The position numbers and the translations under genes were made by a program. DNA of 64,000 nt from Candidatus Zhuqueibacterota bacterium (lineage in GTDB: Bacteria > Zhuqueibacterota > Zhuqueibacteria > Zhuqueibacterales > Zhuqueibacteraceae), in the NCBI GenBank assembly GCA_022616415.1, contig JAKEEU010000213.1:1-64000 (forward strand), written 5' to 3'. The notes beneath the pieces were generated by a model that was not told where the DNA came from, searched no databases, and was given only the letters and a program-made list of their open reading frames with translations. Below are positions 1-64,000 of the stretch, piece after piece. Within the stretch, counting starts at the first letter, position 1, and every line of letters begins with the position of its first letter.

Positions 1-85
1 ATACCGCCATATTCTATTAGACTAATTATTGCCCGCGGCTTCGGATGTCAAAATCAGTTTAATCCAACGAGTCAAATAAACTATG

Positions 86-3000
86 TCAAAAAAATCGCTG
101 CCCTTGCGGGACGGCCCAAACTTTCACGATTCCATCCGCGCCGGCCGTAGCCAAGCGACTTCCATCCGAGTTGAAGGCGAGGGCATGAAAAGCAGCATTA
201 TTTTTGTTTGAAAGGGTGAACAATTCCCGGCCGGAAGCGACCTCCCACAATTTCACGGTGCCATCCTCGCTGGCTGTCGCGAGGCGCTTTCCATCCGGGC
301 TAAAGGCGATATCATTGATCAAGTTTCGATGGCCGGAAAAGGTGAGCAAAAGCTGCCCGGAAGCAGCATTCCATATTCTTGCGGATCGATCAAAACTTGC
401 TGTGGCGAGAAATTCTCCATTTGGCGAAAAAGCCACGGCCCTCACGTCACCCTCGTGTACCATGCGAGCGCCTTCCTTGCCGCCAGCCGCCTCCCAGACC
501 CGTGCCGTATTGTCAACACTAGCCGTAGCGATGTAGCCTCCTCCATTCACGCTAAAGGCAATGTCATTGACTGCTTCCAAATGGCCGGACAATGTGAGCA
601 CCTCCCGGCCGGAAGCCGCGTCCCATATTTTTGCTGTCTTATCCGCGCTCGCGGTGGCGAGACGCTTCCGATCCGGGCTAAAAGTGACGCTATTAACCGC
701 AGCGCTATGGCCGGAAAGCACGAATAATTCTTCCCCGGCAGAAATGTCCCATATTTTTACTTTTTTGTCAGCACCGGCGGTAGCTAGGCGCTCCCCCTTC
801 GAGCTGAAAGTGACGCCGAGCACTGCTGCCTTATGGCCGGATAAGGTGAGCAATTCCTGGCCGGAAATGGCAGACCATATTTTCACTTTGCCATCGCTGC
901 CAGCCGTGGCTAAAATTTTCCCATCCGGACTGAAAGCAACACTATTGACCAGCCCGGTATGGCCGGACATGGTTAACAAATCCTGGCCGGAATTGGCATC
1001 CCAAACTTTTATTTTTGACCTCCAATCAGCACTGACAGTGGCAAGGCGCTTCCCATCCGGGCTAAAGGCCACGCCATAGACTGTCGCGGTGTGACTGGAA
1101 ATGGTACGCAATTCCGCGCCGGAAAGAGCGTCCCACACTTTCACCTTGCCGTCCGCACTGGTTGTAGCCAAGCGCTTGCCATCCGGGCTGAAAGCGACGT
1201 TATTAACTTCACCGGTATGGCCGGAGAGTGTGAGCAAAGCTTGGCCGGAGGAAGCCTCCCAGACTTTGGCCTTGCCATCAGTGCTGGCCGTAGCCAGATG
1301 CTTTCCATCCGGGCTGTAGGCGATGCTATTGACGGTTTGGCTGTGTCCGGAAAGAGTGAGCAATACTTTTTTTGCAGCAACGTCCCACACTTTCGCCGTT
1401 CCATTAACCCCGGCTGTAGCTAAGCGAGTGCCATCCGGACTAAAGGCAAGCCCATAGAGTGCAACCGCCGGATCTGAAAGGACGAACAATTTCCGGCCCG
1501 AGACGGCCTCCCATATTATCGCGGTTCCGTCCATACTGGCTGTCGCCAAGCGGGTGCCATCCGAGCTAAAGCTCACGCCTCGAACCCAGTTGGTGTGGCC
1601 GGACAAGGTGAAGCGGATATGCGAAGCTTGCGCCGCGCGATTGAGCGCATCATGAGCTTCGGGCGTAACGGTTCGGTCAAGAGAGTAAGTCATCGACACG
1701 GCGTGGAGGGCCAATAAAATGCTCAATTCCGGATCCATATCCAAATTGCTGTTCGCCTCTGCGGCCAATTCCCGCGACCGCAGCCGTGCGGATTGAATTT
1801 TCGCGCTTTCCGCTTGCATTCGCCGCACTTCCGCGGTATCGAGTGCGGCAAGCTCAGCCGCTCTCAGACTGTCGGCGAGACGAGCATGCCGTTCAGCCAC
1901 AAGCTTTGCAGCCACCGCTTCCCGCTCACTGAGTATGGCTTGGCGGCGCTGCATCCACGCAAATATGGCGGCTCCCACAACCACGAGAGAGACCAACGCC
2001 AAGGCTGCAACCAAGCGGCGTAGGCGCACCGCCGTTTTCGCTTTCTCCTCAGCTTGCCGCCTAAGTTCTTCCGCACGGCGTTCTGCTTCGGCCCGTTCTT
2101 GGGCCTGAATGCGACGTGTCCGCCAGTCAAGAATGGCCGGGGCCAGCACATCGTGGAAAATTTCATAGCACACCGCCTCCGGCCGATCAGGTGGCGGAGC
2201 CACCGGCCGCAGAATGCGCAGATTCGACGCGGAAAGCTTGTCGAGTATGGGGGTAAGCTGCTCCTGCGGCAATCGTGCAAATTCCGCCAAGTCGGGAACC
2301 GTGTGTGCGATTTTAGTGCCGGATGGCGTGACCAGATAATGGAAGGCGCGCGCCGCAGCCTCCTCCTCACTTGGCGTCAGTGTGCTTATGGCGGCATCCA
2401 GGTGGGTTCGCACGATGCGTTCGGCGCCGCCGAGACGCTGCAAGGTCTCGAGCTGCAGGGCGTGCGATCCTCTCTGCCTTTCCTCATTCCACAGCCGGGT
2501 CATGACCAGTTGCAAATAGGGAGTCTCGATTCGTACTCTGATCGGCATCTGGTTGGTGCCAATAACACCTCGCCCGGTTTCGCTCAGAGCCACCTGGCCG
2601 GTTTTGACTTGGTCTAAAACCGCCTCGACCAACAGCGGCTCGATGGAGATTTTATCCCCGTTCTTTGCGTGCAGAAGGTTGTTGTATCGTTCGAGAGGTT
2701 TTTCAATCGCCGCGCGCGCGGCCTCGCGATCCAGATGCTCGATGCGCAAATAATTATCGAACAGATTGGAGATGCGCCCCTTGAAGCGATCGAGCTTGGC
2801 AAGCGCATCATCGCGGATGGAAATCAGAAAACTGGCGCGCAAAAAAGGGTGATTGACTGCCGCCGGAAACTCAAACGCAAACGTGCCAGGACCGTCTTCG
2901 TGCGGGTGATACAGAAAATACTCCTCGAATTGATCGAGGACGATAATCAATTCGCTATTCACGCGCTCCGTCCATGCCTGCAATATCTTGGCGATGGAAC

Positions 3001-3385
3001 CCGGCGATGGCGATCCCGCCATGCGGGACTCAGGCATTTCGTGGTTCGACACCTGGGCGATGGCATCTCTGATGGAATTTACCAAACCCATCAGTGGATC
3101 GTCGCGCCAGGCGTTGAACACCACGACGACGTGCTCGGGCGTTCCCTGCTCGGTTATATTCTGCTGCGCGAGCTGGTGCAGATGGTAGGCGACGCCGGCG
3201 TGCAAGACCGAGCTTTTACCGACGCCACTCGGACCGTAAAGCAGCGTCAATCTGTGGGCCATCAAGTTGGCGGTGATAATCTCCTCATCCGCTTCACGTC
3301 CGAAAAAGAAAGGCGCGTCATCTACGGAATAGGGCATCAACCCCTTGTAGGGAGTATCGGTTAGATGTTTGTCTGCTTGGTTCAT
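86..3385 (-). CDS. nSTAND1-type P-loop NTPase with TM segment and about 12 C-terminal WD40 repeats
   Basis: Walker A YGPSGVGKSS, Walker B LIIVLDQFEEYF (nSTAND1-like), TM AALALVSLVVVGAAIFAW, then repeated LSGHxxxVxxVAFSPDGKRLATASxDGxxKVWDxxSG units. Confidence 0.9.
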   Translation of the reverse strand: MNQADKHLTDTPYKGLMPYSVDDAPFFFGREADEEIITANLMAHRLTLLYGPSGVGKSSVLHAGVAYHLHQLAQQNITEQGTPEHVVVVFNAWRDDPLMGLVNSIRDAIAQVSNHEMPESRMAGSPSPGSIAKILQAWTERVNSELIIVLDQFEEYFLYHPHEDGPGTFAFEFPAAVNHPFLRASFLISIRDDALAKLDRFKGRISNLFDNYLRIEHLDREAARAAIEKPLERYNNLLHAKNGDKISIEPLLVEAVLDQVKTGQVALSETGRGVIGTNQMPIRVRIETPYLQLVMTRLWNEERQRGSHALQLETLQRLGGAERIVRTHLDAAISTLTPSEEEAAARAFHYLVTPSGTKIAHTVPDLAEFARLPQEQLTPILDKLSASNLRILRPVAPPPDRPEAVCYEIFHDVLAPAILDWRTRRIQAQERAEAERRAEELRRQAEEKAKTAVRLRRLVAALALVSLVVVGAAIFAWMQRRQAILSEREAVAAKLVAERHARLADSLRAAELAALDTAEVRRMQAESAKIQSARLRSRELAAEANSNLDMDPELSILLALHAVSMTYSLDRTVTPEAHDALNRAAQASHIRFTLSGHTNWVRGVSFSSDGTRLATASMDGTAIIWEAVSGRKLFVLSDPAVALYGLAFSPDGTRLATAGVNGTAKVWDVAAKKVLLTLSGHSQTVNSIAYSPDGKHLATASTDGKAKVWEASSGQALLTLSGHTGEVNNVAFSPDGKRLATTSADGKVKVWDALSGAELRTISSHTATVYGVAFSPDGKRLATVSADWRSKIKVWDANSGQDLLTMSGHTGLVNSVAFSPDGKILATAGSDGKVKIWSAISGQELLTLSGHKAAVLGVTFSSKGERLATAGADKKVKIWDISAGEELFVLSGHSAAVNSVTFSPDRKRLATASADKTAKIWDAASGREVLTLSGHLEAVNDIAFSVNGGGYIATASVDNTARVWEAAGGKEGARMVHEGDVRAVAFSPNGEFLATASFDRSARIWNAASGQLLLTFSGHRNLINDIAFSPDGKRLATASEDGTVKLWEVASGRELFTLSNKNNAAFHALAFNSDGSRLATAGADGIVKVWAVPQGQRFF

Positions 3386-4440
3386 AACCCACCTCCGGAG
3401 GGTATCAGTCCCTGCACTCGTGCGTTAAGCTCGGCGAGGTAATCTTCCAGGGACACGTTGAGTATTTCCACGTCGCGCTGCATCCACAATTTCTGATCGA
3501 GCTCCTGCTGGCTCGCTTGAATCACCCACGACTTATAGGCGAGTTTTTGCTCGCCCCAAATCCGATGCAGAATAACGCGCAGGTTCCAATCACGCAGGCT
3601 ATAGCCCAAAAATAAAAAGTGGCTCTTGCGCAATTTTGCCGCCAGAGTTACCGGTATCAGGTTGGAAATATCCGTTCGGGTCAAAAAATTGATGTAGTGA
3701 TCTTCGGTGATGACAAAGCTGTCCCGTTCCGGAACGTCGCGATCAACGGCGCCGTGGATTTTGAGAATGACGGGGCGCTGTTCCAGCGACAGGCCCCGAT
3801 ATTCGTTCGGCCTTTCGATCAGAAGCGCTTCCCCTGCGGGCGGCCGATGCAGGAACTTGCCGCGGTGCTCGCCTTCTGCCACGTACGAGACCACGTCGAA
3901 TGGTTGGTTTGCTCCAAGGAAAGCGCGTTCCAACAAGTCGTCATAGTTGGTCGTCACGATAAGTTGATGGCGAGAGGGGTAGCCATGCGCCCGGAAGACC
4001 GCCGGGAGACTTGCGAAGAACCGGTGTACGGGTGTAGGAGGATAGTCACCGGCGAAGAGGTCGTGCAGTGCATCGTAGAGGGGGCCGAAGCCGGCGGTGG
4101 TGGCGACGTATTGCGACACCCGCACCAGGTCGTGTTTATCGTCGGGCGGGCAGCCGAAATTTTCCGCCAAATGCATGGCGAGCTCACTGTTGCTCGGCAA
4201 ATAGGCGGTTTGGCCTTTTCGCCACTGTTGGTCTGCCGGCCGGCCGAGCAAGTTGACGCCCGCGCCAAGAAAAGGGACGACGCGGCCATCGAAGATGGCT
4301 TTGATGATCGTCTTGTAGTGGACATCCAAAAGATCTGCTATAGACGAATCTTTTTGACGCCCATCAGACGATAGACGCTTGTTTTGTTGTGGAGTCTGCA
4401 AGGGCAACCCACGGGCATAGCCTTCCGAACAAGGCTGCAA
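3382..4440 (-). CDS. SIR2-like domain protein (putative NAD-consuming effector)
   Basis: VPFLGAGVN, LIVTTNYDDLLERAF, ILKIHGAVD, HFLFLGYSLRDWNLR: SIR2_2-type motifs; 4-nt overlap with downstream nSTAND1 gene. Confidence 0.88.
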   Translation of the reverse strand: MQPCSEGYARGLPLQTPQQNKRLSSDGRQKDSSIADLLDVHYKTIIKAIFDGRVVPFLGAGVNLLGRPADQQWRKGQTAYLPSNSELAMHLAENFGCPPDDKHDLVRVSQYVATTAGFGPLYDALHDLFAGDYPPTPVHRFFASLPAVFRAHGYPSRHQLIVTTNYDDLLERAFLGANQPFDVVSYVAEGEHRGKFLHRPPAGEALLIERPNEYRGLSLEQRPVILKIHGAVDRDVPERDSFVITEDHYINFLTRTDISNLIPVTLAAKLRKSHFLFLGYSLRDWNLRVILHRIWGEQKLAYKSWVIQASQQELDQKLWMQRDVEILNVSLEDYLAELNARVQGLIPSGGGL

Positions 4441-4788
4441 ATGAGTTCATCAGGCGGCTGTGGTTTCGTGCATTTCCAAGGTCAGATGACAAAGCCGAAC
4501 ATCCAGGACAGCCTTGGGCTATAGACATATTTACAAGTTTATGGTACAAACATTTTGTTAGAAAGTCAAGCCGCTTTTGTTAATCAGAATTTCTCCACGG
4601 GTGCAGCCGGCAAGCATAAAGCACATGCTCCGTCGTGCCTACAGAGGCGTCGCGATTTGTACGATTGCTTGAGGCGAGCTCTGACAAACGGAACTGCAAA
4701 AGTCTGACACGTGAAATGGCTTTCGTCCGATTGCGAATTCTAGCCGTTGCAATTATCTTAAACTATGAAAAGTCAAGGAAAAATTCCA

Positions 4789-5261
4789 TGATTAAAGTGC
4801 TCATCGCAGAGGCTCATCCCATTATTCGTCAAGGATTGCAAGAGCTTCTCCAGGAAACCGGCGAGATTGTCGTCGCCGGTGAGGCAAGCAATGGAATGGA
4901 AGTGCTAAAGGCAATATCGAAAACCGATTACGACCTGATTTTGCTGGACAGCTCCCTGCCCGACAGAAGCGGGACGGATATTTTGCGGTGGGTGAAGCGT
5001 GAAAAACCTGATCTTAACGTTCTGGTCTTGGGCGCCTATCCCGAAGAGCAATATGCCGTGCGGGCTTTAAAAGAAGGCGCTTCCGGCTATTTGGCCAAAG
5101 AACGCGCCCCGGAGGAATTGCTCACCGCCATACGAAAAATTGCGTCGGGGGAGAAATACGTCAGCTCTTCGCTCGCCGGCAAATTCGTTTTTGATTTGAA
5201 AGCCCGTACGGCGGAGCCGGAGCATGAAGCGCTCTCAGAAAAAAACTTGACACGTTTGTAG
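4789..5261 (+). pseudogene. NarL/FixJ-type response regulator truncated after the REC domain (no LuxR HTH)
   Basis: MIKVLIAEAHPIIRQGLQELL...LLDSSLPDRSG...YPEEQYAVRALKEGASGYLAKE parallels 41900-42532, but ends at LSEKNLTRL* where the paralogue continues into the HTH. Confidence 0.8.
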
Positions 5262-5462
5262 GATTGTTGCCCGCGCCGAATAGCGAAGTTCTGACAGAAG
5301 AAAGAGGCTTTGTCCGATTGATATTTTTCACTGTTATAGTTACCCTTTTTGTGGTGACGATATAATCGAATTTCAAAATTCGATGCAAGGGTGGTCTATA
5401 GTTCAATTCACCCTACGGGCGCAGCCCCGACGCCCGTAGCCGGCAAATCCCAAGGATGGTTC

Positions 5463-6719
5463 ATGTCTTCTTCATTACGCATACTGATATGCTGCAATGA
5501 CAGCCACGGATGGTGGCATACTTTGCGCACTCTCGATATCGCCGCCTCTCTGTGCAAAGCATTGGATGAATGCTCGATTCTGGTGCTGACTGATCTCGCC
5601 ACCATTGGGCGCTTCAAGCTTGCCAATAGAGTCGATTACATTCATCTTCCGGCTCTCAACGGCAGGGACCAACAAAGCTTTTCGTCGCCGGGGTTGAATA
5701 TCGAATATGGCAACACGTTGAAAATGCGGCGCAAGATTGCGGAAAGCGCGATCAAAACTTTTCATCCCGACCTCGTCATGCTTGACGATAGTTTGCTCGA
5801 CGTTCCGCACGCGTACGACACGCAAAAAATCGTTTCCGGCCTTGCCCAGGAATTGCCGAATGCCAAAATCGTATGGGGGTTGTCCGATACTTTGGGTGAT
5901 CCCAAAGTGGTGATCCGGCAATGGGCAAGAAATGAAGTGCTGACATTGCTTGATCGCTTTGCGGACGAGATATTTGTTTTTGGAGCGCGCCAGATATTCG
6001 ATGCTGCAAAGGCCTATCGGGTGCCCGACCGCATCGCGCAAAAACTTGTTTATACCGGCTATTTGGCGCGCCGGGTGATGCCGCCGCATCGAGTCGAGGT
6101 CGCGATCTCACAAACGAATCAAGCTTTGCCTATGGTCGTCCTCGCCACCGAAGGCAGCTCTCACGATTTTGCTATGCTTGATGCCTATTTGCGCTTCCTG
6201 GAGAGCGGCACCGACAGCCCCGCAGTTCGCAGTTTTATCGTTGCCGGCCCGGCCATCGGATCGCAGGAAAAACGCCACCTCGCCGGCCGCGCTAAAAAAT
6301 TGCCGAACGTGGTCTTTCACCGTTTTGGCAAACACCTCCTGCACTACGTCAGATACGCCGACCTGGTGATATGCAACGGGGGATACAATATGATGTGTGA
6401 GATCCTCGCCCATCGCAAAACCGCGATCGTGGTCCCGAGCTTGACGGAACAACCCGATAATGTTTGCCGCGCCCATCTTTTTCAAGAACGCGGTTTGGCA
6501 ACGGTCATGCAGCCGGGCGCGTTTCACCCCCGGGCTTTGCAAGCGTTGATCTCACAATTCCTGGGTGGTGGTCTGCGCCTCTTGCGGAAATCCCGGTACG
6601 ATGGAATTGATCTGGACGGATTGGTTAGGATTCCGGAAAGAGTTCGATTGCTAACCGGACGGGCTGCGCCCGAAGAGTACCAGCCCATTGAAATGATACC
6701 GGCAACTTTGGCAGCGTAG
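5463..6719 (+). CDS. Glycosyltransferase, COG4671-like (GT-B fold)
   Basis: MSSSLRILICCNDSHGWWHTLRTLDIAASL... and C-terminal GGYNMMCEILAHRKTAIVVPS; start chosen at MSSS. Confidence 0.75.
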   Translation: MSSSLRILICCNDSHGWWHTLRTLDIAASLCKALDECSILVLTDLATIGRFKLANRVDYIHLPALNGRDQQSFSSPGLNIEYGNTLKMRRKIAESAIKTFHPDLVMLDDSLLDVPHAYDTQKIVSGLAQELPNAKIVWGLSDTLGDPKVVIRQWARNEVLTLLDRFADEIFVFGARQIFDAAKAYRVPDRIAQKLVYTGYLARRVMPPHRVEVAISQTNQALPMVVLATEGSSHDFAMLDAYLRFLESGTDSPAVRSFIVAGPAIGSQEKRHLAGRAKKLPNVVFHRFGKHLLHYVRYADLVICNGGYNMMCEILAHRKTAIVVPSLTEQPDNVCRAHLFQERGLATVMQPGAFHPRALQALISQFLGGGLRLLRKSRYDGIDLDGLVRIPERVRLLTGRAAPEEYQPIEMIPATLAA

Positions 6720-6801
6720 CGCAAGGCGCAGAGGGCATAGAGCAGAGGGTATGGTATGTCTGCCCTCTGCCCTCTGCAAAACTAAGGTGCATAGATCAAC
6801 C

Positions 6802-7980
6802 ATGAAGATTTTAATTTACTCTCAGGACGGCTTCGGCCTCGGACATTTGCGGCGCAATTTAAACATCTGTCTTCAGATAAAAAAGCGTTGCCCTCAGGCT
6901 TCGTGCTTGATCATTGCCGATTCTCCGGCAGCGCCCTTCTTTAAGCTGCCGCCGCATTGCGATTTTGTCAAGATTCCAACCATTGTCAAAGTTGACGCGG
7001 GGGTTTGGCGGTCGGATCATTTGTCCGTGAGCCAACGCGAGTTGTTAAACATTCGTACGGAGATCATTCAGAACGTTGCCACGAGCTTCCAGCCCGACGT
7101 TTTTTTGGTCGATCACATGCCGCACGGCGCGCTGGGAGAGCTGGTCGGGCCTTTGGCGGCTTTGAAGAAATCCAGTCCACACACCAAAGTGATCTTGGGC
7201 ATTCGGGATATTTTGGGCGCCCCGCCGGTCATTTGCCGGCAGTGGCAACAGGAAGGCGCTTACGCAGCGGCAGAGGCTTTTTACGATTCCATTTGTGTTT
7301 ACGGTTGCGCCGAGGTTTTCGATGTGTTGGCGGAATATGGATTCCCTCCCGCCTTGACCAACAAGACTCATTACTGTGGTTACGTTTGCCGGGAGGATTC
7401 TTCCGCGGCGCTTCCCGACCGCGTCAGCGCCGCGCCTTATCCTTCCAGCGGAAAGAACGACGGCAAGTTTATTTTGGTAACGGGTGGCGGAGGCGCCGAC
7501 GCTTCCTTCTTCATGGACCAGTTTATTGGCGCCGCCCGCTTGTTGCATCCGGACCTCGCTTTCCATGCGTTTATCACCACGGGTCCGTTCATGCCCAAAG
7601 ACCGGCGCGAGGGGTTGCGTCAAAGAGTGCGAAATCTGCCCATCGTCGTAAGCCAAAAAGGAGAAGACAGCATTCGTTACTTGCGACGCGCAGACTTGAT
7701 GATCTCAATGGCCGGCTACAACACCATCAGTGAGATTATGCACTTTCGCAAGAACGCCATCGTGGTGCCGCGCCCCGGCCCGAGCGCCGAGCAAACGATG
7801 CGTACCCGCATCATGTCTGAGCGCGGCCTGTTTAGCACCATTCACCCGCAGCACTTGACCGCTGAAAATCTGTCCGAGCTGATTTGGCAGAAACTTCACA
7901 ACGGCAACGGCATAAATGAAGCGAGGCTTCCAAACTTGAACGGCGCCTCGACCGCGGCCTCTTTGATGCTGGCCGCTTGA
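6802..7980 (+). CDS. Glycosyltransferase, COG4671-like, paralogous to the preceding gene
   Basis: MKILIYSQDGFGLGHLRRNLNI..., AGYNTISEIMHFRKNAIVVPRPGPSAEQTMR. Confidence 0.8.
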   Translation: MKILIYSQDGFGLGHLRRNLNICLQIKKRCPQASCLIIADSPAAPFFKLPPHCDFVKIPTIVKVDAGVWRSDHLSVSQRELLNIRTEIIQNVATSFQPDVFLVDHMPHGALGELVGPLAALKKSSPHTKVILGIRDILGAPPVICRQWQQEGAYAAAEAFYDSICVYGCAEVFDVLAEYGFPPALTNKTHYCGYVCREDSSAALPDRVSAAPYPSSGKNDGKFILVTGGGGADASFFMDQFIGAARLLHPDLAFHAFITTGPFMPKDRREGLRQRVRNLPIVVSQKGEDSIRYLRRADLMISMAGYNTISEIMHFRKNAIVVPRPGPSAEQTMRTRIMSERGLFSTIHPQHLTAENLSELIWQKLHNGNGINEARLPNLNGASTAASLMLAA

Positions 7981-8036
7981 TGCTGATTACTCACTATCAT
8001 TAAGGTTAAGCGTTACCATCTGGTGGAAAGATATTC

Positions 8037-8255
8037 TGTCCCGAAGGGACAAATGAAAATAGCCCACAGATTCATCTGTGGGAAAAGAGGAGACACCTCA
8101 ACCCTCAAGTCCCGTAGGGACGATTGAGAAAGAATGATTGTGATATTGCGAACATGCCGTTTTCATTCGTCCCTTCGGGACTGGATGGCGTGGTGATGAA
8201 TTATGCTCTCCCACCAATGAATTGGTGGGCTATTGTCACATGTCCCTTCGGGACA
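8037..8255. repeat. About 219-bp palindromic element with 30-nt imperfect terminal inverted repeats (copy 1)
   Basis: TGTCCCGAAGGGACAAATGAAAATAGCCCA ... TGGGCTATTGTCACATGTCCCTTCGGGACA; internal CCCACAGATtcATCTGTGGG and CCCACCAATgaATTGGTGGG hairpins; second copy at 52148-52369. Confidence 0.85.
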
Positions 8256-8305
8256 AAGCTGTTGAGGAGTACTCACGGCATTCCGATTTGATGGAGAAAA
8301 ACACC

Positions 8306-8770
8306 ATGAGTCAATTCATCGGATTTGATTGCCTCAAGGCTGGGCAAAGAGTAAAGGTGAAAGGAAAGCCGTCGGAAGACAGCACCTTTGTGGCGGGGGA
8401 GATCAGCATAAAAAACCGCGCCGATCAGGCAAAAATCGAGGGCGTGATTCAGCGCCTCGATCATCAGAAAAATACCCTGCGAATTTTCAATCGCGATTTT
8501 GCCTTGCCGGGCGATATTCAAGTCAAGGGACTCCAACACAACCTTATCGACTTGAAAGAGCTCAAGACTGGGGACGTGGTAAAGCTCAAGGGAAAGTATT
8601 CGGCGTCAAACGGGCTGATGCCGGAGAAAATTATCCTCAAGGAAACCATGGGCTTCAACGTCGATGAATTGCACGGCGCCATCGACAAAATTGATCGGGC
8701 GCAGAAGACTTTGGAAGTGACCGGCTTCACGGTTGTGGTTAATGAAAAGACCGCCATCGAAGGATTTTGA
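8306..8770 (+). CDS. Small DUF5666/OB-fold-like protein
   Basis: Repeated EGVIQRLD.../GAIDKIDRAQKTLEVTGFTVVVNEKT pattern; start could be 8291; upstream part of the ORF lies in the repeat element. Confidence 0.55.
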   Translation: MSQFIGFDCLKAGQRVKVKGKPSEDSTFVAGEISIKNRADQAKIEGVIQRLDHQKNTLRIFNRDFALPGDIQVKGLQHNLIDLKELKTGDVVKLKGKYSASNGLMPEKIILKETMGFNVDELHGAIDKIDRAQKTLEVTGFTVVVNEKTAIEGF

Positions 8771-8887
8771 TCTTCTAAAAAATTTATTGACCGGTCGCTG
8801 AAACTGAATCGGTTTCTAATGTACAAACGATTCAAGCGACCGGTCAATATCAGTTAAAGGATTTTGAGCAGCGATAAAACAATTATC

Positions 8888-11368
8888 ATGACTCAGACAC
8901 CAGACAAAGTCATCGGCTTTATCCTCAAAGGCTATCCCCGTCTCTCGGAGACTTTTATTGTCAATGAGATTCTGCTGCTGGAAGCGCTCGGCTATAAGCT
9001 GCATGTCTTTGCCTTGCGCAATCCGGGCGAAGCCAAAGTTCATGAGAGCGTGCGCCAAGTGCGGGCGGCGGTGACTTATATTCCGGACTACTTCTGGAGG
9101 TTCCTTTTTTCTTTCTTGATTGCCAATATGCGCTTGTGTTGGCGCCGCCCCATTTTGTACTGGCAGGCGTTTCGTTTTGCCGTGCTGCGCAGTTTAGCGC
9201 TGAGAAATTTTTCCACGATGAAACGGTTTGCCCAGGCGGCGTATCTGGTAGAAAGGGGGCTTCCGGGCACCGGTGTGGCGCATTTGCACGCGCATTTTAG
9301 CCACGATCCGACCACTGTGGCTTATTTCGCCGGCTGGCTGACGGAGCTGAGCTATAGCTTTAGCGCCCACGCCAAGGATATTTACCTTGAGGAACACGAT
9401 TTTCTGCGAAAGAAGATTTGGTGGGCCAAATTCGTCGTTACCTGCACTGATTTTAATCGTGATTATCTTTTACGTCTGGCTGGAAATGATGCGGCGGTTT
9501 TTCGCTCGTATCATGGCGTTGATCTTAAAACTTTCAAGCCGGCGCCGACAAGGCCGTCCAATTATTTGTGTCCGGTTATCCTCTCCATCGGCCGCTTGGT
9601 GCCAAAGAAAGGTTTTACCACCCTGCTGCGCGCCCTGCATCAATTAAAGCAGGAGGGGAAGCATTACCGCTGTTACATCATCGGCGAGGGGCCCAGGCGG
9701 CGCGAGCTGGAAAATTTGGTGGCACGCCTGAACCTGCGTTATTGGGTTAAAATCCTGCCGCCAAAGTCCCAGATCGAATTGCTTGCACATTATCGTCAAG
9801 CCGATCTCTTGGTTCTGCCATGTGAGATTCAGAGCGATGGCGATCGCGACGGCATTCCCAATGTTTTGGTCGAGGCCATGGCCATGGAAATTCCGGTCGT
9901 CTCCACTGCGGTCTCGGGCATTCCGGAATTGATCGAAAACGGCGGCAGTGGTTTGTTGGTGAAAGAAAGCGATCCTTCTGCATTGGCAGAGGCCATATCA
10001 ACCTTGCTGCGCGATCCTGAAATGGCGCGGCGCTTCGCCATGGCTGGAAGGGCGAAAGTGGAACGCGATTTTGACGTCACCCGGAATGTGAAAAAAATCG
10101 GCAAGCTCCTGCGAGCTGCGCTGGCAAGCACGGCGCCGTCATCGACGACCACCTCCCGCGTATTGCAGATACTGGATCGCGATGGACGGTTCAAAGGCAC
10201 ACGTCCCGCCAAAGGCGGGATTGTGGTTGTCGGCAACGAATTAACCAACATCGACAAATTTCTTGAACCCAGGATCGGTGATATCATGGCATCAGCAAGC
10301 TTGAAGTCGTTGGTCGCGGATAAGCTGTATACGCTCAATATCGCTCTCGACAACCGGCAGATGCGAGACGTTTTCGCCTCGCTGGCGCGTATGCACTTGG
10401 GCGAAAATATCGAGGTGCGCCATCTTGGCATAGAAGTTATGCGTCGCCGCAATCAGCGTTGCGTCATCCGCTATCGCGTCGAAGCCGTCGATACAAAAAA
10501 GCGGCGGTCGATCGAATGGCGGGTGATCGGCAAGGTTTATAAAGCCAATCGGGGTGAGCGCGTTTTTAGGTCCATGCTGCAGCTTTGGGAAGATGGCTTC
10601 TCTCGCCACGCCCCGGATGGCATCAGCATTCCCGAACCGCTTGACTTCTCGTCCTTTCTCTGCATGCTTTTTCAAGAAGAAGTGCCGGGATTGCCGGTGA
10701 AAACTTTGCTCAAACAATCCCCCGAGGCGTTTTTCGTTCGGCGTTTGGCGCGCACCCTCGCCAAGTTGCATCAAAGCCCTTTAACGCCGGATAACATGAT
10801 GACGGTGGCAGATCATCTTCAGCGTTGCCACCCCACGCACCAATTCTTGTCCCTGGCTTGTCCGGCGCTGAGCACCAAGATCGATTATATTGTCGATAAC
10901 GCGTTCAAGATCGAAGCCGCTTTGGGCAAAATTAATTTCACCCCGATTCACGGCGATTTTCACATGGGGCAAGTGCATCTCGAAAGGGGCCGTACCTGGC
11001 TGATTGATTTTGACGCCATGGGTTATGGCGACCCGGCGGCTGATTTGGGAAATGTGCTGGTTTTTTTAAAAGGCAAAGCCAGAGAAATTCCTAACCTCTC
11101 CGAATTGATCCAGGCCTTTTTAGATGAATACTTTTCAGTCATGGAGCCGGACATCGCTCAAAGAATTCCGCTCTACGAAGCGCTGACCCATCTGCGTCGC
11201 GCCTGCAAATCCCTCCGCTTGCAGGAACAAGGTTGGGAACGCCGCGCCACGCGCATGATTGAACAAGGCGTCGCCTGCATCGATCGCTTCGCCGGCCGTC
11301 ACGGCTTGAACTATGGCAATGCGCTGAATTTTCACGAGCCGATGGAAGAAGTTGAAGACTTTGTGTAA
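8888..11368 (+). CDS. Fusion: family-4-type glycosyltransferase + APH-fold phosphotransferase-like domain
   Basis: GT4 motifs (SIGRLVPKKGF, GDRDGIPNVLVEAMAMEIPVVST) then TPIHGDFHMGQVHLERGRTWLIDFDAMGYGDPAADLGN. Confidence 0.88.
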   Translation: MTQTPDKVIGFILKGYPRLSETFIVNEILLLEALGYKLHVFALRNPGEAKVHESVRQVRAAVTYIPDYFWRFLFSFLIANMRLCWRRPILYWQAFRFAVLRSLALRNFSTMKRFAQAAYLVERGLPGTGVAHLHAHFSHDPTTVAYFAGWLTELSYSFSAHAKDIYLEEHDFLRKKIWWAKFVVTCTDFNRDYLLRLAGNDAAVFRSYHGVDLKTFKPAPTRPSNYLCPVILSIGRLVPKKGFTTLLRALHQLKQEGKHYRCYIIGEGPRRRELENLVARLNLRYWVKILPPKSQIELLAHYRQADLLVLPCEIQSDGDRDGIPNVLVEAMAMEIPVVSTAVSGIPELIENGGSGLLVKESDPSALAEAISTLLRDPEMARRFAMAGRAKVERDFDVTRNVKKIGKLLRAALASTAPSSTTTSRVLQILDRDGRFKGTRPAKGGIVVVGNELTNIDKFLEPRIGDIMASASLKSLVADKLYTLNIALDNRQMRDVFASLARMHLGENIEVRHLGIEVMRRRNQRCVIRYRVEAVDTKKRRSIEWRVIGKVYKANRGERVFRSMLQLWEDGFSRHAPDGISIPEPLDFSSFLCMLFQEEVPGLPVKTLLKQSPEAFFVRRLARTLAKLHQSPLTPDNMMTVADHLQRCHPTHQFLSLACPALSTKIDYIVDNAFKIEAALGKINFTPIHGDFHMGQVHLERGRTWLIDFDAMGYGDPAADLGNVLVFLKGKAREIPNLSELIQAFLDEYFSVMEPDIAQRIPLYEALTHLRRACKSLRLQEQGWERRATRMIEQGVACIDRFAGRHGLNYGNALNFHEPMEEVEDFV

Positions 11369-11417
11369 ACGAAAAGAAATCGGGCTGACGCAGCCTCTAC
11401 TCAATTTGGATATCGCC

Positions 11418-12422
11418 ATGAACGATCATAAGCTCCCGGAGTTGGCGCGCGCCCTGAATAATGAGGAGATGCGAAGCCTCTTCTCCTTGCATTTGGCCCG
11501 GTATACGGGAAGGCCTGAAGGTCCCTTCAGTGGCCGGGAAATCCGCCAGCTTCGACATCTCGTTTTGAAGCACACGCCGGGCAAGCGTTGTGTCATCCAG
11601 TATTGGCTTGAGCTGGACGGAAGTTCGCGCCAGGAGCGGCGGGTGATTGGCAAAATGTACCGCTTCAATCGTGGCGAAAAAATTTTTGCAAATTTGCGCG
11701 CGTTGTGGAACGCTGTCCACAGCCCAAATCATCGGGAAACGGTTTTTGGCATGCCTCAGCCCCTGGCTTACTTGTCGGAACTGGGAATGATCATTCAAGA
11801 CGTTGTGCCGGGCCGGCAACTCAGCAGGTTCACCACCGAGCATTATTTGCCGCAGGCTGTCCGTCGCGTCGCCAGAAATCTCGCCACGTTGCACGGCTTG
11901 GCGGTTTCCGTATCCGAGAAAAAGGATTTGACCGATCATATAAAAAAATATTGCCATCCCGGGCCGGAAGTCTTGGGCGAAGTGTGCCCGGAGCTGAGGC
12001 CGCTCGTCGAAAGCATACTGAACGGCTTGGCGGCCGCCGACAAAACGTTACAAACGGCGCCGGTGTGTCCCGTGCATGGCGATCTGGGATTGTCGCAAAT
12101 TTTTGTCGGCGATGACCGGGCTTTTTTCATCGACTTTGACGGCTTTTGTCTTTCACATGCGGCATTGGACCTCAGCAATTTTTTGGTCGCGCTTAAAGTT
12201 CATTTCGAGCTGCAGAGCGGCGCTTTGGCCGAGGCCTTTCTCCAAACCTATTTGGAAAGTCAATCTCCGGAGAAACTTGCCGGTCTCCGAATCTATCACG
12301 CTTTGACCTATTTGCGGCGCGCCATGATCTGCTTTCGTTGGAAAACTGCGCCGGAATGGCGGCAACAAGTGCGGCAGCTTCTTGAAAGAAGCAATGCCGC
12401 GCTTCAAGCTGGCTCAACTTGA
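11418..12422 (+). CDS. APH-fold phosphotransferase-like protein
   Basis: HTPGKRCVIQYWLEL, VIGKMYR, CPVHGDLGLSQIFVGDDRAFFIDFDGF; ORF open from 11352. Confidence 0.8.
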   Translation: MNDHKLPELARALNNEEMRSLFSLHLARYTGRPEGPFSGREIRQLRHLVLKHTPGKRCVIQYWLELDGSSRQERRVIGKMYRFNRGEKIFANLRALWNAVHSPNHRETVFGMPQPLAYLSELGMIIQDVVPGRQLSRFTTEHYLPQAVRRVARNLATLHGLAVSVSEKKDLTDHIKKYCHPGPEVLGEVCPELRPLVESILNGLAAADKTLQTAPVCPVHGDLGLSQIFVGDDRAFFIDFDGFCLSHAALDLSNFLVALKVHFELQSGALAEAFLQTYLESQSPEKLAGLRIYHALTYLRRAMICFRWKTAPEWRQQVRQLLERSNAALQAGST

Positions 12423-12487
12423 GACTCTGAGAAATTTCCCAACGTAGATCCCGCAAGCGGGACAACCAAACAGGAAAAAGTTTCTTT

Positions 12488-12561
12488 GGTATCCGGATTT
12501 CCCGAATCGCCCGGATTAAAACCAAAAGCTTTATCCGGGCGATTCGGCAAATCCGGATACC
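12488..12561. repeat. Large intergenic hairpin, 29-bp arms with one mismatch and 16-nt loop
   Basis: GGTATCCGGATTTCCCGAATCGCCCGGAT / ATCCGGGCGATTCGGCAAATCCGGATACC. Confidence 0.9.
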
Positions 12562-12619
12562 TCTTAAAAAATCTTTGCCTAGCACAAATCTGACTTTAAC
12601 TGACTAAACTGTTGCGAGG

Positions 12620-14578
12620 ATGCCAAGGATGAAATTCATCGACGACCTGTCCAAATTGCGCCGGATGGGCAAAAATCAGGAGAAAGCCAGGCTTGATCCC
12701 GGCGGCTTGTTGAAAACCTACAAAGTTTTTGGCCGGCACTACAAAAAATATTGGAAAGTTTTGGCCGTGGCCTATTTGAGTTTATTCGCTGCCATCGGCG
12801 CCACCGTGCTCGCGCCGTGGCCGCTCAAGCTCATTTTGGATTACGTTATTCTCGCGCAACCGCTGCCGGAAACTTTTGCTTTTCTGAATCCGTGGGTAGG
12901 CCATCGCCCCGAGCTGCTTTTGCTCTTGCTGGCGGGCGCCATTGTTCTCGCGGCGTTTCTGGAGGCGTTCTTTTCATACATAAATAAATTTTGGGTTTCG
13001 AGCACCGGCGAGCGGATCAATGCGGATATCCGCGGCCGGGTTTTTGCGCACCTGCAAAGGCTGTCCTTGTCCTTTCACGATTCTGCCCGCTCCGGCAATC
13101 TCGTTTATCTGTTGACCGCGGACGTGCAGAAGATGAAGGAAATTCTCATCAACTTTCCGCAGGATTTTATCCATCGTTTGGGCTTGTTCGGCGCTTACGC
13201 GGTTTTGATGCTGGTGTTGGATTGGCGCTTGGCCCTCATCGCCATCAGTATTGCGCCGGTGTTTTATCTTTTTACCCGGCATTTCGGCCTCGGCCTGAAA
13301 AAAGCCGCCATGATTAAAAGAGCGCAAGAAAGCGAAGTCGCCTCCATCATTGCTGAAAATGTCACGTTGATGGCCGTGGTTCAGGCTTATGGACGCGAAA
13401 AATCCGAGCGCGCGCGCTTTCGCGCCGAAAACCGGGAAAGCCTTGAAGCGCAACTGCGCGCGCTGCGGCTGGAAAAAACCTACAGTCGCGTCGCCGATTT
13501 TCTGATCACCCTCAGCACGGCCGGCGTGCTTTATTTGGGCGGCCGCTATGCGCTCGGCGGCGAGATCTTGCCCGGAACCCTGGTGCTGTTCGTCGCCTAT
13601 TTGCGGGACATTTATGGCTCGGCGGAAAAGTTTAGCGGCGTGTTTATCAGCCTGGCCAAAGCGCAAGCCTCCGCCGAACGTCTGCGCGAGCTGGTCGAAA
13701 ATGACATGGTCGTACAGGATAGCCCGCAGGCGAGACCGGCGCCGCCGCTGCAGGGCCGGATCGAATTCAAAAATGTCAGCTTTGCCTACAAAAGAGGCAA
13801 AGCGGTTTTAAAGAACCTGAATTTTTTCGTCAAGCCCGGCGAAACCGTCGCGCTGGTTGGCCATAGCGGCGCCGGCAAATCCACCCTCGTCAGTTTATTG
13901 TTGCGCTTTTACGATCCGCAGCAAGGAAAAATCCTGATCGATCGCCGGGATATACGCCAATTTACCCTCAAATCTTTGCGCGATCAGATAACAATTCTCT
14001 TGCAGGATGCGAAGTTATTCCGGCAGACCGTTCGCGAAAACATCGCTTTTGGCAAAATCGGCGCGACCGAAGAAGAGATCATTGAAGCGGCCAGGCTGGC
14101 AGAGGCGCACGATTTCATCATGCAGATGCCGGAAGGTTACGATACCGTGATGTATGAAGGCGGCGAGAATCTCTCCGGCGGCCAGAAGCAGCGCATCAAT
14201 ATCGCCCGCGCCATTATTCGTAACACCCCGCTCGTGATTCTTGACGAGCCGGCCACAGGCCTGGATGCAAAAGCCGAGGCCAAAATCAATGTCGCGATCC
14301 GGCGGCTCACTCGCGGCAAGACCACATTTATTATTGCCCACAAATTTTCAACCATCGCCGGCGCCGATAAGATTCTCCTGTTGGAAGAAGGGCAACTGGC
14401 GCATCAAGGCACACACGAGCAATTGCTGCAGCGGAGCGCGCTGTATCGCGAGCTTTATGAATTGCAATGCGGGCAGCAACGACAAATAGAGACAGTGGAT
14501 GTGGAATCCGATGGAACCAATGGGAAAATTGATCCTGAGAAAGTTATTCTCGGCATGAGCAAGATTGTTGAGGCATAA
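12620..14578 (+). CDS. ABC exporter, fused TMD-NBD (MsbA-like)
   Basis: GHSGAGKST, NLSGGQKQRINIARA, LVILDEPATGLDA, FIIAHKFST; six-TM N-terminal half. Confidence 0.93.
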   Translation: MPRMKFIDDLSKLRRMGKNQEKARLDPGGLLKTYKVFGRHYKKYWKVLAVAYLSLFAAIGATVLAPWPLKLILDYVILAQPLPETFAFLNPWVGHRPELLLLLLAGAIVLAAFLEAFFSYINKFWVSSTGERINADIRGRVFAHLQRLSLSFHDSARSGNLVYLLTADVQKMKEILINFPQDFIHRLGLFGAYAVLMLVLDWRLALIAISIAPVFYLFTRHFGLGLKKAAMIKRAQESEVASIIAENVTLMAVVQAYGREKSERARFRAENRESLEAQLRALRLEKTYSRVADFLITLSTAGVLYLGGRYALGGEILPGTLVLFVAYLRDIYGSAEKFSGVFISLAKAQASAERLRELVENDMVVQDSPQARPAPPLQGRIEFKNVSFAYKRGKAVLKNLNFFVKPGETVALVGHSGAGKSTLVSLLLRFYDPQQGKILIDRRDIRQFTLKSLRDQITILLQDAKLFRQTVRENIAFGKIGATEEEIIEAARLAEAHDFIMQMPEGYDTVMYEGGENLSGGQKQRINIARAIIRNTPLVILDEPATGLDAKAEAKINVAIRRLTRGKTTFIIAHKFSTIAGADKILLLEEGQLAHQGTHEQLLQRSALYRELYELQCGQQRQIETVDVESDGTNGKIDPEKVILGMSKIVEA

Positions 14579-14579
14579 G

Positions 14580-16532
14580 ATGAGCAACAGGAATCGAAAC
14601 AAATTCAATTCTTCAGCACCGAAGCAAAAGCAGGAGCGCCTCAGTTATCGAACGTTGATTCGGTTATACAAAGCTTTTGGACGGCACTACAAAAAGCATT
14701 GGCGGCTTATGGCCGCGGCCTATGCCGGCTTGCTGTTTTCGATTCTTATCGCTCTGCTTACGCCGTGGCCGTTGAAGCTCATTTTGGATCACGTGATCTT
14801 GCAAAACCCGCTGCCGGAAGCCGCCGGCGTCCTGAGCCAGTGGTTCGGGAATGATTGGGCGTTGTTGCTGGCGGCGCTGGCTTGCGCCTACATTGTCATT
14901 CAGGTTTCCGAAAGCCTGGTCACCTATATGAGCAAAGTGGAGATGATGAGCCTCGGCGAGAACATCGTGACGGACATTCGTGAGCGCATTTTTGCCCATC
15001 TCCAAAGGCTTTCACTGTCTTTTCACGAGACGGCTCGCTCCGGCGATCTCGTGTACCGGTTGACTGCGGACGTTAATGACCTCAAACCCATCTTGATCGA
15101 CGCGCCGCAGAATTTTGTTTATCGCCTGGCGATGATCTTCTCGCACGCCGGCTTGATGCTGGTTTTGGAATGGCGTCTGGCCTTGATCGCTTTCAGCGTG
15201 ATTCCGTTGCTGTATTATTGCCACCGGCGCCTGGGCGTCAAACTGCAAAGCGCGACCAGAACGAAGAAAAGCAAGGAGAGCGAAGTCAGCGCGCTTATTG
15301 CCGAGAATGTCACGGCCATGGCGCTGGTGCAGGCGTATGGCCGCGAAAACCTGCAGCAGGACCGTTTCGAGCTGGAAAATCGCGAAAGCCTGGAATCCGG
15401 GCTTGCCGCCATGCGGCTTTCTAAAACCTTCAGACGCATGATGACGGTTTTGGTCGCGGTTGGTACCGGCGCGGTGGTTTATTTTGGCGGCAGCCTGGCC
15501 CTGGATAAGGCGATTTTGCCCGGGACGATCGTGCTGTTCGTTGCCTATCTGAAAAAGCTTTATAACCCGCTGGATAAATTTGCCGAGATGATGCTGAATG
15601 TGGCAAAAGCCCAGATTTCCGGCGAGCGCCTGTTGGAGCTGCTCGAATGCGATATGGTTATGCAGGACGCCTCACATGCAATTCCGGCGCCCAGGTTTAA
15701 GGGCCGCATCGAATACCGTCATGTCAGCTTTGGCTATAAAAAGGGCGTGCAAGTTTTAAAGAATCTCAATTTCGTCGCTGCGCCTGGCGAAACGGTGGCG
15801 CTGGTTGGACACAGCGGCGCCGGCAAATCGACGCTCATCAGTTTGCTCCTGCGCTTTTACGATCCCCGAGCCGGGCAAATTTTGATCGATGGCCGTGATA
15901 TCCGCGAATTCACACTCCAATCCTTGCGGGACCAGATCACGGTGGTGATGCAAGAGGCCAGGCTGTTCAACAAGACGGTGCGCGACAATATTGGCTTTGG
16001 CAAAATCGATGCGACCGAGGAAGAGATTCTCCAGGCGGCCAAACTGGCGCAGGCGCACGATTTCATCGTGCAGATGCCGGAAGGTTATGACACGATGATT
16101 GACGAGGGCGGCGAGAATCTTTCCGGCGGCCAGCGGCAGCGCCTCAATATCGCGCGCGCCATCATTCGCAATACGCCGATCGTGATTTTGGATGAGCCGG
16201 CCACCGCCTTGGATGCCAAAAGTGAAGCCCAAATCCAGGCCGCTTTGCGCGAGCTGGCGCGAGGAAAAACGGCTTTTATCATTGCGCATAAGTTCTCGAC
16301 CCTCGCGCATGCCGACAAAATTCTGGTGTTGGAAGAAGGCAAGCTCGCGGCTTGTGGCACACACGAGGAGTTGCTGCGAACGAATCGGGAGTATTACGAG
16401 CTTTATGAGTTGCAGCTTGGCCCGAAAGGGCCCTTAACGAGTCGGCCGCTTGAATACACGACAGAGGCCATGGATGACATTGGCGATAATGGCAAACTGG
16501 TGGCTGTGAGCCCGGAGGAGATTATCAGATGA
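14580..16532 (+). CDS. ABC exporter, fused TMD-NBD, tandem paralogue of the preceding gene
   Basis: GHSGAGKSTLISLLLRFYDP, NLSGGQRQRLNIARA, IVILDEPATALDA; high similarity to 12620-14578. Confidence 0.93.
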   Translation: MSNRNRNKFNSSAPKQKQERLSYRTLIRLYKAFGRHYKKHWRLMAAAYAGLLFSILIALLTPWPLKLILDHVILQNPLPEAAGVLSQWFGNDWALLLAALACAYIVIQVSESLVTYMSKVEMMSLGENIVTDIRERIFAHLQRLSLSFHETARSGDLVYRLTADVNDLKPILIDAPQNFVYRLAMIFSHAGLMLVLEWRLALIAFSVIPLLYYCHRRLGVKLQSATRTKKSKESEVSALIAENVTAMALVQAYGRENLQQDRFELENRESLESGLAAMRLSKTFRRMMTVLVAVGTGAVVYFGGSLALDKAILPGTIVLFVAYLKKLYNPLDKFAEMMLNVAKAQISGERLLELLECDMVMQDASHAIPAPRFKGRIEYRHVSFGYKKGVQVLKNLNFVAAPGETVALVGHSGAGKSTLISLLLRFYDPRAGQILIDGRDIREFTLQSLRDQITVVMQEARLFNKTVRDNIGFGKIDATEEEILQAAKLAQAHDFIVQMPEGYDTMIDEGGENLSGGQRQRLNIARAIIRNTPIVILDEPATALDAKSEAQIQAALRELARGKTAFIIAHKFSTLAHADKILVLEEGKLAACGTHEELLRTNREYYELYELQLGPKGPLTSRPLEYTTEAMDDIGDNGKLVAVSPEEIIR

Positions 16533-17893
16533 TCGATATGACCAAACGCAAGTGGGAAAATTGCGAGTTCCCGCAATTGTACGACATCGCCGATCCGGAG
16601 AAGCTGGCGCCGATGCTCGAACACTACTTGGCGCCATCCTCCATCTCAGATGAAATACAAGTTGATGAATGTGCGGTCGACGATTTGTACTACAAACCCG
16701 GTGTCAACTGCCGGATGGTGTTGACAACAAAACTTCATCGTCAAAACAACAGTGAAAGTGACCGGCAAATTTTCTTTGGCAAGCTTTTTCACTCTCAAAG
16801 CGCGGCGAAGAAAGCTCTTGATTCCATCAATCATGAAGATTTAACGCAACCGAAGTTTGGCCCGGCCGTGACTTACGTACCGGAATGGGAGATGGTGCTG
16901 TGGGCTTATCCGAATGACCCGAATTTGCCCGGCCTGCCCCTGATGTTCGACGCCGACAAAATACTGGCATTGATAAGAGCAGCGCCGGAAAAATTCGGCT
17001 TGAATCATCCACCGGCAGCGCTCCGCGCCACAATGACCAAATACGTGCCTGGCAAGCGCTGCGGCTTTATTTATCGCCCGGAGGCCCCTTCCAATTCCCA
17101 AGAGGCGAATGGTTCCCAGGCAATTTACGGTAAAGCCTATAGCAAAGGGAAAGGCGAAGAAGCCTATTGGATTATGAAACAAATTTGGGAAAGTGCGGCT
17201 TGCCAGAAAGGCGCTTTCAAAATCCCTCGACCATATTGGTATGATCCAAAAACTGAAATTATCTGGCAGGAGGCACTCACGGGTCAACCTTTTGGCGATT
17301 TAAAAAATCTGCCGGATTTGCCGGAAATGGTAAAAGAGATTGGTGTGTGCTTGGCGGCATTTCATGGTACGCCTTTGCAACTGCCGCAGGAGATGACGCT
17401 AAACTTCAAGGTTGACAGGGTGCGCGAGGTGGTGGCAACGATCAGTGAGATTTTCCCGGATTATGCTCAGGCTTGTTCGGTTATGGGCCAAAAACTGTCG
17501 GATGCCGCTGCGCGGTTAGGCCCCGGCCCGTTGACGCCGGTACATGCTTCTTTCAAATTCAGCCACATTTTTGCCACCGCGAGAGGCATTGCGTTCATCG
17601 ATTTTGATGGCGCCAATATGGGCGACCCCGGCTATGATCTTGGCCGCTTCATTGCGCATGTTTACAGCATGGCAGCCGGAGAGAAGATCGCTCCGGAGCT
17701 GGCGGAGCAGACCGTCATGAACTTTTGTGCCTCATACAATCGCGCTGCCCTTTCACCCGTGCCGCAGGAACGCATCGATTGGTTTGCGGCGAGCCACTTA
17801 ATGAGAAGCGAAGTTTACAAGTCGGTCAAGCGCATGAACCCACGATTGATGAGCAAGCTTCTGGAAATTGCCGATGCCCTCCGCCCGGCATGA
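16529..17893 (+). CDS. APH-fold protein with altered catalytic loop (HAS in place of HGD)
   Basis: TKYVPGKRCGFIY, IYGKAYS, TPVHASFKFSHIFATARGIAFIDFDGANMGDPGYDLGRF. Confidence 0.75.
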   Translation: MIDMTKRKWENCEFPQLYDIADPEKLAPMLEHYLAPSSISDEIQVDECAVDDLYYKPGVNCRMVLTTKLHRQNNSESDRQIFFGKLFHSQSAAKKALDSINHEDLTQPKFGPAVTYVPEWEMVLWAYPNDPNLPGLPLMFDADKILALIRAAPEKFGLNHPPAALRATMTKYVPGKRCGFIYRPEAPSNSQEANGSQAIYGKAYSKGKGEEAYWIMKQIWESAACQKGAFKIPRPYWYDPKTEIIWQEALTGQPFGDLKNLPDLPEMVKEIGVCLAAFHGTPLQLPQEMTLNFKVDRVREVVATISEIFPDYAQACSVMGQKLSDAAARLGPGPLTPVHASFKFSHIFATARGIAFIDFDGANMGDPGYDLGRFIAHVYSMAAGEKIAPELAEQTVMNFCASYNRAALSPVPQERIDWFAASHLMRSEVYKSVKRMNPRLMSKLLEIADALRPA

Positions 17894-17994
17894 AGGACGC
17901 GAAGTTCACGAAGGCAAGGAGACATGATGTTATTTCTTTGCATGCAGAGAGAACGCGAAGCATTGAAATCCTTTAAACGATTCATTAAACGCTT

Positions 17995-19401
17995 ATGACT
18001 CGAATTGCAACATTGCCTGAAGATGAGAGACTACCCCATTTGCAATTGGCGACGAATCTCTCAGCCATGCAAGAGGCGTTTCAAAGCCGGCTGCCGGAAT
18101 TTGCGGAAGGCCGCTGGAAGATCGATGAAGTCGATATCGAAAGATTTGATTATAAGCCCGGACGAAAGTGCAGTATTTGTTATGAGCTGAGCTTGCATGA
18201 TGTGGCGCAGGGCGCCGGCGCCTCGCAGCTTCTTCTCGGCGTCATGGCGCCCAACGGTGAAGCCGAAGCGAGTTTTGCCAAGGCGAAGCGGGAGGCGAAT
18301 TTTCCGCCGGTGTTCGGGCCGGCCGCGTATTTCCTGCCGGACTTGAACATGGTGCTTTGGGGATTCCCCAATGATCCCGCGATCAAGCGCCTGCCGGCTT
18401 TGATCGATAAAACCCGCTTTCGCGCGCTCATCGAAAAATATTGGGAGCGCCTGCGGATTGGTCCTGAAATCACGCTGCGCGACGTTGCCACGAACATGGT
18501 GAAATATGTCCCGCAGCATCGTTGCACGTTTCGGCACGTGCTGGAGCTGCAAAAATCCCGCGAGCGGGACAGCAGCGCCGGCGAAGTCGTGGTGTACAGC
18601 AAGATTCATGATGACAAAACCGACGGCGAGCCGTTTTTCAAAATCGTCCAAAGTGTCCGGAATACGCCCGTGTGCCAGTCCGGCGCGCTGCTCGTTCCCG
18701 AGCCGCTCTTTTTTGATCATGAGATCAATGCCGGGTTTCAGCGCGGCTTGCATGGGCAAAATTTGGATTTGCAATTGAATAAAATCGATCTGGACGAGGC
18801 CGCGGCCAAGATCGGCGCCGTTCTCGCCGAGCTGCATCAATGTTCTTTGGAAGGCTTGGAAGATCGTCCGCTGGATGACGAATTGCTCAAGTTCGCCAAA
18901 GTCAAAAAAATCCTGGCGGCCCGGGATTCGGCTTACAACCCGAAGCTGGATTTTATTGATGGCGAGTTGCGCAAAAGATTTTCAAGTCTTGCCACCCTCA
19001 GCCCGGCCCCGATTCACGGCGCTTTCCGTTTGACGCAATTGCTGTTGGTGGAAGGCAAGCTTGCCCTCGTTGACCTTGACGGCTTTGTGATGGGAAATCC
19101 GATTTCGGATGTCGGGAGTTTTCTCGCGCATCTGCTCTATCTGCCGCTGAAAGGATTGATCACGCAAGCCCAAGCGCGCTCGGCGGTGCGGCGATTTTGT
19201 CAAGCTTATCGCGAAAAAGCATATCAAGGCTTGCCCGGCGAAGTTTTGGAATGGTATATCGCCGTCTATTTGGCCGGCCGCGAAGCCGGAAAATGTTTGG
19301 ATAAAGCCAACAAAGTTTCAAAACGTGATTACGAAAGCATGATTGACATTTTGTTGGATATGGCGATCGCGATTCTATCCGGCAAAATGCGGCTCGATTG
19401 A
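17995..19401 (+). CDS. APH-fold protein with altered catalytic loop (HGA in place of HGD)
   Basis: VKYVPQHRCTFRHVLEL, VYSKIHD, APIHGAFRLTQLLLVEGKLALVDLDGFVMGNPISDVGSF. Confidence 0.75.
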   Translation: MTRIATLPEDERLPHLQLATNLSAMQEAFQSRLPEFAEGRWKIDEVDIERFDYKPGRKCSICYELSLHDVAQGAGASQLLLGVMAPNGEAEASFAKAKREANFPPVFGPAAYFLPDLNMVLWGFPNDPAIKRLPALIDKTRFRALIEKYWERLRIGPEITLRDVATNMVKYVPQHRCTFRHVLELQKSRERDSSAGEVVVYSKIHDDKTDGEPFFKIVQSVRNTPVCQSGALLVPEPLFFDHEINAGFQRGLHGQNLDLQLNKIDLDEAAAKIGAVLAELHQCSLEGLEDRPLDDELLKFAKVKKILAARDSAYNPKLDFIDGELRKRFSSLATLSPAPIHGAFRLTQLLLVEGKLALVDLDGFVMGNPISDVGSFLAHLLYLPLKGLITQAQARSAVRRFCQAYREKAYQGLPGEVLEWYIAVYLAGREAGKCLDKANKVSKRDYESMIDILLDMAIAILSGKMRLD

Positions 19402-19503
19402 AGGCGCCGTCCGGCAAAATTAAAAGGAAAAGTCATATTGACTATCAAGGCGTTCGGCGCCTCATGAGATCAGGAGGTCATTCGAACGAAGTGAGGAATC
19501 TTT

Positions 19504-20931
19504 ATGTTATTCATCTTCAACGACCCGATGCTTCCGCATCGCGATACCGCGTTGGATGCGCATGCTATGGCGAACCAATTCGCCCGGCATTTGTCCGCCG
19601 TCTGTCCCAGCCTGGAATGGGAAGTGGTGCGTTGCGCCATTGAAAAAGTTTACTACCGGCAAGGCCACCATTGCGGGGTGCTTTATCGTGTGACGCTGCG
19701 CCACCCTGCGGGCTCGGAAGCTGATGAGTGGTTTTTTGGGCGCTTGTGTCCCGAGGGCAGGGGCTTTAATCAGCTCGAACGTGCGGTCAGCGCGGCCAAA
19801 CATTTTTACGTGGCGCATGATTTTTTGCGGTATCTGCCTCCCATTTCCTTCTGGCCCGATTTGAACATGATTGTTTGGGTTTTCCCGCAAGACCCCAAAA
19901 TAGCGGCTTTGCCGTATTTGGTTGATCCGGGTTTTGTCCGGCAACAGATCAAAACCAACCTGTCCCACTTGCGGGAGGCGCTCGGAAACGGGATAGATGG
20001 CGGATCGGAAGCCTGGTGGCATTGCACCGAAATACGTTATGATCGGGTCAAATATATGCCGGGCAAACGTTGTGTTTTGCGATTCCACATCAATATGGCA
20101 GGGCCTGCGGGCGAATCCCGGCAAGTAAACTTTTACAGCAAGAGCTATAATGATGCCTGGAGCCGCTACCACTTTGATATGTTAAAATCAGTTTATGAGC
20201 AATTGGCAGCTCGGGCGCCGATAGTCAACATTCCCAAACCGCTGCTGCATCTGGATGGCTTTAACACCTTTTGGCAGGAAGAATGGCCGGGGCAACCGCT
20301 GATCGAGGTGATGGAAGAGCAGAATTGGGAAGAGTTATTTCCGCGAATTGCCGAGGTCGTAGCGGCTATGCACCGCAGCCGGAGCAACGGCTTTCGTCCC
20401 GGTCCCGATCCGGACGAGGTCATGAATACGGCGGAAGAAGACGGGACGAAGTTTGCCTATATGCTGCCACAATATCAACGGTCCATCATGCCGGCGCTCG
20501 AGCGGTTGCGGAAGGAGAAGAGCGCCCTCGAGCTGCAGAATATCCCGGCGGCGCCGATTCACGGCGCCTGTCGCGTCGAGCAAATGTTGATGCGCGGGGC
20601 CGAATTGGCGTTGGTGGACTTTGACGCCGTGGCGATGGGTGATCCGCATTACGACGTTGCCGAGTTCATCGCTTCTTTGCAGTATCTCGAATTAAGCCGG
20701 GGCCTCTCCCGGCAGCGCCTCGCCAGGGCAGCCAAATTGTTTTATGAGAGCTATGCCGCGCTCGTGCCCTGGTCTTGCGACCGCCGGCGGATAGGGTGGT
20801 ATGCGCGCGCCTTTTTGATCAGCAAGATGTTTTCATCCATAAAAAATCTTGACTTTCAGGCTTTGCAACGGCTCGAGGTAGACGGACAAGAAATTATGGG
20901 CGGCTGGCTTGAAAGTATTATGCAAAATTAG
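19504..20931 (+). CDS. APH-fold protein with altered catalytic loop (HGA in place of HGD)
   Basis: VKYMPGKRCVLRFHI, FYSKSYN, APIHGACRVEQMLMRGAELALVDFDAVAMGDPHYDVAEF. Confidence 0.75.
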   Translation: MLFIFNDPMLPHRDTALDAHAMANQFARHLSAVCPSLEWEVVRCAIEKVYYRQGHHCGVLYRVTLRHPAGSEADEWFFGRLCPEGRGFNQLERAVSAAKHFYVAHDFLRYLPPISFWPDLNMIVWVFPQDPKIAALPYLVDPGFVRQQIKTNLSHLREALGNGIDGGSEAWWHCTEIRYDRVKYMPGKRCVLRFHINMAGPAGESRQVNFYSKSYNDAWSRYHFDMLKSVYEQLAARAPIVNIPKPLLHLDGFNTFWQEEWPGQPLIEVMEEQNWEELFPRIAEVVAAMHRSRSNGFRPGPDPDEVMNTAEEDGTKFAYMLPQYQRSIMPALERLRKEKSALELQNIPAAPIHGACRVEQMLMRGAELALVDFDAVAMGDPHYDVAEFIASLQYLELSRGLSRQRLARAAKLFYESYAALVPWSCDRRRIGWYARAFLISKMFSSIKNLDFQALQRLEVDGQEIMGGWLESIMQN

Positions 20932-20942
20932 CTGTTCAGATA

Positions 20943-21021
20943 ACCGTCCGGACGCTTCGTGATATGAGCAAACTCGTTGCACCAAACAACCGATATTTTC
21001 GCACAAAAGCGTCCGGACGGT
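20943..21021. repeat. 15-bp perfect inverted repeat separated by 49 nt
   Basis: ACCGTCCGGACGCTT (20943-20957) and AAGCGTCCGGACGGT (21007-21021). Confidence 0.85.
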
Positions 21022-21075
21022 GAATTGTTGCGTGCAAAATTAACATAACAGTAACCAGCTTAGGAGGAGTTACTC

Positions 21076-22452
21076 ATGAAGCTCTGTCTGCTGAAACATT
21101 CTTTGACTGGCATGTTGTTGATGGCGCCGCATGTTTTTGCCCAAGGTGTGCCTCCGGTCATTGTGGTGAACCCGAAGATGTCCACCTCGGCGGTCGTCGA
21201 TGACGCCGATGACCCGGCGATTTGGATTCATCCAACTGATCCTTCGAAGAGCATCATAATCGGAACCGACAAAGGCGATTTCCCCAATGGCGGCCTTTTT
21301 GTTTGGAACATGGATGGCACCTTGCGCCAACGCCTTAACATCGACCATCCAAACAATGTTGAGGTCAGATACGGTATGCGACTGCAGGCCGGCCTCGTTG
21401 ACATTGCCGTCGTCAGCATGCGTAATGACGACGAGATCCGTGTCTTCAAGATCGATCCTGTTTCGCGCCAGCTCTCGGACATTACCACGGCCGGCGGCAT
21501 CCCGGTGTTTTCCGAGCCATATGGAATTTGTCTTTACAAACGCCCGGCGGATGGGGCGATGTTTGCGATTGTCAGCAATAATGTCAGCGGCAATAAGAAG
21601 CTCTGGCAATTGCTGCTTGAAGACGACGGTACCGGCAAGGTGCGAGGCACAAAAGTCCGTGAATTTGGCAATATCACCGATGTGGTCGAAGGCTTGGTTG
21701 CCGATGACGAGCTTGGCTATCTCTATGCTTCCGAAGAAACCGTCGGCGTTCACAAGTTTTATGCCGATCCGGCTCGCGGTGATACGAGGTTGGCCTTGTT
21801 CGCCACCGGGGACGGTTTTGCCCGCGATCGTGAAGGCATCGCGATATACAAATGCAATGATGGCACCGGTTATCTGCTTGTTTCGAACCAGGGTGATACC
21901 AGCGTCAAAGTTTATCCGCGTGAAGGCGCCCCCGGCAATCCCCATCAGCACAACCTGATTACGACCATCAAGACGAATGGTGCGGTGGAAACCGATGGCC
22001 TGGATGTGACCAGCGTGCCCATCTCGGCGGATTTTCCTCATGGCTTTCTGATCAGCCACAACTCGATTGGAAGGAATTTTCGGCTTTATGACTGGGAAGA
22101 TATTGCGCAAACCTATCTGAAGAAGTGCCTTGGCTCGGTCGGAGTTGACGACAAACCGGTGAACCTGCCAACCGGATTTTCACTGGAACAGAATTATCCC
22201 AATCCCTTCAACGCGTCGACGAACATTGGCTTTCAGATACCTCATGGCGGGCAGGTGATATTCACGATCTATAACCTCGTCGGCCAGGAAATTCGCCATT
22301 TTGCCGCAACGCAGCATCCTGCTGCGGGCAGATATTCGGTATGGTGGGATGGGCTCGACGACGGAGGCCGATCGGCGCCGACCGGAATCTATTTCTATCG
22401 CATGGGTTTCGACAAACACGTTGCAATACGCCGAATGGTATTGTTGCGATGA
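21076..22452 (+). CDS. Secreted phytase-like beta-propeller protein with FlgD/Por-type C-terminal sorting domain
   Basis: VVDDADDPAIWIHPTDPSKSIIIGTDKG..., C-term SLEQNYPNPFNASTNIGFQIP...GRSAPTGIYFYRM. Confidence 0.82.
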   Translation: MKLCLLKHSLTGMLLMAPHVFAQGVPPVIVVNPKMSTSAVVDDADDPAIWIHPTDPSKSIIIGTDKGDFPNGGLFVWNMDGTLRQRLNIDHPNNVEVRYGMRLQAGLVDIAVVSMRNDDEIRVFKIDPVSRQLSDITTAGGIPVFSEPYGICLYKRPADGAMFAIVSNNVSGNKKLWQLLLEDDGTGKVRGTKVREFGNITDVVEGLVADDELGYLYASEETVGVHKFYADPARGDTRLALFATGDGFARDREGIAIYKCNDGTGYLLVSNQGDTSVKVYPREGAPGNPHQHNLITTIKTNGAVETDGLDVTSVPISADFPHGFLISHNSIGRNFRLYDWEDIAQTYLKKCLGSVGVDDKPVNLPTGFSLEQNYPNPFNASTNIGFQIPHGGQVIFTIYNLVGQEIRHFAATQHPAAGRYSVWWDGLDDGGRSAPTGIYFYRMGFDKHVAIRRMVLLR

Positions 22453-22461
22453 AAAGTAAAT

Positions 22462-22502
22462 CGTAAAACGTAATCCGTAAAACTTACGGATCACGTTTTA
22501 CG
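22462..22502. repeat. Intergenic hairpin of the CGTAAAACG/CGTTTTACG type
   Basis: CGTAAAACGTAATCCGTAA aac TTACGGATCACGTTTTACG (19-bp arms, one mismatch). Confidence 0.88.
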
Positions 22503-22534
22503 CATCACGCATAACGTTTTACGCCTTATTAACC

Positions 22535-23899
22535 ATGAACATCGCCTACATCAGCGCTGATTTTGGCGTGCCGATTTTTGGCTACAAGGGCGCCTCCGTC
22601 CATGTACGCGAGATGGTGGCCGCTCTCCGGCAAGCCGGCCATGCGGTTTGGGTGATATCGCCGGCGATCGAGGAAAGGGAGATGGAGAGACTGGGTGAGC
22701 GGGTGAAGGGGAGGGAGGGAGAGTGGGTGAAAGGGAGAATTTCTCCCCATCTCCCTCTCTCCCACTCCTCCTCTCTCCGCGTCTCCCATGCTATCAGAGA
22801 AGAGGCGCAGGTAGCTTTTTTCCCCGTGCATCCGTCGCAGGAACGGCACTGCCAGCTCTTCAAAGCGCTCGACGATCTTGACAAGTTTTTAGGCAAAAAG
22901 ACGCGTCTCGCGCCGGAGCTGCGCAATTTGTCTTACAACTTGGCGCTGTACGAGCGGGCGCGGGATTATCTCCTGCTGTGCAATGTGGATTTTATTTACG
23001 AGCGTTACTCGCTGTTCGGTTTTGCCGGCATCCGTCTGGCTCGCGAGCTCGAGGTGCCGCACATTTTGGAGGTGAATGCGCCGCTGGCGTACGAGCAGGA
23101 AAAAATGCGCGGGCTGGAGACGAAAGAGCTCGCGCGCGAGACGGAGCGCCGCATTTTTTGTGAAAGCGATCGGGTGATTGCCGTCTCCGGGCGTTTGCAG
23201 GAATATGCGGTTTCACGTGGCGTGCCGGAATCGCGGATTCACGTTCTGCCGAACGCCGTGGATCCGCAGCGCTTTGCCCCGCTTCGTCCCGCTGCGCAGC
23301 AGCGGGACAAAACGGTGCGGGCACAATATCAGCTCGAGGACAAACACGTCATCGGCTTTGTTGGCAGCCTCAAGCCCTGGCATGGAACCGAGACTTTGTT
23401 CGAGGCTTTCCGGCGGCTGCATGCGACCGCCGCGAACACTCATTTGCTGATCGTCGGCGACGGGCCAGGACGGGAGGAATTGGAAAAATATGCGCACACG
23501 CACGCCCTCGACGGCGCCGTCACCTTTACCGGAAATGTTTCTTACGACGACATTCCGCAATATCTTGCGGCCATGGATATTGCGGTGGCGCCCTACGTGG
23601 CCAACGAAAATTTTTACTATTCGCCGATCAAGATATTCGAATATATGGCCATGGGCAAGCCGGTGGTCGCCGGAAGCATCGGTCAGGTGGAAGAAGTGAT
23701 TGCGGACGGCGAAACCGGCTTGCTTTTTGAACCTGGAAACATCGGCCAGCTCGCGGCAGCGCTCGCGAAGCTCGTCGAAGATTCGCAGCTTTGCCGCCGC
23801 CTCGGTGAAAAAGCCAGAACGTGGGTTCTGCAAGAGCGAACCTGGGAAAATAATGCCCGGCGGGTTATTGCAATAGCCAATGAATTGATGGAAACATGA
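22535..23899 (+). CDS. Glycosyltransferase family 4-like
   Basis: NVDFIYERYSLFGFAG, VGSLKPWHGTETL, PIKIFEYMAMGKPVVAG. Confidence 0.88.
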   Translation: MNIAYISADFGVPIFGYKGASVHVREMVAALRQAGHAVWVISPAIEEREMERLGERVKGREGEWVKGRISPHLPLSHSSSLRVSHAIREEAQVAFFPVHPSQERHCQLFKALDDLDKFLGKKTRLAPELRNLSYNLALYERARDYLLLCNVDFIYERYSLFGFAGIRLARELEVPHILEVNAPLAYEQEKMRGLETKELARETERRIFCESDRVIAVSGRLQEYAVSRGVPESRIHVLPNAVDPQRFAPLRPAAQQRDKTVRAQYQLEDKHVIGFVGSLKPWHGTETLFEAFRRLHATAANTHLLIVGDGPGREELEKYAHTHALDGAVTFTGNVSYDDIPQYLAAMDIAVAPYVANENFYYSPIKIFEYMAMGKPVVAGSIGQVEEVIADGETGLLFEPGNIGQLAAALAKLVEDSQLCRRLGEKARTWVLQERTWENNARRVIAIANELMET

Positions 23900-24369
23900 C
23901 CATTCTCTCAACTGAAAAAGTTTTGCAACAGCCACGCGCTTTGTTGTGGCGTATGGCCTCGCAGTTTGAGCAGGCGCCGCAATGGTTTGAGGGCGTGAAA
24001 AAAACCGAGAGCGTTTCCGGCCAGGTTGCCAATCTCGGCGGCGTATGGCGAGCGAACTTGGATTGGGGCGGCTTGCATCAAATTATCGATTTTGAGATCA
24101 CCGAATGGCTGGAAGGCGAACGCTTCGGGTTGCGGCCTCTCAATATGTCAATCGTCGAGGGCGACACCGAGCTTTATCAAATCGTTTTCAATTTCAAAGG
24201 ACTTGCTGAGGACCAGACGCAAGTCACCGTTCAATGCGACTATGAGCCGCGCCAACGGCTGGCGAAAATCAAAAACCTCTTGTTTCTGCGCCGCCGCTAT
24301 TTGCAGCGTTTGGAAGCGAGTCTTGCTGCGCTCGAACGCGTTGCGGGTGAACAAGCAGCGTCAAGCTGA
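23896..24369 (+). CDS. SRPBCC-fold (polyketide cyclase/START-like) protein
   Basis: STEKVLQQPRALLWRMASQFEQAPQWFEGVKKTE...; 4-nt overlap with upstream GT. Confidence 0.6.
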   Translation: MTILSTEKVLQQPRALLWRMASQFEQAPQWFEGVKKTESVSGQVANLGGVWRANLDWGGLHQIIDFEITEWLEGERFGLRPLNMSIVEGDTELYQIVFNFKGLAEDQTQVTVQCDYEPRQRLAKIKNLLFLRRRYLQRLEASLAALERVAGEQAASS

Positions 24370-24389
24370 TCAAATAAACAGAATTTAGC

Positions 24390-25574
24390 ATGAAATTAAA
24401 AACCTGCATTATCACGAACCAGTATCCACCACAAGTCGGCGGAGTCGGGCATTCGGCGCGCCGAGTTGCCAATATGTTGGCAATGCATGGGCTTTCGGTG
24501 CACGTTGTCGCTTTTCAGAAACACCCTGAGCCTTTGCCCTTTGACGAAAGTTTTTCGAGCACACGGGAAGGCGAAGTGTTGGTGCACCGGGTCAAAGTCT
24601 ATCATCCAAGCCGGAATAATAATAATAATGAAGCGCCACTTTCCGAAGCTGAAATTTTGACGCGTTATAACCGCGAGATGTTTCAAGCGCTCGAGTATTT
24701 TCAGCGGCGCCATCAATACGACGTGTTGCACGGCTTTTTTCTTTATCCGGCGGGTTTTATTGCCGGGCAGGTCGGACAACTGCATCGCGTTAGAACGATC
24801 ATTTCGATTCGCGGCAACGACATCGGCAAGTATGCTTTCGATCCGCTCCGCCTGCCGTTTATCCGCGCCGCGCTCGAGAATGCCGATTACGTGACTTCAG
24901 TCGCGGCCAACTTGCTTGAATTTGCCGACCGCGCCATCACGCCCATTTCCGGGCTGTCAAAAACGATTCTTAATTCCGTCGATCTCATGCGGCTGCAACC
25001 CCAATCCAGGCCCGCACTGAATCTGCGCGGAACGGTGGTCGGCACCGCCGGCTTGTTTCGGTATAAAAAGGGATTGCTCTATCTTTTCAAAGCGCTGGCA
25101 AGCATGAATGGCCGCCGGGATTACACCGTTTTGTTGGCCGGAGATTTTTTTAAAGAAGAAGACCGGCAGCCGCATTTGCAATACGTGAAAGATTGCGGCT
25201 TAAGCGATCGCACGATCATCGCCGAAAAGATACCTCCCGATCGCATGGCCGATTACCTCCAGCTCTTCGACATCCTGGTATTTCCCTCCCTGTTTTCCGA
25301 AGGCTGTCCGCTTTCCCTGCTTGAAGGGATGGCGATGCGAAAAGCGGTGATCGCCAGCCGCACCGGGGCGATTCCGGAAATTATTCGCGACCGCGAAAAT
25401 GGATTGCTGGTCAACCCGGGCTCGGCGGAGGAAATCGCCGGCGCCATTATGGAATTAATTGAAAATCCCGCATTGCGAAAACGCCTGGGCGAAAATGCCG
25501 TTCAAACGGCAAGTGCGATGACGCCCGCACGCGAGTTTCGTGAATGGATGGATGCTTACAAAGCGGTATTGTAA
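24390..25574 (+). CDS. Glycosyltransferase family 4-like
   Basis: TNQYPPQVGGVGHSARRVANML, SLFSEGCPLSLLEGMAMRKAVIASRTGAIPEII. Confidence 0.88.
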   Translation: MKLKTCIITNQYPPQVGGVGHSARRVANMLAMHGLSVHVVAFQKHPEPLPFDESFSSTREGEVLVHRVKVYHPSRNNNNNEAPLSEAEILTRYNREMFQALEYFQRRHQYDVLHGFFLYPAGFIAGQVGQLHRVRTIISIRGNDIGKYAFDPLRLPFIRAALENADYVTSVAANLLEFADRAITPISGLSKTILNSVDLMRLQPQSRPALNLRGTVVGTAGLFRYKKGLLYLFKALASMNGRRDYTVLLAGDFFKEEDRQPHLQYVKDCGLSDRTIIAEKIPPDRMADYLQLFDILVFPSLFSEGCPLSLLEGMAMRKAVIASRTGAIPEIIRDRENGLLVNPGSAEEIAGAIMELIENPALRKRLGENAVQTASAMTPAREFREWMDAYKAVL

Positions 25575-25591
25575 TAGGGAGAAAATGCTCA

Positions 25592-26479
25592 ATGCGCAAT
25601 CGAAGCGATTTACAATCAGTCCGGCGGTACTTGGACGCGATCAATGGCTACACGCCGCTTTCCGCAAAAGAGGAGATCAATCTGGCGCAGCGGATCCGCA
25701 AGGGCGATGCGCAAGCGCTTGAAAAGCTGGTCACGGCCAACCTGCGTTTCGTCGTGACCATTGCCAACAGATATCAAGGATTCGGCTTGCCGCTGCAAGA
25801 TCTCATCAGTGAAGGCAATCTCGGCTTGATCAAGGCGGCGCAGAAATTCGATCCCTCGCGCGGATTTAAATTCGTCTCTTATGCCGTTTGGTGGATACGG
25901 CAAGCCATCATGATGGCATTGGGAGAACACGGCCGGATCGTGCGCTTGCCCTTGAATCGCCTCAACACGATGAGAAAAATCGAGCGCACGGCCGACGCCT
26001 TGAAGCAATCATTGAAACGCGAGCCGAGCATTGAAGAGATTGCCCGGGATGCGGAAATAACGATGTCCGAGGCTTTGAATGCCCTCATGGCCTCCACCCA
26101 TGACGTTTCGCTTGATGCGCCATGCCGCGATGATGAAAACCTCAGCTTGCTCAACCTGCTTGAAAGCGACCAGCACGCCTCACCCGATGCCTCGCTGCTT
26201 GAAGAGTCGCAGCAGGACGAGATTGGCCGATTGATTTCCGCTTTGACGCCTCGCGAAGCCGAAGTTGTCGGCATGTATTTCGGGCTTGATGGCAACACGC
26301 CGCTCACGCTGGAACAGATCGGCGAGCGCTTGCAGTTGACCCGGGAACGGGTGCGCCAGATCAAGGAGCAAGCGCTGCGGCGTTTGCGCCGGCGGGCGTC
26401 CTGGGAAATGGTGCAAAAATATCGTAACCGTTCGCGAGATTATGAAAATGCGCAATTTTTCACTGCCGCGGAGGCTTAG
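25592..26479 (+). CDS. RNA polymerase sigma-70 family factor (RpoD-like, lacking region 1.1)
   Basis: NLRFVVTIANRYQGFGLPLQDLISEGNLGLIKAAQKFDPSRGFKFVSYAVWWIRQAI; C-term LTRERVRQIKEQALRRLRR. Confidence 0.93.
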   Translation: MRNRSDLQSVRRYLDAINGYTPLSAKEEINLAQRIRKGDAQALEKLVTANLRFVVTIANRYQGFGLPLQDLISEGNLGLIKAAQKFDPSRGFKFVSYAVWWIRQAIMMALGEHGRIVRLPLNRLNTMRKIERTADALKQSLKREPSIEEIARDAEITMSEALNALMASTHDVSLDAPCRDDENLSLLNLLESDQHASPDASLLEESQQDEIGRLISALTPREAEVVGMYFGLDGNTPLTLEQIGERLQLTRERVRQIKEQALRRLRRRASWEMVQKYRNRSRDYENAQFFTAAEA

Positions 26480-28754
26480 TCCCCGGCGGCTAAAGGAAAA
26501 TCTGCCGCGGTCTCCGTTGGGTAAGATGCTCAAGAAGCGGCGGAATGCGATCGGCATGGCGATGATCTTTCTGGGCCTGATCATCGTTCCGAGCGGGTTG
26601 TTGGGATATTTCAGTTGGCGTGCGCTTGAGAGCGAAAAGTTGCTCTCGCGCGAACGCTTGCAGGAGAGCTATCGCCAATTTGCCCGTCTCGCCGGCCGCG
26701 AGATTGACGAAGAGCTTGAAAAAGTGGAAAAGCGTGCGGTTGCCGCGGTGAAAGAGATTCGCCAGAAGAACAAGCCGGGTCGCACCGTCAAGGATTTGGA
26801 TGAACTTGTTGAGAGCGAGCCGCTCATTGCTGCGGGTTTTTTGCTCGCGGCTCCGGGAAAGGTGGTCTATCCCCCGGATCTCAGTTTGCACGAAGAGAGC
26901 GCTTCATCTGCGCCGGGGGGAAACGAATCCTATTTCCGCGAGCATGAAATATTCAACCAACTGGTAGAGCATGGCGAGAAGCACGAATATCGCGCCTATG
27001 ATTTGAACGTCGCCATTGCCTGCTACAGCGAGATCTTGTCAAAAGTTTCCAACCCGCAGTTGCGTGCCATCGCTGCAAGTTACATCGGCCGGGCCTTGCA
27101 GAAAAAAGGCGATTGGGCCGCGGCTTTGACGGCGTTTCAGAATTTGCTGGCCAACCATCCGGAGAGGCGCGACCTGAATGGCATGGACTTGCGGTTTTTG
27201 GCGCAATATCAAATTGCCGTTTGCCTTGAAAACCTGGAGCGCGATCAGGAGGCCATCGCAGCGCTTTTGCGCTTACATCGGGATTTGTTGGAGCGCAGTG
27301 ATGCGATCAGCACCGAGCAATACGCCTATTTTCTGGAGTTGATTCAAGCTTTGGCGCCGCGGCTTCTCTCCTCTCCGGAGTTGACAGGCCGCGCCGATTA
27401 CCAGGTCCGGTTTAATGCGCTGGCAGAGCAAAATAAAAAGCGCATCAGCCAAAAATATTTTCTGCAGCTTTTAGACCAGAAGTTGAACGAAATGGTGTTC
27501 AAGCGGAAGCATTACAAGCCTAAGTTTCGCTATGTTTCAGACGAGGCGGACGGCGAGCCTTATTTGCTGGCGTATCAATCTTTGCCGGACCCGAGCGGCA
27601 TTTACGTTACCGGCCTGTTGGGGTTGCAGATCGATCTGGCACAGCTCCGGCAACAACTGTTTCCGGCGATTCTGCGCCATTTAAAATTCAGCGAGCAGGT
27701 GACCCTGGCGATTCTCAGCAAAAAAGGCGATTATGTCATCGGCACCGCAAGACCGGCCGAGCAGCCCATCGCCGCACAGGCCCTGGCCGAGCCTTTTGAT
27801 TTTTGGCAGGTGGCGGTTTACCTCAGTGATGCCCAAACCCGGTCTCGGCGGATGGATTTTCGCGCCACGCTTGGACTCTGGCTGATTTCTCTTTTGCTGG
27901 TGAGCATTTTGTCGGGTGCGTACCTTTTCATTCGGCGCGCGCGCCGCGAGGCTTATCTCTCGCAAATGAAATCGACGTTCGTATCCAACGTCTCGCACGA
28001 ATTGCGCACGCCGTTGGCCTCGATCAAGATGCTGGCGGAGCTGATGGAAATGCAACTGCGGGGGCGTCTCGCTTATCCTTTGGAGAATTGCCAGGAAAAA
28101 ACGGAACAATACTTGAGCGTCATTCGCCGGGAGTCCGACCGGCTGGGCCGCCTGATTGAGAACGTGTTGGATTTCTCAAAGATCGAACGTGGCTTCAAGC
28201 AGTACAATTTTGAATATGAAGATCCGGCGGTGGTGTTGCGCCTGGCGGTTGAATCCTTTCGTCCCCACGCCGAAGCCAACAACTTTTTGTTGAGTGTGGA
28301 GATCGCAGAAGGCCTGCCCGAAGTGCGCATGGATGCGGATGCCATTTCGCAGGTGATGCTGAATTTGCTGAGCAACGCCGTAAAATACAGCGACGAGGTG
28401 AAGAAAATTCGCGTGCGGGCTTATCCCGCTTCGCGGGACGCCCTGATCGTTGTCGAAATCGCCGATCGCGGCATCGGCATTGACGCCGCAGAGATTTCCA
28501 AAATTTTTCAGGACTTTTATCGCGTCGATCAACGCTTGAGCTCGCAGAAACAAGGCGGAATAGGATTGGGGCTGACGCTGGTGCGGCATATCGTCCGGGC
28601 GCACGGCGGCGAGGTCAGTGTGCGCAGCGAAGTGGGGAGAGGCTCAACTTTTATTTTTACGCTGCCGATTTCGCCTGTTCACGTGACCACGCCGGCAAAC
28701 GGCGAAACCAAGAACGCAGCGCGAATCGATCTTTACGTCGAGGCCGAACCATGA
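26442..28754 (+). CDS. Membrane sensor histidine kinase
   Basis: VSNVSHELRTPLASIKML, NLLSNAVKYSD, GGIGLGLTLVRHIVRAHGG. Confidence 0.92.
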   Translation: MKMRNFSLPRRLSPRRLKENLPRSPLGKMLKKRRNAIGMAMIFLGLIIVPSGLLGYFSWRALESEKLLSRERLQESYRQFARLAGREIDEELEKVEKRAVAAVKEIRQKNKPGRTVKDLDELVESEPLIAAGFLLAAPGKVVYPPDLSLHEESASSAPGGNESYFREHEIFNQLVEHGEKHEYRAYDLNVAIACYSEILSKVSNPQLRAIAASYIGRALQKKGDWAAALTAFQNLLANHPERRDLNGMDLRFLAQYQIAVCLENLERDQEAIAALLRLHRDLLERSDAISTEQYAYFLELIQALAPRLLSSPELTGRADYQVRFNALAEQNKKRISQKYFLQLLDQKLNEMVFKRKHYKPKFRYVSDEADGEPYLLAYQSLPDPSGIYVTGLLGLQIDLAQLRQQLFPAILRHLKFSEQVTLAILSKKGDYVIGTARPAEQPIAAQALAEPFDFWQVAVYLSDAQTRSRRMDFRATLGLWLISLLLVSILSGAYLFIRRARREAYLSQMKSTFVSNVSHELRTPLASIKMLAELMEMQLRGRLAYPLENCQEKTEQYLSVIRRESDRLGRLIENVLDFSKIERGFKQYNFEYEDPAVVLRLAVESFRPHAEANNFLLSVEIAEGLPEVRMDADAISQVMLNLLSNAVKYSDEVKKIRVRAYPASRDALIVVEIADRGIGIDAAEISKIFQDFYRVDQRLSSQKQGGIGLGLTLVRHIVRAHGGEVSVRSEVGRGSTFIFTLPISPVHVTTPANGETKNAARIDLYVEAEP

Positions 28755-29443
28755 AGAAAGTTCTGATCATCGAAGATGATGCTGCCATCGTCCTGGGACT
28801 GGAAGGCGCGCTCCAGGGTGAAGGGTACGAAACGTACACGGCACAGACCGGCCCTGAAGGCTTTCGTCTCGCCAAGGAATGCCAGCCGGCTTTGCTCATT
28901 CTCGACTTGATGTTGCCGGGAATGAGCGGCATGGAAATTTGCAAACGCCTCCGCGACGAAGGCGCCACGACGCCGGTGATCATGCTCACTGCCAAAGCCG
29001 AAGAGGATGACAAAGTGTTGGGGCTGGAATTAGGCGCGGATGATTACGTCACCAAGCCTTTCAGTTTGCGCGAGCTTTTGGCCCGGGTGAAAGCCCATTT
29101 GCGCCGGGAAGAGGCTGAAGCGAAATCCGAATCCGATAAGTATAGTTTCGGTGACGTGGTGGTGGATTTCAAGCGGCACGAGATTTATAAAGCCGGTGAG
29201 CTGCAGGAGCTGACCAACCGCGAATTTAGCCTGTTGGAGTATTTTATTGCGCACCCCGGCGAGCTGATCTCCCGTGACCGCATGTTGGATGAAATTTGGG
29301 GGTACGAGGTTTATGTCACCACCCGCACGATCGACAACTATATCCTAAGGCTGCGCAAGCACATTGAACCGGATCTCGAAAATCCGCGCTATATCAAAAC
29401 CATTCGCGGCGCCGGATATTTGTTTGAGACGGAGCCAGGTTAG
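28751..29443 (+). CDS. OmpR/PhoB-family response regulator
   Basis: VLIIEDDAAIVLGL, LLILDLMLPGMSG, GADDYVTKPFSLRELLARV, C-term winged helix. Confidence 0.95.
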   Translation: MKKVLIIEDDAAIVLGLEGALQGEGYETYTAQTGPEGFRLAKECQPALLILDLMLPGMSGMEICKRLRDEGATTPVIMLTAKAEEDDKVLGLELGADDYVTKPFSLRELLARVKAHLRREEAEAKSESDKYSFGDVVVDFKRHEIYKAGELQELTNREFSLLEYFIAHPGELISRDRMLDEIWGYEVYVTTRTIDNYILRLRKHIEPDLENPRYIKTIRGAGYLFETEPG

Positions 29444-29460
29444 GCAAGGAGCTCAAAAAG

Positions 29461-30651
29461 ATGAGTTATCAACCAGCAACGAGAGACCAGCAACCCCAAA
29501 GGGCTTTTGAGCCGGCAACCGGGAATCAGCTCGGCGTGCGCATGCACGGCGTCGCTTTAACCCTGGAAACGGATCATCCGCCTTTATTAGCATACGCCGC
29601 CGAGCATCTCCATGGCTTGGTCGAAACACCTGCTGCCGCTCCTGACTTGAAAGTGAAATGTTATTGGTCGGAAGGTGAGGGGGAGGCGGAAACCACTCCA
29701 TTTCCTGCCGGCGAGGCCATGAATGTTATCGGCAAACGCATGTTGGGCAACGCCGATGAGCTGATCTGGCTGGATACCTTGCGAATGAAAGGGCTGCAGC
29801 TTCGCTTCCGCCGCGAACGTTGGCAGTGGATATTCGAGGTTGCTTACCGGTTTCATGCCAAAAAAGAGAAAATCGAAAATCTGCCCGAGCCTGCCCTGCC
29901 AAAGGCTCCAGGCAGGCCAGGGTACGAATACAAAAGATACTTCAGTCTGATGAGTTATTTGGTCTATTATCCGCTGATTTGGTATCTCGAAAATTCCCGG
30001 GGTTGGACGGTTTTGCACGCTTCGGCCCTGGCCGGTGCGTATGGTGGCATCATGATCGGAGGGCTTGGCGGCGTCGGCAAAACCACCACGTGTGTGGCAT
30101 TGATGCAGCGCGCCTGCCCTGCCGCAGGCCAGGGACGGCTCGAGCTGATGGCGGAAAATATCATTTTCACCGACGGCGAATTCATCTATCCATGCTACGA
30201 GCCGATCCGGCTCGACGAGGGGAGTTTGGCAATGTTGGGGGAGGATAATCCCAACGGCCTGATCCCCATGGCATTTCCCGAAGGGCTAAAGGACAAATGG
30301 CTGTTCCATATCAGGACGAATACGCTTCCGGAAAAGATCAAACCGGCCCTGCTCTTTTTGCCGCAATTTTCGCGACGGCGCTATTTGACGCAAATCGCGC
30401 CTGAGCTGGCTGCTGAAAAAATGGTGGCGATGAATCGTCTGACCCGCGAATTGGATGATTATGGGTGGTATGCGGCGGCGCTGGATATGCACTGGCCAAA
30501 GGTGGGACAAGCGAGCCATCGCATCGAAGTGTTGCGCCGTTTCGCCGAGCAGGTATACTGTTTTGAATTGGGTATTGACCGCTCTGCCGGAGTGGAAGCG
30601 GTCGTGAATGATATTCTTGGTGCAACCCATTCACTGGAGTTCATGTTATGA
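29461..30651 (+). CDS. HprK-like stand-alone P-loop protein
   Basis: WTVLHASALAGAYGGIMIGGLGGVGKTTTCVALM; lies next to HK/RR and glycan genes. Confidence 0.6.
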   Translation: MSYQPATRDQQPQRAFEPATGNQLGVRMHGVALTLETDHPPLLAYAAEHLHGLVETPAAAPDLKVKCYWSEGEGEAETTPFPAGEAMNVIGKRMLGNADELIWLDTLRMKGLQLRFRRERWQWIFEVAYRFHAKKEKIENLPEPALPKAPGRPGYEYKRYFSLMSYLVYYPLIWYLENSRGWTVLHASALAGAYGGIMIGGLGGVGKTTTCVALMQRACPAAGQGRLELMAENIIFTDGEFIYPCYEPIRLDEGSLAMLGEDNPNGLIPMAFPEGLKDKWLFHIRTNTLPEKIKPALLFLPQFSRRRYLTQIAPELAAEKMVAMNRLTRELDDYGWYAAALDMHWPKVGQASHRIEVLRRFAEQVYCFELGIDRSAGVEAVVNDILGATHSLEFML

Positions 30652-32102
30652 AAATAAAGTTAGTAGTAGCCCCTTCAGGGGCCGGATGCCCGGCCAAGAG
30701 GGAATACCCAACCCGGACCAGCCGGAACCAAAAAGAAAAAGCGCACGCAAAGGCGCAGAGCAGACGCAAAGATTACGCAAAGGCAACGCCCGCAGGGCTT
30801 TTCTTTGCGATCCTTGGCGGCTTTGCGTCTTTGCGTGAAAAGCTGTGCTTTTTTTGCAAAGGTTTTACTTGTAATAGCCCAACAAGGGCGTTACTCCGTA
30901 CATTGCTGTCATTAATAATAATCGCCATTGTCATGGGTTGTGCCGGCAAAGCTAAAATGCAGACGCCTGACAAAGCGCCCGCAACGCCTTTTCCGGCTCA
31001 AAAGCCCCCGACGGGCGTAGCCTTGCCGGCAGCCGGAAATGGCATCATCGGCAACACGTTGAGCCAGTGGTTTGACCGCACGCCAACCATCAGCTCGGCA
31101 TCGGCGTGGCCAAGCGTTGCTGAAGACTGCGCCATGATCTACGACCCGGTAAAACATCGCATTGTACTCTTCGGCGGCAAGAACGATGATAATCAAAACG
31201 TGAATGAAGTTTGGGCGTTCGATCTTGCGCGGAACGTCTGGCAAAAAATCGCGGTGGAAGGCGAAAGCCCGCCGCCTTCTGAAGATCATGTTGGCATCTA
31301 TGATCCCATCGGTTGCCGGATGATCGTGCATGGCGGCGAAAATGGCCCGCCCTGGAACAACACGTGGTCGTTCGATTTGACGGCCCAGCGTTGGCGCGAT
31401 ATGACGGATTCAACGGCGCCGGCGCGGGAGGATCATACGGCCATTTTTGACAGCCGCGGCAAGCGCATGGTCATTTTTGGCGGACGCGATTATTATAACG
31501 ATAAACTTTATGAAATCTGGGCGCTCGATCTCGATCCCGGCTCGCCAAGGTTTGAGAAATGGCAAAATCTGACGGTGGAAAACCAGCGCCCTTCAGGGCG
31601 GTCCGATCACGTCGCTGTTTTCGACAGCCTGAAAAACCGCATGATCATTTACGGCGGGTGGGATAAGGAGAAAAAAGAATATCTGGATGATACCTGGGCA
31701 TTCTATTTTGCCCCGCTGGACAGCGGGGATACCATGGGATATTGGAAGAAGATCAAAGCCAAAAAATCGCACCCGCCCAAACGCCGCCATGCCGTCGGGG
31801 CTTATGATTCCGCCAGAAACTGGTTTATCATCTGCGGCGGTTTTGGCGACGAAGGGTATTTAAATGACGCATGGGCATTTGATCTCACCAACGAGGTGTG
31901 GATCAATATTACACCTGGCCCGCAACCGAGGATTGACCATCAAGCGATTTATGATCCCAAAAGCCGGCGCCTGATCCTTTATGGCGGCGACGCCAGGCTC
32001 AGAATCAAATTCCACGACTTTTGGGAATTGGAGATTCAGCCTGGCGTGTCTCTCGATCCGCTGAGGCCAGAAGCCGGACCCAAGATCAGCAAGAGACAGT
32101 AG
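30648..32102 (+). CDS. Kelch-repeat (galactose-oxidase-like propeller) lipoprotein; true start uncertain
   Basis: Repeated AIFDSRGKRMVIFGGRDYYNDKLYEIWALDL units; lipobox-like IIIAIVMGC; N-terminus disrupted by repeat. Confidence 0.82.
   Translation: MKIKLVVAPSGAGCPAKREYPTRTSRNQKEKAHAKAQSRRKDYAKATPAGLFFAILGGFASLREKLCFFCKGFTCNSPTRALLRTLLSLIIIAIVMGCAGKAKMQTPDKAPATPFPAQKPPTGVALPAAGNGIIGNTLSQWFDRTPTISSASAWPSVAEDCAMIYDPVKHRIVLFGGKNDDNQNVNEVWAFDLARNVWQKIAVEGESPPPSEDHVGIYDPIGCRMIVHGGENGPPWNNTWSFDLTAQRWRDMTDSTAPAREDHTAIFDSRGKRMVIFGGRDYYNDKLYEIWALDLDPGSPRFEKWQNLTVENQRPSGRSDHVAVFDSLKNRMIIYGGWDKEKKEYLDDTWAFYFAPLDSGDTMGYWKKIKAKKSHPPKRRHAVGAYDSARNWFIICGGFGDEGYLNDAWAFDLTNEVWINITPGPQPRIDHQAIYDPKSRRLILYGGDARLRIKFHDFWELEIQPGVSLDPLRPEAGPKISKRQ
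30735..30842. repeat. Inverted CGCAAAG-rich repeat without cargo
   Basis: AAAAGCGCACGCAAAGGCGCAGAGCAGACGCAAAGATTACGCAAAG ... CTTTGCGATCCTTGGCGGCTTTGCGTCTTTGCGTGAAA. Confidence 0.7.
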
Positions 32103-32150
32103 GTTCACTTATACGATTAAACGCAGAAAAAAATTCTAAAAGTTTTATGT

Positions 32151-32403
32151 CCAACGGATAAAAGCGGCCAACGGATATAAAACAAAATGAATTGCAATGT
32201 TAATGCTTCAACTGAGGAGATTTTCATGAAGATATATTGACGTTTGCAAAAATAATAGGAATGTGTCACCCTGGAAGGGTCTTTTTAAGCATTGGCACGG
32301 ATGTTATAGTGAGAAATAATTTAATATCCTTATTAAACAATTATTTTGCCCTAATCATTTTGCCAGTGCTTGTTTTATCCGTTGGCCGCTGTTATCCGTT
32401 GGG
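32151..32403. mobile_element. 253-bp element bounded by 26-bp CCAACGGAT-pair terminal inverted repeats, no ORF
   Basis: CCAACGGATAAAAGCGGCCAACGGAT (32151-32176) and ATCCGTTGGCCGCTGTTATCCGTTGG (32378-32403). Confidence 0.75.
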
Positions 32404-32468
32404 CTAATTCTTTTTGACAAATCATTTTGCTGTTATTTTTTTGTTCTCTTGTTAAACCGGAGTCGACT

Positions 32469-33878
32469 ATGCGCTCTCCCATTGAAAAAATATCCCAAAC
32501 CGGCGGCGTGCCGATACGGTTTTTTTTGACGTCGGATATGCTGCCGGACGCTGAGACCATGGCACAATTGGAGCAACTTGCCAAAGTGCCGGGCCTCGAG
32601 CACCACGTTGCGGTGCTTCCGGACATTCACCGCAAAAGCCGCAACTTGAGCCCGACCGGCACGGTGGTCGCGACGAAAAATGCCATTGTGCCGCGGGCTG
32701 TGGACACCGGAATCTGCTGCGGCATGCGCATGATCCGCACCGATATTGAGGTGCGCGATTTAACCCCGCAAAGCGGGGTGCTCGACGCGCTTTTTGGCGA
32801 ACTCATGCGCACGATTCCGGTTTTGGAGCATGAGCAGGAAGTCATCAGCAAACAGGAGGTCGCCGAAATTCTCGTGCACGGCGGCCGGTGGTGCCGGAAA
32901 AAATTCAGCCTGTCTGATGAAGAACTGAATTGCATTGAAAATCGCGCCACCATGCCGACGGACACGGAAGATGCCGAAGCCATCCTGGCCAGCATACCGG
33001 AGAAAGCAATCAGCAAAGGCCGGCGATGCTTCGGCACCCTCGGCGACGGCAATCATTTCCTGGAGCTGCAGGAAATCGTCGAAGTGCTCGATCGTGAGGC
33101 AGCGAACCTGCTGGGACTATTTGCAGGCAAGGCCTTTTTCATGCTTCACACCGGCTCCCGCAATCTCGGCAGCAAAATGATGAAAGCCTATCTGGAAATC
33201 TTGGAACGCCGCTTTGCCCCGGCGCAACCGGCCACGAATGGCGGAGCGCTCTGGTCGATGCCGGCGGATTCGGAAGAGGGTGTCAATTACGCGCGCGCGG
33301 TATCGGCGGCCTCTAATTTTGGTTTTGCCAATCGGATTGCCATCACTGAAAATTTGCGGGCGGCGGTGCGCCAGGTGCTTCATGATGAAACGCTGGCGCT
33401 GCCGTTGCTTTACGACTGCGCCCACGTCAGCCTCCAGTTGGAGCCATGGAATGGTGGAAAGCTGTGGGTGCATCGCCACGGTGCCAGCCGCGCGCTGCCG
33501 CCCTCAAAATTAGCAGCGCATCCGGTGTTCTCCAAAACCGGCCAGCCGGTGCCGATTCCCGGTTCGATGGGACACGCTTCTTATGTTGGAATAGCCGATG
33601 AAAGAACGGTCGAGACTTTTTACTCAGTCAATCACGGCGCCGGCCGCGTCATGGACAAGCCCGAGGCGCTGGCGCATTTCACGGAACGGCAGGTGGAAAG
33701 CGAGATGCGCGACAAAAACATCCGGCTATATCGTTATCCCGCAAGGCGGGATGACAATATTGCCGAGCAGGCGCCAAGCTCGTTTAAGGATATTGCGCAA
33801 GTCGTTCGGGCTATGATTGTTTTATCGTTGGCCAAGCCGGTTGTGCGCTTACGGCCGGTAGCCGTGTTAAAGGGATAG
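32469..33878 (+). CDS. rtcB: RtcB-family RNA-splicing ligase
   Basis: HHVAVLPDIHRKSRNLSPTGTVVAT, AVDTGICCGMRMI, GTLGDGNHFLELQ, VNHGAGRVMDK. Confidence 0.88.
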   Translation: MRSPIEKISQTGGVPIRFFLTSDMLPDAETMAQLEQLAKVPGLEHHVAVLPDIHRKSRNLSPTGTVVATKNAIVPRAVDTGICCGMRMIRTDIEVRDLTPQSGVLDALFGELMRTIPVLEHEQEVISKQEVAEILVHGGRWCRKKFSLSDEELNCIENRATMPTDTEDAEAILASIPEKAISKGRRCFGTLGDGNHFLELQEIVEVLDREAANLLGLFAGKAFFMLHTGSRNLGSKMMKAYLEILERRFAPAQPATNGGALWSMPADSEEGVNYARAVSAASNFGFANRIAITENLRAAVRQVLHDETLALPLLYDCAHVSLQLEPWNGGKLWVHRHGASRALPPSKLAAHPVFSKTGQPVPIPGSMGHASYVGIADERTVETFYSVNHGAGRVMDKPEALAHFTERQVESEMRDKNIRLYRYPARRDDNIAEQAPSSFKDIAQVVRAMIVLSLAKPVVRLRPVAVLKG

Positions 33879-34040
33879 CCTGCATGGCCAATCTTTTTAC
33901 CTGATTTTTACAATATCCCGACCAGACAATGACAATGGAATCAAATGATTGTTATAGAATAAATCAGTGCGAGGAGATTGATGGACAAATTCGGATGAAA
34001 TTGAAATTTGAACTAACCAATTAGTAGAAGGAGGTTAATC

Positions 34041-34637
34041 ATGAAGTCACGTCTTTATATTTTCGCAGCGTTGCTGGCTGCGCTGCTGTTGACCACAGCA
34101 AGCTCCGCCCAGGCACAGATGAGAATGATAACGTCCCCGGCGGAGATTGTGGCGGCGCTCAAGGTCGGCCAATGGGTTAAAATGGAGGGATTCGTTCAAA
34201 AAGATTTCACGGTTCGAACCAAGGATGTCGAAATGCTCACCGGCGATTTCCTCGACGACGCTTGGAGCATTCAGGCAGTTAGTCGGAACATTGATCCGAA
34301 CAAACAGGAGTTCAAAATACTGCTTATGCCCATCAAAACTCAGGAGAATACCGAGTACAAGGCGAAACGTAGTATTGTCACCACTTTTAACAGCTTTGCT
34401 AATCTCCAAGGTGGCATGCTTGTGGAAGTAGACGGTACCTATCAGAAGGATGGCACTTTTCTCGCTCTGGAAATTGAGGATAAATCAGCGGATTTGGTTG
34501 ACAAGCCCGAATTAAAAAATGAGATCGAAGCCGTGGGCAAAGTGGAGAAAATCGACGAGGCCAGACGCACGGTTACGGTCATGGGTGTCACGTTCCACAT
34601 CATGGACAACACCCGGCTCAGGGCGGTTATAAAATAA
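34041..34637 (+). CDS. Secreted OB-fold/DUF5666-like protein, tandem copy 1
   Basis: Signal peptide MKSRLYIFAALLAALLLTTASSAQAQ; C-term EAVGKVEKIDEARRTVTVMGVTFHI. Confidence 0.65.
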   Translation: MKSRLYIFAALLAALLLTTASSAQAQMRMITSPAEIVAALKVGQWVKMEGFVQKDFTVRTKDVEMLTGDFLDDAWSIQAVSRNIDPNKQEFKILLMPIKTQENTEYKAKRSIVTTFNSFANLQGGMLVEVDGTYQKDGTFLALEIEDKSADLVDKPELKNEIEAVGKVEKIDEARRTVTVMGVTFHIMDNTRLRAVIK

Positions 34638-34664
34638 TTTTTTGGGGAGTTAAGGAGGTTAATC

Positions 34665-35252
34665 ATGAAGTCACGTCTTTATGTTTTCGCGGTGTTACTG
34701 GCTGCTCAACTGTTGGCCACGATAAGCTCCGCCCAAGCGCAAGCTAGGGCAAAAATGACTCCGGAGGAGATTCTGGCGGCCATCAAGCCTGGCAAGTGGG
34801 TGCAATTGGAAGGCGTCATTCAAAGGGATTTTTCGGTTCTGTGCACGGAGGCTAAAATACTTACCGGCGATTTTCTCGAGGACGACTGGAGCATTACGGC
34901 GGTCGCTCGCAATATCGATAAAGCCAGGCAGGAGTTCAAAGTGTTGCTCCTGCCCGTCAAAACTCATAATAACACCGAGTACGAGACAAAAGTCGGCGCT
35001 TTTAAAAGTTTTGCCGATATGAAACCCGGTATCATGGTGGAAGTGGACGGCACTTATCTGAAGAGCGACACTATGCTGGCTGTGGAAATCGAGGATGTAT
35101 CATCGGAGTTGATTGCCGAGCCCGGTTTGGAGAACCAAGTTGAAGCCGTGGGCAAGGTGGAGAAAGTCGACATTTCCAACCGCACGGTCACGCTCATGGG
35201 CATCACGTTCCACATCATTAACAAAACCTGGCTCAAGTCAGCGATCAAATGA
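34665..35252 (+). CDS. Secreted OB-fold/DUF5666-like protein, tandem copy 2
   Basis: Near-identical signal peptide and RBS (aaggaggttaatcatgaagtcacgtctttat) to copy 1; collinear protein. Confidence 0.65.
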   Translation: MKSRLYVFAVLLAAQLLATISSAQAQARAKMTPEEILAAIKPGKWVQLEGVIQRDFSVLCTEAKILTGDFLEDDWSITAVARNIDKARQEFKVLLLPVKTHNNTEYETKVGAFKSFADMKPGIMVEVDGTYLKSDTMLAVEIEDVSSELIAEPGLENQVEAVGKVEKVDISNRTVTLMGITFHIINKTWLKSAIK

Positions 35253-35255
35253 TTG

Positions 35256-35311
35256 GAGCGCGGACTTTCTTGTCCGCAATGCACGTGTGTGGACTAGAAA
35301 GTCCACACTCC
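35256..35311. repeat. About 56-bp mini-element with imperfect inverted ends (copy 1)
   Basis: GGAGCGCGGACTTTC ... GAAAGTCCACACTCC; second copy at 61503-61557. Confidence 0.75.
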
Positions 35312-35334
35312 CCTCAAAAGATAAGGAGGTTTTT

Positions 35335-37161
35335 ATGGCAACGAAGCGCAGTGTAGCGGCAAACAACTTGGCAAACAAGCCTGCCCTGCCAAAGGCTCTA
35401 GGCAGGCCAGGGTTGTCATGGCTTTTTGCTCTTGCAGCGTTTGTTTGCATCTCTGCCTGTGGTGGAGCTCGCAACCAAGCCGAGAACCAAGCGGTTGAAG
35501 GCAAAAAAGCCGAAGGGAGCGATTTATCGGCTATGCCGAAACCCGCGGAAGCTGAAAAAGAGAAGGCGCGCGAAGTTTTAGAGCTTTTGGATAAGGCGTC
35601 GGGTGAAAACGGCTCTGATTCGATAAACGCGATGGCGGCAGATGCGGAAACCGCCGCGCCCGGCAAGATCAGTCCATTGCAAGGTGCTGCCGGCAATCTT
35701 GATAGTAAAGGAGTCAACAACGCAGTATTTGAATACACCCCATTCAGTGAAGCGGAGATCGGTGAAGTGGCGAAAAATCCGCTCACGCTGGACGACTGTA
35801 TCCGCATTGCACTCAGCAAGAACATTACGCTGCGTTTGGCCAAAAGCGAGCTGTTGAGAGCGGAAGTGACGCATGCCGGGACCTATGGCAAGTTTTTGCC
35901 GACATTCACCCTCCAGGGCGGCCAGGAGAATACGATGCAGAAACGGCCGTTTGATGCGCTCGCACCCACGGATCCGACGCGCTTGAATTTCAATAACAAT
36001 TTTCTGGTCGGTCAAATGCAGCAAATTTTACCGACCGGTACGGTTCTCAGTTTTGTCGGAGACCTTAGGCGCGACTTCAATTCTCCCGATCAGTTCGGCA
36101 TTCGACCGACCAGAACCGAAAATCTTGCTTACTCGGTCAGTCTGACTCAGCCCCTGTTGCGCGGCGGCTGGGCAACGGTCACGCGCAGCGCGATCAATTT
36201 GGCGCAGTATGACCGGAAAATGCAGGAAAAGCAGCTTTCCAGCACGAAATTAGCCACGATGTATTCGGTTAAGCAAGCGTATTACAACGTTCTGCTCCAG
36301 CGTGAGCTGATCAAAGTGAATCAAGCTGCCATCCAACAAGATTCGACCTTGGTGAAGGCCTCGGAATCCATGGTGCAGGCTAAGGTGGCGACGCGACGCG
36401 ACGTTTTGAGCGCTCAAATCCGGCTGGCGGAAGACCGAGCAGAGCTTATTAGAGCTGAGACCGAATACCAGCTTGCTCTCGATGCTTTAAAGGAGATTAT
36501 TGGCCTGCCCATTGAGGTGCCGATTGAATTAACCGAGGCTGATCTGCGCTTCTCCCCCCTGGCCCTTGATGAAGATACATTGATAGAGCTGGCCGTGAAG
36601 AATAACCCTTCAACGCATAGCGCGGAAGTTGCTGTTGACCGTGCGCGGTTATCGCTTAAAGTGGCAAGGAATGCGCTCCTGCCTCAGCTCGATCTGACGG
36701 TATTGCATTCCGGACAGTTGGATACACAGTTGGATCCGGACAGGGGCCTGCACAAAGACTTGTGGACGACCGGTTTGCAGGCATCAATTAATTTGAGCTA
36801 TCCTTTTTTAAACCGCGAGGCGGCTGCCAATGCCGAAAATGCGCAGATTGCCGTATCGCAGCAGCAGGACCGGCTGGTGGATCTCCAGCGGCAAATTGTG
36901 CTCGGCGTTCGCAGCATCATCCGCAGCGCCCACAGCACTGTCGAGGAGCTTAATGCCTTGCAGGGCACGATCGCCGCGGCGGAAGAGAAAGTTGAATTTG
37001 CTACAGCCATGTTCCGTCTCGGGCGTGCTTCGAACCTGGATATTATCGATGCGCAGGAAGCCTTGTTTAAAGCCCAAAACCAGTATGTGAGCAAATTGGT
37101 GGATTATCATACCCAATTGGCGCTGCTGGAAAGCTTGACGGGACAGCCGCTGATGCAATAA
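35335..37161 (+). CDS. TolC-family outer-membrane efflux lipoprotein
   Basis: LTLDDCIRIALSKNITLRLAKSELLRAEV..., typical coiled-coil duplicated architecture. Confidence 0.88.
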   Translation: MATKRSVAANNLANKPALPKALGRPGLSWLFALAAFVCISACGGARNQAENQAVEGKKAEGSDLSAMPKPAEAEKEKAREVLELLDKASGENGSDSINAMAADAETAAPGKISPLQGAAGNLDSKGVNNAVFEYTPFSEAEIGEVAKNPLTLDDCIRIALSKNITLRLAKSELLRAEVTHAGTYGKFLPTFTLQGGQENTMQKRPFDALAPTDPTRLNFNNNFLVGQMQQILPTGTVLSFVGDLRRDFNSPDQFGIRPTRTENLAYSVSLTQPLLRGGWATVTRSAINLAQYDRKMQEKQLSSTKLATMYSVKQAYYNVLLQRELIKVNQAAIQQDSTLVKASESMVQAKVATRRDVLSAQIRLAEDRAELIRAETEYQLALDALKEIIGLPIEVPIELTEADLRFSPLALDEDTLIELAVKNNPSTHSAEVAVDRARLSLKVARNALLPQLDLTVLHSGQLDTQLDPDRGLHKDLWTTGLQASINLSYPFLNREAAANAENAQIAVSQQQDRLVDLQRQIVLGVRSIIRSAHSTVEELNALQGTIAAAEEKVEFATAMFRLGRASNLDIIDAQEALFKAQNQYVSKLVDYHTQLALLESLTGQPLMQ

Positions 37162-37271
37162 TGTCATTCAGGAGGAATCTTTTTTATTGTCGAGCACAGT
37201 GCTTGTGTTTTAAAAAGATGCTTCCAGCATGACATGTTAATGTACTCGGATAAAACAAGGAGGTGAATCCC

Positions 37272-38786
37272 ATGAAAGAATTTACTGATCCGCACAATAA
37301 AGGAACGAAATCTCGTGCGGGTAAAAGACGGAAGCGGGTCACGATGATCCTGGCTGCAATGGTCATTGTTGGCCTGATTTTCGGCGGCACGTTCATCGTC
37401 TCAAATCATGACGGCGCGCCGCTTCCGACCACCGCGGTCAAGCGCGGCGAGGTCACGATCAAAATCACCGAGGCGGGCGAGCTTCGCGCTCAGGATCAAG
37501 TAACCATCAGCGCCATCAATGATAAACAGATCATCTGGATGGCTCCGGAAGGTGAATGGGTCGAGGAGGGGGATACGTTGATCATCCTGGCGTCTGAAAA
37601 ATACGTCATCTCCAGCGGTGAGGCGCAGTCGTCTTTATTGGTGGCGAAGGCGGATTTATCCAGAGCGATCAGTGATCTGCACGCGCAGCAGGCGAAGGAA
37701 GAAGCGGCGCGCAAGAATTACGAGTCGCTTCCGGAGCTGGCGAAAAAAGGCTTCGTTATGGAAAGCGAAGTGGAGCAAGCCCGTTTGGCGTACATGGAGC
37801 TGAAATCCAAAACGATGGCGTTTCGGGCGTCCGTCGATGCCGCGCGTGCGAACGTGGAACGCGCCGCCAGAGGGTTTGCGCAAGAGCGCAGAAAATTGCG
37901 CGAGGGCGTTTATCTTGCTCCCCGCGCCGGCTTGGTGGTCTATGCGACCATGGGAGATGCGGAGAATCCGAAAAAAATCAGCCTGGGCATGACGCCGTTC
38001 GAAGGCATGGATCTGATGTATTTGCCGGATATTTCTTCCATGATGGTCGATGCCGAGATCAGTGAAGTTGATTTGTCCAGGATTAAAGTTGGCCTGCCGG
38101 TGGAAATTCGGCTGGATGCGTATTCGGATGCCGTCTTCAAGGGAGAAATCAAGGCCATTGCCGACTTGGCGAGACGCAAGATCAGCCGGATTACCGGCAA
38201 AGCCACCGGCGCCAAAGTTTTTGACATAACGATCAAAGTGCTCGATCAGGACGGTCGGTTGAAGCCGGGTCTCACCGCCAATGTTGATATTATCGTGAAC
38301 CAGTATGACGATGTGCTTCATATCCCGCTTGAAACCATTTTTCTGGATGAACAGGATCAGGCGATTGTCTACGTGAAAAACGACCATGGTCAAATTGAAT
38401 CGCGCCTGGTCGTGATCGGGGAAAGCAACGACCGCGTCGCCATAGTTAAAGAAGGCTTGCAAGAGGGTGAAAATGTATGCCTGTCGCGCCCGACTCCCGA
38501 GCAAATCACCCGTGAAGAAGCAGGCACCCCCTGGTTCACGCACTTGGGAAAAAGCCTCCGCCATCGAATCGGTCAATACTTCAAATCTGCGCCATCCGTT
38601 TCTTTGGTGGCGGACTCGGTGAAGACCGGTCCCGATTTCGAGCTCAAATTCACCCACTCCGGTTCTCCGCTCGCAGACTCAGTGGCTGCCGTACATAATG
38701 GCCACTTCGTTTTATCCGATTCCCTCAGAGCGGATTCGGTGAAGAGCAAGATTGAGATTTCCAGGAAAACAGTACGTGATTTTTAA
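37272..38786 (+). CDS. HlyD/MacA-type periplasmic adaptor
   Basis: VKRGEVTIKITEAGELRAQDQVTIS..., coiled coil, ...GLTANVDIIVNQYDDVLHIPLETIF. Confidence 0.88.
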   Translation: MKEFTDPHNKGTKSRAGKRRKRVTMILAAMVIVGLIFGGTFIVSNHDGAPLPTTAVKRGEVTIKITEAGELRAQDQVTISAINDKQIIWMAPEGEWVEEGDTLIILASEKYVISSGEAQSSLLVAKADLSRAISDLHAQQAKEEAARKNYESLPELAKKGFVMESEVEQARLAYMELKSKTMAFRASVDAARANVERAARGFAQERRKLREGVYLAPRAGLVVYATMGDAENPKKISLGMTPFEGMDLMYLPDISSMMVDAEISEVDLSRIKVGLPVEIRLDAYSDAVFKGEIKAIADLARRKISRITGKATGAKVFDITIKVLDQDGRLKPGLTANVDIIVNQYDDVLHIPLETIFLDEQDQAIVYVKNDHGQIESRLVVIGESNDRVAIVKEGLQEGENVCLSRPTPEQITREEAGTPWFTHLGKSLRHRIGQYFKSAPSVSLVADSVKTGPDFELKFTHSGSPLADSVAAVHNGHFVLSDSLRADSVKSKIEISRKTVRDF

Positions 38787-38835
38787 AATCACGTCGTGCA
38801 TCCGGTTTCCAGCTTACGTTGACTTGCTAAGGAGT

Positions 38836-39570
38836 ATGGCGATGCTTGTCGAAGTGAACGATCTGACCAGAACTTATATGATGGGTTCGACCGAAGTGAA
38901 CGCGCTGCGCGGGGTTTCTTTCGCGGTCGAACGAGGGGAGTTTGTTGCCATCATGGGGCCTTCCGGTTCCGGAAAATCCACGCTGATGCACCTTTTGGGG
39001 TGTTTGGATCAGCCGACTTCCGGAACCTACTTGCTGGATGGCACGCCGGTTGAAGCCCTTTCGGATCAAGAGCTTTCTCACTTGCGCAATCACAAAGTGG
39101 GATTCGTTTTCCAGGCCTTCAACCTTATCTCGCAGCTCACCATTTTGGAAAACGTCGAGGTGCCGCTGATTTACATGGGAACGGATCGTGCCAGGCGCCA
39201 TAGCCTTTGTTTGGACATGCTCAAGGACGTGGGCCTGGCGCATCGGGCCCGGCATCGTCCCAACGAGCTTTCCGGCGGCGAGAACCAACGCGTCGCCATT
39301 GCGCGCGCGCTGGTCACCAATCCGGATATTATTTTGGCTGATGAGCCGACCGGTAATCTCGATACGAAAACCGGCCACGAGATTATGGAAATCTTGCAAA
39401 AGCTGAATGATGAAAACGGCACGACCATCGTACTCGTCACCCACGAAATTGCCAAGGCCAAATGGACGCGGCGTCTCATTCACATGCAGGATGGCAAGAT
39501 TCTGCGCGAGCTCAAAGGCGATGAAATCAGTCCATTAGTTGATTTGTTTCAAGAAGCGCCGGCAGCGTAA
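38836..39570 (+). CDS. ABC transporter ATPase, LolD/MacB-N type
   Basis: MGPSGSGKSTLMHLLGCLDQPTSG, LSGGENQRVAIARAL, ILADEPTGNLD. Confidence 0.95.
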   Translation: MAMLVEVNDLTRTYMMGSTEVNALRGVSFAVERGEFVAIMGPSGSGKSTLMHLLGCLDQPTSGTYLLDGTPVEALSDQELSHLRNHKVGFVFQAFNLISQLTILENVEVPLIYMGTDRARRHSLCLDMLKDVGLAHRARHRPNELSGGENQRVAIARALVTNPDIILADEPTGNLDTKTGHEIMEILQKLNDENGTTIVLVTHEIAKAKWTRRLIHMQDGKILRELKGDEISPLVDLFQEAPAA

Positions 39571-39665
39571 CCGGCCAGCGCGTGGAAATCGACAAAAGCA
39601 CAAAGAACCGATTACGCTACGGCGATTTTCATTGCTTGGTGTGCTAAGGAATGAGGAGACAGCCC

Positions 39666-40031
39666 GTGCCGACCCCATCTATCCCAGAGGAAGAGGAACG
39701 GCGACATGAGGAGAAGTTGGCTGAAGCTATACTCAAGTATCTCGCGGAGCATCCTCAAGCCTCGGACACTTTGGAAGGGATTGCGGAGTGGTGGATCATG
39801 CGACAACAGATTCGGGTCGAGGCCACCAGCGTGGCGAAAGTTTTGCGCCAGTTAACCGAAAGCGGTCTCTTGGAAGAAATTGGCAAAGGCAAAAACCCGC
39901 GACGCTATCGTTTGAAAGTCATGGAACGGGATCGCGCTCCTGAAGAGAAGCGTGGAATCCTTGATATTCTAAAACGCTTCACTCGTGCCGTGATCGAAAA
40001 AATCTTCAGTTTGAGCAGGCGAGAAAGATGA
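39666..40031 (+). CDS. Small winged-helix-like protein
   Basis: ILKYLAEHPQASDTLEGIAEWWIMRQQIRVEATSVAKVLRQLTESGLLEE; paralogue at 62853-63125; ORF open from 39651. Confidence 0.6.
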   Translation: MPTPSIPEEEERRHEEKLAEAILKYLAEHPQASDTLEGIAEWWIMRQQIRVEATSVAKVLRQLTESGLLEEIGKGKNPRRYRLKVMERDRAPEEKRGILDILKRFTRAVIEKIFSLSRRER

Positions 40032-40055
40032 GCCTATTACAGTGAAACGTGAAAC

Positions 40056-40101
40056 GTAATGCGTAAGAAGTACGCTTTACGCCTTACGTTTTACGCATTA
40101 C
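40056..40101. repeat. Intergenic inverted repeat of the CGTAAT/ATTACG family
   Basis: GTAATGCGTAA (40056-40066) and TTACGCATTAC (40091-40101); related in content to 22462-22502. Confidence 0.75.
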
Positions 40102-40118
40102 CCATTAGGTTTAACATT

Positions 40119-41354
40119 ATGCAATATTCCGAAAGCTTGCGTACCGGGAGCAAAAGCATTTTGGTCCATAAACTGCGTTCCCTGCTGACCACGCTCGGCG
40201 TCATTTTTGGCGTGGCTGCGGTCGTTTCGATGCTTTCCATCGGTGAAGGCGCCAAGCGCGAGGCCATTGAGCAAATCAAGCTATTGGGAACCAACAACAT
40301 TCGCATCAATCACTTGAAACTCACGGGAGAGCGGGCGGAGGAGGCGGAGAAAAAAATCTCCGAGGGTTTGACTTATCACGACGGCCGATTGATCCGCGCC
40401 AATTTGTCCAATCTCAAAGGCGTGGCGCCGCTGCGATTTGTCGAAGCCGGAGTGATGTTGGGCAATAAAGAATCGGCCGGCCGGGTGATCGGAACGAATG
40501 AGGCTTACGAGTGGGTAACCAATTTTCATCCGAGCGAGGGCCGCTTCATCACCCCGATGGATATGGAGGAGGCGAAACGGGTCTGTGTGATCGGGTCCGA
40601 AATCCGCCAAGAGCTTTTTGGTTACCGGAATCCGGTTGGCCGCCGGATCAAGATCGGAAACGCCTGGTTTACCGTGGTGGGAGTGATGGAGTCCAAAACT
40701 GTCAAGGAGGGCAAAGCTTCGGTGATCAAGCTGCGCAATATCAACAAGGATATTTACATTCCCATTACTGCCGCGTTGAAGCGTTTTACCGATGACGACC
40801 GCCCCAACTTTGTCGAGGAAATAGCTATTCAGGTGGCTAACGAAGACCTGGTCGTGCCCATCTCCGAAACCGTCAAACGCCTGCTCAGCCGCACGCATAA
40901 CGGTGTGAATGATTACGAGATCATTATTCCGGCCGAGCTTCTGGCTCAAAGCCAGAAAACCCAGCGTGTATTCAACATCGTCATGGGCTCCATCGCCGCG
41001 ATTTCGCTGTTGGTCGGCGGCATCGGCATCATGAACATCATGCTGGCCAGCGTCACCGAGCGCACCAAAGAAATTGGCACGCGGCGGGCGTTGGGCGCCA
41101 CCGAGCGGCACATCATGGTGCAATTTCTCAACGAGACGGTTTTGATCAGCGCCGCCGGCGGCCTTATTGGGGTTATCTTGGGCGCAGTGATGGCTAAGAG
41201 CATCAACCTGTATGCCGGATGGGATACGGTCATTTCCTTTTATAGTGTGATGGTTTCCTTCGGCATCTCCGCGCTGGTGGGAATCGTGTTCGGACTTTAT
41301 CCGGCCCGCCGGGCGGCGAAGATGAATCCGATTGCGGCGCTGCGATTTGAGTGA
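40119..41354 (+). CDS. MacB-type ABC transporter permease
   Basis: LRSLLTTLGVIFGVAAVVSMLSIGEGAKREA; GGIGIMNIMLASVTERTKEIGTRRALGA. Confidence 0.95.
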   Translation: MQYSESLRTGSKSILVHKLRSLLTTLGVIFGVAAVVSMLSIGEGAKREAIEQIKLLGTNNIRINHLKLTGERAEEAEKKISEGLTYHDGRLIRANLSNLKGVAPLRFVEAGVMLGNKESAGRVIGTNEAYEWVTNFHPSEGRFITPMDMEEAKRVCVIGSEIRQELFGYRNPVGRRIKIGNAWFTVVGVMESKTVKEGKASVIKLRNINKDIYIPITAALKRFTDDDRPNFVEEIAIQVANEDLVVPISETVKRLLSRTHNGVNDYEIIIPAELLAQSQKTQRVFNIVMGSIAAISLLVGGIGIMNIMLASVTERTKEIGTRRALGATERHIMVQFLNETVLISAAGGLIGVILGAVMAKSINLYAGWDTVISFYSVMVSFGISALVGIVFGLYPARRAAKMNPIAALRFE

Positions 41355-41367
41355 TGAAACCCGTAGC

Positions 41368-41384
41368 GCAGACTGCCAGTCTGC
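41368..41384. repeat. 17-nt palindrome after the permease stop
   Basis: GCAGACTGCCAGTCTGC. Confidence 0.8.
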
Positions 41385-41486
41385 AGCCAAGCAGGAAAGA
41401 CAAGAAGATTCGCAAAATTTTTAAGGATTGGATATGATTGTTCATAAACCAATTCGCGTCACCAAGCGGAACGAACGAAAAGGCAA

Positions 41487-41888
41487 ATGGCCGGCCCCCG
41501 CAAAAAGAAATCGCCCGCCACTACATCACGTGCTTCAAGGAAAGCACATGGCCGTTTTCGAATCGAGCTGGTTTTCGCAGGCGCGCCGTCAAATGCAAAA
41601 CAGCAAAGCAAGGTTGTCAGCGTCACGCTCGAAGGCGTGATATTGCAGCAAGAAGCCGCCGTCGTGCAAAAATGTTTTGACGCGGTTTTGAGCGCCCCTT
41701 TGGCGGGCAAGTTGATTTTGGATCTTTCCAGCGTGCCGGTTATCAGTCAACGCGGCATCGATGTGTTGTTGCGATTGCGCAACAAGTTGAAGAAGCAAGG
41801 CCGCGAGCTGGAAATTCACGGCCTTCAGCCAACGGTGCGTCTGACGCTTGAGGAACTGGGATTGAGCAAAGTCTTTATGTCGAAATAA
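41487..41888 (+). CDS. STAS-domain protein (anti-sigma factor antagonist-like)
   Basis: GKLILDLSSVPVISQRGIDVLLRLRNKLKKQGRELEIHGLQPTVRLTLEELGLSKVF. Confidence 0.75.
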   Translation: MAGPRKKKSPATTSRASRKAHGRFRIELVFAGAPSNAKQQSKVVSVTLEGVILQQEAAVVQKCFDAVLSAPLAGKLILDLSSVPVISQRGIDVLLRLRNKLKKQGRELEIHGLQPTVRLTLEELGLSKVFMSK

Positions 41889-41899
41889 ATAAATGCTCC

Positions 41900-42532
41900 A
41901 TGATCAAAGTGCTAATCGTGGATGATCATCCGATCGTGCGGGCGGGATTGAAACAGATTCTGGTGGAAGCGCCTGATATTGTCGTTGCCGGCGAAGCAAG
42001 CAACGGCGAGGAAGCCGTGAGCCAGGTCTTGGAAAATGAGTTTCAGGTGGTTTTGTTGGATATTTCCATGCCTGGAAGAAGCGGATTGGAAGTTTTGAGC
42101 CAGCTCAAAAGCTTGAAACCCTCCTTGAGTATCTTGATCTTAAGCACTTATCCGGAAGAACAATATGCCGTCAGGGCTCTAAAATCCGGCGCGTCAGGCT
42201 ATTTGACCAAAGAAAGCCTGCCGGAAGAATTGATCGCCGCCATCCGCAAAGTTTCGGGTGGCGGAAAGTATGTCAGCGCGGCATTGGCGGAGAAACTGGC
42301 TTTCGATTTGTCCGATGATAGGACCAAGCCACTGCATGAAACGTTGTCTGATCGAGAATATCAAGTCTTATGTATGATCGCTTCCGGCAAAACCGTGAAA
42401 CAGATTGGCGAAGAGTTGGCGCTCAGCGTCAAGACCATTAGCACGTACCGGCGACGCATTCTTGATAAAATGAAAATGAAAAACAACGCCGAGCTGACGC
42501 ATTTTGCCATCAGTCAAGGACTGATGAATTAG
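41900..42532 (+). CDS. NarL/FixJ-family response regulator (intact)
   Basis: MIKVLIVDDHPIVRAGLKQIL...LLDISMPGRSG...LSDREYQVLCMIASGKTVKQIGEELALSVKTISTYRRRILDKM. Confidence 0.95.
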   Translation: MIKVLIVDDHPIVRAGLKQILVEAPDIVVAGEASNGEEAVSQVLENEFQVVLLDISMPGRSGLEVLSQLKSLKPSLSILILSTYPEEQYAVRALKSGASGYLTKESLPEELIAAIRKVSGGGKYVSAALAEKLAFDLSDDRTKPLHETLSDREYQVLCMIASGKTVKQIGEELALSVKTISTYRRRILDKMKMKNNAELTHFAISQGLMN

Positions 42533-42674
42533 CCGCCCTCCGTTATTCTTCTATTGCACCCTCGAAAATGGCCCTGTTGAAAAGAGTTGCTTGAAAACGG
42601 CGCGCACATTTTGTATATTAGTAATGTGTGTGTTCCACGCCGGCGTGAGTATAATTTCATTCATTTGATATGTC

Positions 42675-43493
42675 ATGATCCAAAACCTATCCAAGCTTGC
42701 CGTGATCGGCGCCGGAAAGATGGGCGAGACGCTGATCAAGGCGCTGATTGAAGCAAAGATTTTAGCCGCCGGCCAAATCGTTGCCACCGCCAAACATGCG
42801 CATCGCGTCGAAGAGGTGACGGCGAGGCTGGGCGTGCCGGCCACTTTGGATAACCGCGCCGCGGTGAGCGAAGCCGAGGTGATTTTACTCGGCGTGAAAC
42901 CGCAGGCCTTGCGGGAAGTACTTGCTGAAATCAAGCCGGTGATCCGCAGCGACCAACTGGTGATTTCGATCGCGGCCTCGGCGACCACCGCTTTCATCGA
43001 GCGGCATTTGGAAAAGTCGGCGCCGGTGGTGCGAACCATGCCCAACACGCCGGCGCTGGTCGGCGCGGGCATGACCGCGTTGTGCCGGGGCGCTCACGCG
43101 AACGACGAGCATCTCGCGCGTGCCCGGCAGATTTTTGACGCGGTCGGCCGCACGGTGATTGTCGATGAAAAATATATGGACGCGGTGACGGCGCTTAGCG
43201 CCAGCGGTCCGGCGTATATTTACGTCATTCTGGAATCGCTGGCCGAGGGCGGCCTGAAGGTCGGCTTGCCGCGCCAGGTGGCGACCGAGCTGGCGGCGCA
43301 GATGTGTTTGGGCGCCGCCAAGATGGTTTTGGAAACCGGCGCGCATCCGGCGCTCTTGAAAGACGCGGTCACGACGCCGGCGGGTTGCACCATTGACGGC
43401 ATTCTCCAGCTCGAAGAGGGCGGTTTGCGGGTGACGCTCATCAAAGCCGTGGTCGAGGCCACCCGGCGCGCGACTCAGCTTATCGAAAGTTGA
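42675..43493 (+). CDS. proC: Pyrroline-5-carboxylate reductase
   Basis: AVIGAGKMGETLIKAL, VRTMPNTPALVGAGMTAL, ALSASGPAYIYVILESLAEGGLKVGL, TTPAGCTIDGILQLEEGG. Confidence 0.95.
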   Translation: MIQNLSKLAVIGAGKMGETLIKALIEAKILAAGQIVATAKHAHRVEEVTARLGVPATLDNRAAVSEAEVILLGVKPQALREVLAEIKPVIRSDQLVISIAASATTAFIERHLEKSAPVVRTMPNTPALVGAGMTALCRGAHANDEHLARARQIFDAVGRTVIVDEKYMDAVTALSASGPAYIYVILESLAEGGLKVGLPRQVATELAAQMCLGAAKMVLETGAHPALLKDAVTTPAGCTIDGILQLEEGGLRVTLIKAVVEATRRATQLIES

Positions 43494-43750
43494 TTTTGTA
43501 TTTCATACGCCGGACAAGCCGGAGATTTACAGGCGCAACCAAAAAGCAAAAGCGCACGCAAAGTTCTTAAGCGCTCAAATTCAAAATAAAATAATGTCGC
43601 AAATAGTTGGCATTTGTTGTATAAATTGCAACAAACAGTAGGCATTGGGTTAGAATAAGTACAAACCGTATTCGTTCAGCGCCGAGTTAATTGTAAAATA
43701 AACATGGTCTCGATATTAAAATAATCGTGGTATTTCGGATTTATAAAAAA

Positions 43751-43766
43751 TGGCATGCAAATTGCA
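43751..43766 (+). promoter_or_regulatory. Candidate sigma-54 -24/-12 promoter
   Basis: TGGCATGCAAATTGCA; correct GG-to-GC spacing (consensus TGGCACGnnnnTTGCW). Confidence 0.55.
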
Positions 43767-44280
43767 ATTTGAATAAAGGATCAACGACAGGAATTTTCTT
43801 TACACGAGGTTGCTCGGCTGCGTTTCTTAAGTTTTAAAAAACCCAATCTGGCCGGACATGAGAATGTTAAGAGGCGGTTAAGCGCGAATAAAAAAAATAA
43901 AAAAGCATAAAAAAGCCTTGACTTCGAAGCAGGGATTTTATATATTTTACCGTATTGAAATTTTTTGGCGCGCGACCTCCCCCGATTGGTGCGGGCTGGT
44001 GTGTGGATTTTGGTTGCAAAGGGGTTTTTGGTTAGACGCCCAGCTTTCTACCGCCTAATTGTTTTATTCTCAATGCTAAAACGGCCGAAGTTGCAACATT
44101 TTGATTTTTCATCTTTGATTTTCGGTTTTCCAGTGGTCGGAAGCTTTTTTATTTTGGCAATCTGAATTATGCGCCGGCACTCTTCATATTTTGATATTGC
44201 CGGCTGGAGCGACGCACCGCTCTGGTTTGTTCATTGGATGGTTTTGATTTAGTCCCTTTAAATTTCAAAAAGGTTGCCTT

Positions 44281-44424
44281 ATGTCCTCGCTGCACGTACT
44301 CATGAATTTTAGCAACTGTCGAGGATTGGGACACACAGCTCGTACTCTTCAAATTGCTGCCTCCCTTTCCAAGGCGCTGGGAGATCGCTCGATTCCGGCG
44401 CGGGTTGATCACCTTTTTCATTAA
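44281..44424 (+). pseudogene. 5' remnant of a COG4671-like glycosyltransferase
   Basis: 47-codon ORF MSSLHVLMNFSNCRGLGHTARTLQIAASLSKALGDRSIPARVDHLFH* resembles MSSSLRILICCNDSHGWWHTLRTLDIAASLCKALDECSI of 5463-6719. Confidence 0.65.
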
Positions 44425-44684
44425 ACTTTCGCATGACGCGAGGAGCGGTGATTAATTAATTTTCCCGTTTGGGCATGGCTATAAGCTCCGAAATGGGAAA
44501 GTTGCTTAATTCGCGTTTATTATTTTATTTCTAACCAAACACCTATTTACTCCGAGCGGGACGCGTGGTAGGGTTTGTCGAAGGGCTCGGTATTTTCAAT
44601 TCAGGACGAGTTGAAGCCTTCCATGTTGGAGACGTAAAGACTTTCGAACCGATTTTCTCCACAAGCAAGTGGAGGAGAATCATT

Positions 44685-45722
44685 ATGGAAAGCTTGATCG
44701 AACGCCTCCGCGACGCGCAAGCGTTGGCCAAACTGGTGGGGGATGCCCCGACTTTTCTAAACGCGATCCGTCATCTTCCGGACGTGGCCAAGAGTGAGGC
44801 CAGCGTGCTGATTACCGGCGAAACCGGCACGGGAAAGGAGTTGGCGGCGCGGGCGATTCATTACTTGAGCCCAAGGGCCGGATCCCCGTTCGTGCCGGTG
44901 CATTGCGGCTCGCTTCCGGATACGCTTCTGGAAAGCGAGCTGTTTGGACATGAGCGCGGCGCGTTTACGGATGCCCGCACTCAAAGACATGGCCTTATTG
45001 TCCAGGCGGAAAAGGGCACGTTGTTTTTAGACGAGGTGGAAGCCATGACCTTGAAGGCGCAGGTGGCCTTGCTGCGCGTGCTCCAGGATAAGAGATTTCG
45101 CGCTCTCGGATCGAGTCGCGAGCAACAGGCTGACATCCGAGTTGTTGCCGCCACCAATGCCCCGCTGGAACAACTCGTGCAAGCCGGGACTTTTCGCGCC
45201 GATTTGTATTATCGTCTCTGCGTCTTCTCCGTTCACCTGCCGCCGCTGCGGGAGCGCAAGGGAGATATTATGGCCCTGACGACCCATTTTTTGAAGAAGA
45301 ATGCTCCAGCCGGCCGGACGGCGCTGCAACTGGCTCCTGAGGCCCGCGAGGCTTTGCAGGCTTACGATTGGCCGGGAAACGTGCGAGAGCTCGAGAGCGC
45401 GATCATTCGTGGCATTCATCTCAGCCGGACCAGCCTGATCGAAGTCAAGGATCTTGGCATTCCCTCTGCGATAGAGAGCCGGCAGAATCTTCCTGTAACC
45501 ATCGTCTCGACGGAAGAGTGCTCTTTTAAGGTTATGAAACAAAGGATGATCGAGACGTTTGAGAGAGAATATCTGCATCGCCTTATGCATGAGCACCAAG
45601 GCAACGTGAGCCAGGCGGCTCTGGCTGCCGGCAAAGAGCGGCGCGACCTCGGCAAGCTGCTCAAGAAGTATCAGATTGACCCGAATCAATTTCGCCTGCC
45701 AGACAAGCCCTACCCTATTTAA
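44685..45722 (+). CDS. Sigma-54-dependent enhancer-binding protein without receiver domain (EBP1)
   Basis: VLITGETGTGKELAARAIHYLSPRAG, GHERGAFTDARTQRHG, GTLFLDEVEAM, VRELESAI; C-term HTH. Confidence 0.93.
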   Translation: MESLIERLRDAQALAKLVGDAPTFLNAIRHLPDVAKSEASVLITGETGTGKELAARAIHYLSPRAGSPFVPVHCGSLPDTLLESELFGHERGAFTDARTQRHGLIVQAEKGTLFLDEVEAMTLKAQVALLRVLQDKRFRALGSSREQQADIRVVAATNAPLEQLVQAGTFRADLYYRLCVFSVHLPPLRERKGDIMALTTHFLKKNAPAGRTALQLAPEAREALQAYDWPGNVRELESAIIRGIHLSRTSLIEVKDLGIPSAIESRQNLPVTIVSTEECSFKVMKQRMIETFEREYLHRLMHEHQGNVSQAALAAGKERRDLGKLLKKYQIDPNQFRLPDKPYPI

Positions 45723-48700
45723 TGAAGGCCATCTTTTTGACCATCACTGTGGCCGGTTCGCCATTGCGACGCTGGAAAACGATGCGGTAGAGGTAGATTC
45801 CAACGGCAACCGTGTGCCCATTTTGATTGCGTCCGTCCCACAAAACTTCGTGTCGCCCGGCGCTCATCTCCTTGCTGACAAGCGTGCGCACCGTATTGCC
45901 GAGCAGATCGTAAATCTCAAGCTTCACTTTGCCACTGACGGGCAAGGCAAAGCGAATCTTCGTGCTTGGATTAAACGGATTGGGATAATTCTGGCTGAGC
46001 TCATAATCAGTCACCACGCCATTGCCGGCGACGTTGGTCTCGTCGCCAATCGACGTGGTGTGATCGAGAACGTCATCCGGCGCCTCATGCGGGAACACAC
46101 GCGCGTCTTCGCGGATCTTGACAAACTTGCCGAGCAGCATGCCTTTAAAGTCCGCCTCCTCGCCCAAGTTAATCGTTCCTTTCGGCGCGAAGATGGCGCC
46201 TTGATATTCACCGTTCTCGCCAAGCTCAACCGTTTCCGTGCCGGCATAGTTGATCCGGATATCGCGAGAGAAACCGGTTGCCGACTCGATCTCGATCTCG
46301 CTCCTTTTGAGGAATTGCAACGTGTTGACGACGTTGATAGTGACCGGCCCGCCAGAGAGATCGACTTTTAGCTCGGCGCGGGCGCCCACCTTTAGAGTAT
46401 TAAAAAAGTAGACGCCGGATTTCAACAGCACTGACTTCTTTGTGGTAACCCGCACGACATTATAATTGCCCGGCTCCAGAACCGCGCCCTTGCTCTTGGT
46501 CACCGTGATGCTGGGACCGGAGACCGGCTTCAAAGACAGGCTCGGCAGTGGAAAACCGGCAAAGCCGGTCGCTGCGGACGTGATCGCGCCAGTGATGGTC
46601 ACGTCATGCCGGGAGATATCCAAATCGTCGCCGGCAGTAATGTTGCCATTAACGGTGCTGTGGTGCGTGATGTCGATATCATCTTTTGCCCACAGGTCAC
46701 CATTCACCTCACCGTGTTCGAGAATGATGTCGTTGTTGGAGCCGGTCAGCCCGTTGACTACCTCTGGGTGATCGAGCTTGGTCAGGTTACGGCTATAGAT
46801 CGTAAAGAAGTTTCGCAGCGCGGCGAATCTGGCATCGTCAATATCGGCTTGCAATTCGGCCAGTGAAGTGCCGGCGCCGATGGCCCACCATAAGTCGGCG
46901 CTGTCGCCCGGGGGAATGACGCCGAGATCGGCGGCCAACGCGACGTTCTTGTCACCCGCCCCCGGGATGCTCAGATCGCCGCCATTACGCCCATTCATAA
47001 ACGCCGCGCGGCCGGCATCATTGGCATCGGGTGAAGTCGCCGCGCCGAAGTTATTGATTTGGAAGTTGGAGAGGTTGCCGAGCACCACGGCCATGCCGAC
47101 GTGGGCCGAGTTGCCCGAGGCGTCAAACTGATAAATCATATTGCGCGAGGGATCAAACGCGGCCAAATCATTGTTGAAAGTGGGCATAATATCCACGTCA
47201 ATAAACTTGTACCACTTCACGCGCTTGGGAATGCCGCTTTTGTTGACCACCCGCGTTTGGACGAGCAGCCAGTTTGCCGGAGTGCCGTCGGCGCGCAGGT
47301 CGTTGAGGAAAGTGAACTGTTGAATTTCAAGGCCGGTGCCGCGGCCTCTCATCACCGCCGGATTGCCCTCATTCAGGAAGTCCGCGCTTGTTTCATCCAG
47401 CGGACCCTTCGAGGGATCATAAAGATTGAAGCAGCCCGGCACGATATCTGCGCCGAGATCGTCGCCATCGTCAACGGCGGCGCCGTCGAAATAACCGAAA
47501 TGGCCATCGAAGAAATAGTCTGAGGCGGCGTCCGGAAATCCCGGACGATATTCCGTCCAACCCCCATCGCCGCCGGCGCGGGCGTCAACCCGCAGATTGT
47601 TCGTGTGCAAAACCGTACGGGGACCGCCCCTCACGTTCAAGCTATACACACCGGTGTCGAAAGGCGTGAACGGTGAGGCCGAACATTCCACGAAGTACGT
47701 TCCCGGGGCCGGAAAAGTGAATGTAATCTGGGCGCCAAAGCCTGGGCCGCCGTCATCGTCAAAGGCGAGAACGGTCGTGCCGTCGGCGTCGTAGAGAATG
47801 AGGAAGGCATCTGGCGGACCGAATAGCGAGTTCGGCGCGTCCATATTGATGGTAAACGTCGCACCAGCGGCTGGAACCAAGAGGGAATAAAAATCCGTGT
47901 CCAATTCCGGCAAGACACAACCGAGCATTATTTTCGGACAATCGGCGGGCAACGGAATGGCTGTCGCTGGCGTGTTGTTGGGCTCGGCGTCACCCTTGCC
48001 GAGAAAATCGAGCGTCAGTTCATACTCGCCGGTGCTGACGCCGTCAAGGCCTTCCACTTGCAGAAAGAAGGCGCCGGTGGAAGGCATGCAGAAAATGATG
48101 CGGGAATCTAAACTGATCGGAAAATCCTCGTCGTCATTGAAGGCCAAAATGGTTTCGCCATCCGTATCGTACAGGGTGAGGGTCGGATCCAAGTGGGTAT
48201 CGAAATTGCTGGCCCGAACGCGGGCTTCAATAATGTCTCCTGCGGTGGCCGAAAACGTGAACCAATCTTCGTCGCCGGGAGGATCGATGCAGCCATCCTC
48301 GTCGCTGTCGTAAGCAATCGGCCCGGTTGCCGTGTCCGGCGTATCATTGGGCTCGTTGTCATCATCACAGGCTTCCATGATGATATTCGCAACAAAAGGA
48401 GAACCGGCAACCGGCGCAATTGGCGTAAACGCACAGGGATTATCGATATTTGGATCTGCGCTTTCAGACGCGCCGTTGAAATATTCCTCCTCTTCAATCT
48501 GTATGGGCGGTGTGCTGAAACCGCCGGCAACGATTCTGTCAATATAAATGACGTACGAGGCCCCCGGCGTCAAACCGGTGAAGGTATATCTGCCGGCAAA
48601 GGCGTCGGCGGCGGACAACGAAAAATCGCCGGAGAGCGCCGAGACGGCATCGGCGAAAGGGTTCGCCACGTTGCGGGCAATCACATTCGCGCCGCTGAGC

Positions 48701-49632
48701 GGAGTCACACCATCGCTGGCGAAAATCGTACCGGTAATGGTGGGCAAATCGAAATAGCCCGCCTCCGGATAAAGCTCCGACAAGGCAGTCTCATCATCGG
48801 GATGATCGATCGTCGCTATCTCCCGACCATAAGAGGTGCCGCCTGGCGGGGCCGGGCTGACATCGGTGAGAGGATACATCGTCTCCGCATCGGCCAAGGT
48901 CGCAGTTCCAAGGGAGGGGCAATCTTCAGGCCCGGTGTCATCGTCGAAAAACAAAATTGCGCCGTTCGTCTGAGTATGCGCCAAGCCGACGGTATGCCCA
49001 AATTCGTGCGTAAAATCGCCCTGGAAGCTCGCGCCGGGGAACGGATTAACGTCGCCAGGATCAACAAATGAACCGTTCAGAAAGGCAATGCTTTCCGCAA
49101 TTTCCGGCACGTCGTTGTAAAAGAATTCCGGCGGTCCAAAGCCAACCACACCGGCGCCCGGGCCGAAGAGCGCGTCGAAGATCGCGCCGGTTTCGTCATA
49201 GATGACGTCAATGCCGCCGCCATTAAACACGCCAAAAACCAAATCAAAATTGGTCTCATCGATGTCCACTCCGAGCGGCACGCCAAATTCATCGGTAATA
49301 TCACCGGCAAACGCCAGCGTCAGAGAAGCGGTTGGCACCGCGGTCCATTCTGCCATGCTGCCAATCGCCAGGGCGTCGGCTTGGGCCTTGGTCAGAAATC
49401 CCAAGCCGCCGAGATCGGATTTAAACGGCACATTGCCACCGAATTGGCCGAAAGTGATTGGTCCATAAGCAAAAGGCACGCCGGGCGCAAACAACTCCAC
49501 CGGTCCACCAGCGTAAAGCAGGCTCGCACAGCAGAGCAGGGCGGCCATGCCCCGCAAGGCGGGGCCAGGGCCGGCAAGCGCTCGTCCCGCTTTGCGGGAC
49601 CCTTTTGCTTTCGTGTGTATCCGTATTCTCAT
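45715..49632 (-). CDS. Large secreted multidomain protein: metzincin-type zinc motif, PPC-like repeats, FlgD/Por-type sorting domain
   Basis: HEFGHTVGLAH (HExxHxxGxxH), repeated PPC-type DEDWFTFSATAGDIIEARV, C-term YELSQNYPNPFNPSTKIRFALP...GIYLYRIVF. Confidence 0.85.
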   Translation of the reverse strand: MRIRIHTKAKGSRKAGRALAGPGPALRGMAALLCCASLLYAGGPVELFAPGVPFAYGPITFGQFGGNVPFKSDLGGLGFLTKAQADALAIGSMAEWTAVPTASLTLAFAGDITDEFGVPLGVDIDETNFDLVFGVFNGGGIDVIYDETGAIFDALFGPGAGVVGFGPPEFFYNDVPEIAESIAFLNGSFVDPGDVNPFPGASFQGDFTHEFGHTVGLAHTQTNGAILFFDDDTGPEDCPSLGTATLADAETMYPLTDVSPAPPGGTSYGREIATIDHPDDETALSELYPEAGYFDLPTITGTIFASDGVTPLSGANVIARNVANPFADAVSALSGDFSLSAADAFAGRYTFTGLTPGASYVIYIDRIVAGGFSTPPIQIEEEEYFNGASESADPNIDNPCAFTPIAPVAGSPFVANIIMEACDDDNEPNDTPDTATGPIAYDSDEDGCIDPPGDEDWFTFSATAGDIIEARVRASNFDTHLDPTLTLYDTDGETILAFNDDEDFPISLDSRIIFCMPSTGAFFLQVEGLDGVSTGEYELTLDFLGKGDAEPNNTPATAIPLPADCPKIMLGCVLPELDTDFYSLLVPAAGATFTINMDAPNSLFGPPDAFLILYDADGTTVLAFDDDGGPGFGAQITFTFPAPGTYFVECSASPFTPFDTGVYSLNVRGGPRTVLHTNNLRVDARAGGDGGWTEYRPGFPDAASDYFFDGHFGYFDGAAVDDGDDLGADIVPGCFNLYDPSKGPLDETSADFLNEGNPAVMRGRGTGLEIQQFTFLNDLRADGTPANWLLVQTRVVNKSGIPKRVKWYKFIDVDIMPTFNNDLAAFDPSRNMIYQFDASGNSAHVGMAVVLGNLSNFQINNFGAATSPDANDAGRAAFMNGRNGGDLSIPGAGDKNVALAADLGVIPPGDSADLWWAIGAGTSLAELQADIDDARFAALRNFFTIYSRNLTKLDHPEVVNGLTGSNNDIILEHGEVNGDLWAKDDIDITHHSTVNGNITAGDDLDISRHDVTITGAITSAATGFAGFPLPSLSLKPVSGPSITVTKSKGAVLEPGNYNVVRVTTKKSVLLKSGVYFFNTLKVGARAELKVDLSGGPVTINVVNTLQFLKRSEIEIESATGFSRDIRINYAGTETVELGENGEYQGAIFAPKGTINLGEEADFKGMLLGKFVKIREDARVFPHEAPDDVLDHTTSIGDETNVAGNGVVTDYELSQNYPNPFNPSTKIRFALPVSGKVKLEIYDLLGNTVRTLVSKEMSAGRHEVLWDGRNQNGHTVAVGIYLYRIVFQRRNGEPATVMVKKMAFIK

Positions 49633-49650
49633 GATTGTGGCTCTCTTGCA

Positions 49651-50310
49651 TTATTCAAAGATTTGGTCTTTGACCGCCCGTTTTACGGTTTCAATCAATG
49701 TTTTGGCGTCGACCGCCCCAGCCTTCTGGCTCATCATGGCTTTTTCCGCGTTGCTCAGTTTTGTCCCGCTTTGCGGGACATTCATGCCCTCGAACAAGCC
49801 GGCATTATTGATCGCGTTGGCTGCCCGGCCATTCTCAATCATAAATTTTCCCTGCATGAGACCGACGGTCGTGCGCAGGCCGGTTTGTGGAGAAGGCTTG
49901 CCCAGGAAAACCAGCGCGGTCTCGCCGTTCTTATAAAGAGGAAGGCCGCCGATATTTTTGCCGGTGAGCGCCAGCGTTTTGCCGTTGCCCATATCGCGCG
50001 GCTTCAGCAGGCCAAGCTGCCGATAGCGATAGGTGCTTCTCGCCCCGAAGGGGCCTTGAGTGGCTGGAAGATCGCCTTTCAGCGATTCCAGAACTTCAAA
50101 AGTATATTCGGTATAAGGAAGGCGGCCGTTCAGCAAGCCGTCGCTGGCGCCGATCATTTTGCCCACAAAGATTACCTCGGCCATTTTGGTGAGATCGGCG
50201 AGATTGCGTTTGACCATGGTCGTGCTGTAAACGAGGCTGCCGGAAACCGCGATCAGTGTCACGGCCAGCGCGAAAATGGAGGCTTTCAAGAGAATTTTTT
50301 TCATTTTCAT
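49651..50310 (-). CDS. Secreted protein of unknown function
   Basis: N-terminal hydrophobic signal ILLKASIFALAVTLIAVSGSLVYS; compact ORF in minus-strand operon. Confidence 0.6.
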   Translation of the reverse strand: MKMKKILLKASIFALAVTLIAVSGSLVYSTTMVKRNLADLTKMAEVIFVGKMIGASDGLLNGRLPYTEYTFEVLESLKGDLPATQGPFGARSTYRYRQLGLLKPRDMGNGKTLALTGKNIGGLPLYKNGETALVFLGKPSPQTGLRTTVGLMQGKFMIENGRAANAINNAGLFEGMNVPQSGTKLSNAEKAMMSQKAGAVDAKTLIETVKRAVKDQIFE

Positions 50311-50313
50311 TTC

Positions 50314-50766
50314 TCAATTTTGGACATTTTCAAGCTTCTTGCCTTTGTGCGCCTTCATCGCCTGGCGCAGCGCATGTTTGCGTTCGGCGGCCGGCAGGCT
50401 GTTAATGCGCGCAATAATCTCGCTCATGGCGGCCATCTCAGGATTGGGTTTGCGCAAACCTTGCGCTTGATTCTCGCCACCCTCGCTATCGCGCGCTTGC
50501 TGAAGAATGAGCGAATTTTTCACCTCGTTAATCAGCGCTTTTTTGCGTTGATTTTGGGGAAGCCGGCCGACCCGGTTGATAATGCGGCCTTTCTCCGCGT
50601 TCACTTGGTTTTGCAGCTTCACGCGCGCTTGTTCCGCCGCATGCAAAGCCACTTTGTCCGGCGGCACAGAGGCCGCCCTTTCGGGCGCCGTCTCCTGGCC
50701 GCTGGCCAGCGAAGCAAAGCTCAGGCAGAAAGCCGCGCCGAGCGGCAAAATAGTTTTTTGGCGCAT
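50314..50766 (-). CDS. Secreted protein of unknown function
   Basis: Signal peptide MRQKTILPLGAAFCLSFASLASGQE; start re-assigned from 50850. Confidence 0.6.
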   Translation of the reverse strand: MRQKTILPLGAAFCLSFASLASGQETAPERAASVPPDKVALHAAEQARVKLQNQVNAEKGRIINRVGRLPQNQRKKALINEVKNSLILQQARDSEGGENQAQGLRKPNPEMAAMSEIIARINSLPAAERKHALRQAMKAHKGKKLENVQN

Positions 50767-51020
50767 AAATTCTCCCGGTTGAATGGTTGATGACCGCAAA
50801 ATCAAGAAAAAGAAATTGAAGAGGCGGGCAGAGGCAGGATTCCCTTCCAACGATGGCGAATAATACGAAACTTTTAAACGACGAAGGAGATTCGGCAGGA
50901 TTCCCTTCCAACCTGCTGCTTACGGTGTTTTTTCCGTTAAGCCTCTTGAAACGCATGGAACGCGTGCAGCCACACTGAGCTATTAATCTATGCACGCAGA
51001 GCGAAAAAATGCGGAAAAAA

Positions 51021-51057
51021 AACGCCACTTGTTCGTTGGTTGCGAACGAGTGGCGTT
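51021..51057 (-). terminator. Intrinsic-terminator-like hairpin in the divergent region
   Basis: Minus strand: AACGCCACTCGTTCG caaccaa CGAACAAGTGGCGTT followed by a T run. Confidence 0.7.
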
Positions 51058-51189
51058 CGTTTATAATGGCGCCTTTTGCGTGGAGGACTCCAAAGAAAAA
51101 CCGTTGTATCTCACAAAAATTTAGCTATATTTAAAAGTATTGTAACTATTCACCCCGGACGGTTGCCTGAATAAGAAATTTGCCAAGCG

Positions 51190-52173
51190 ATGTTCCGACA
51201 CCGAATACTTAATTCCGCAATGATTCTCTTAGGCATTTGGGTTTTGAATTTTTTGCTGGTTCATTTGAGCCCGGGTGACATAACCAACTTGTACTGGGGC
51301 CCCAAAACGGACCGGGAAAGCATGGAATCTTTGCGGCAACAAAGAGGAGTGGATCAACCGCTGTATCAACAATTCAAACAGTGGACAACCCGTTTCTTTC
51401 GCGGTAACTTGGGTTATTCCTGGGCCAAGCATCGTCCGGTGTCTGAAATTTTGAAAGAAGCCATTCCGGCCACCTTGCAGTTGACGATCCTGGCGCTGGC
51501 GGCGAATTTCATTCTCGGCTGTTTTTTCGGCGTTCTGGCGGGAATTTATTCCGGTCGTTTCCTGGGCCGATTTTTGAATTTTTCCAGTCTGGTCATCTAC
51601 TCCGTTCCCACGTTTTGGCTGGCCATGATCTTCATTTTGCTGTTCAGCGTGCAACTGCATTGGCTTCCCGCCTCGCAAATGCAATCGTTTCTCGCCGCCG
51701 AGGCGGGATTTTGGCAGGCACTCTGGGATCGAATTCAACATTTGATTTTGCCGGTGGCGGTATTGGGATTGACCGGAGCGGCGGCCGTCTCCCGCTACGT
51801 TCGCGGCAGCATCATTGAAGTTTTGCAGCAGGATTATATGCGCTTGGCGCAGGCGAAGGGCTTGCCAAAAAGAAAAGTGTATTTTCGCCATGCCCTTAAG
51901 AATGCCCTTCTGCCGGCAGTCACGCTGGCCGGGCTTTATCTGCCCTTTTTGTTGAGCGGCGCCTTTGTCATCGAAGTGATTTTTGCCTGGCCCGGTATGG
52001 GCCGGGTTGCTTACGAGGCGATATTTGCCAAAGATTATCCGGTTATTTTTGCGGTCAATTTCATCGCCGCGGCATTGGTGATTGCCGGCAACCTGCTGGC
52101 GGATTTGCTCTATCAATTCGTCGATCCAAGAATTCGCGTGCGTATTGTGTCCCGAAGGGACAACCGAGAATAG
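51190..52173 (+). CDS. Oligopeptide ABC transporter permease, OppB/DppB family
   Basis: LVHLSPGDITNLYWGPKTDRESMESLRQQRGVDQPLYQQF; EAIPATLQLTILALAANFILG; YMRLAQAKGLPKRKVYFRHALKNALLPAVT. Confidence 0.94.
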   Translation: MFRHRILNSAMILLGIWVLNFLLVHLSPGDITNLYWGPKTDRESMESLRQQRGVDQPLYQQFKQWTTRFFRGNLGYSWAKHRPVSEILKEAIPATLQLTILALAANFILGCFFGVLAGIYSGRFLGRFLNFSSLVIYSVPTFWLAMIFILLFSVQLHWLPASQMQSFLAAEAGFWQALWDRIQHLILPVAVLGLTGAAAVSRYVRGSIIEVLQQDYMRLAQAKGLPKRKVYFRHALKNALLPAVTLAGLYLPFLLSGAFVIEVIFAWPGMGRVAYEAIFAKDYPVIFAVNFIAAALVIAGNLLADLLYQFVDPRIRVRIVSRRDNRE

Positions 52174-52369
52174 CCCAGAAATTTATTTCTGGGAAAATAA
52201 GGCCAAATTCTCCCGTTAGTCCCGTAGGGACGATTGAGAAAATGCCAAATACGAAATCAAACATTCAAACCAATGATTTCAATCGTCCCTACGGGACTCG
52301 TGAGGTGAATTTTCGATTTGCATTCCACCAATGAATTGGTGGGCTATTTTCAATTGTCCCTACGGGACT
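52148..52369. repeat. About 222-bp palindromic element, copy 2 of the 8037-8255 family
   Basis: TGTCCCGAAGGGACAACCGAGAATAGCCCA ... TGGGCTATTTTCAATTGTCCCTACGGGACT; same internal order as copy 1. Confidence 0.85.
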
Positions 52370-52416
52370 TTGAATAGCTCAAAGTTAGCAACAGCATTGG
52401 TCAAGGCGCGGTTCAG

Positions 52417-53259
52417 TTGGCTAAATTCATACTATTGTCGAGGAATGACGTGCAACCTCCGAAATACAACCGCCAGCTTCTGGCAGGTCTATTGTTGCTG
52501 GGATTCATTCTGGCCTTGTCCATGGCGGCGCCGTGGATCACGGCGCACGATCCTGACGTGCTCGAATCGCCGGCGCTGACGCGGCATTTGCCGCCGTCGC
52601 CGCAGCATTTCTTTGGAACGGATCAGTTTGGCCGTGATATTTTCACGCGGCTTTTGTATGGAGGCCGCATTTCGCTGCTGATCGGGTTTGCGGTCGTTTT
52701 TTGCAGCGTTGTTTTCGGAACCGCGTACGGCGCCGTTTCCGGATATTTTGGCGGCTTCTGGGATCAAATTCTCATGCGCCTCGCCGATATTCTGCTGGCT
52801 TTTCCGATGGTATTTTTAGCCGTGACACTGATGGCGCTTTTCGGCACCGGCTTGAAATGGCTTATTTTGATTCTCAGCCTCACCAGTTGGATGGACGTGG
52901 CGCGCGTCGTTCGCTCCGAGATTCTTTCATTAAAAGAAAGGCCGTTTATTTTGAAAGCCCGCGCCGCGGGATTGAGCACCCAGCGAATAATTTTTCACCA
53001 TTTGATTCCCAACACCTGGATGGCTGTCATAGCGGTTGCCGTGTTGCGAGTCGCTGACATCATCCTCATCGAATCGGCCTTGAGCTTCCTGGGCTTGGGC
53101 GTTCAACCGCCGGCCGCCAGTTGGGGCTCGATTTTAAACGATGGCAAAGCGGTTTTTCCCATGGCCTGGTGGATGACCGCTTTCCCGGGCCTGGCGATCA
53201 TCTTAACCACGACGAGCTTCAATTTGATCGGCGAAGGCCTGCAGGCGCAAAGGAGATAG
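52417..53259 (+). CDS. Oligopeptide ABC transporter permease, OppC/DppC family
   Basis: HFFGTDQFGRDIFTRLLYGGRISLLIGF; FILKARAAGLSTQRIIFHHLIPNTWMAVIAVAVLRVADIILIESALSFLGLGVQPPAASWG; start TTG 52417 or GTG 52450. Confidence 0.94.
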   Translation: MAKFILLSRNDVQPPKYNRQLLAGLLLLGFILALSMAAPWITAHDPDVLESPALTRHLPPSPQHFFGTDQFGRDIFTRLLYGGRISLLIGFAVVFCSVVFGTAYGAVSGYFGGFWDQILMRLADILLAFPMVFLAVTLMALFGTGLKWLILILSLTSWMDVARVVRSEILSLKERPFILKARAAGLSTQRIIFHHLIPNTWMAVIAVAVLRVADIILIESALSFLGLGVQPPAASWGSILNDGKAVFPMAWWMTAFPGLAIILTTTSFNLIGEGLQAQRR

Positions 53260-53295
53260 ATGATAAGAAAAGAATTAGATTTCAAAAGAATTTGT

Positions 53296-53831
53296 CCAAC
53301 GGATAAAAGCGGCCAACGGATATTAATTTTAAACTGAAAGGGGTTTCAAATGGCACTGAAACACGAAGAGTTGACGAGGTTGATTATTGAGTGCATCTTT
53401 GAGGTGCATAACAATGTTGGTGTTGGGTTGGATGAAGAAACTTATCATCAATCATTGCTCGATTGCTTCTCCGACAAGGCGTTCCCGCAATTTCAAAACA
53501 AAGAAAACATCTTGTTCATCGCGGTATCGAGATCAGAAGATTCGAGCTTGATTTGCTGGTGTTTGAGAAAATCATTCTATTCAAGTAAAATATCATGGCA
53601 AACTCATCCATACTTGCACGGCAAAAGCCTTGTGCATCGCAGACCAAATTTTGTGTGGAGTGACTGCTATTCAAAATCAGATTACCTTATTTGATGTGGC
53701 TCGCATGAGAACGTATCTGCGACATTCAAATATACCAATCGGTTTGTTGGTAAACTTTGGCAAATCAAATCTGGAAATCAAGGCACTTCATCAGTAATTA
53801 AGGAAATCCGTTGGCCGCTTTTATCCGTTGG
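53296..53831. mobile_element. 536-bp element with perfect 26-bp CCAACGGAT-pair terminal inverted repeats carrying a decayed GxxExxY gene
   Basis: CCAACGGATAAAAGCGGCCAACGGAT (53296-53321) / ATCCGTTGGCCGCTTTTATCCGTTGG (53806-53831). Confidence 0.85.
53350..53797 (+). pseudogene. GxxExxY-family (PDDEXK_3-like) gene, frameshifted
   Basis: MALKHEELTRLIIECIFEVHNNVGVGLDEETYHQSLLDC; other frames give HRGIEIRRFELDLLVFEKIILFK* and YLRHSNIPIGLLVNFGKSNLEIKALHQ*. Confidence 0.75.
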
Positions 53832-53847
53832 TCATAAAAAAATTTAG

Positions 53848-54681
53848 ATGATCCCCTTGCTCAAAATCCAGGGCTTGAAGACCTATTTCTTCAAGCCCAA
53901 AGAAACCCTGCGCGCGGTTGACGGCATAGATTTGGAAATTCATCCGGGCGAAACGCTGGCGCTGGTGGGAGAGTCGGGATGCGGCAAAACCACGACCGCA
54001 CAATCTATCTTTCGCCTGGTTCCGCCGCCGGGACGAATCGTTGACGGCGCCATCGAATTTCGCGGCCAAAACCTATTGAGCTTGCCGGAAAAGCAAATGG
54101 CCTCGATTCGCGGCAAGGAGATGGGGCTTATCTTGCAAGATCCGTTGTCGGCGCTCAATCCGGTCATGCGCGTCGGCGGGCAAATTTCCGAAGTGATCCG
54201 CCATCATTTTGATTTGGACCGCAAGACGGCGAAACACCGCGCCTTGGAGCTGATGGAAAGAGTGCGATTGCCGAATGCCGGAATGATTTACAATTGTTAC
54301 CCGCATCAGCTCAGCAGCGGCCAACGGCAACGGATATTGATCGCCATCGCCCTGGCTTGCCGTCCGGCGCTCATTGTGGCCGATGAGCCAACCTCGGCGC
54401 TCGATGTATCGCTGCAAAGCCAAATTTTGGCTCTATTGAAGGAGCTCAAGAGGGATTTTCAACTCTCGCTGTTGTTGATCACGCACGATCTCGGCGTGGT
54501 GGCGCAAATAGCCGACCGCGTGGCGGTCATGTACGCCGGCAAAATTGTGGAGCAGTCTGCAACCGAGGCGCTCTTTGCCGCGCCGCGCCATCCTTATACG
54601 ATGGCATTGTTGGAGGCTATTCCACGCCTCGCTTTTGCAACAATAAAATTGAAAGATGATTTAGAAGGTGGGATAAAATAA
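53848..54681 (+). CDS. Oligopeptide ABC transporter ATPase, OppD/DppD family
   Basis: LVGESGCGKTTTAQSIFRLVPPPGRI, LSSGQRQRILIAIALACRPALIVADEPTSALDV. Confidence 0.95.
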   Translation: MIPLLKIQGLKTYFFKPKETLRAVDGIDLEIHPGETLALVGESGCGKTTTAQSIFRLVPPPGRIVDGAIEFRGQNLLSLPEKQMASIRGKEMGLILQDPLSALNPVMRVGGQISEVIRHHFDLDRKTAKHRALELMERVRLPNAGMIYNCYPHQLSSGQRQRILIAIALACRPALIVADEPTSALDVSLQSQILALLKELKRDFQLSLLLITHDLGVVAQIADRVAVMYAGKIVEQSATEALFAAPRHPYTMALLEAIPRLAFATIKLKDDLEGGIK

Positions 54682-54720
54682 CTTTAGGCTAGCTGTTTAC
54701 AAAAAAAAGCAAAAACTTTC

Positions 54721-55103
54721 ACGCAAAGGCGCAAAGACGCAAAGATATCGCAAAGAAAAGCTCAGCGAATGGTGGGTGGTGCGAACGGTGTTGTCAATTA
54801 AGAGCCAATCTCAAAGTAGAGAGGAGAAATTTCTATGAGCGAGAACGAATTATCTTTCGAAATTATTGGCGCGGCCATTGAAGTACATCGGATTGTGGGG
54901 CCTGGGCTGTTGGAATCTGGCTATGAAGAGTGTCTTTGTTATGAACTGAGACAAAAAGGGTTCCAGATTGACCAGCAGCTCTGGCTACCAATGAGATATA
55001 AAGAAGTGAAGGAAGGTATACATCGAATTGTGCTTGGATTGGAAGAATAGAGTTTTGTATTCTTGCTTTTCTTTGCGGTATCTTTGCGTCTGCGCCTTTG
55101 CGT
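54721..55103. mobile_element. Element bounded by inverted CGCAAAG-rich repeats, enclosing a truncated GxxExxY gene
   Basis: ACGCAAAGGCGCAAAGACGCAAAGATATCGCAAAGAAAAGC / GCTTTTCTTTGCGGTATCTTTGCGTCTGCGCCTTTGCGT. Confidence 0.75.
54835..55050 (+). pseudogene. GxxExxY-family gene, truncated (no nuclease core)
   Basis: IIGAAIEVHRIVGPGLLESGYEECLCYELRQKGFQIDQQLWLPMRYKEVKEGIHRIVLGLEE*; expected DLLV..ExK core absent. Confidence 0.7.
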
Positions 55104-55135
55104 GTTGCTTTGCTTTTTTCCTGTACGGAGAGATT

Positions 55136-56725
55136 ATGAAAAATTCTCACTGGCTCGGCTTGCTGGCTTTGTCGGCGATGTTCATTTTCGTGACGTGCCG
55201 GTCGCAAAATCAACATGCCCAAATTGGGGGAACCGTTTTCATTGGCGTGACCGGTGACTTTGACTCCTTCAACGAGCTCAATGCCGCCGACTCCGAGGCG
55301 CTGCAGGTGATTCAATACATGCTCTTCATGAGCCTGACGACGTTGGATGAGAATCTCCACTTTGCGCCGCAATTAGCTGAATCCTGGGAATTCTCGCCCG
55401 GGGACACCTTGCTGACTTATCATTTACGCAAAGACGTTCTTTGGACGGATGGCGCCCCCACCACCGCAGATGATGTGTTGTTCACCTATCAGCTCGCGAT
55501 CAACCCTAACGCCGCTTACCCGGCTGCCAGCCGTTTTGATCAAACCGGCAAAGCCGAAATTTTGGATGATTATACGATTCGCTTCCACTTCAAGCAGCCC
55601 TATCCTGACGCCTTGTTCGATACGCAGATGCCAATTTTGCCCAAGCACATTTTGGAGAAAATTCCGCCGGAGAAAATCGCCGACTGCGAATTCAATCGCC
55701 TGCCGGTTGGCAACGGCCCTTTCCAATTGGCGGAATGGCAGGCGAATCAGCGGCTTACTTTCGCAGCCAATGCTCGCCATGCTTTGGGCCGCCCACGCCT
55801 GGATCGGGTGGTGTTTCAAATCATTCCGGATGAGGCGGTGTTGCTCACCAATCTTATGACCGGCGCGATAGATATCGCTGCCGGATTGTCTCCTTTATCT
55901 TTCAAGCAGGTCGCGTCGCAGGCGAAATTACAGGCGCGGCGCTACCCCGGCCGCAATTTCGCCTTCATCGCCTGGAATCTCAAGCGGCCTTTGTTCACGC
56001 GCCGAGTCCGCCAGGCCTTGACGCACGCGATCAACAAGCAGGAAATCATCGACACGCTTTTGGAAGGATTTGCGCAACCCGCAGTCGGCCCGCTGTTGCC
56101 GTTCGTCTGGGCTTACGACTCGACGTTACAAGATTTTCCATTCGATCCTGAGATGGCCAATCGCCTCCTTGAAAAAGAGGGCTGGAAGGATTCGGATGGC
56201 GACGGTATTCTCAACCGGCAAGGCGAAAAATTCGAATTCACGCTTTGCACCAATGCCGACAATCAGCTCCGCAAGGACGTCGTCGTCATGGTGCAGGCGC
56301 AACTGAAAAAAATCGGTGTCGCCGTAAAAGTCGAGCTGCTGGAATGGAACCTGCTCTTGGAGCAGGTTTTCACGCGCAAGGATTTTGACGCTTTGATATC
56401 GGCGTGGGACGCGGATTTCACCGCCAATCCCGCGGCGCTGTGGCATTCCGGCGCCGTTGAGAACGGATATAATTTCGTCTCTTATCGCCATGCGCGGGTC
56501 GACGAACTTTTGGAAAAAGGGCGCGCGATCGTGGATCGCCGCATGGCTGAGCCGCTCTGGCATGAGTTTCAAAAGATCATCGTGGAAGACTGTCCCTACA
56601 CTTTTCTTTTTGTGCCGGAACGATTGGCGGCGGTCAATCAACGCGTGCAAGGGGTCAAAATGGACGTGCGCAGCCACCTGGCAAATATTCACGAGTGGTG
56701 GATTTCGTCACAGAAACGGGAGTAA
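55136..56725 (+). CDS. Extracellular peptide-binding lipoprotein (SBP family 5)
   Basis: LAESWEFSPGDTLLTYHLRKDVLWTDGAPTTADDVLFTYQLAINP; VRQALTHAINKQEIIDTL. Confidence 0.93.
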   Translation: MKNSHWLGLLALSAMFIFVTCRSQNQHAQIGGTVFIGVTGDFDSFNELNAADSEALQVIQYMLFMSLTTLDENLHFAPQLAESWEFSPGDTLLTYHLRKDVLWTDGAPTTADDVLFTYQLAINPNAAYPAASRFDQTGKAEILDDYTIRFHFKQPYPDALFDTQMPILPKHILEKIPPEKIADCEFNRLPVGNGPFQLAEWQANQRLTFAANARHALGRPRLDRVVFQIIPDEAVLLTNLMTGAIDIAAGLSPLSFKQVASQAKLQARRYPGRNFAFIAWNLKRPLFTRRVRQALTHAINKQEIIDTLLEGFAQPAVGPLLPFVWAYDSTLQDFPFDPEMANRLLEKEGWKDSDGDGILNRQGEKFEFTLCTNADNQLRKDVVVMVQAQLKKIGVAVKVELLEWNLLLEQVFTRKDFDALISAWDADFTANPAALWHSGAVENGYNFVSYRHARVDELLEKGRAIVDRRMAEPLWHEFQKIIVEDCPYTFLFVPERLAAVNQRVQGVKMDVRSHLANIHEWWISSQKRE

Positions 56726-56801
56726 ATATCTGGCGAAGCTTCGCCTCTTAGCCGAAAACCGAAGTCCCGCAAGCGGGACAGCTTTAAATTAAAAAAATTG
56801 C

Positions 56802-57292
56802 CCAACGGATTGAAAAACGACCAACGGATAGAAAACTACATTTAGAAATCCGTTGGTCGCCTGCGGCCGTAGGCTTCTTATCCGTTGGCTATGGCCTTTC
56901 TTAAATTTGAGTTTATTTTATGGCACTACGGCACGAAGAATTGACCTCGGTGATTCTAGCGAGCATCTTTGAAGTGCACAATGATGTTGGCGTTGGGCTC
57001 GATGAAGCGCTTTATCATCAATCCTTGCTCGATTGTTTTCTGCAAAATCATTATGTGCAGATCATCTCAGAATTAAAACTGTGGCAAAAAGATCTTGGCC
57101 TGTTGGTAAACTTTGGCCGGCTCAAAACAGAATTTGAAAGAATACCGTTTGACGAGAAAGAGAAGAAAGTCGTTGAAGTATTCAAACATTCCGCTCGGAT
57201 TGCTAGTAAATTTTGGCAAATCGAATCTCGAAATCAAAGCAATTCTTTGTAATTGAGAAAATTCATCCGTTGGTCGTTTTTCAATCCGTTGG
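56802..57292. mobile_element. 491-bp element with perfect 28-bp CCAACGGAT-pair terminal inverted repeats carrying a decayed GxxExxY gene
   Basis: CCAACGGATTGAAAAACGACCAACGGAT (56802-56829) / ATCCGTTGGTCGTTTTTCAATCCGTTGG (57265-57292); extra inverted copy at 56848-56888. Confidence 0.85.
56920..57252 (+). pseudogene. GxxExxY-family gene with rearranged/deleted core
   Basis: MALRHEELTSVILASIFEVHNDVGVGLDEALYHQSLLDCF then GLLVNFGRLKTEFER; other frame ends YSNIPLGLLVNFGKSNLEIKAILCN*. Confidence 0.7.
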
Positions 57293-57380
57293 CAACATAA
57301 AGCTTTTAGAATTTTTTTCTAACTTTTGCGGCTTTATGGATGAACAACCCTTTTTGCGCCAATTCGACGAGGACTGAGCC

Positions 57381-58787
57381 TTGCCATTCAAAATACTTTT
57401 TCTCGGTCGGGATGAAAACCGCGGCTTGCTCGAAGCCGTCAAAGCGAATCGCTCCGATCAGGAGATTTGGCCAACCGGACGGCAGGACGAGGCGGTGAGC
57501 CTTCTGCGCCGTGAAGCGCCGCAGGCCGTCGTTCTCGATTTCGATCTTCCCGAGTTGCAGCCGCTGGATTTTGCCAGAATCGTTTGGGAAGAGCGGCCCG
57601 GCGCCAAAATCATCGGCTTGAGCAAAGCCATCTCGATCAATGCGGCGATTATTGCCGTCAAACAGGGTTTTCACGACGTCATCGATCTCCGCGAGGAGCC
57701 CGCCATCAGGCTCGAAAGAGAATTATCCGCCCTTGCCAAACAATGGGAGGAGCGGCAACGCGGCGAAATGCTCCATCAAAAACAAAAAGCCAAATTCGAT
57801 TTTTCCAACCTCGTGGGCCGAAGTGAAGCGCTGCAGCAGGTTTTGGAGGTCGTCGCCAAAATCATTCAGCGCCAATGGATCACGGTCTTGATTCGCGGCG
57901 AAACCGGCACCGGCAAGGAGCTGATCGCCCGCACCATTCATTATAACAGCTCGACCCAAACGCAGCCCTTTGTGGAAATCAATTGCAGCACGATTCCGGA
58001 AAATCTTTTGGAAGCGGAGCTTTTTGGGTATGAGAAAGGCGCTTTTACCGACGCCAAGAGCCGGAAAAAAGGCCTGTTCGAGCTGGCGGAAAACGGCACG
58101 CTTTTTTTGGATGAGATCGGCGAGATCAGCCCGGCGGTGCAAGTCAAGCTGCTCAAGGCCATCGAAGAAAAGACGATTCGCCGGCTGGGGGGAATCGAAG
58201 ACATTCAAATCAAAACGCGAATCATCGCGGCGACCAACCGCGACTTGCAAGCGGCCATGCACGAAAATCTCTTTCGCCAGGACCTGTATTATCGCTTGAA
58301 CGTGCTCACGCTGCAATTGCCGCCCTTGCGCGAGCGGGGCGATGACGTGCTCGTGCTCGCCCGCCATTTTTTATCCCGCTTTGCCGAAGAATACGGCAGC
58401 ACGCTAACCGGATTTATGCCCGAAGCCGAAGCGCTTTTAAAAAGTTATCATTGGCCGGGCAATGTGCGCGAGCTAAAGCATACCCTTGAGCGCGTCGTGT
58501 TGCTGGCCGATGGCAACATAGCGACACATAAGGCCATCGCTGAGGCCATCGAATCTGACACGCCCTTGCTTTTGGCGAAGAGCAGGGATTTGACCAACAT
58601 CACGATTGAAATCCCGCCGGAAGGCATGAGCCTCGACGAAGCGCAAAAACAGCTCATTGAAAAAGTGCTCGAACAAACCGGCTGGCATAAGCGCCGCACT
58701 TGCCAAGCGCTCAAAATCTCCCGACCCAGACTGGATCGCATTATCAAAAAATATGGCATCTACCCGCGCAAGCTTCGTTCAAAATGA
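57381..58787 (+). CDS. Sigma-54 enhancer-binding response regulator with divergent receiver domain
   Basis: VVLDFDLPEL; IRGETGTGKELIARTIHYNS, GYEKGAFTDAKSRKKGLFELAENGTLFLDEIGE; Fis-like HTH C-term; TTG start. Confidence 0.92.
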   Translation: MPFKILFLGRDENRGLLEAVKANRSDQEIWPTGRQDEAVSLLRREAPQAVVLDFDLPELQPLDFARIVWEERPGAKIIGLSKAISINAAIIAVKQGFHDVIDLREEPAIRLERELSALAKQWEERQRGEMLHQKQKAKFDFSNLVGRSEALQQVLEVVAKIIQRQWITVLIRGETGTGKELIARTIHYNSSTQTQPFVEINCSTIPENLLEAELFGYEKGAFTDAKSRKKGLFELAENGTLFLDEIGEISPAVQVKLLKAIEEKTIRRLGGIEDIQIKTRIIAATNRDLQAAMHENLFRQDLYYRLNVLTLQLPPLRERGDDVLVLARHFLSRFAEEYGSTLTGFMPEAEALLKSYHWPGNVRELKHTLERVVLLADGNIATHKAIAEAIESDTPLLLAKSRDLTNITIEIPPEGMSLDEAQKQLIEKVLEQTGWHKRRTCQALKISRPRLDRIIKKYGIYPRKLRSK

Positions 58788-58790
58788 AGG

Positions 58791-58908
58791 GTAACGACTC
58801 ATTACCTTTTAATATATATGAAGATTTTGTAAATGGTTAATCTCAACAAAAACGGTAACGATTTATTGCTTTTTATAAATATACGAAGAAAATGTAATGA
58901 CTTATTAC
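58791..58908 (+). promoter_or_regulatory. Three GTAAY-N5-ATTRC dyads, candidate enhancer sites
   Basis: GTAACGACTCATTAC (58791), GTAACGATTTATTGC (58855), GTAATGACTTATTAC (58894), each followed by a T run. Confidence 0.5.
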
Positions 58909-59007
58909 CTTTTGATTGTAAACATGCCGGATGGCATGAGCGATTTTATGGGATTTAAGTTTTTGTTTTCATTTATTTAAATGCCACAAGCCATCTATTT
59001 TTCGTTT

Positions 59008-59023
59008 TGGTATGATGATTGCA
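59008..59023 (+). promoter_or_regulatory. Candidate sigma-54 -24/-12 promoter
   Basis: TGGTATGATGATTGCA, correct 12-nt GG-GC spacing, 70 nt upstream of the lipoprotein ATG. Confidence 0.5.
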
Positions 59024-59092
59024 CTAAGCAGGGCTACGCTAAGGTACGCAGTTAGTAATTTTTCACCAACCCAACATCAGTAGGTGACGAAG

Positions 59093-59728
59093 ATGAAAAG
59101 CAAACCAACTATCAAGGAAGCTCGGATCGGCATGATCGTGGCGTTGGCATGGCTTTCCTTTTTAGCCTGCAACAAAAACGACCAGCTTCTTGCGCCGGAA
59201 AAAAGTGATTTGCAACTGGCGACCAATTTACAGGCCACAAGAGACAGATTTTCAGATTTGCAACTGGCGTCAAATTTCCAGGCCACTGGAGACAAGTTTT
59301 CAAATGATGATCTGGCGACGATTTGTACGCGGGATAAAAATGAAATGGGGACATCCATGGCGCTGGTCGGCCCGGCTGGAGGTGTGCTCTTGCGCGCCAT
59401 GCATCAGCTCGTGATCCCTGCCGGAGCGCTCGATAAAACAGTTAAAATAAGCTTTTCGCTTCTCGCTTCCGCTTATTTGGAATGCGAATTGAAGCCGTAT
59501 GGCTTAAAGTTCAACAAGCCGGTACGCCTCATCTTGAACTATAATGGCGCCTGCGACAGCAATCTTGATGAGTCGGCGCTCAAGGTGGTGTACTATAATC
59601 CCCAAACGCAACTTGGGGTGCTGCTTCCCACTGCTATCGACACCACGCTGAATACCGTGACCGTTGAAATCGAAAGATTCGCCTTTTCGGCGAGCAATGT
59701 TTCCCGCTACGGGCTGATCAGACGATGA
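59093..59728 (+). CDS. ZU5-like-domain lipoprotein with 16-aa tandem repeat
   Basis: LAWLSFLACNKN lipobox; GPAGGVLL..LVIPAGALDKTVKISF; DLQLATNLQATRDRFS/DLQLASNFQATGDKFS. Confidence 0.65.
   Translation: MKSKPTIKEARIGMIVALAWLSFLACNKNDQLLAPEKSDLQLATNLQATRDRFSDLQLASNFQATGDKFSNDDLATICTRDKNEMGTSMALVGPAGGVLLRAMHQLVIPAGALDKTVKISFSLLASAYLECELKPYGLKFNKPVRLILNYNGACDSNLDESALKVVYYNPQTQLGVLLPTAIDTTLNTVTVEIERFAFSASNVSRYGLIRR
59207..59302 (+). repeat. Two tandem 48-nt in-frame repeats
   Basis: gatttgcaactggcgaccaatttacaggccacaagagacagattttca and gatttgcaactggcgtcaaatttccaggccactggagacaagttttca. Confidence 0.9.
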
Positions 59729-59821
59729 GCAGCCGGATGCGGAGTACCGGTACTCCCCAATTCACTGTCTTGCATTCACAGCGCTTCTTGATCTTTCTCA
59801 AATTGATAATGCGTCAGGGTA

Positions 59822-61087
59822 ATGCGTCAAAAACGATCAAAGAAGGGCGGCAAAAGTTTGCGCCCGAAAAAGCCTAAGTCTGATGAAGATTTCTCCTTGC
59901 AGCAAATTCGGCTATGGCTGAACCAAGCCAGGCAGGGCCGGAAAGACTGGCGCATTTTACTTCAGGACTTGCAAACGTTTATCGCCTCTTTGTTGGAGGA
60001 AAAAGAACAGGAGCTGCGGGTTGAATATTTCGACAAGGCGATGGCTTGGTTGTTGGAAAGCAAAACCTTGAGTTTGACGAAAGCACAAGAAATCGAGCTT
60101 CAGCTTCGCGCTGGCCAGTCTTATAAAACCTATGGCGCTTGGGAGAAAGCTTTGTCCACTTATCAACGCGCCGTCGAGCTCTGTGACGCCAAGGCGTTTC
60201 AGCGCCCAAAAGCGGATGCCCTGCGCTGGATCGGCAATATTTATCTTGTTCAGAATCGGTGGCGGGACGCGCATCAAGCCTATCAGGAAAGCTTGAAGTT
60301 GTGCCAATTGGAAGGAGACGTCGTTGGCGAAGCCGATGTACAGAACGCTTTGGGAACTCTCCACTTCGAGCAAGGTAATTTCGACCAGGCGTCAAGTTAC
60401 TATGACAAGGCGATGGAGCTGGCGGAAAAGGCAAACGATTTGGATCTCGTCGCCACGATTTATAATAATCGGGGCACTCTGGCGACTGTCCAAGGACAAT
60501 GGGAAAAGGCCCTGGCCTGCTATGAAGAAAGTCTTCCATGCTTTGAAAAGATTGGCAATACCAGGGCCTTGGTCAATACCTATAACAACATGGGAATGAC
60601 CCACGCCGATAACGGCAATTGGTCCAAGGCCGGGCATTACTATGACCGCAGCTACCAATTAGCGCGCGAGATCGGGGACGCGCATTTGCAAGCGACGGTC
60701 AAGCTCAACCGGGTGGAGTTGTATCTGGCCATCAAGGACTTGCCGTTGGCCGAAGCGATGTGCCAGCAGGCCTTGCAAACTTATATCGGCCTCAAAGATC
60801 ATCTCGGCGAGGCGGATGCCTTAAAAATGTTGGGCGTCATTCACACCAGAAGAAAAGAATGGCCGCGGGCGAAATCCTGCTTTGCCAAGAGCATTCAATT
60901 GTCTAACGAATACCACAGCCCGCTGTCTCAGGCGGAAGCGCATTACGAGTACGGCTACATGCTGAGTCGAAAAGGCAGCAAAAAAGAAGCGGGAAAGCAG
61001 CTTCGAAAAGCCATCGATCTGTTTAAGACATTGAAGGCCGAGAAGGAAATTGAAAAAGCGGAGAAAGAGTTAAGAAAAATTTCGTAG
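59822..61087 (+). CDS. TPR-repeat protein
   Basis: Repeated A..Y..AL.L......D....A....N.G.....G.W..A...Y..S pattern over most of its length. Confidence 0.85.
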   Translation: MRQKRSKKGGKSLRPKKPKSDEDFSLQQIRLWLNQARQGRKDWRILLQDLQTFIASLLEEKEQELRVEYFDKAMAWLLESKTLSLTKAQEIELQLRAGQSYKTYGAWEKALSTYQRAVELCDAKAFQRPKADALRWIGNIYLVQNRWRDAHQAYQESLKLCQLEGDVVGEADVQNALGTLHFEQGNFDQASSYYDKAMELAEKANDLDLVATIYNNRGTLATVQGQWEKALACYEESLPCFEKIGNTRALVNTYNNMGMTHADNGNWSKAGHYYDRSYQLAREIGDAHLQATVKLNRVELYLAIKDLPLAEAMCQQALQTYIGLKDHLGEADALKMLGVIHTRRKEWPRAKSCFAKSIQLSNEYHSPLSQAEAHYEYGYMLSRKGSKKEAGKQLRKAIDLFKTLKAEKEIEKAEKELRKIS

Positions 61088-61092
61088 GCATT

Positions 61093-61243
61093 GGACGAAG
61101 GATGCCCAAGGTGTTTCTCAAAATGCTCCAGCTTTCGGTCTCCGTACCTCCGTGGTTGGTGTTCCCTTAGCGCAACAGAGACGTGGGGGGCAAGGTGGGG
61201 CATATCGTCACCGAGAGAAATGCTTGCGGAGCATCCTTCGTCC
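61093..61243. repeat. 13-bp inverted repeat flanking 125 nt
   Basis: GGACGAAGGATGC (61093-61105) / GCATCCTTCGTCC (61231-61243). Confidence 0.7.
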
Positions 61244-61502
61244 ATTTTTAGTGAGCAAATAAGCGTCGAGCGCCGCCTCCGGATCTCCGTCGCGGTCTGG
61301 CCGCCTATGTCGCCTCATGGGCCGTCCGCACCCGCTCGCAGCATTATGGCTGCGTGAATTCCTCCGGGGTAGCGTAGCAAAAGCCGGCTGGTGGGTTTCC
61401 CCCACCGGCCGGTCAAGCCGCTTGAGGAATTCCAGCCCATCCCGTGAGCCGGCAAGCTATGCAGCGGCGGTCGTCTGCGCGGCGCTCACGCTCCCCTTGA
61501 AG

Positions 61503-61557
61503 GGAGCGCGGACTTTCTTGTCCGCGATGCCCGTATCGTCTCGAAAGTCCACACTCC
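61503..61557. repeat. About 55-bp mini-element, copy 2 of 35256-35311
   Basis: GGAGCGCGGACTTTCTTGTCCGCGATGCCCGT...GAAAGTCCACACTCC. Confidence 0.75.
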
Positions 61558-61579
61558 CCTCAAAGTTAAAGAGAATCAA

Positions 61580-62596
61580 ATGGAAAGCTTGATCGAACGC
61601 CTCCGCGACGCGCAAGCGTTGGCGAAACTGGTTGGAGAAGCCCCAGCATTTCTAAAGGCGATTCGGCATGTTCCGGACGTGGCCAATAGTGATGCCACGG
61701 TGTTGATCACCGGCGAAACCGGCACCGGGAAAGAAATGGTAGCCCGGGCGATTCATTACTTGAGCCCGAGGGCCGGATCCCCATTCGTGCCGGTGCATTG
61801 CGGCTCGCTGCCGGATACGCTTTTGGAAAGCGAGCTGTTTGGGCACGAACGCGGCGCCTTCACGGACGCGCACGCGCAGCGACGCGGCCTTATTGCGCAG
61901 GCGGAGATGGGTACCTTGTTTTTGGACGAGGTGGAAGCCATGAGCTTGAAAGCGCAGGTGGCCTTGCTGCGCGTGCTTCAGGACAAGAAATTTCGCGCCC
62001 TCGGATCGAGCCACGAGCAACATGCCGATATTCGGGTCGTTGCCGCCACCAATGCCCCGCTGAAGCAGCTCGTGCAAGCCGGGACTTTTCGCGTGGATTT
62101 GTATTATCGTCTCTGCGTCTTCTCCGTTCACCTGCCGCCGCTGCGGGAGCGCAAGGGAGATATTATTACCCTGACGGGCCATTTTTTGAAGAAGCATGCT
62201 CCCCGCGAAGCGGGGTCGGAACTGCAACTGACTTCAGAGGCCCACGAAACTTTGCTGGCTTACGATTGGCCGGGAAACGTGCGAGAGCTCGAGAGCGCGA
62301 TCATCCGTGGCATTCATCTCAGCCGGGCCAACCTGATCGAAGTCAAGGACCTTGGCATCCCCTCTGCAATGGGGAGCCAGCAGAATCTTCCGATAACCAT
62401 CGTCTCAACCGAAGAGTGCTCTTTTAAAGCCATGAAACAAAGGATGATCGAGACGTTTGAGAGAGAATATCTGCATCGTCTCATGAGTGAGCACCAAGGC
62501 AACGTGAGCCATGCTGCTGTTGCGGCCGGGAAAGAGCGGCGCGAGCTTGGCAAGCTGCTGAAGAAGTATCGAATTGATCCCGGGCTTTTTTCATAG
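61580..62596 (+). CDS. Sigma-54-dependent enhancer-binding protein (EBP2), close paralogue of EBP1
   Basis: MESLIERLRDAQALAKLVGEAPAFLKAIRHVPDVANSDATVLITGETGTGKEM...; nearly collinear with 44685-45722. Confidence 0.93.
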   Translation: MESLIERLRDAQALAKLVGEAPAFLKAIRHVPDVANSDATVLITGETGTGKEMVARAIHYLSPRAGSPFVPVHCGSLPDTLLESELFGHERGAFTDAHAQRRGLIAQAEMGTLFLDEVEAMSLKAQVALLRVLQDKKFRALGSSHEQHADIRVVAATNAPLKQLVQAGTFRVDLYYRLCVFSVHLPPLRERKGDIITLTGHFLKKHAPREAGSELQLTSEAHETLLAYDWPGNVRELESAIIRGIHLSRANLIEVKDLGIPSAMGSQQNLPITIVSTEECSFKAMKQRMIETFEREYLHRLMSEHQGNVSHAAVAAGKERRELGKLLKKYRIDPGLFS

Positions 62597-62780
62597 GGTA
62601 ATCGCTTACCCGGAAAGCGGGTCAAAATCCACCCATCACTTAAACACCTGTTGCGCAATATTGTTATAAACAAAATACCCTTTCAACACAATGGGGGTTG
62701 ATTCACCCACCGATCGATTATCTCTCCCGACTGCTCTGCTAAGTTCTTAAATTACAGACTACAACTTCCCCTCGTATTTG

Positions 62781-62796
62781 TGGCCGCTTTTTTGCA
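62781..62796 (+). promoter_or_regulatory. Candidate sigma-54 -24/-12 promoter
   Basis: TGGCCGCTTTTTTGCA, correct spacing, 57 nt upstream of the predicted TTG start of the winged-helix gene. Confidence 0.6.
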
Positions 62797-62852
62797 ATAT
62801 ACATCTCCATTCGATACACCCCCCCGAACGAATAAACGTATGGAGATACAAT

Positions 62853-63125
62853 TTGAGCAATCCACCGAAACTAGTGGACGAACGACGCCGCGAAGAGGAG
62901 TTGGCTGATATCGTTCTCGGATATCTTGCAGAGCATCCCGACGCCTCGGATACTTTGGAAGGGATTGCGGAGTGGTGGATTATGCGTCAACAGACCCGAG
63001 TCGAAGTCACCACGCTTGCAAAAGTTTTGCGCCGGTTGGCAGAAAGCAGTCTGTTGGAAAAAATTGAGGAAGGCGATAACCCGCGCTATCGTTTGCAAAT
63101 CAGAGAGCGTGGGCCGCATTCCTGA
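62853..63125 (+). CDS. Small winged-helix-like protein, paralogue of 39666-40031
   Basis: VLGYLAEHPDASDTLEGIAEWWIMRQQTRVEVTTLAKVLRRLAESSLLEKIEEGDNPRYRLQI. Confidence 0.6.
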   Translation: MSNPPKLVDERRREEELADIVLGYLAEHPDASDTLEGIAEWWIMRQQTRVEVTTLAKVLRRLAESSLLEKIEEGDNPRYRLQIRERGPHS

Positions 63126-63154
63126 AAATCAGAAGAGAGAGGAGAGGCTTGAAT

Positions 63155-64000
63155 ATGCGATCCAAAAAATTTATGTCAAGGTATTTGACCCTGGCCCGGA
63201 GGGGCGTCTTGGTGACCATCTACTTTCTTTGGATCGGTCCATTGCTGGCACAAACCGAAGGTGAGATGGTCAAAATTTCGGTGAGCAGTGGAATGGCGCC
63301 TACCTTTTCCTGGACGCCAGACATTCCGATTGGGCGTCTCGTGGTTGAAGATGCTGAAAAGGAGCTTTGGGGCACGGAGACCGAAGGCACCGACACCTAT
63401 CGTTCGCCGATTCGCTATGGCGTTCATCCTCCCGATGCCATAGAACCCGAACCGGCCAATCCTCTGGTTGCCGGCCAAACTTACAAAGTCTCGTTGTTTC
63501 GCTGGATCAATGTGGCGAACGATGAATTCCAGCTCGTCGGCGCGCAAGAATTCACGCCTACCGCGGACCCCGAAGGCGAAGAAATGCCGGTTGCGGGCAT
63601 CAGGCCCACGCTGCGCGCCGGTGCGCTGTCGTCTGATTTCAGATTCAATGGCGCGATGGACGGCCAGGCGTGGTGGGATGGCGCCGACGCCATTTCCAAT
63701 CTCATCACCATCGAGCCGGAGGAAGGCGGCGCTCCCGAAGGCCGCACCGTCGTGAAAGTGCTCGCCAACTCCAAAGAAATTGTCGTGGGTGTGCGCTGCT
63801 TTGATAACGAGCCGAATGGCATCGTCGCTTTCTCCAAAGGTCGGGATGTTGCATTCGAAGATGAGTATCAGGAAGATCATATCGTGATCGTGTTTGATAC
63901 CTTCCAGGACGGCCGTTCCGGTTACGTTTTTTCGGTTAATCCGGTCGGCGCGCGTTCCGATGGCCTGGTGATCGAGCAGGGTGAAGATGTAAACGGCGAT
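63155..64000 (+). CDS. Secreted CBM9/DUF5916-like protein, truncated by window end
   Basis: Open frame of 282 codons to the window edge; signal peptide VLVTIYFLWIGPLLAQ; EDHIVIVFDTFQDGRSGYVFSVNPVGARSDGLV. Confidence 0.7.
   Translation, partial: MRSKKFMSRYLTLARRGVLVTIYFLWIGPLLAQTEGEMVKISVSSGMAPTFSWTPDIPIGRLVVEDAEKELWGTETEGTDTYRSPIRYGVHPPDAIEPEPANPLVAGQTYKVSLFRWINVANDEFQLVGAQEFTPTADPEGEEMPVAGIRPTLRAGALSSDFRFNGAMDGQAWWDGADAISNLITIEPEEGGAPEGRTVVKVLANSKEIVVGVRCFDNEPNGIVAFSKGRDVAFEDEYQEDHIVIVFDTFQDGRSGYVFSVNPVGARSDGLVIEQGEDVNGD

Follow-up and report, generated by a model that had tools for sequence, protein, structure and literature searches.

Three decayed elements in an opp operon

The window, the whole stretch of 64,000 nucleotides that was analysed, carries between 53296 and 53831 a short element (element 1) in which a broken gene stands between perfect 26-bp inverted ends, CCAACGGATAAAAGCGGCCAACGGAT, with 0 mismatches; the chance expectation of this inverted pair in the window is 0.00. 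The 26-mer is itself an internal direct repeat, CCAACGGAT-8-CCAACGGAT. Both the ends and a GxxExxY/PDDEXK_3 gene between them had been claimed in the preliminary description, and both are borne out, with frames of the gene matching the profiles TIGR04256 and PF13366 at E-values of 1.8e-6 and 9.4e-7 for the N-terminal piece and of 8.6e-7 and 8.1e-6 for the C-terminal piece. As lone fragments these pieces fall under the NCBIfam cut-off and over the Pfam cut-off, as expected for a broken gene. The frameshift noted earlier is present as well, and the gene additionally carries an internal deletion: domain 1 begins in frame, then come the frameshift, the deletion and the terminal part of domain 2, with about 120 residues in between missing relative to an intact relative (L056, 269 aa, two GxxExxY domains). 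Neither in the window copies nor in the intact relatives were frames other than GxxExxY found between the element ends.

The elements from 53296 to 57292 sit between ABC-transporter genes, two more GxxExxY remnants with different inverted ends lying in the two gaps that follow in the same opp operon (Table 1). The arm spacer is identical within each CCAACGGAT element and differs between those beginning at 53296 and 56802. The left end of the second double element contains an inverted array and is therefore itself a hairpin. The gene-less element that shares the ends of element 1 is likely a non-autonomous derivative.

Table 1. Positions of elements and their parts in the window
Feature	Position	Strand	Remarks
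Left terminal arm of element 1, CCAACGGAT-AAAAGCGG-CCAACGGAT	53296..53321	+	Two units, 17-bp period
Decayed double GxxExxY (PDDEXK_3) gene, element 1	53350..53797	+	Profile matches; intact relatives L036, L056
Right terminal arm of element 1	53806..53831	-	Perfect inverse of left arm
Left array of single-domain GxxExxY element	54722..54755	+	Four CGCAAAG units (G-type word)
Single GxxExxY gene, C-terminal half missing	54835..55050	+	71 aa; TIGR04256 E 4.4e-16
Right CGCAAAG array of single-domain element (54722-55104)	55071..55104	-	
Left arm of second double-GxxExxY element, CCAACGGAT-TGAAAAACGA-CCAACGGAT	56802..56829	+	
Inverted array within left end of second double element	56848..56888	-	Nested small palindrome
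Second decayed double GxxExxY gene	56920..57256	+	Internal deletion unlike that of the 53350 gene
Right arm of second double element	57265..57292	-	28 bp, 100% complementary to 56802-56829
Gene-less element, arms at 32151 and 32377	32151..32402		Same 26-bp ends as element 1 (one mismatch)
Gene-less hairpin, CGCAAAG-type units	30746..30835		Four units per arm

Other palindromic features were observed in the window and at other loci. Hairpins without a gene, whose period-7-like arms are reminiscent of the S23 element ends treated below, occur at 6728-6777, 22457-22528 and 40042-40115, and the spacer between two CCAACGGAT units holds small palindromes (CCTACGGCCGTAGG-like, TCCCGCC..GGCGGGA) at L001, L008, L011 and window 56848-56888. 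Acido-Lenti-1 (Rfam RF01687) occurs in inverted pairs that face outward, some 170 bp from each other, at 8037-8255 and 52148-52369, with 24 matches and at least five inverted pairs in the genome (contig C439 twice, C335, C311 and C152); the pair at 52148 is missing from the syntenic 12-bp gap of a congeneric genome, G002. This 'RNA' could represent the hairpin at the end of a further palindromic element. Separately, the ABC transporter ATPase gene at 53848-54681, beside the 54722 element, is without the C-terminal part of its G002 counterpart.

Copies in the host genome and intact relatives

The host genome, a metagenome assembly of 10.3 Mb with 8% contamination, belongs to candidate phylum KSB1. 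The genome-wide search for the 26-mer that had been proposed returned 99 copies at no more than 3 mismatches. Bipartite CCAACGGAT-x-CAACGGAT half-ends number 268 in this genome and 19 in G002, with none in most of the phylum, which is a lineage-specific burst. Those inspected mostly form gene-less hairpins, commonly 55-150 bp long with CCAACGGAT outermost, and many short gene-less copies share their ends with a gene-bearing copy, a feature typical of MITEs. Most of the GxxExxY loci in the genome lie within inverted repeats of varying sequence, and there are hybrid elements with two arm subtypes (L004).

Intact genes between such ends, which the preliminary description had suggested looking for, exist as double genes in the host genome (L036, L035) and in relatives (L056/L057), among them the KSB1 isolate KSB J3. 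With about 264-269 aa, their proteins contain two GxxExxY domains, of which the first can retain the D..ExK residues (L036, L035) and the second is without them, and the catalytic E is lost in some copies (ALK in L056/L057); this double-domain form appears to be a variant of the GxxExxY family. The same description had held that its reading would be refuted by GxxExxY genes lacking these ends elsewhere in the genome and by ends without the gene at most loci. Taken literally this is partly met, most CCAACGGAT ends being gene-less and most GxxExxY genes having other ends, a pattern that fits non-autonomous derivatives together with ends specific to each element.

Two isolated cases concern changes to the arms or the gene. 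At L042 (C103:46428-46754 of the host genome) the right arm is missing and the second GxxExxY domain runs in frame into the downstream gene, giving an open frame of 663 aa. At C85:19801-19881 of G035 about five units of CCAACGGATAGAAACAAC stand in tandem at 18 bp spacing, so an arm can expand.

Terminal arrays across the phylum and beyond

GxxExxY is present in 73 of 82 KSB1 genomes. The loci compared were chosen from the best matches and by hand, not randomly; at 42 of the 67 usable GxxExxY loci the inverted repeats exceed the 95th percentile of mismatched-flank controls. With single-domain proteins the repeated word is C[AG]CNNA[GT], occurring every 9-10 bp, pointing inward and typically present in three copies per arm, and with double-domain proteins the words resemble CAACGGAT and stand about 17-19 bp from one another (window; L035; L240 in Pontiella). 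The autocorrelation of the GxxExxY arms at a lag of 9-10 is 0.45 and 0.38, against 0.29. Converging arrays with at least two units on each side occur at 39/67 loci, compared with 0/67 shuffles, 0/40 S23 loci of the same phylum and 0/4000 random placements. Inverted ends composed of short tandem repeats are a feature of the foldback type. The motif came from a subset of the loci on which it was then counted; the controls are fair and the loci from other phyla are independent. Under this motif, two-sided arrays are absent at about 40% of the GxxExxY loci, which counts against a mobile-element reading.

A related pattern was seen at S23 (PF05635) genes outside rRNA (L104-L118, L189-L218), which are flanked by inverted repeats of 7-bp words; 24 of 32 such loci lie above the 95th percentile of controls. 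The autocorrelation of the S23 arms peaks at lags of 7 and 14 (0.61 and 0.63, against 0.31).

The protein and its covariation with the repeat word

By profile, motif and fold, the product of the elements is a member of the GxxExxY/PDDEXK_3 family. Although the window copies themselves are broken, E29, D68 and K80 are nearly invariant in 24 GxxExxY proteins, and the protein is modelled with a PDDEXK fold (pLDDT 92) whose nearest solved counterparts are Cas4, lambda-type exonuclease and Hjc. A sequence search of solved structures gave no match for GxxExxY. The conserved residues and the model suggest an active nuclease, and its action on the ends is inferred. Membership of a defence system was considered and rejected, there being only weak Cas4/PDC matches to the nuclease fold and no partner gene. 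Neither another recombinase gene nor a recognised transposase of the DDE, HUH, serine or tyrosine kind was seen inside the elements.

The words of the left and right arms agree within a locus at 0.902 (n=41), against 0.496 when shuffled (sd 0.039). On a quick tree of 72 proteins and 118 columns, the last letter of the word (G or T) changes only twice, compared with a shuffled mean of 16.8 and minimum of 12, and the branches flanking the G/T split have 98% SH-aLRT support; the fifth letter changes 11 times against 18.4. Host family, in contrast to the word, carries no signal on this tree (35 changes against 35.9 shuffled), and proteins therefore pass between host families with the word along. 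At seven loci from other phyla (Fusobacteriota, Bacteroidota, Spirochaetota, Gemmatimonadota and Alphaproteobacteria), where words were labelled before the proteins were placed, the neighbours in the tree predicted the last letter in 7/7 cases. Since the word changes in step with the nuclease, gene and ends appear to travel as one unit. The simplest explanation of this tracking is that the protein recognises the ends, and such binding is inferred.

Orientation and occurrence at syntenic sites

At 53 of 56 loci (longest-ORF rule) the GxxExxY gene is read in the same direction as the gene upstream of it, with both neighbours in sense at 45 and both antisense at 2. This bias could alternatively reflect a role at the RNA level, of the intervening-sequence type: the arms would form a stem in the operon transcript, looping out the gene, which would be processed, for example by RNase III, with the protein acting on RNA or being a mere passenger and the element persisting because the processed transcript spares host genes. 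Besides the bias, the predicted stem is strong (z -5.7), so this explanation remains possible; ends of the same kind, with a period of 7, also enclose the S23 genes. A stem, however, requires only that the arms be complementary; one word directly repeated 2-4 times at 9-10 bp is not needed for it, and neither is a word that follows the protein clade, and the orientation would result equally if a promoterless gene must be expressed. Spread is not explained at the RNA level alone, and we consider this account unlikely.

At syntenic sites the whole unit is either there or missing. In G002, of the same genus, G004, of the same family, and G035, of the same class, the syntenic opp operon is more compact and contains none of these elements. 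Likewise, an element lies between radA and the next gene in Bacteroides finegoldii, where the same pair is 13 bp apart in Parabacteroides distasonis, and between fabD and fabG in Sphingomonas parapaucimobilis, compared with a short gap in S. paeninsulae. All these comparisons are between species, and movement is not observed directly. In the nearest pair of genomes (G006/G007, about 94% identical), unrelated sequence replaces the element at one locus, so that no exact ends could be obtained from that pair, and at a second (L166) the element is present in both.

Target duplications, for which the preliminary description had proposed comparing insertion and empty sites, were looked for and not found in 32 short CCAACGGAT-family elements or in 39 gene-bearing elements with CRC words, the exact ends being inferred. 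There is therefore no signature of classical cut-and-paste transposition. Some IS families make no target-site duplication.

The lack of duplications would also be in keeping with maintenance instead of movement, in which the nuclease, comparable to a homing or recombination-promoting nuclease, would cut cruciforms or broken ends at the arrays and promote recombination locally or gene conversion, copies spreading by repair and not by transposition proper. The presence of the Holliday-junction resolvase Hjc and of Cas4 among the nearest folds is in its favour, as are the match between the two arms of one element and the hybrid arms of L004. The fold matches, however, are at superfamily level only (E 1e-3 to 0.1), and insertion sites differ in sequence, leaving no single homing target; we regard maintenance as improbable. 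That ordinary palindromic repeats or terminators merely lie near GxxExxY genes is hardly credible, for although most CCAACGGAT hairpins are gene-less and lie in AT-rich flanks like bidirectional terminators, the array controls, the covariation of word and protein and the correct predictions in other phyla already largely refute it.

A terminator role was rejected because gaps between convergent genes, the place expected of terminators, hold only 4 of 18 gene-less elements. The double protein is without a match in 50,697 phage records, and plasmids gave only a handful of records, so these genes appear to belong to neither phages nor plasmids.

Discussion

Our preferred explanation, which we hold to be likely though well short of certain, is that element 1 is a decayed copy from a widespread and apparently undescribed superfamily of mobile elements of foldback-like kind, in which the nuclease recognises the terminal array of its own element and which has gene-less derivatives. 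The earlier suggestion of a nuclease-fold product that acts in mobility or maintenance of its own element gains support from the recurrence of gene and ends as a unit, in the phylum and beyond, from the all-or-none occurrence of this unit at syntenic sites, and from a word that covaries with protein clade and not with host taxonomy; movement and nuclease action are inferences. An intact element measures about 0.5 kb with a single-domain protein and 0.95 kb with a double-domain one; a lone gene for a small PD-(D/E)XK nuclease is framed by inverted arrays at the two termini, and every arm has 2-4 copies of a short inward word. The protein is inferred to bind its own arrays specifically and to cut at the ends or at a cruciform formed by them, after which host repair or replication would move the element by a route of integration that is likewise inferred. 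It would settle in sense between the genes of an operon, to be expressed from the upstream promoter, and the short gene-less hairpins with the same ends would be non-autonomous derivatives multiplied in trans. To our knowledge, a PDDEXK nuclease alone has not been found to transpose DNA.

Several known systems share parts of this organization. Eukaryotic Foldback (FB) elements also build inverted ends from short tandem repeats, but the GxxExxY elements are bacterial, far smaller, and carry a gene for a PDDEXK nuclease, which covaries with the word of the repeats. Bacterial MITEs and REP/REPIN hairpins are gene-less, short, intergenic, palindromic and present in many copies; the gene-less hairpins described here are likewise short, intergenic, palindromic and numerous. 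They differ in that the apparent partner gene is GxxExxY, and not a DDE or TnpA-REP (tyrosine/HUH-type) transposase, and in the lack of target duplication. Terminal inverted repeats are shared with classical IS/TIR transposons, which differ in having a recognised transposase and target-site duplication. The GxxExxY family (TIGR04256 / PF13366) has been described only as a protein and annotated only by motif. We found no literature linking it to terminal arrays, in a search of partial coverage that does not exclude a description elsewhere.

S23 is the protein of the 23S rRNA intervening sequences, which RNase III excises and for which a mobile origin has been suspected (PMC4990558). Like these intervening sequences, with their S23 four-helix-bundle ORF, the GxxExxY element is small, with complementary ends and one small ORF; unlike them, it lies between protein genes and encodes a nuclease with no S23 ORF, and its array period is 9-10 (17-19 with double-domain proteins) against 7 in S23. 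We put forward only tentatively, as something conceivable and less than probable, that a single unrecognised class of mobile DNA in bacteria has the GxxExxY and the S23 elements as its two branches, each with one small protein that reads the word and period of its terminal arrays, entry in sense into operons and no need of a known transposase.

If true, this would explain many orphan repeats of the CACGAAG, CGCAAAG and CACGGAT type as well as the rRNA intervening sequences. The GxxExxY gene, found in short elements with repeat-word arrays in many phyla, probably marks an undescribed kind of mobile DNA. The data give this family a probable function and a specific code, open to testing, that connects protein clade with DNA word. 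They also provide one explanation for the short repeats and hairpins scattered through the genomes of bacteria, and a possible parent class of the 23S rRNA intervening sequences, long a puzzle. If the nuclease does move its own ends, it would constitute a very small mobile system based on PDDEXK alone.
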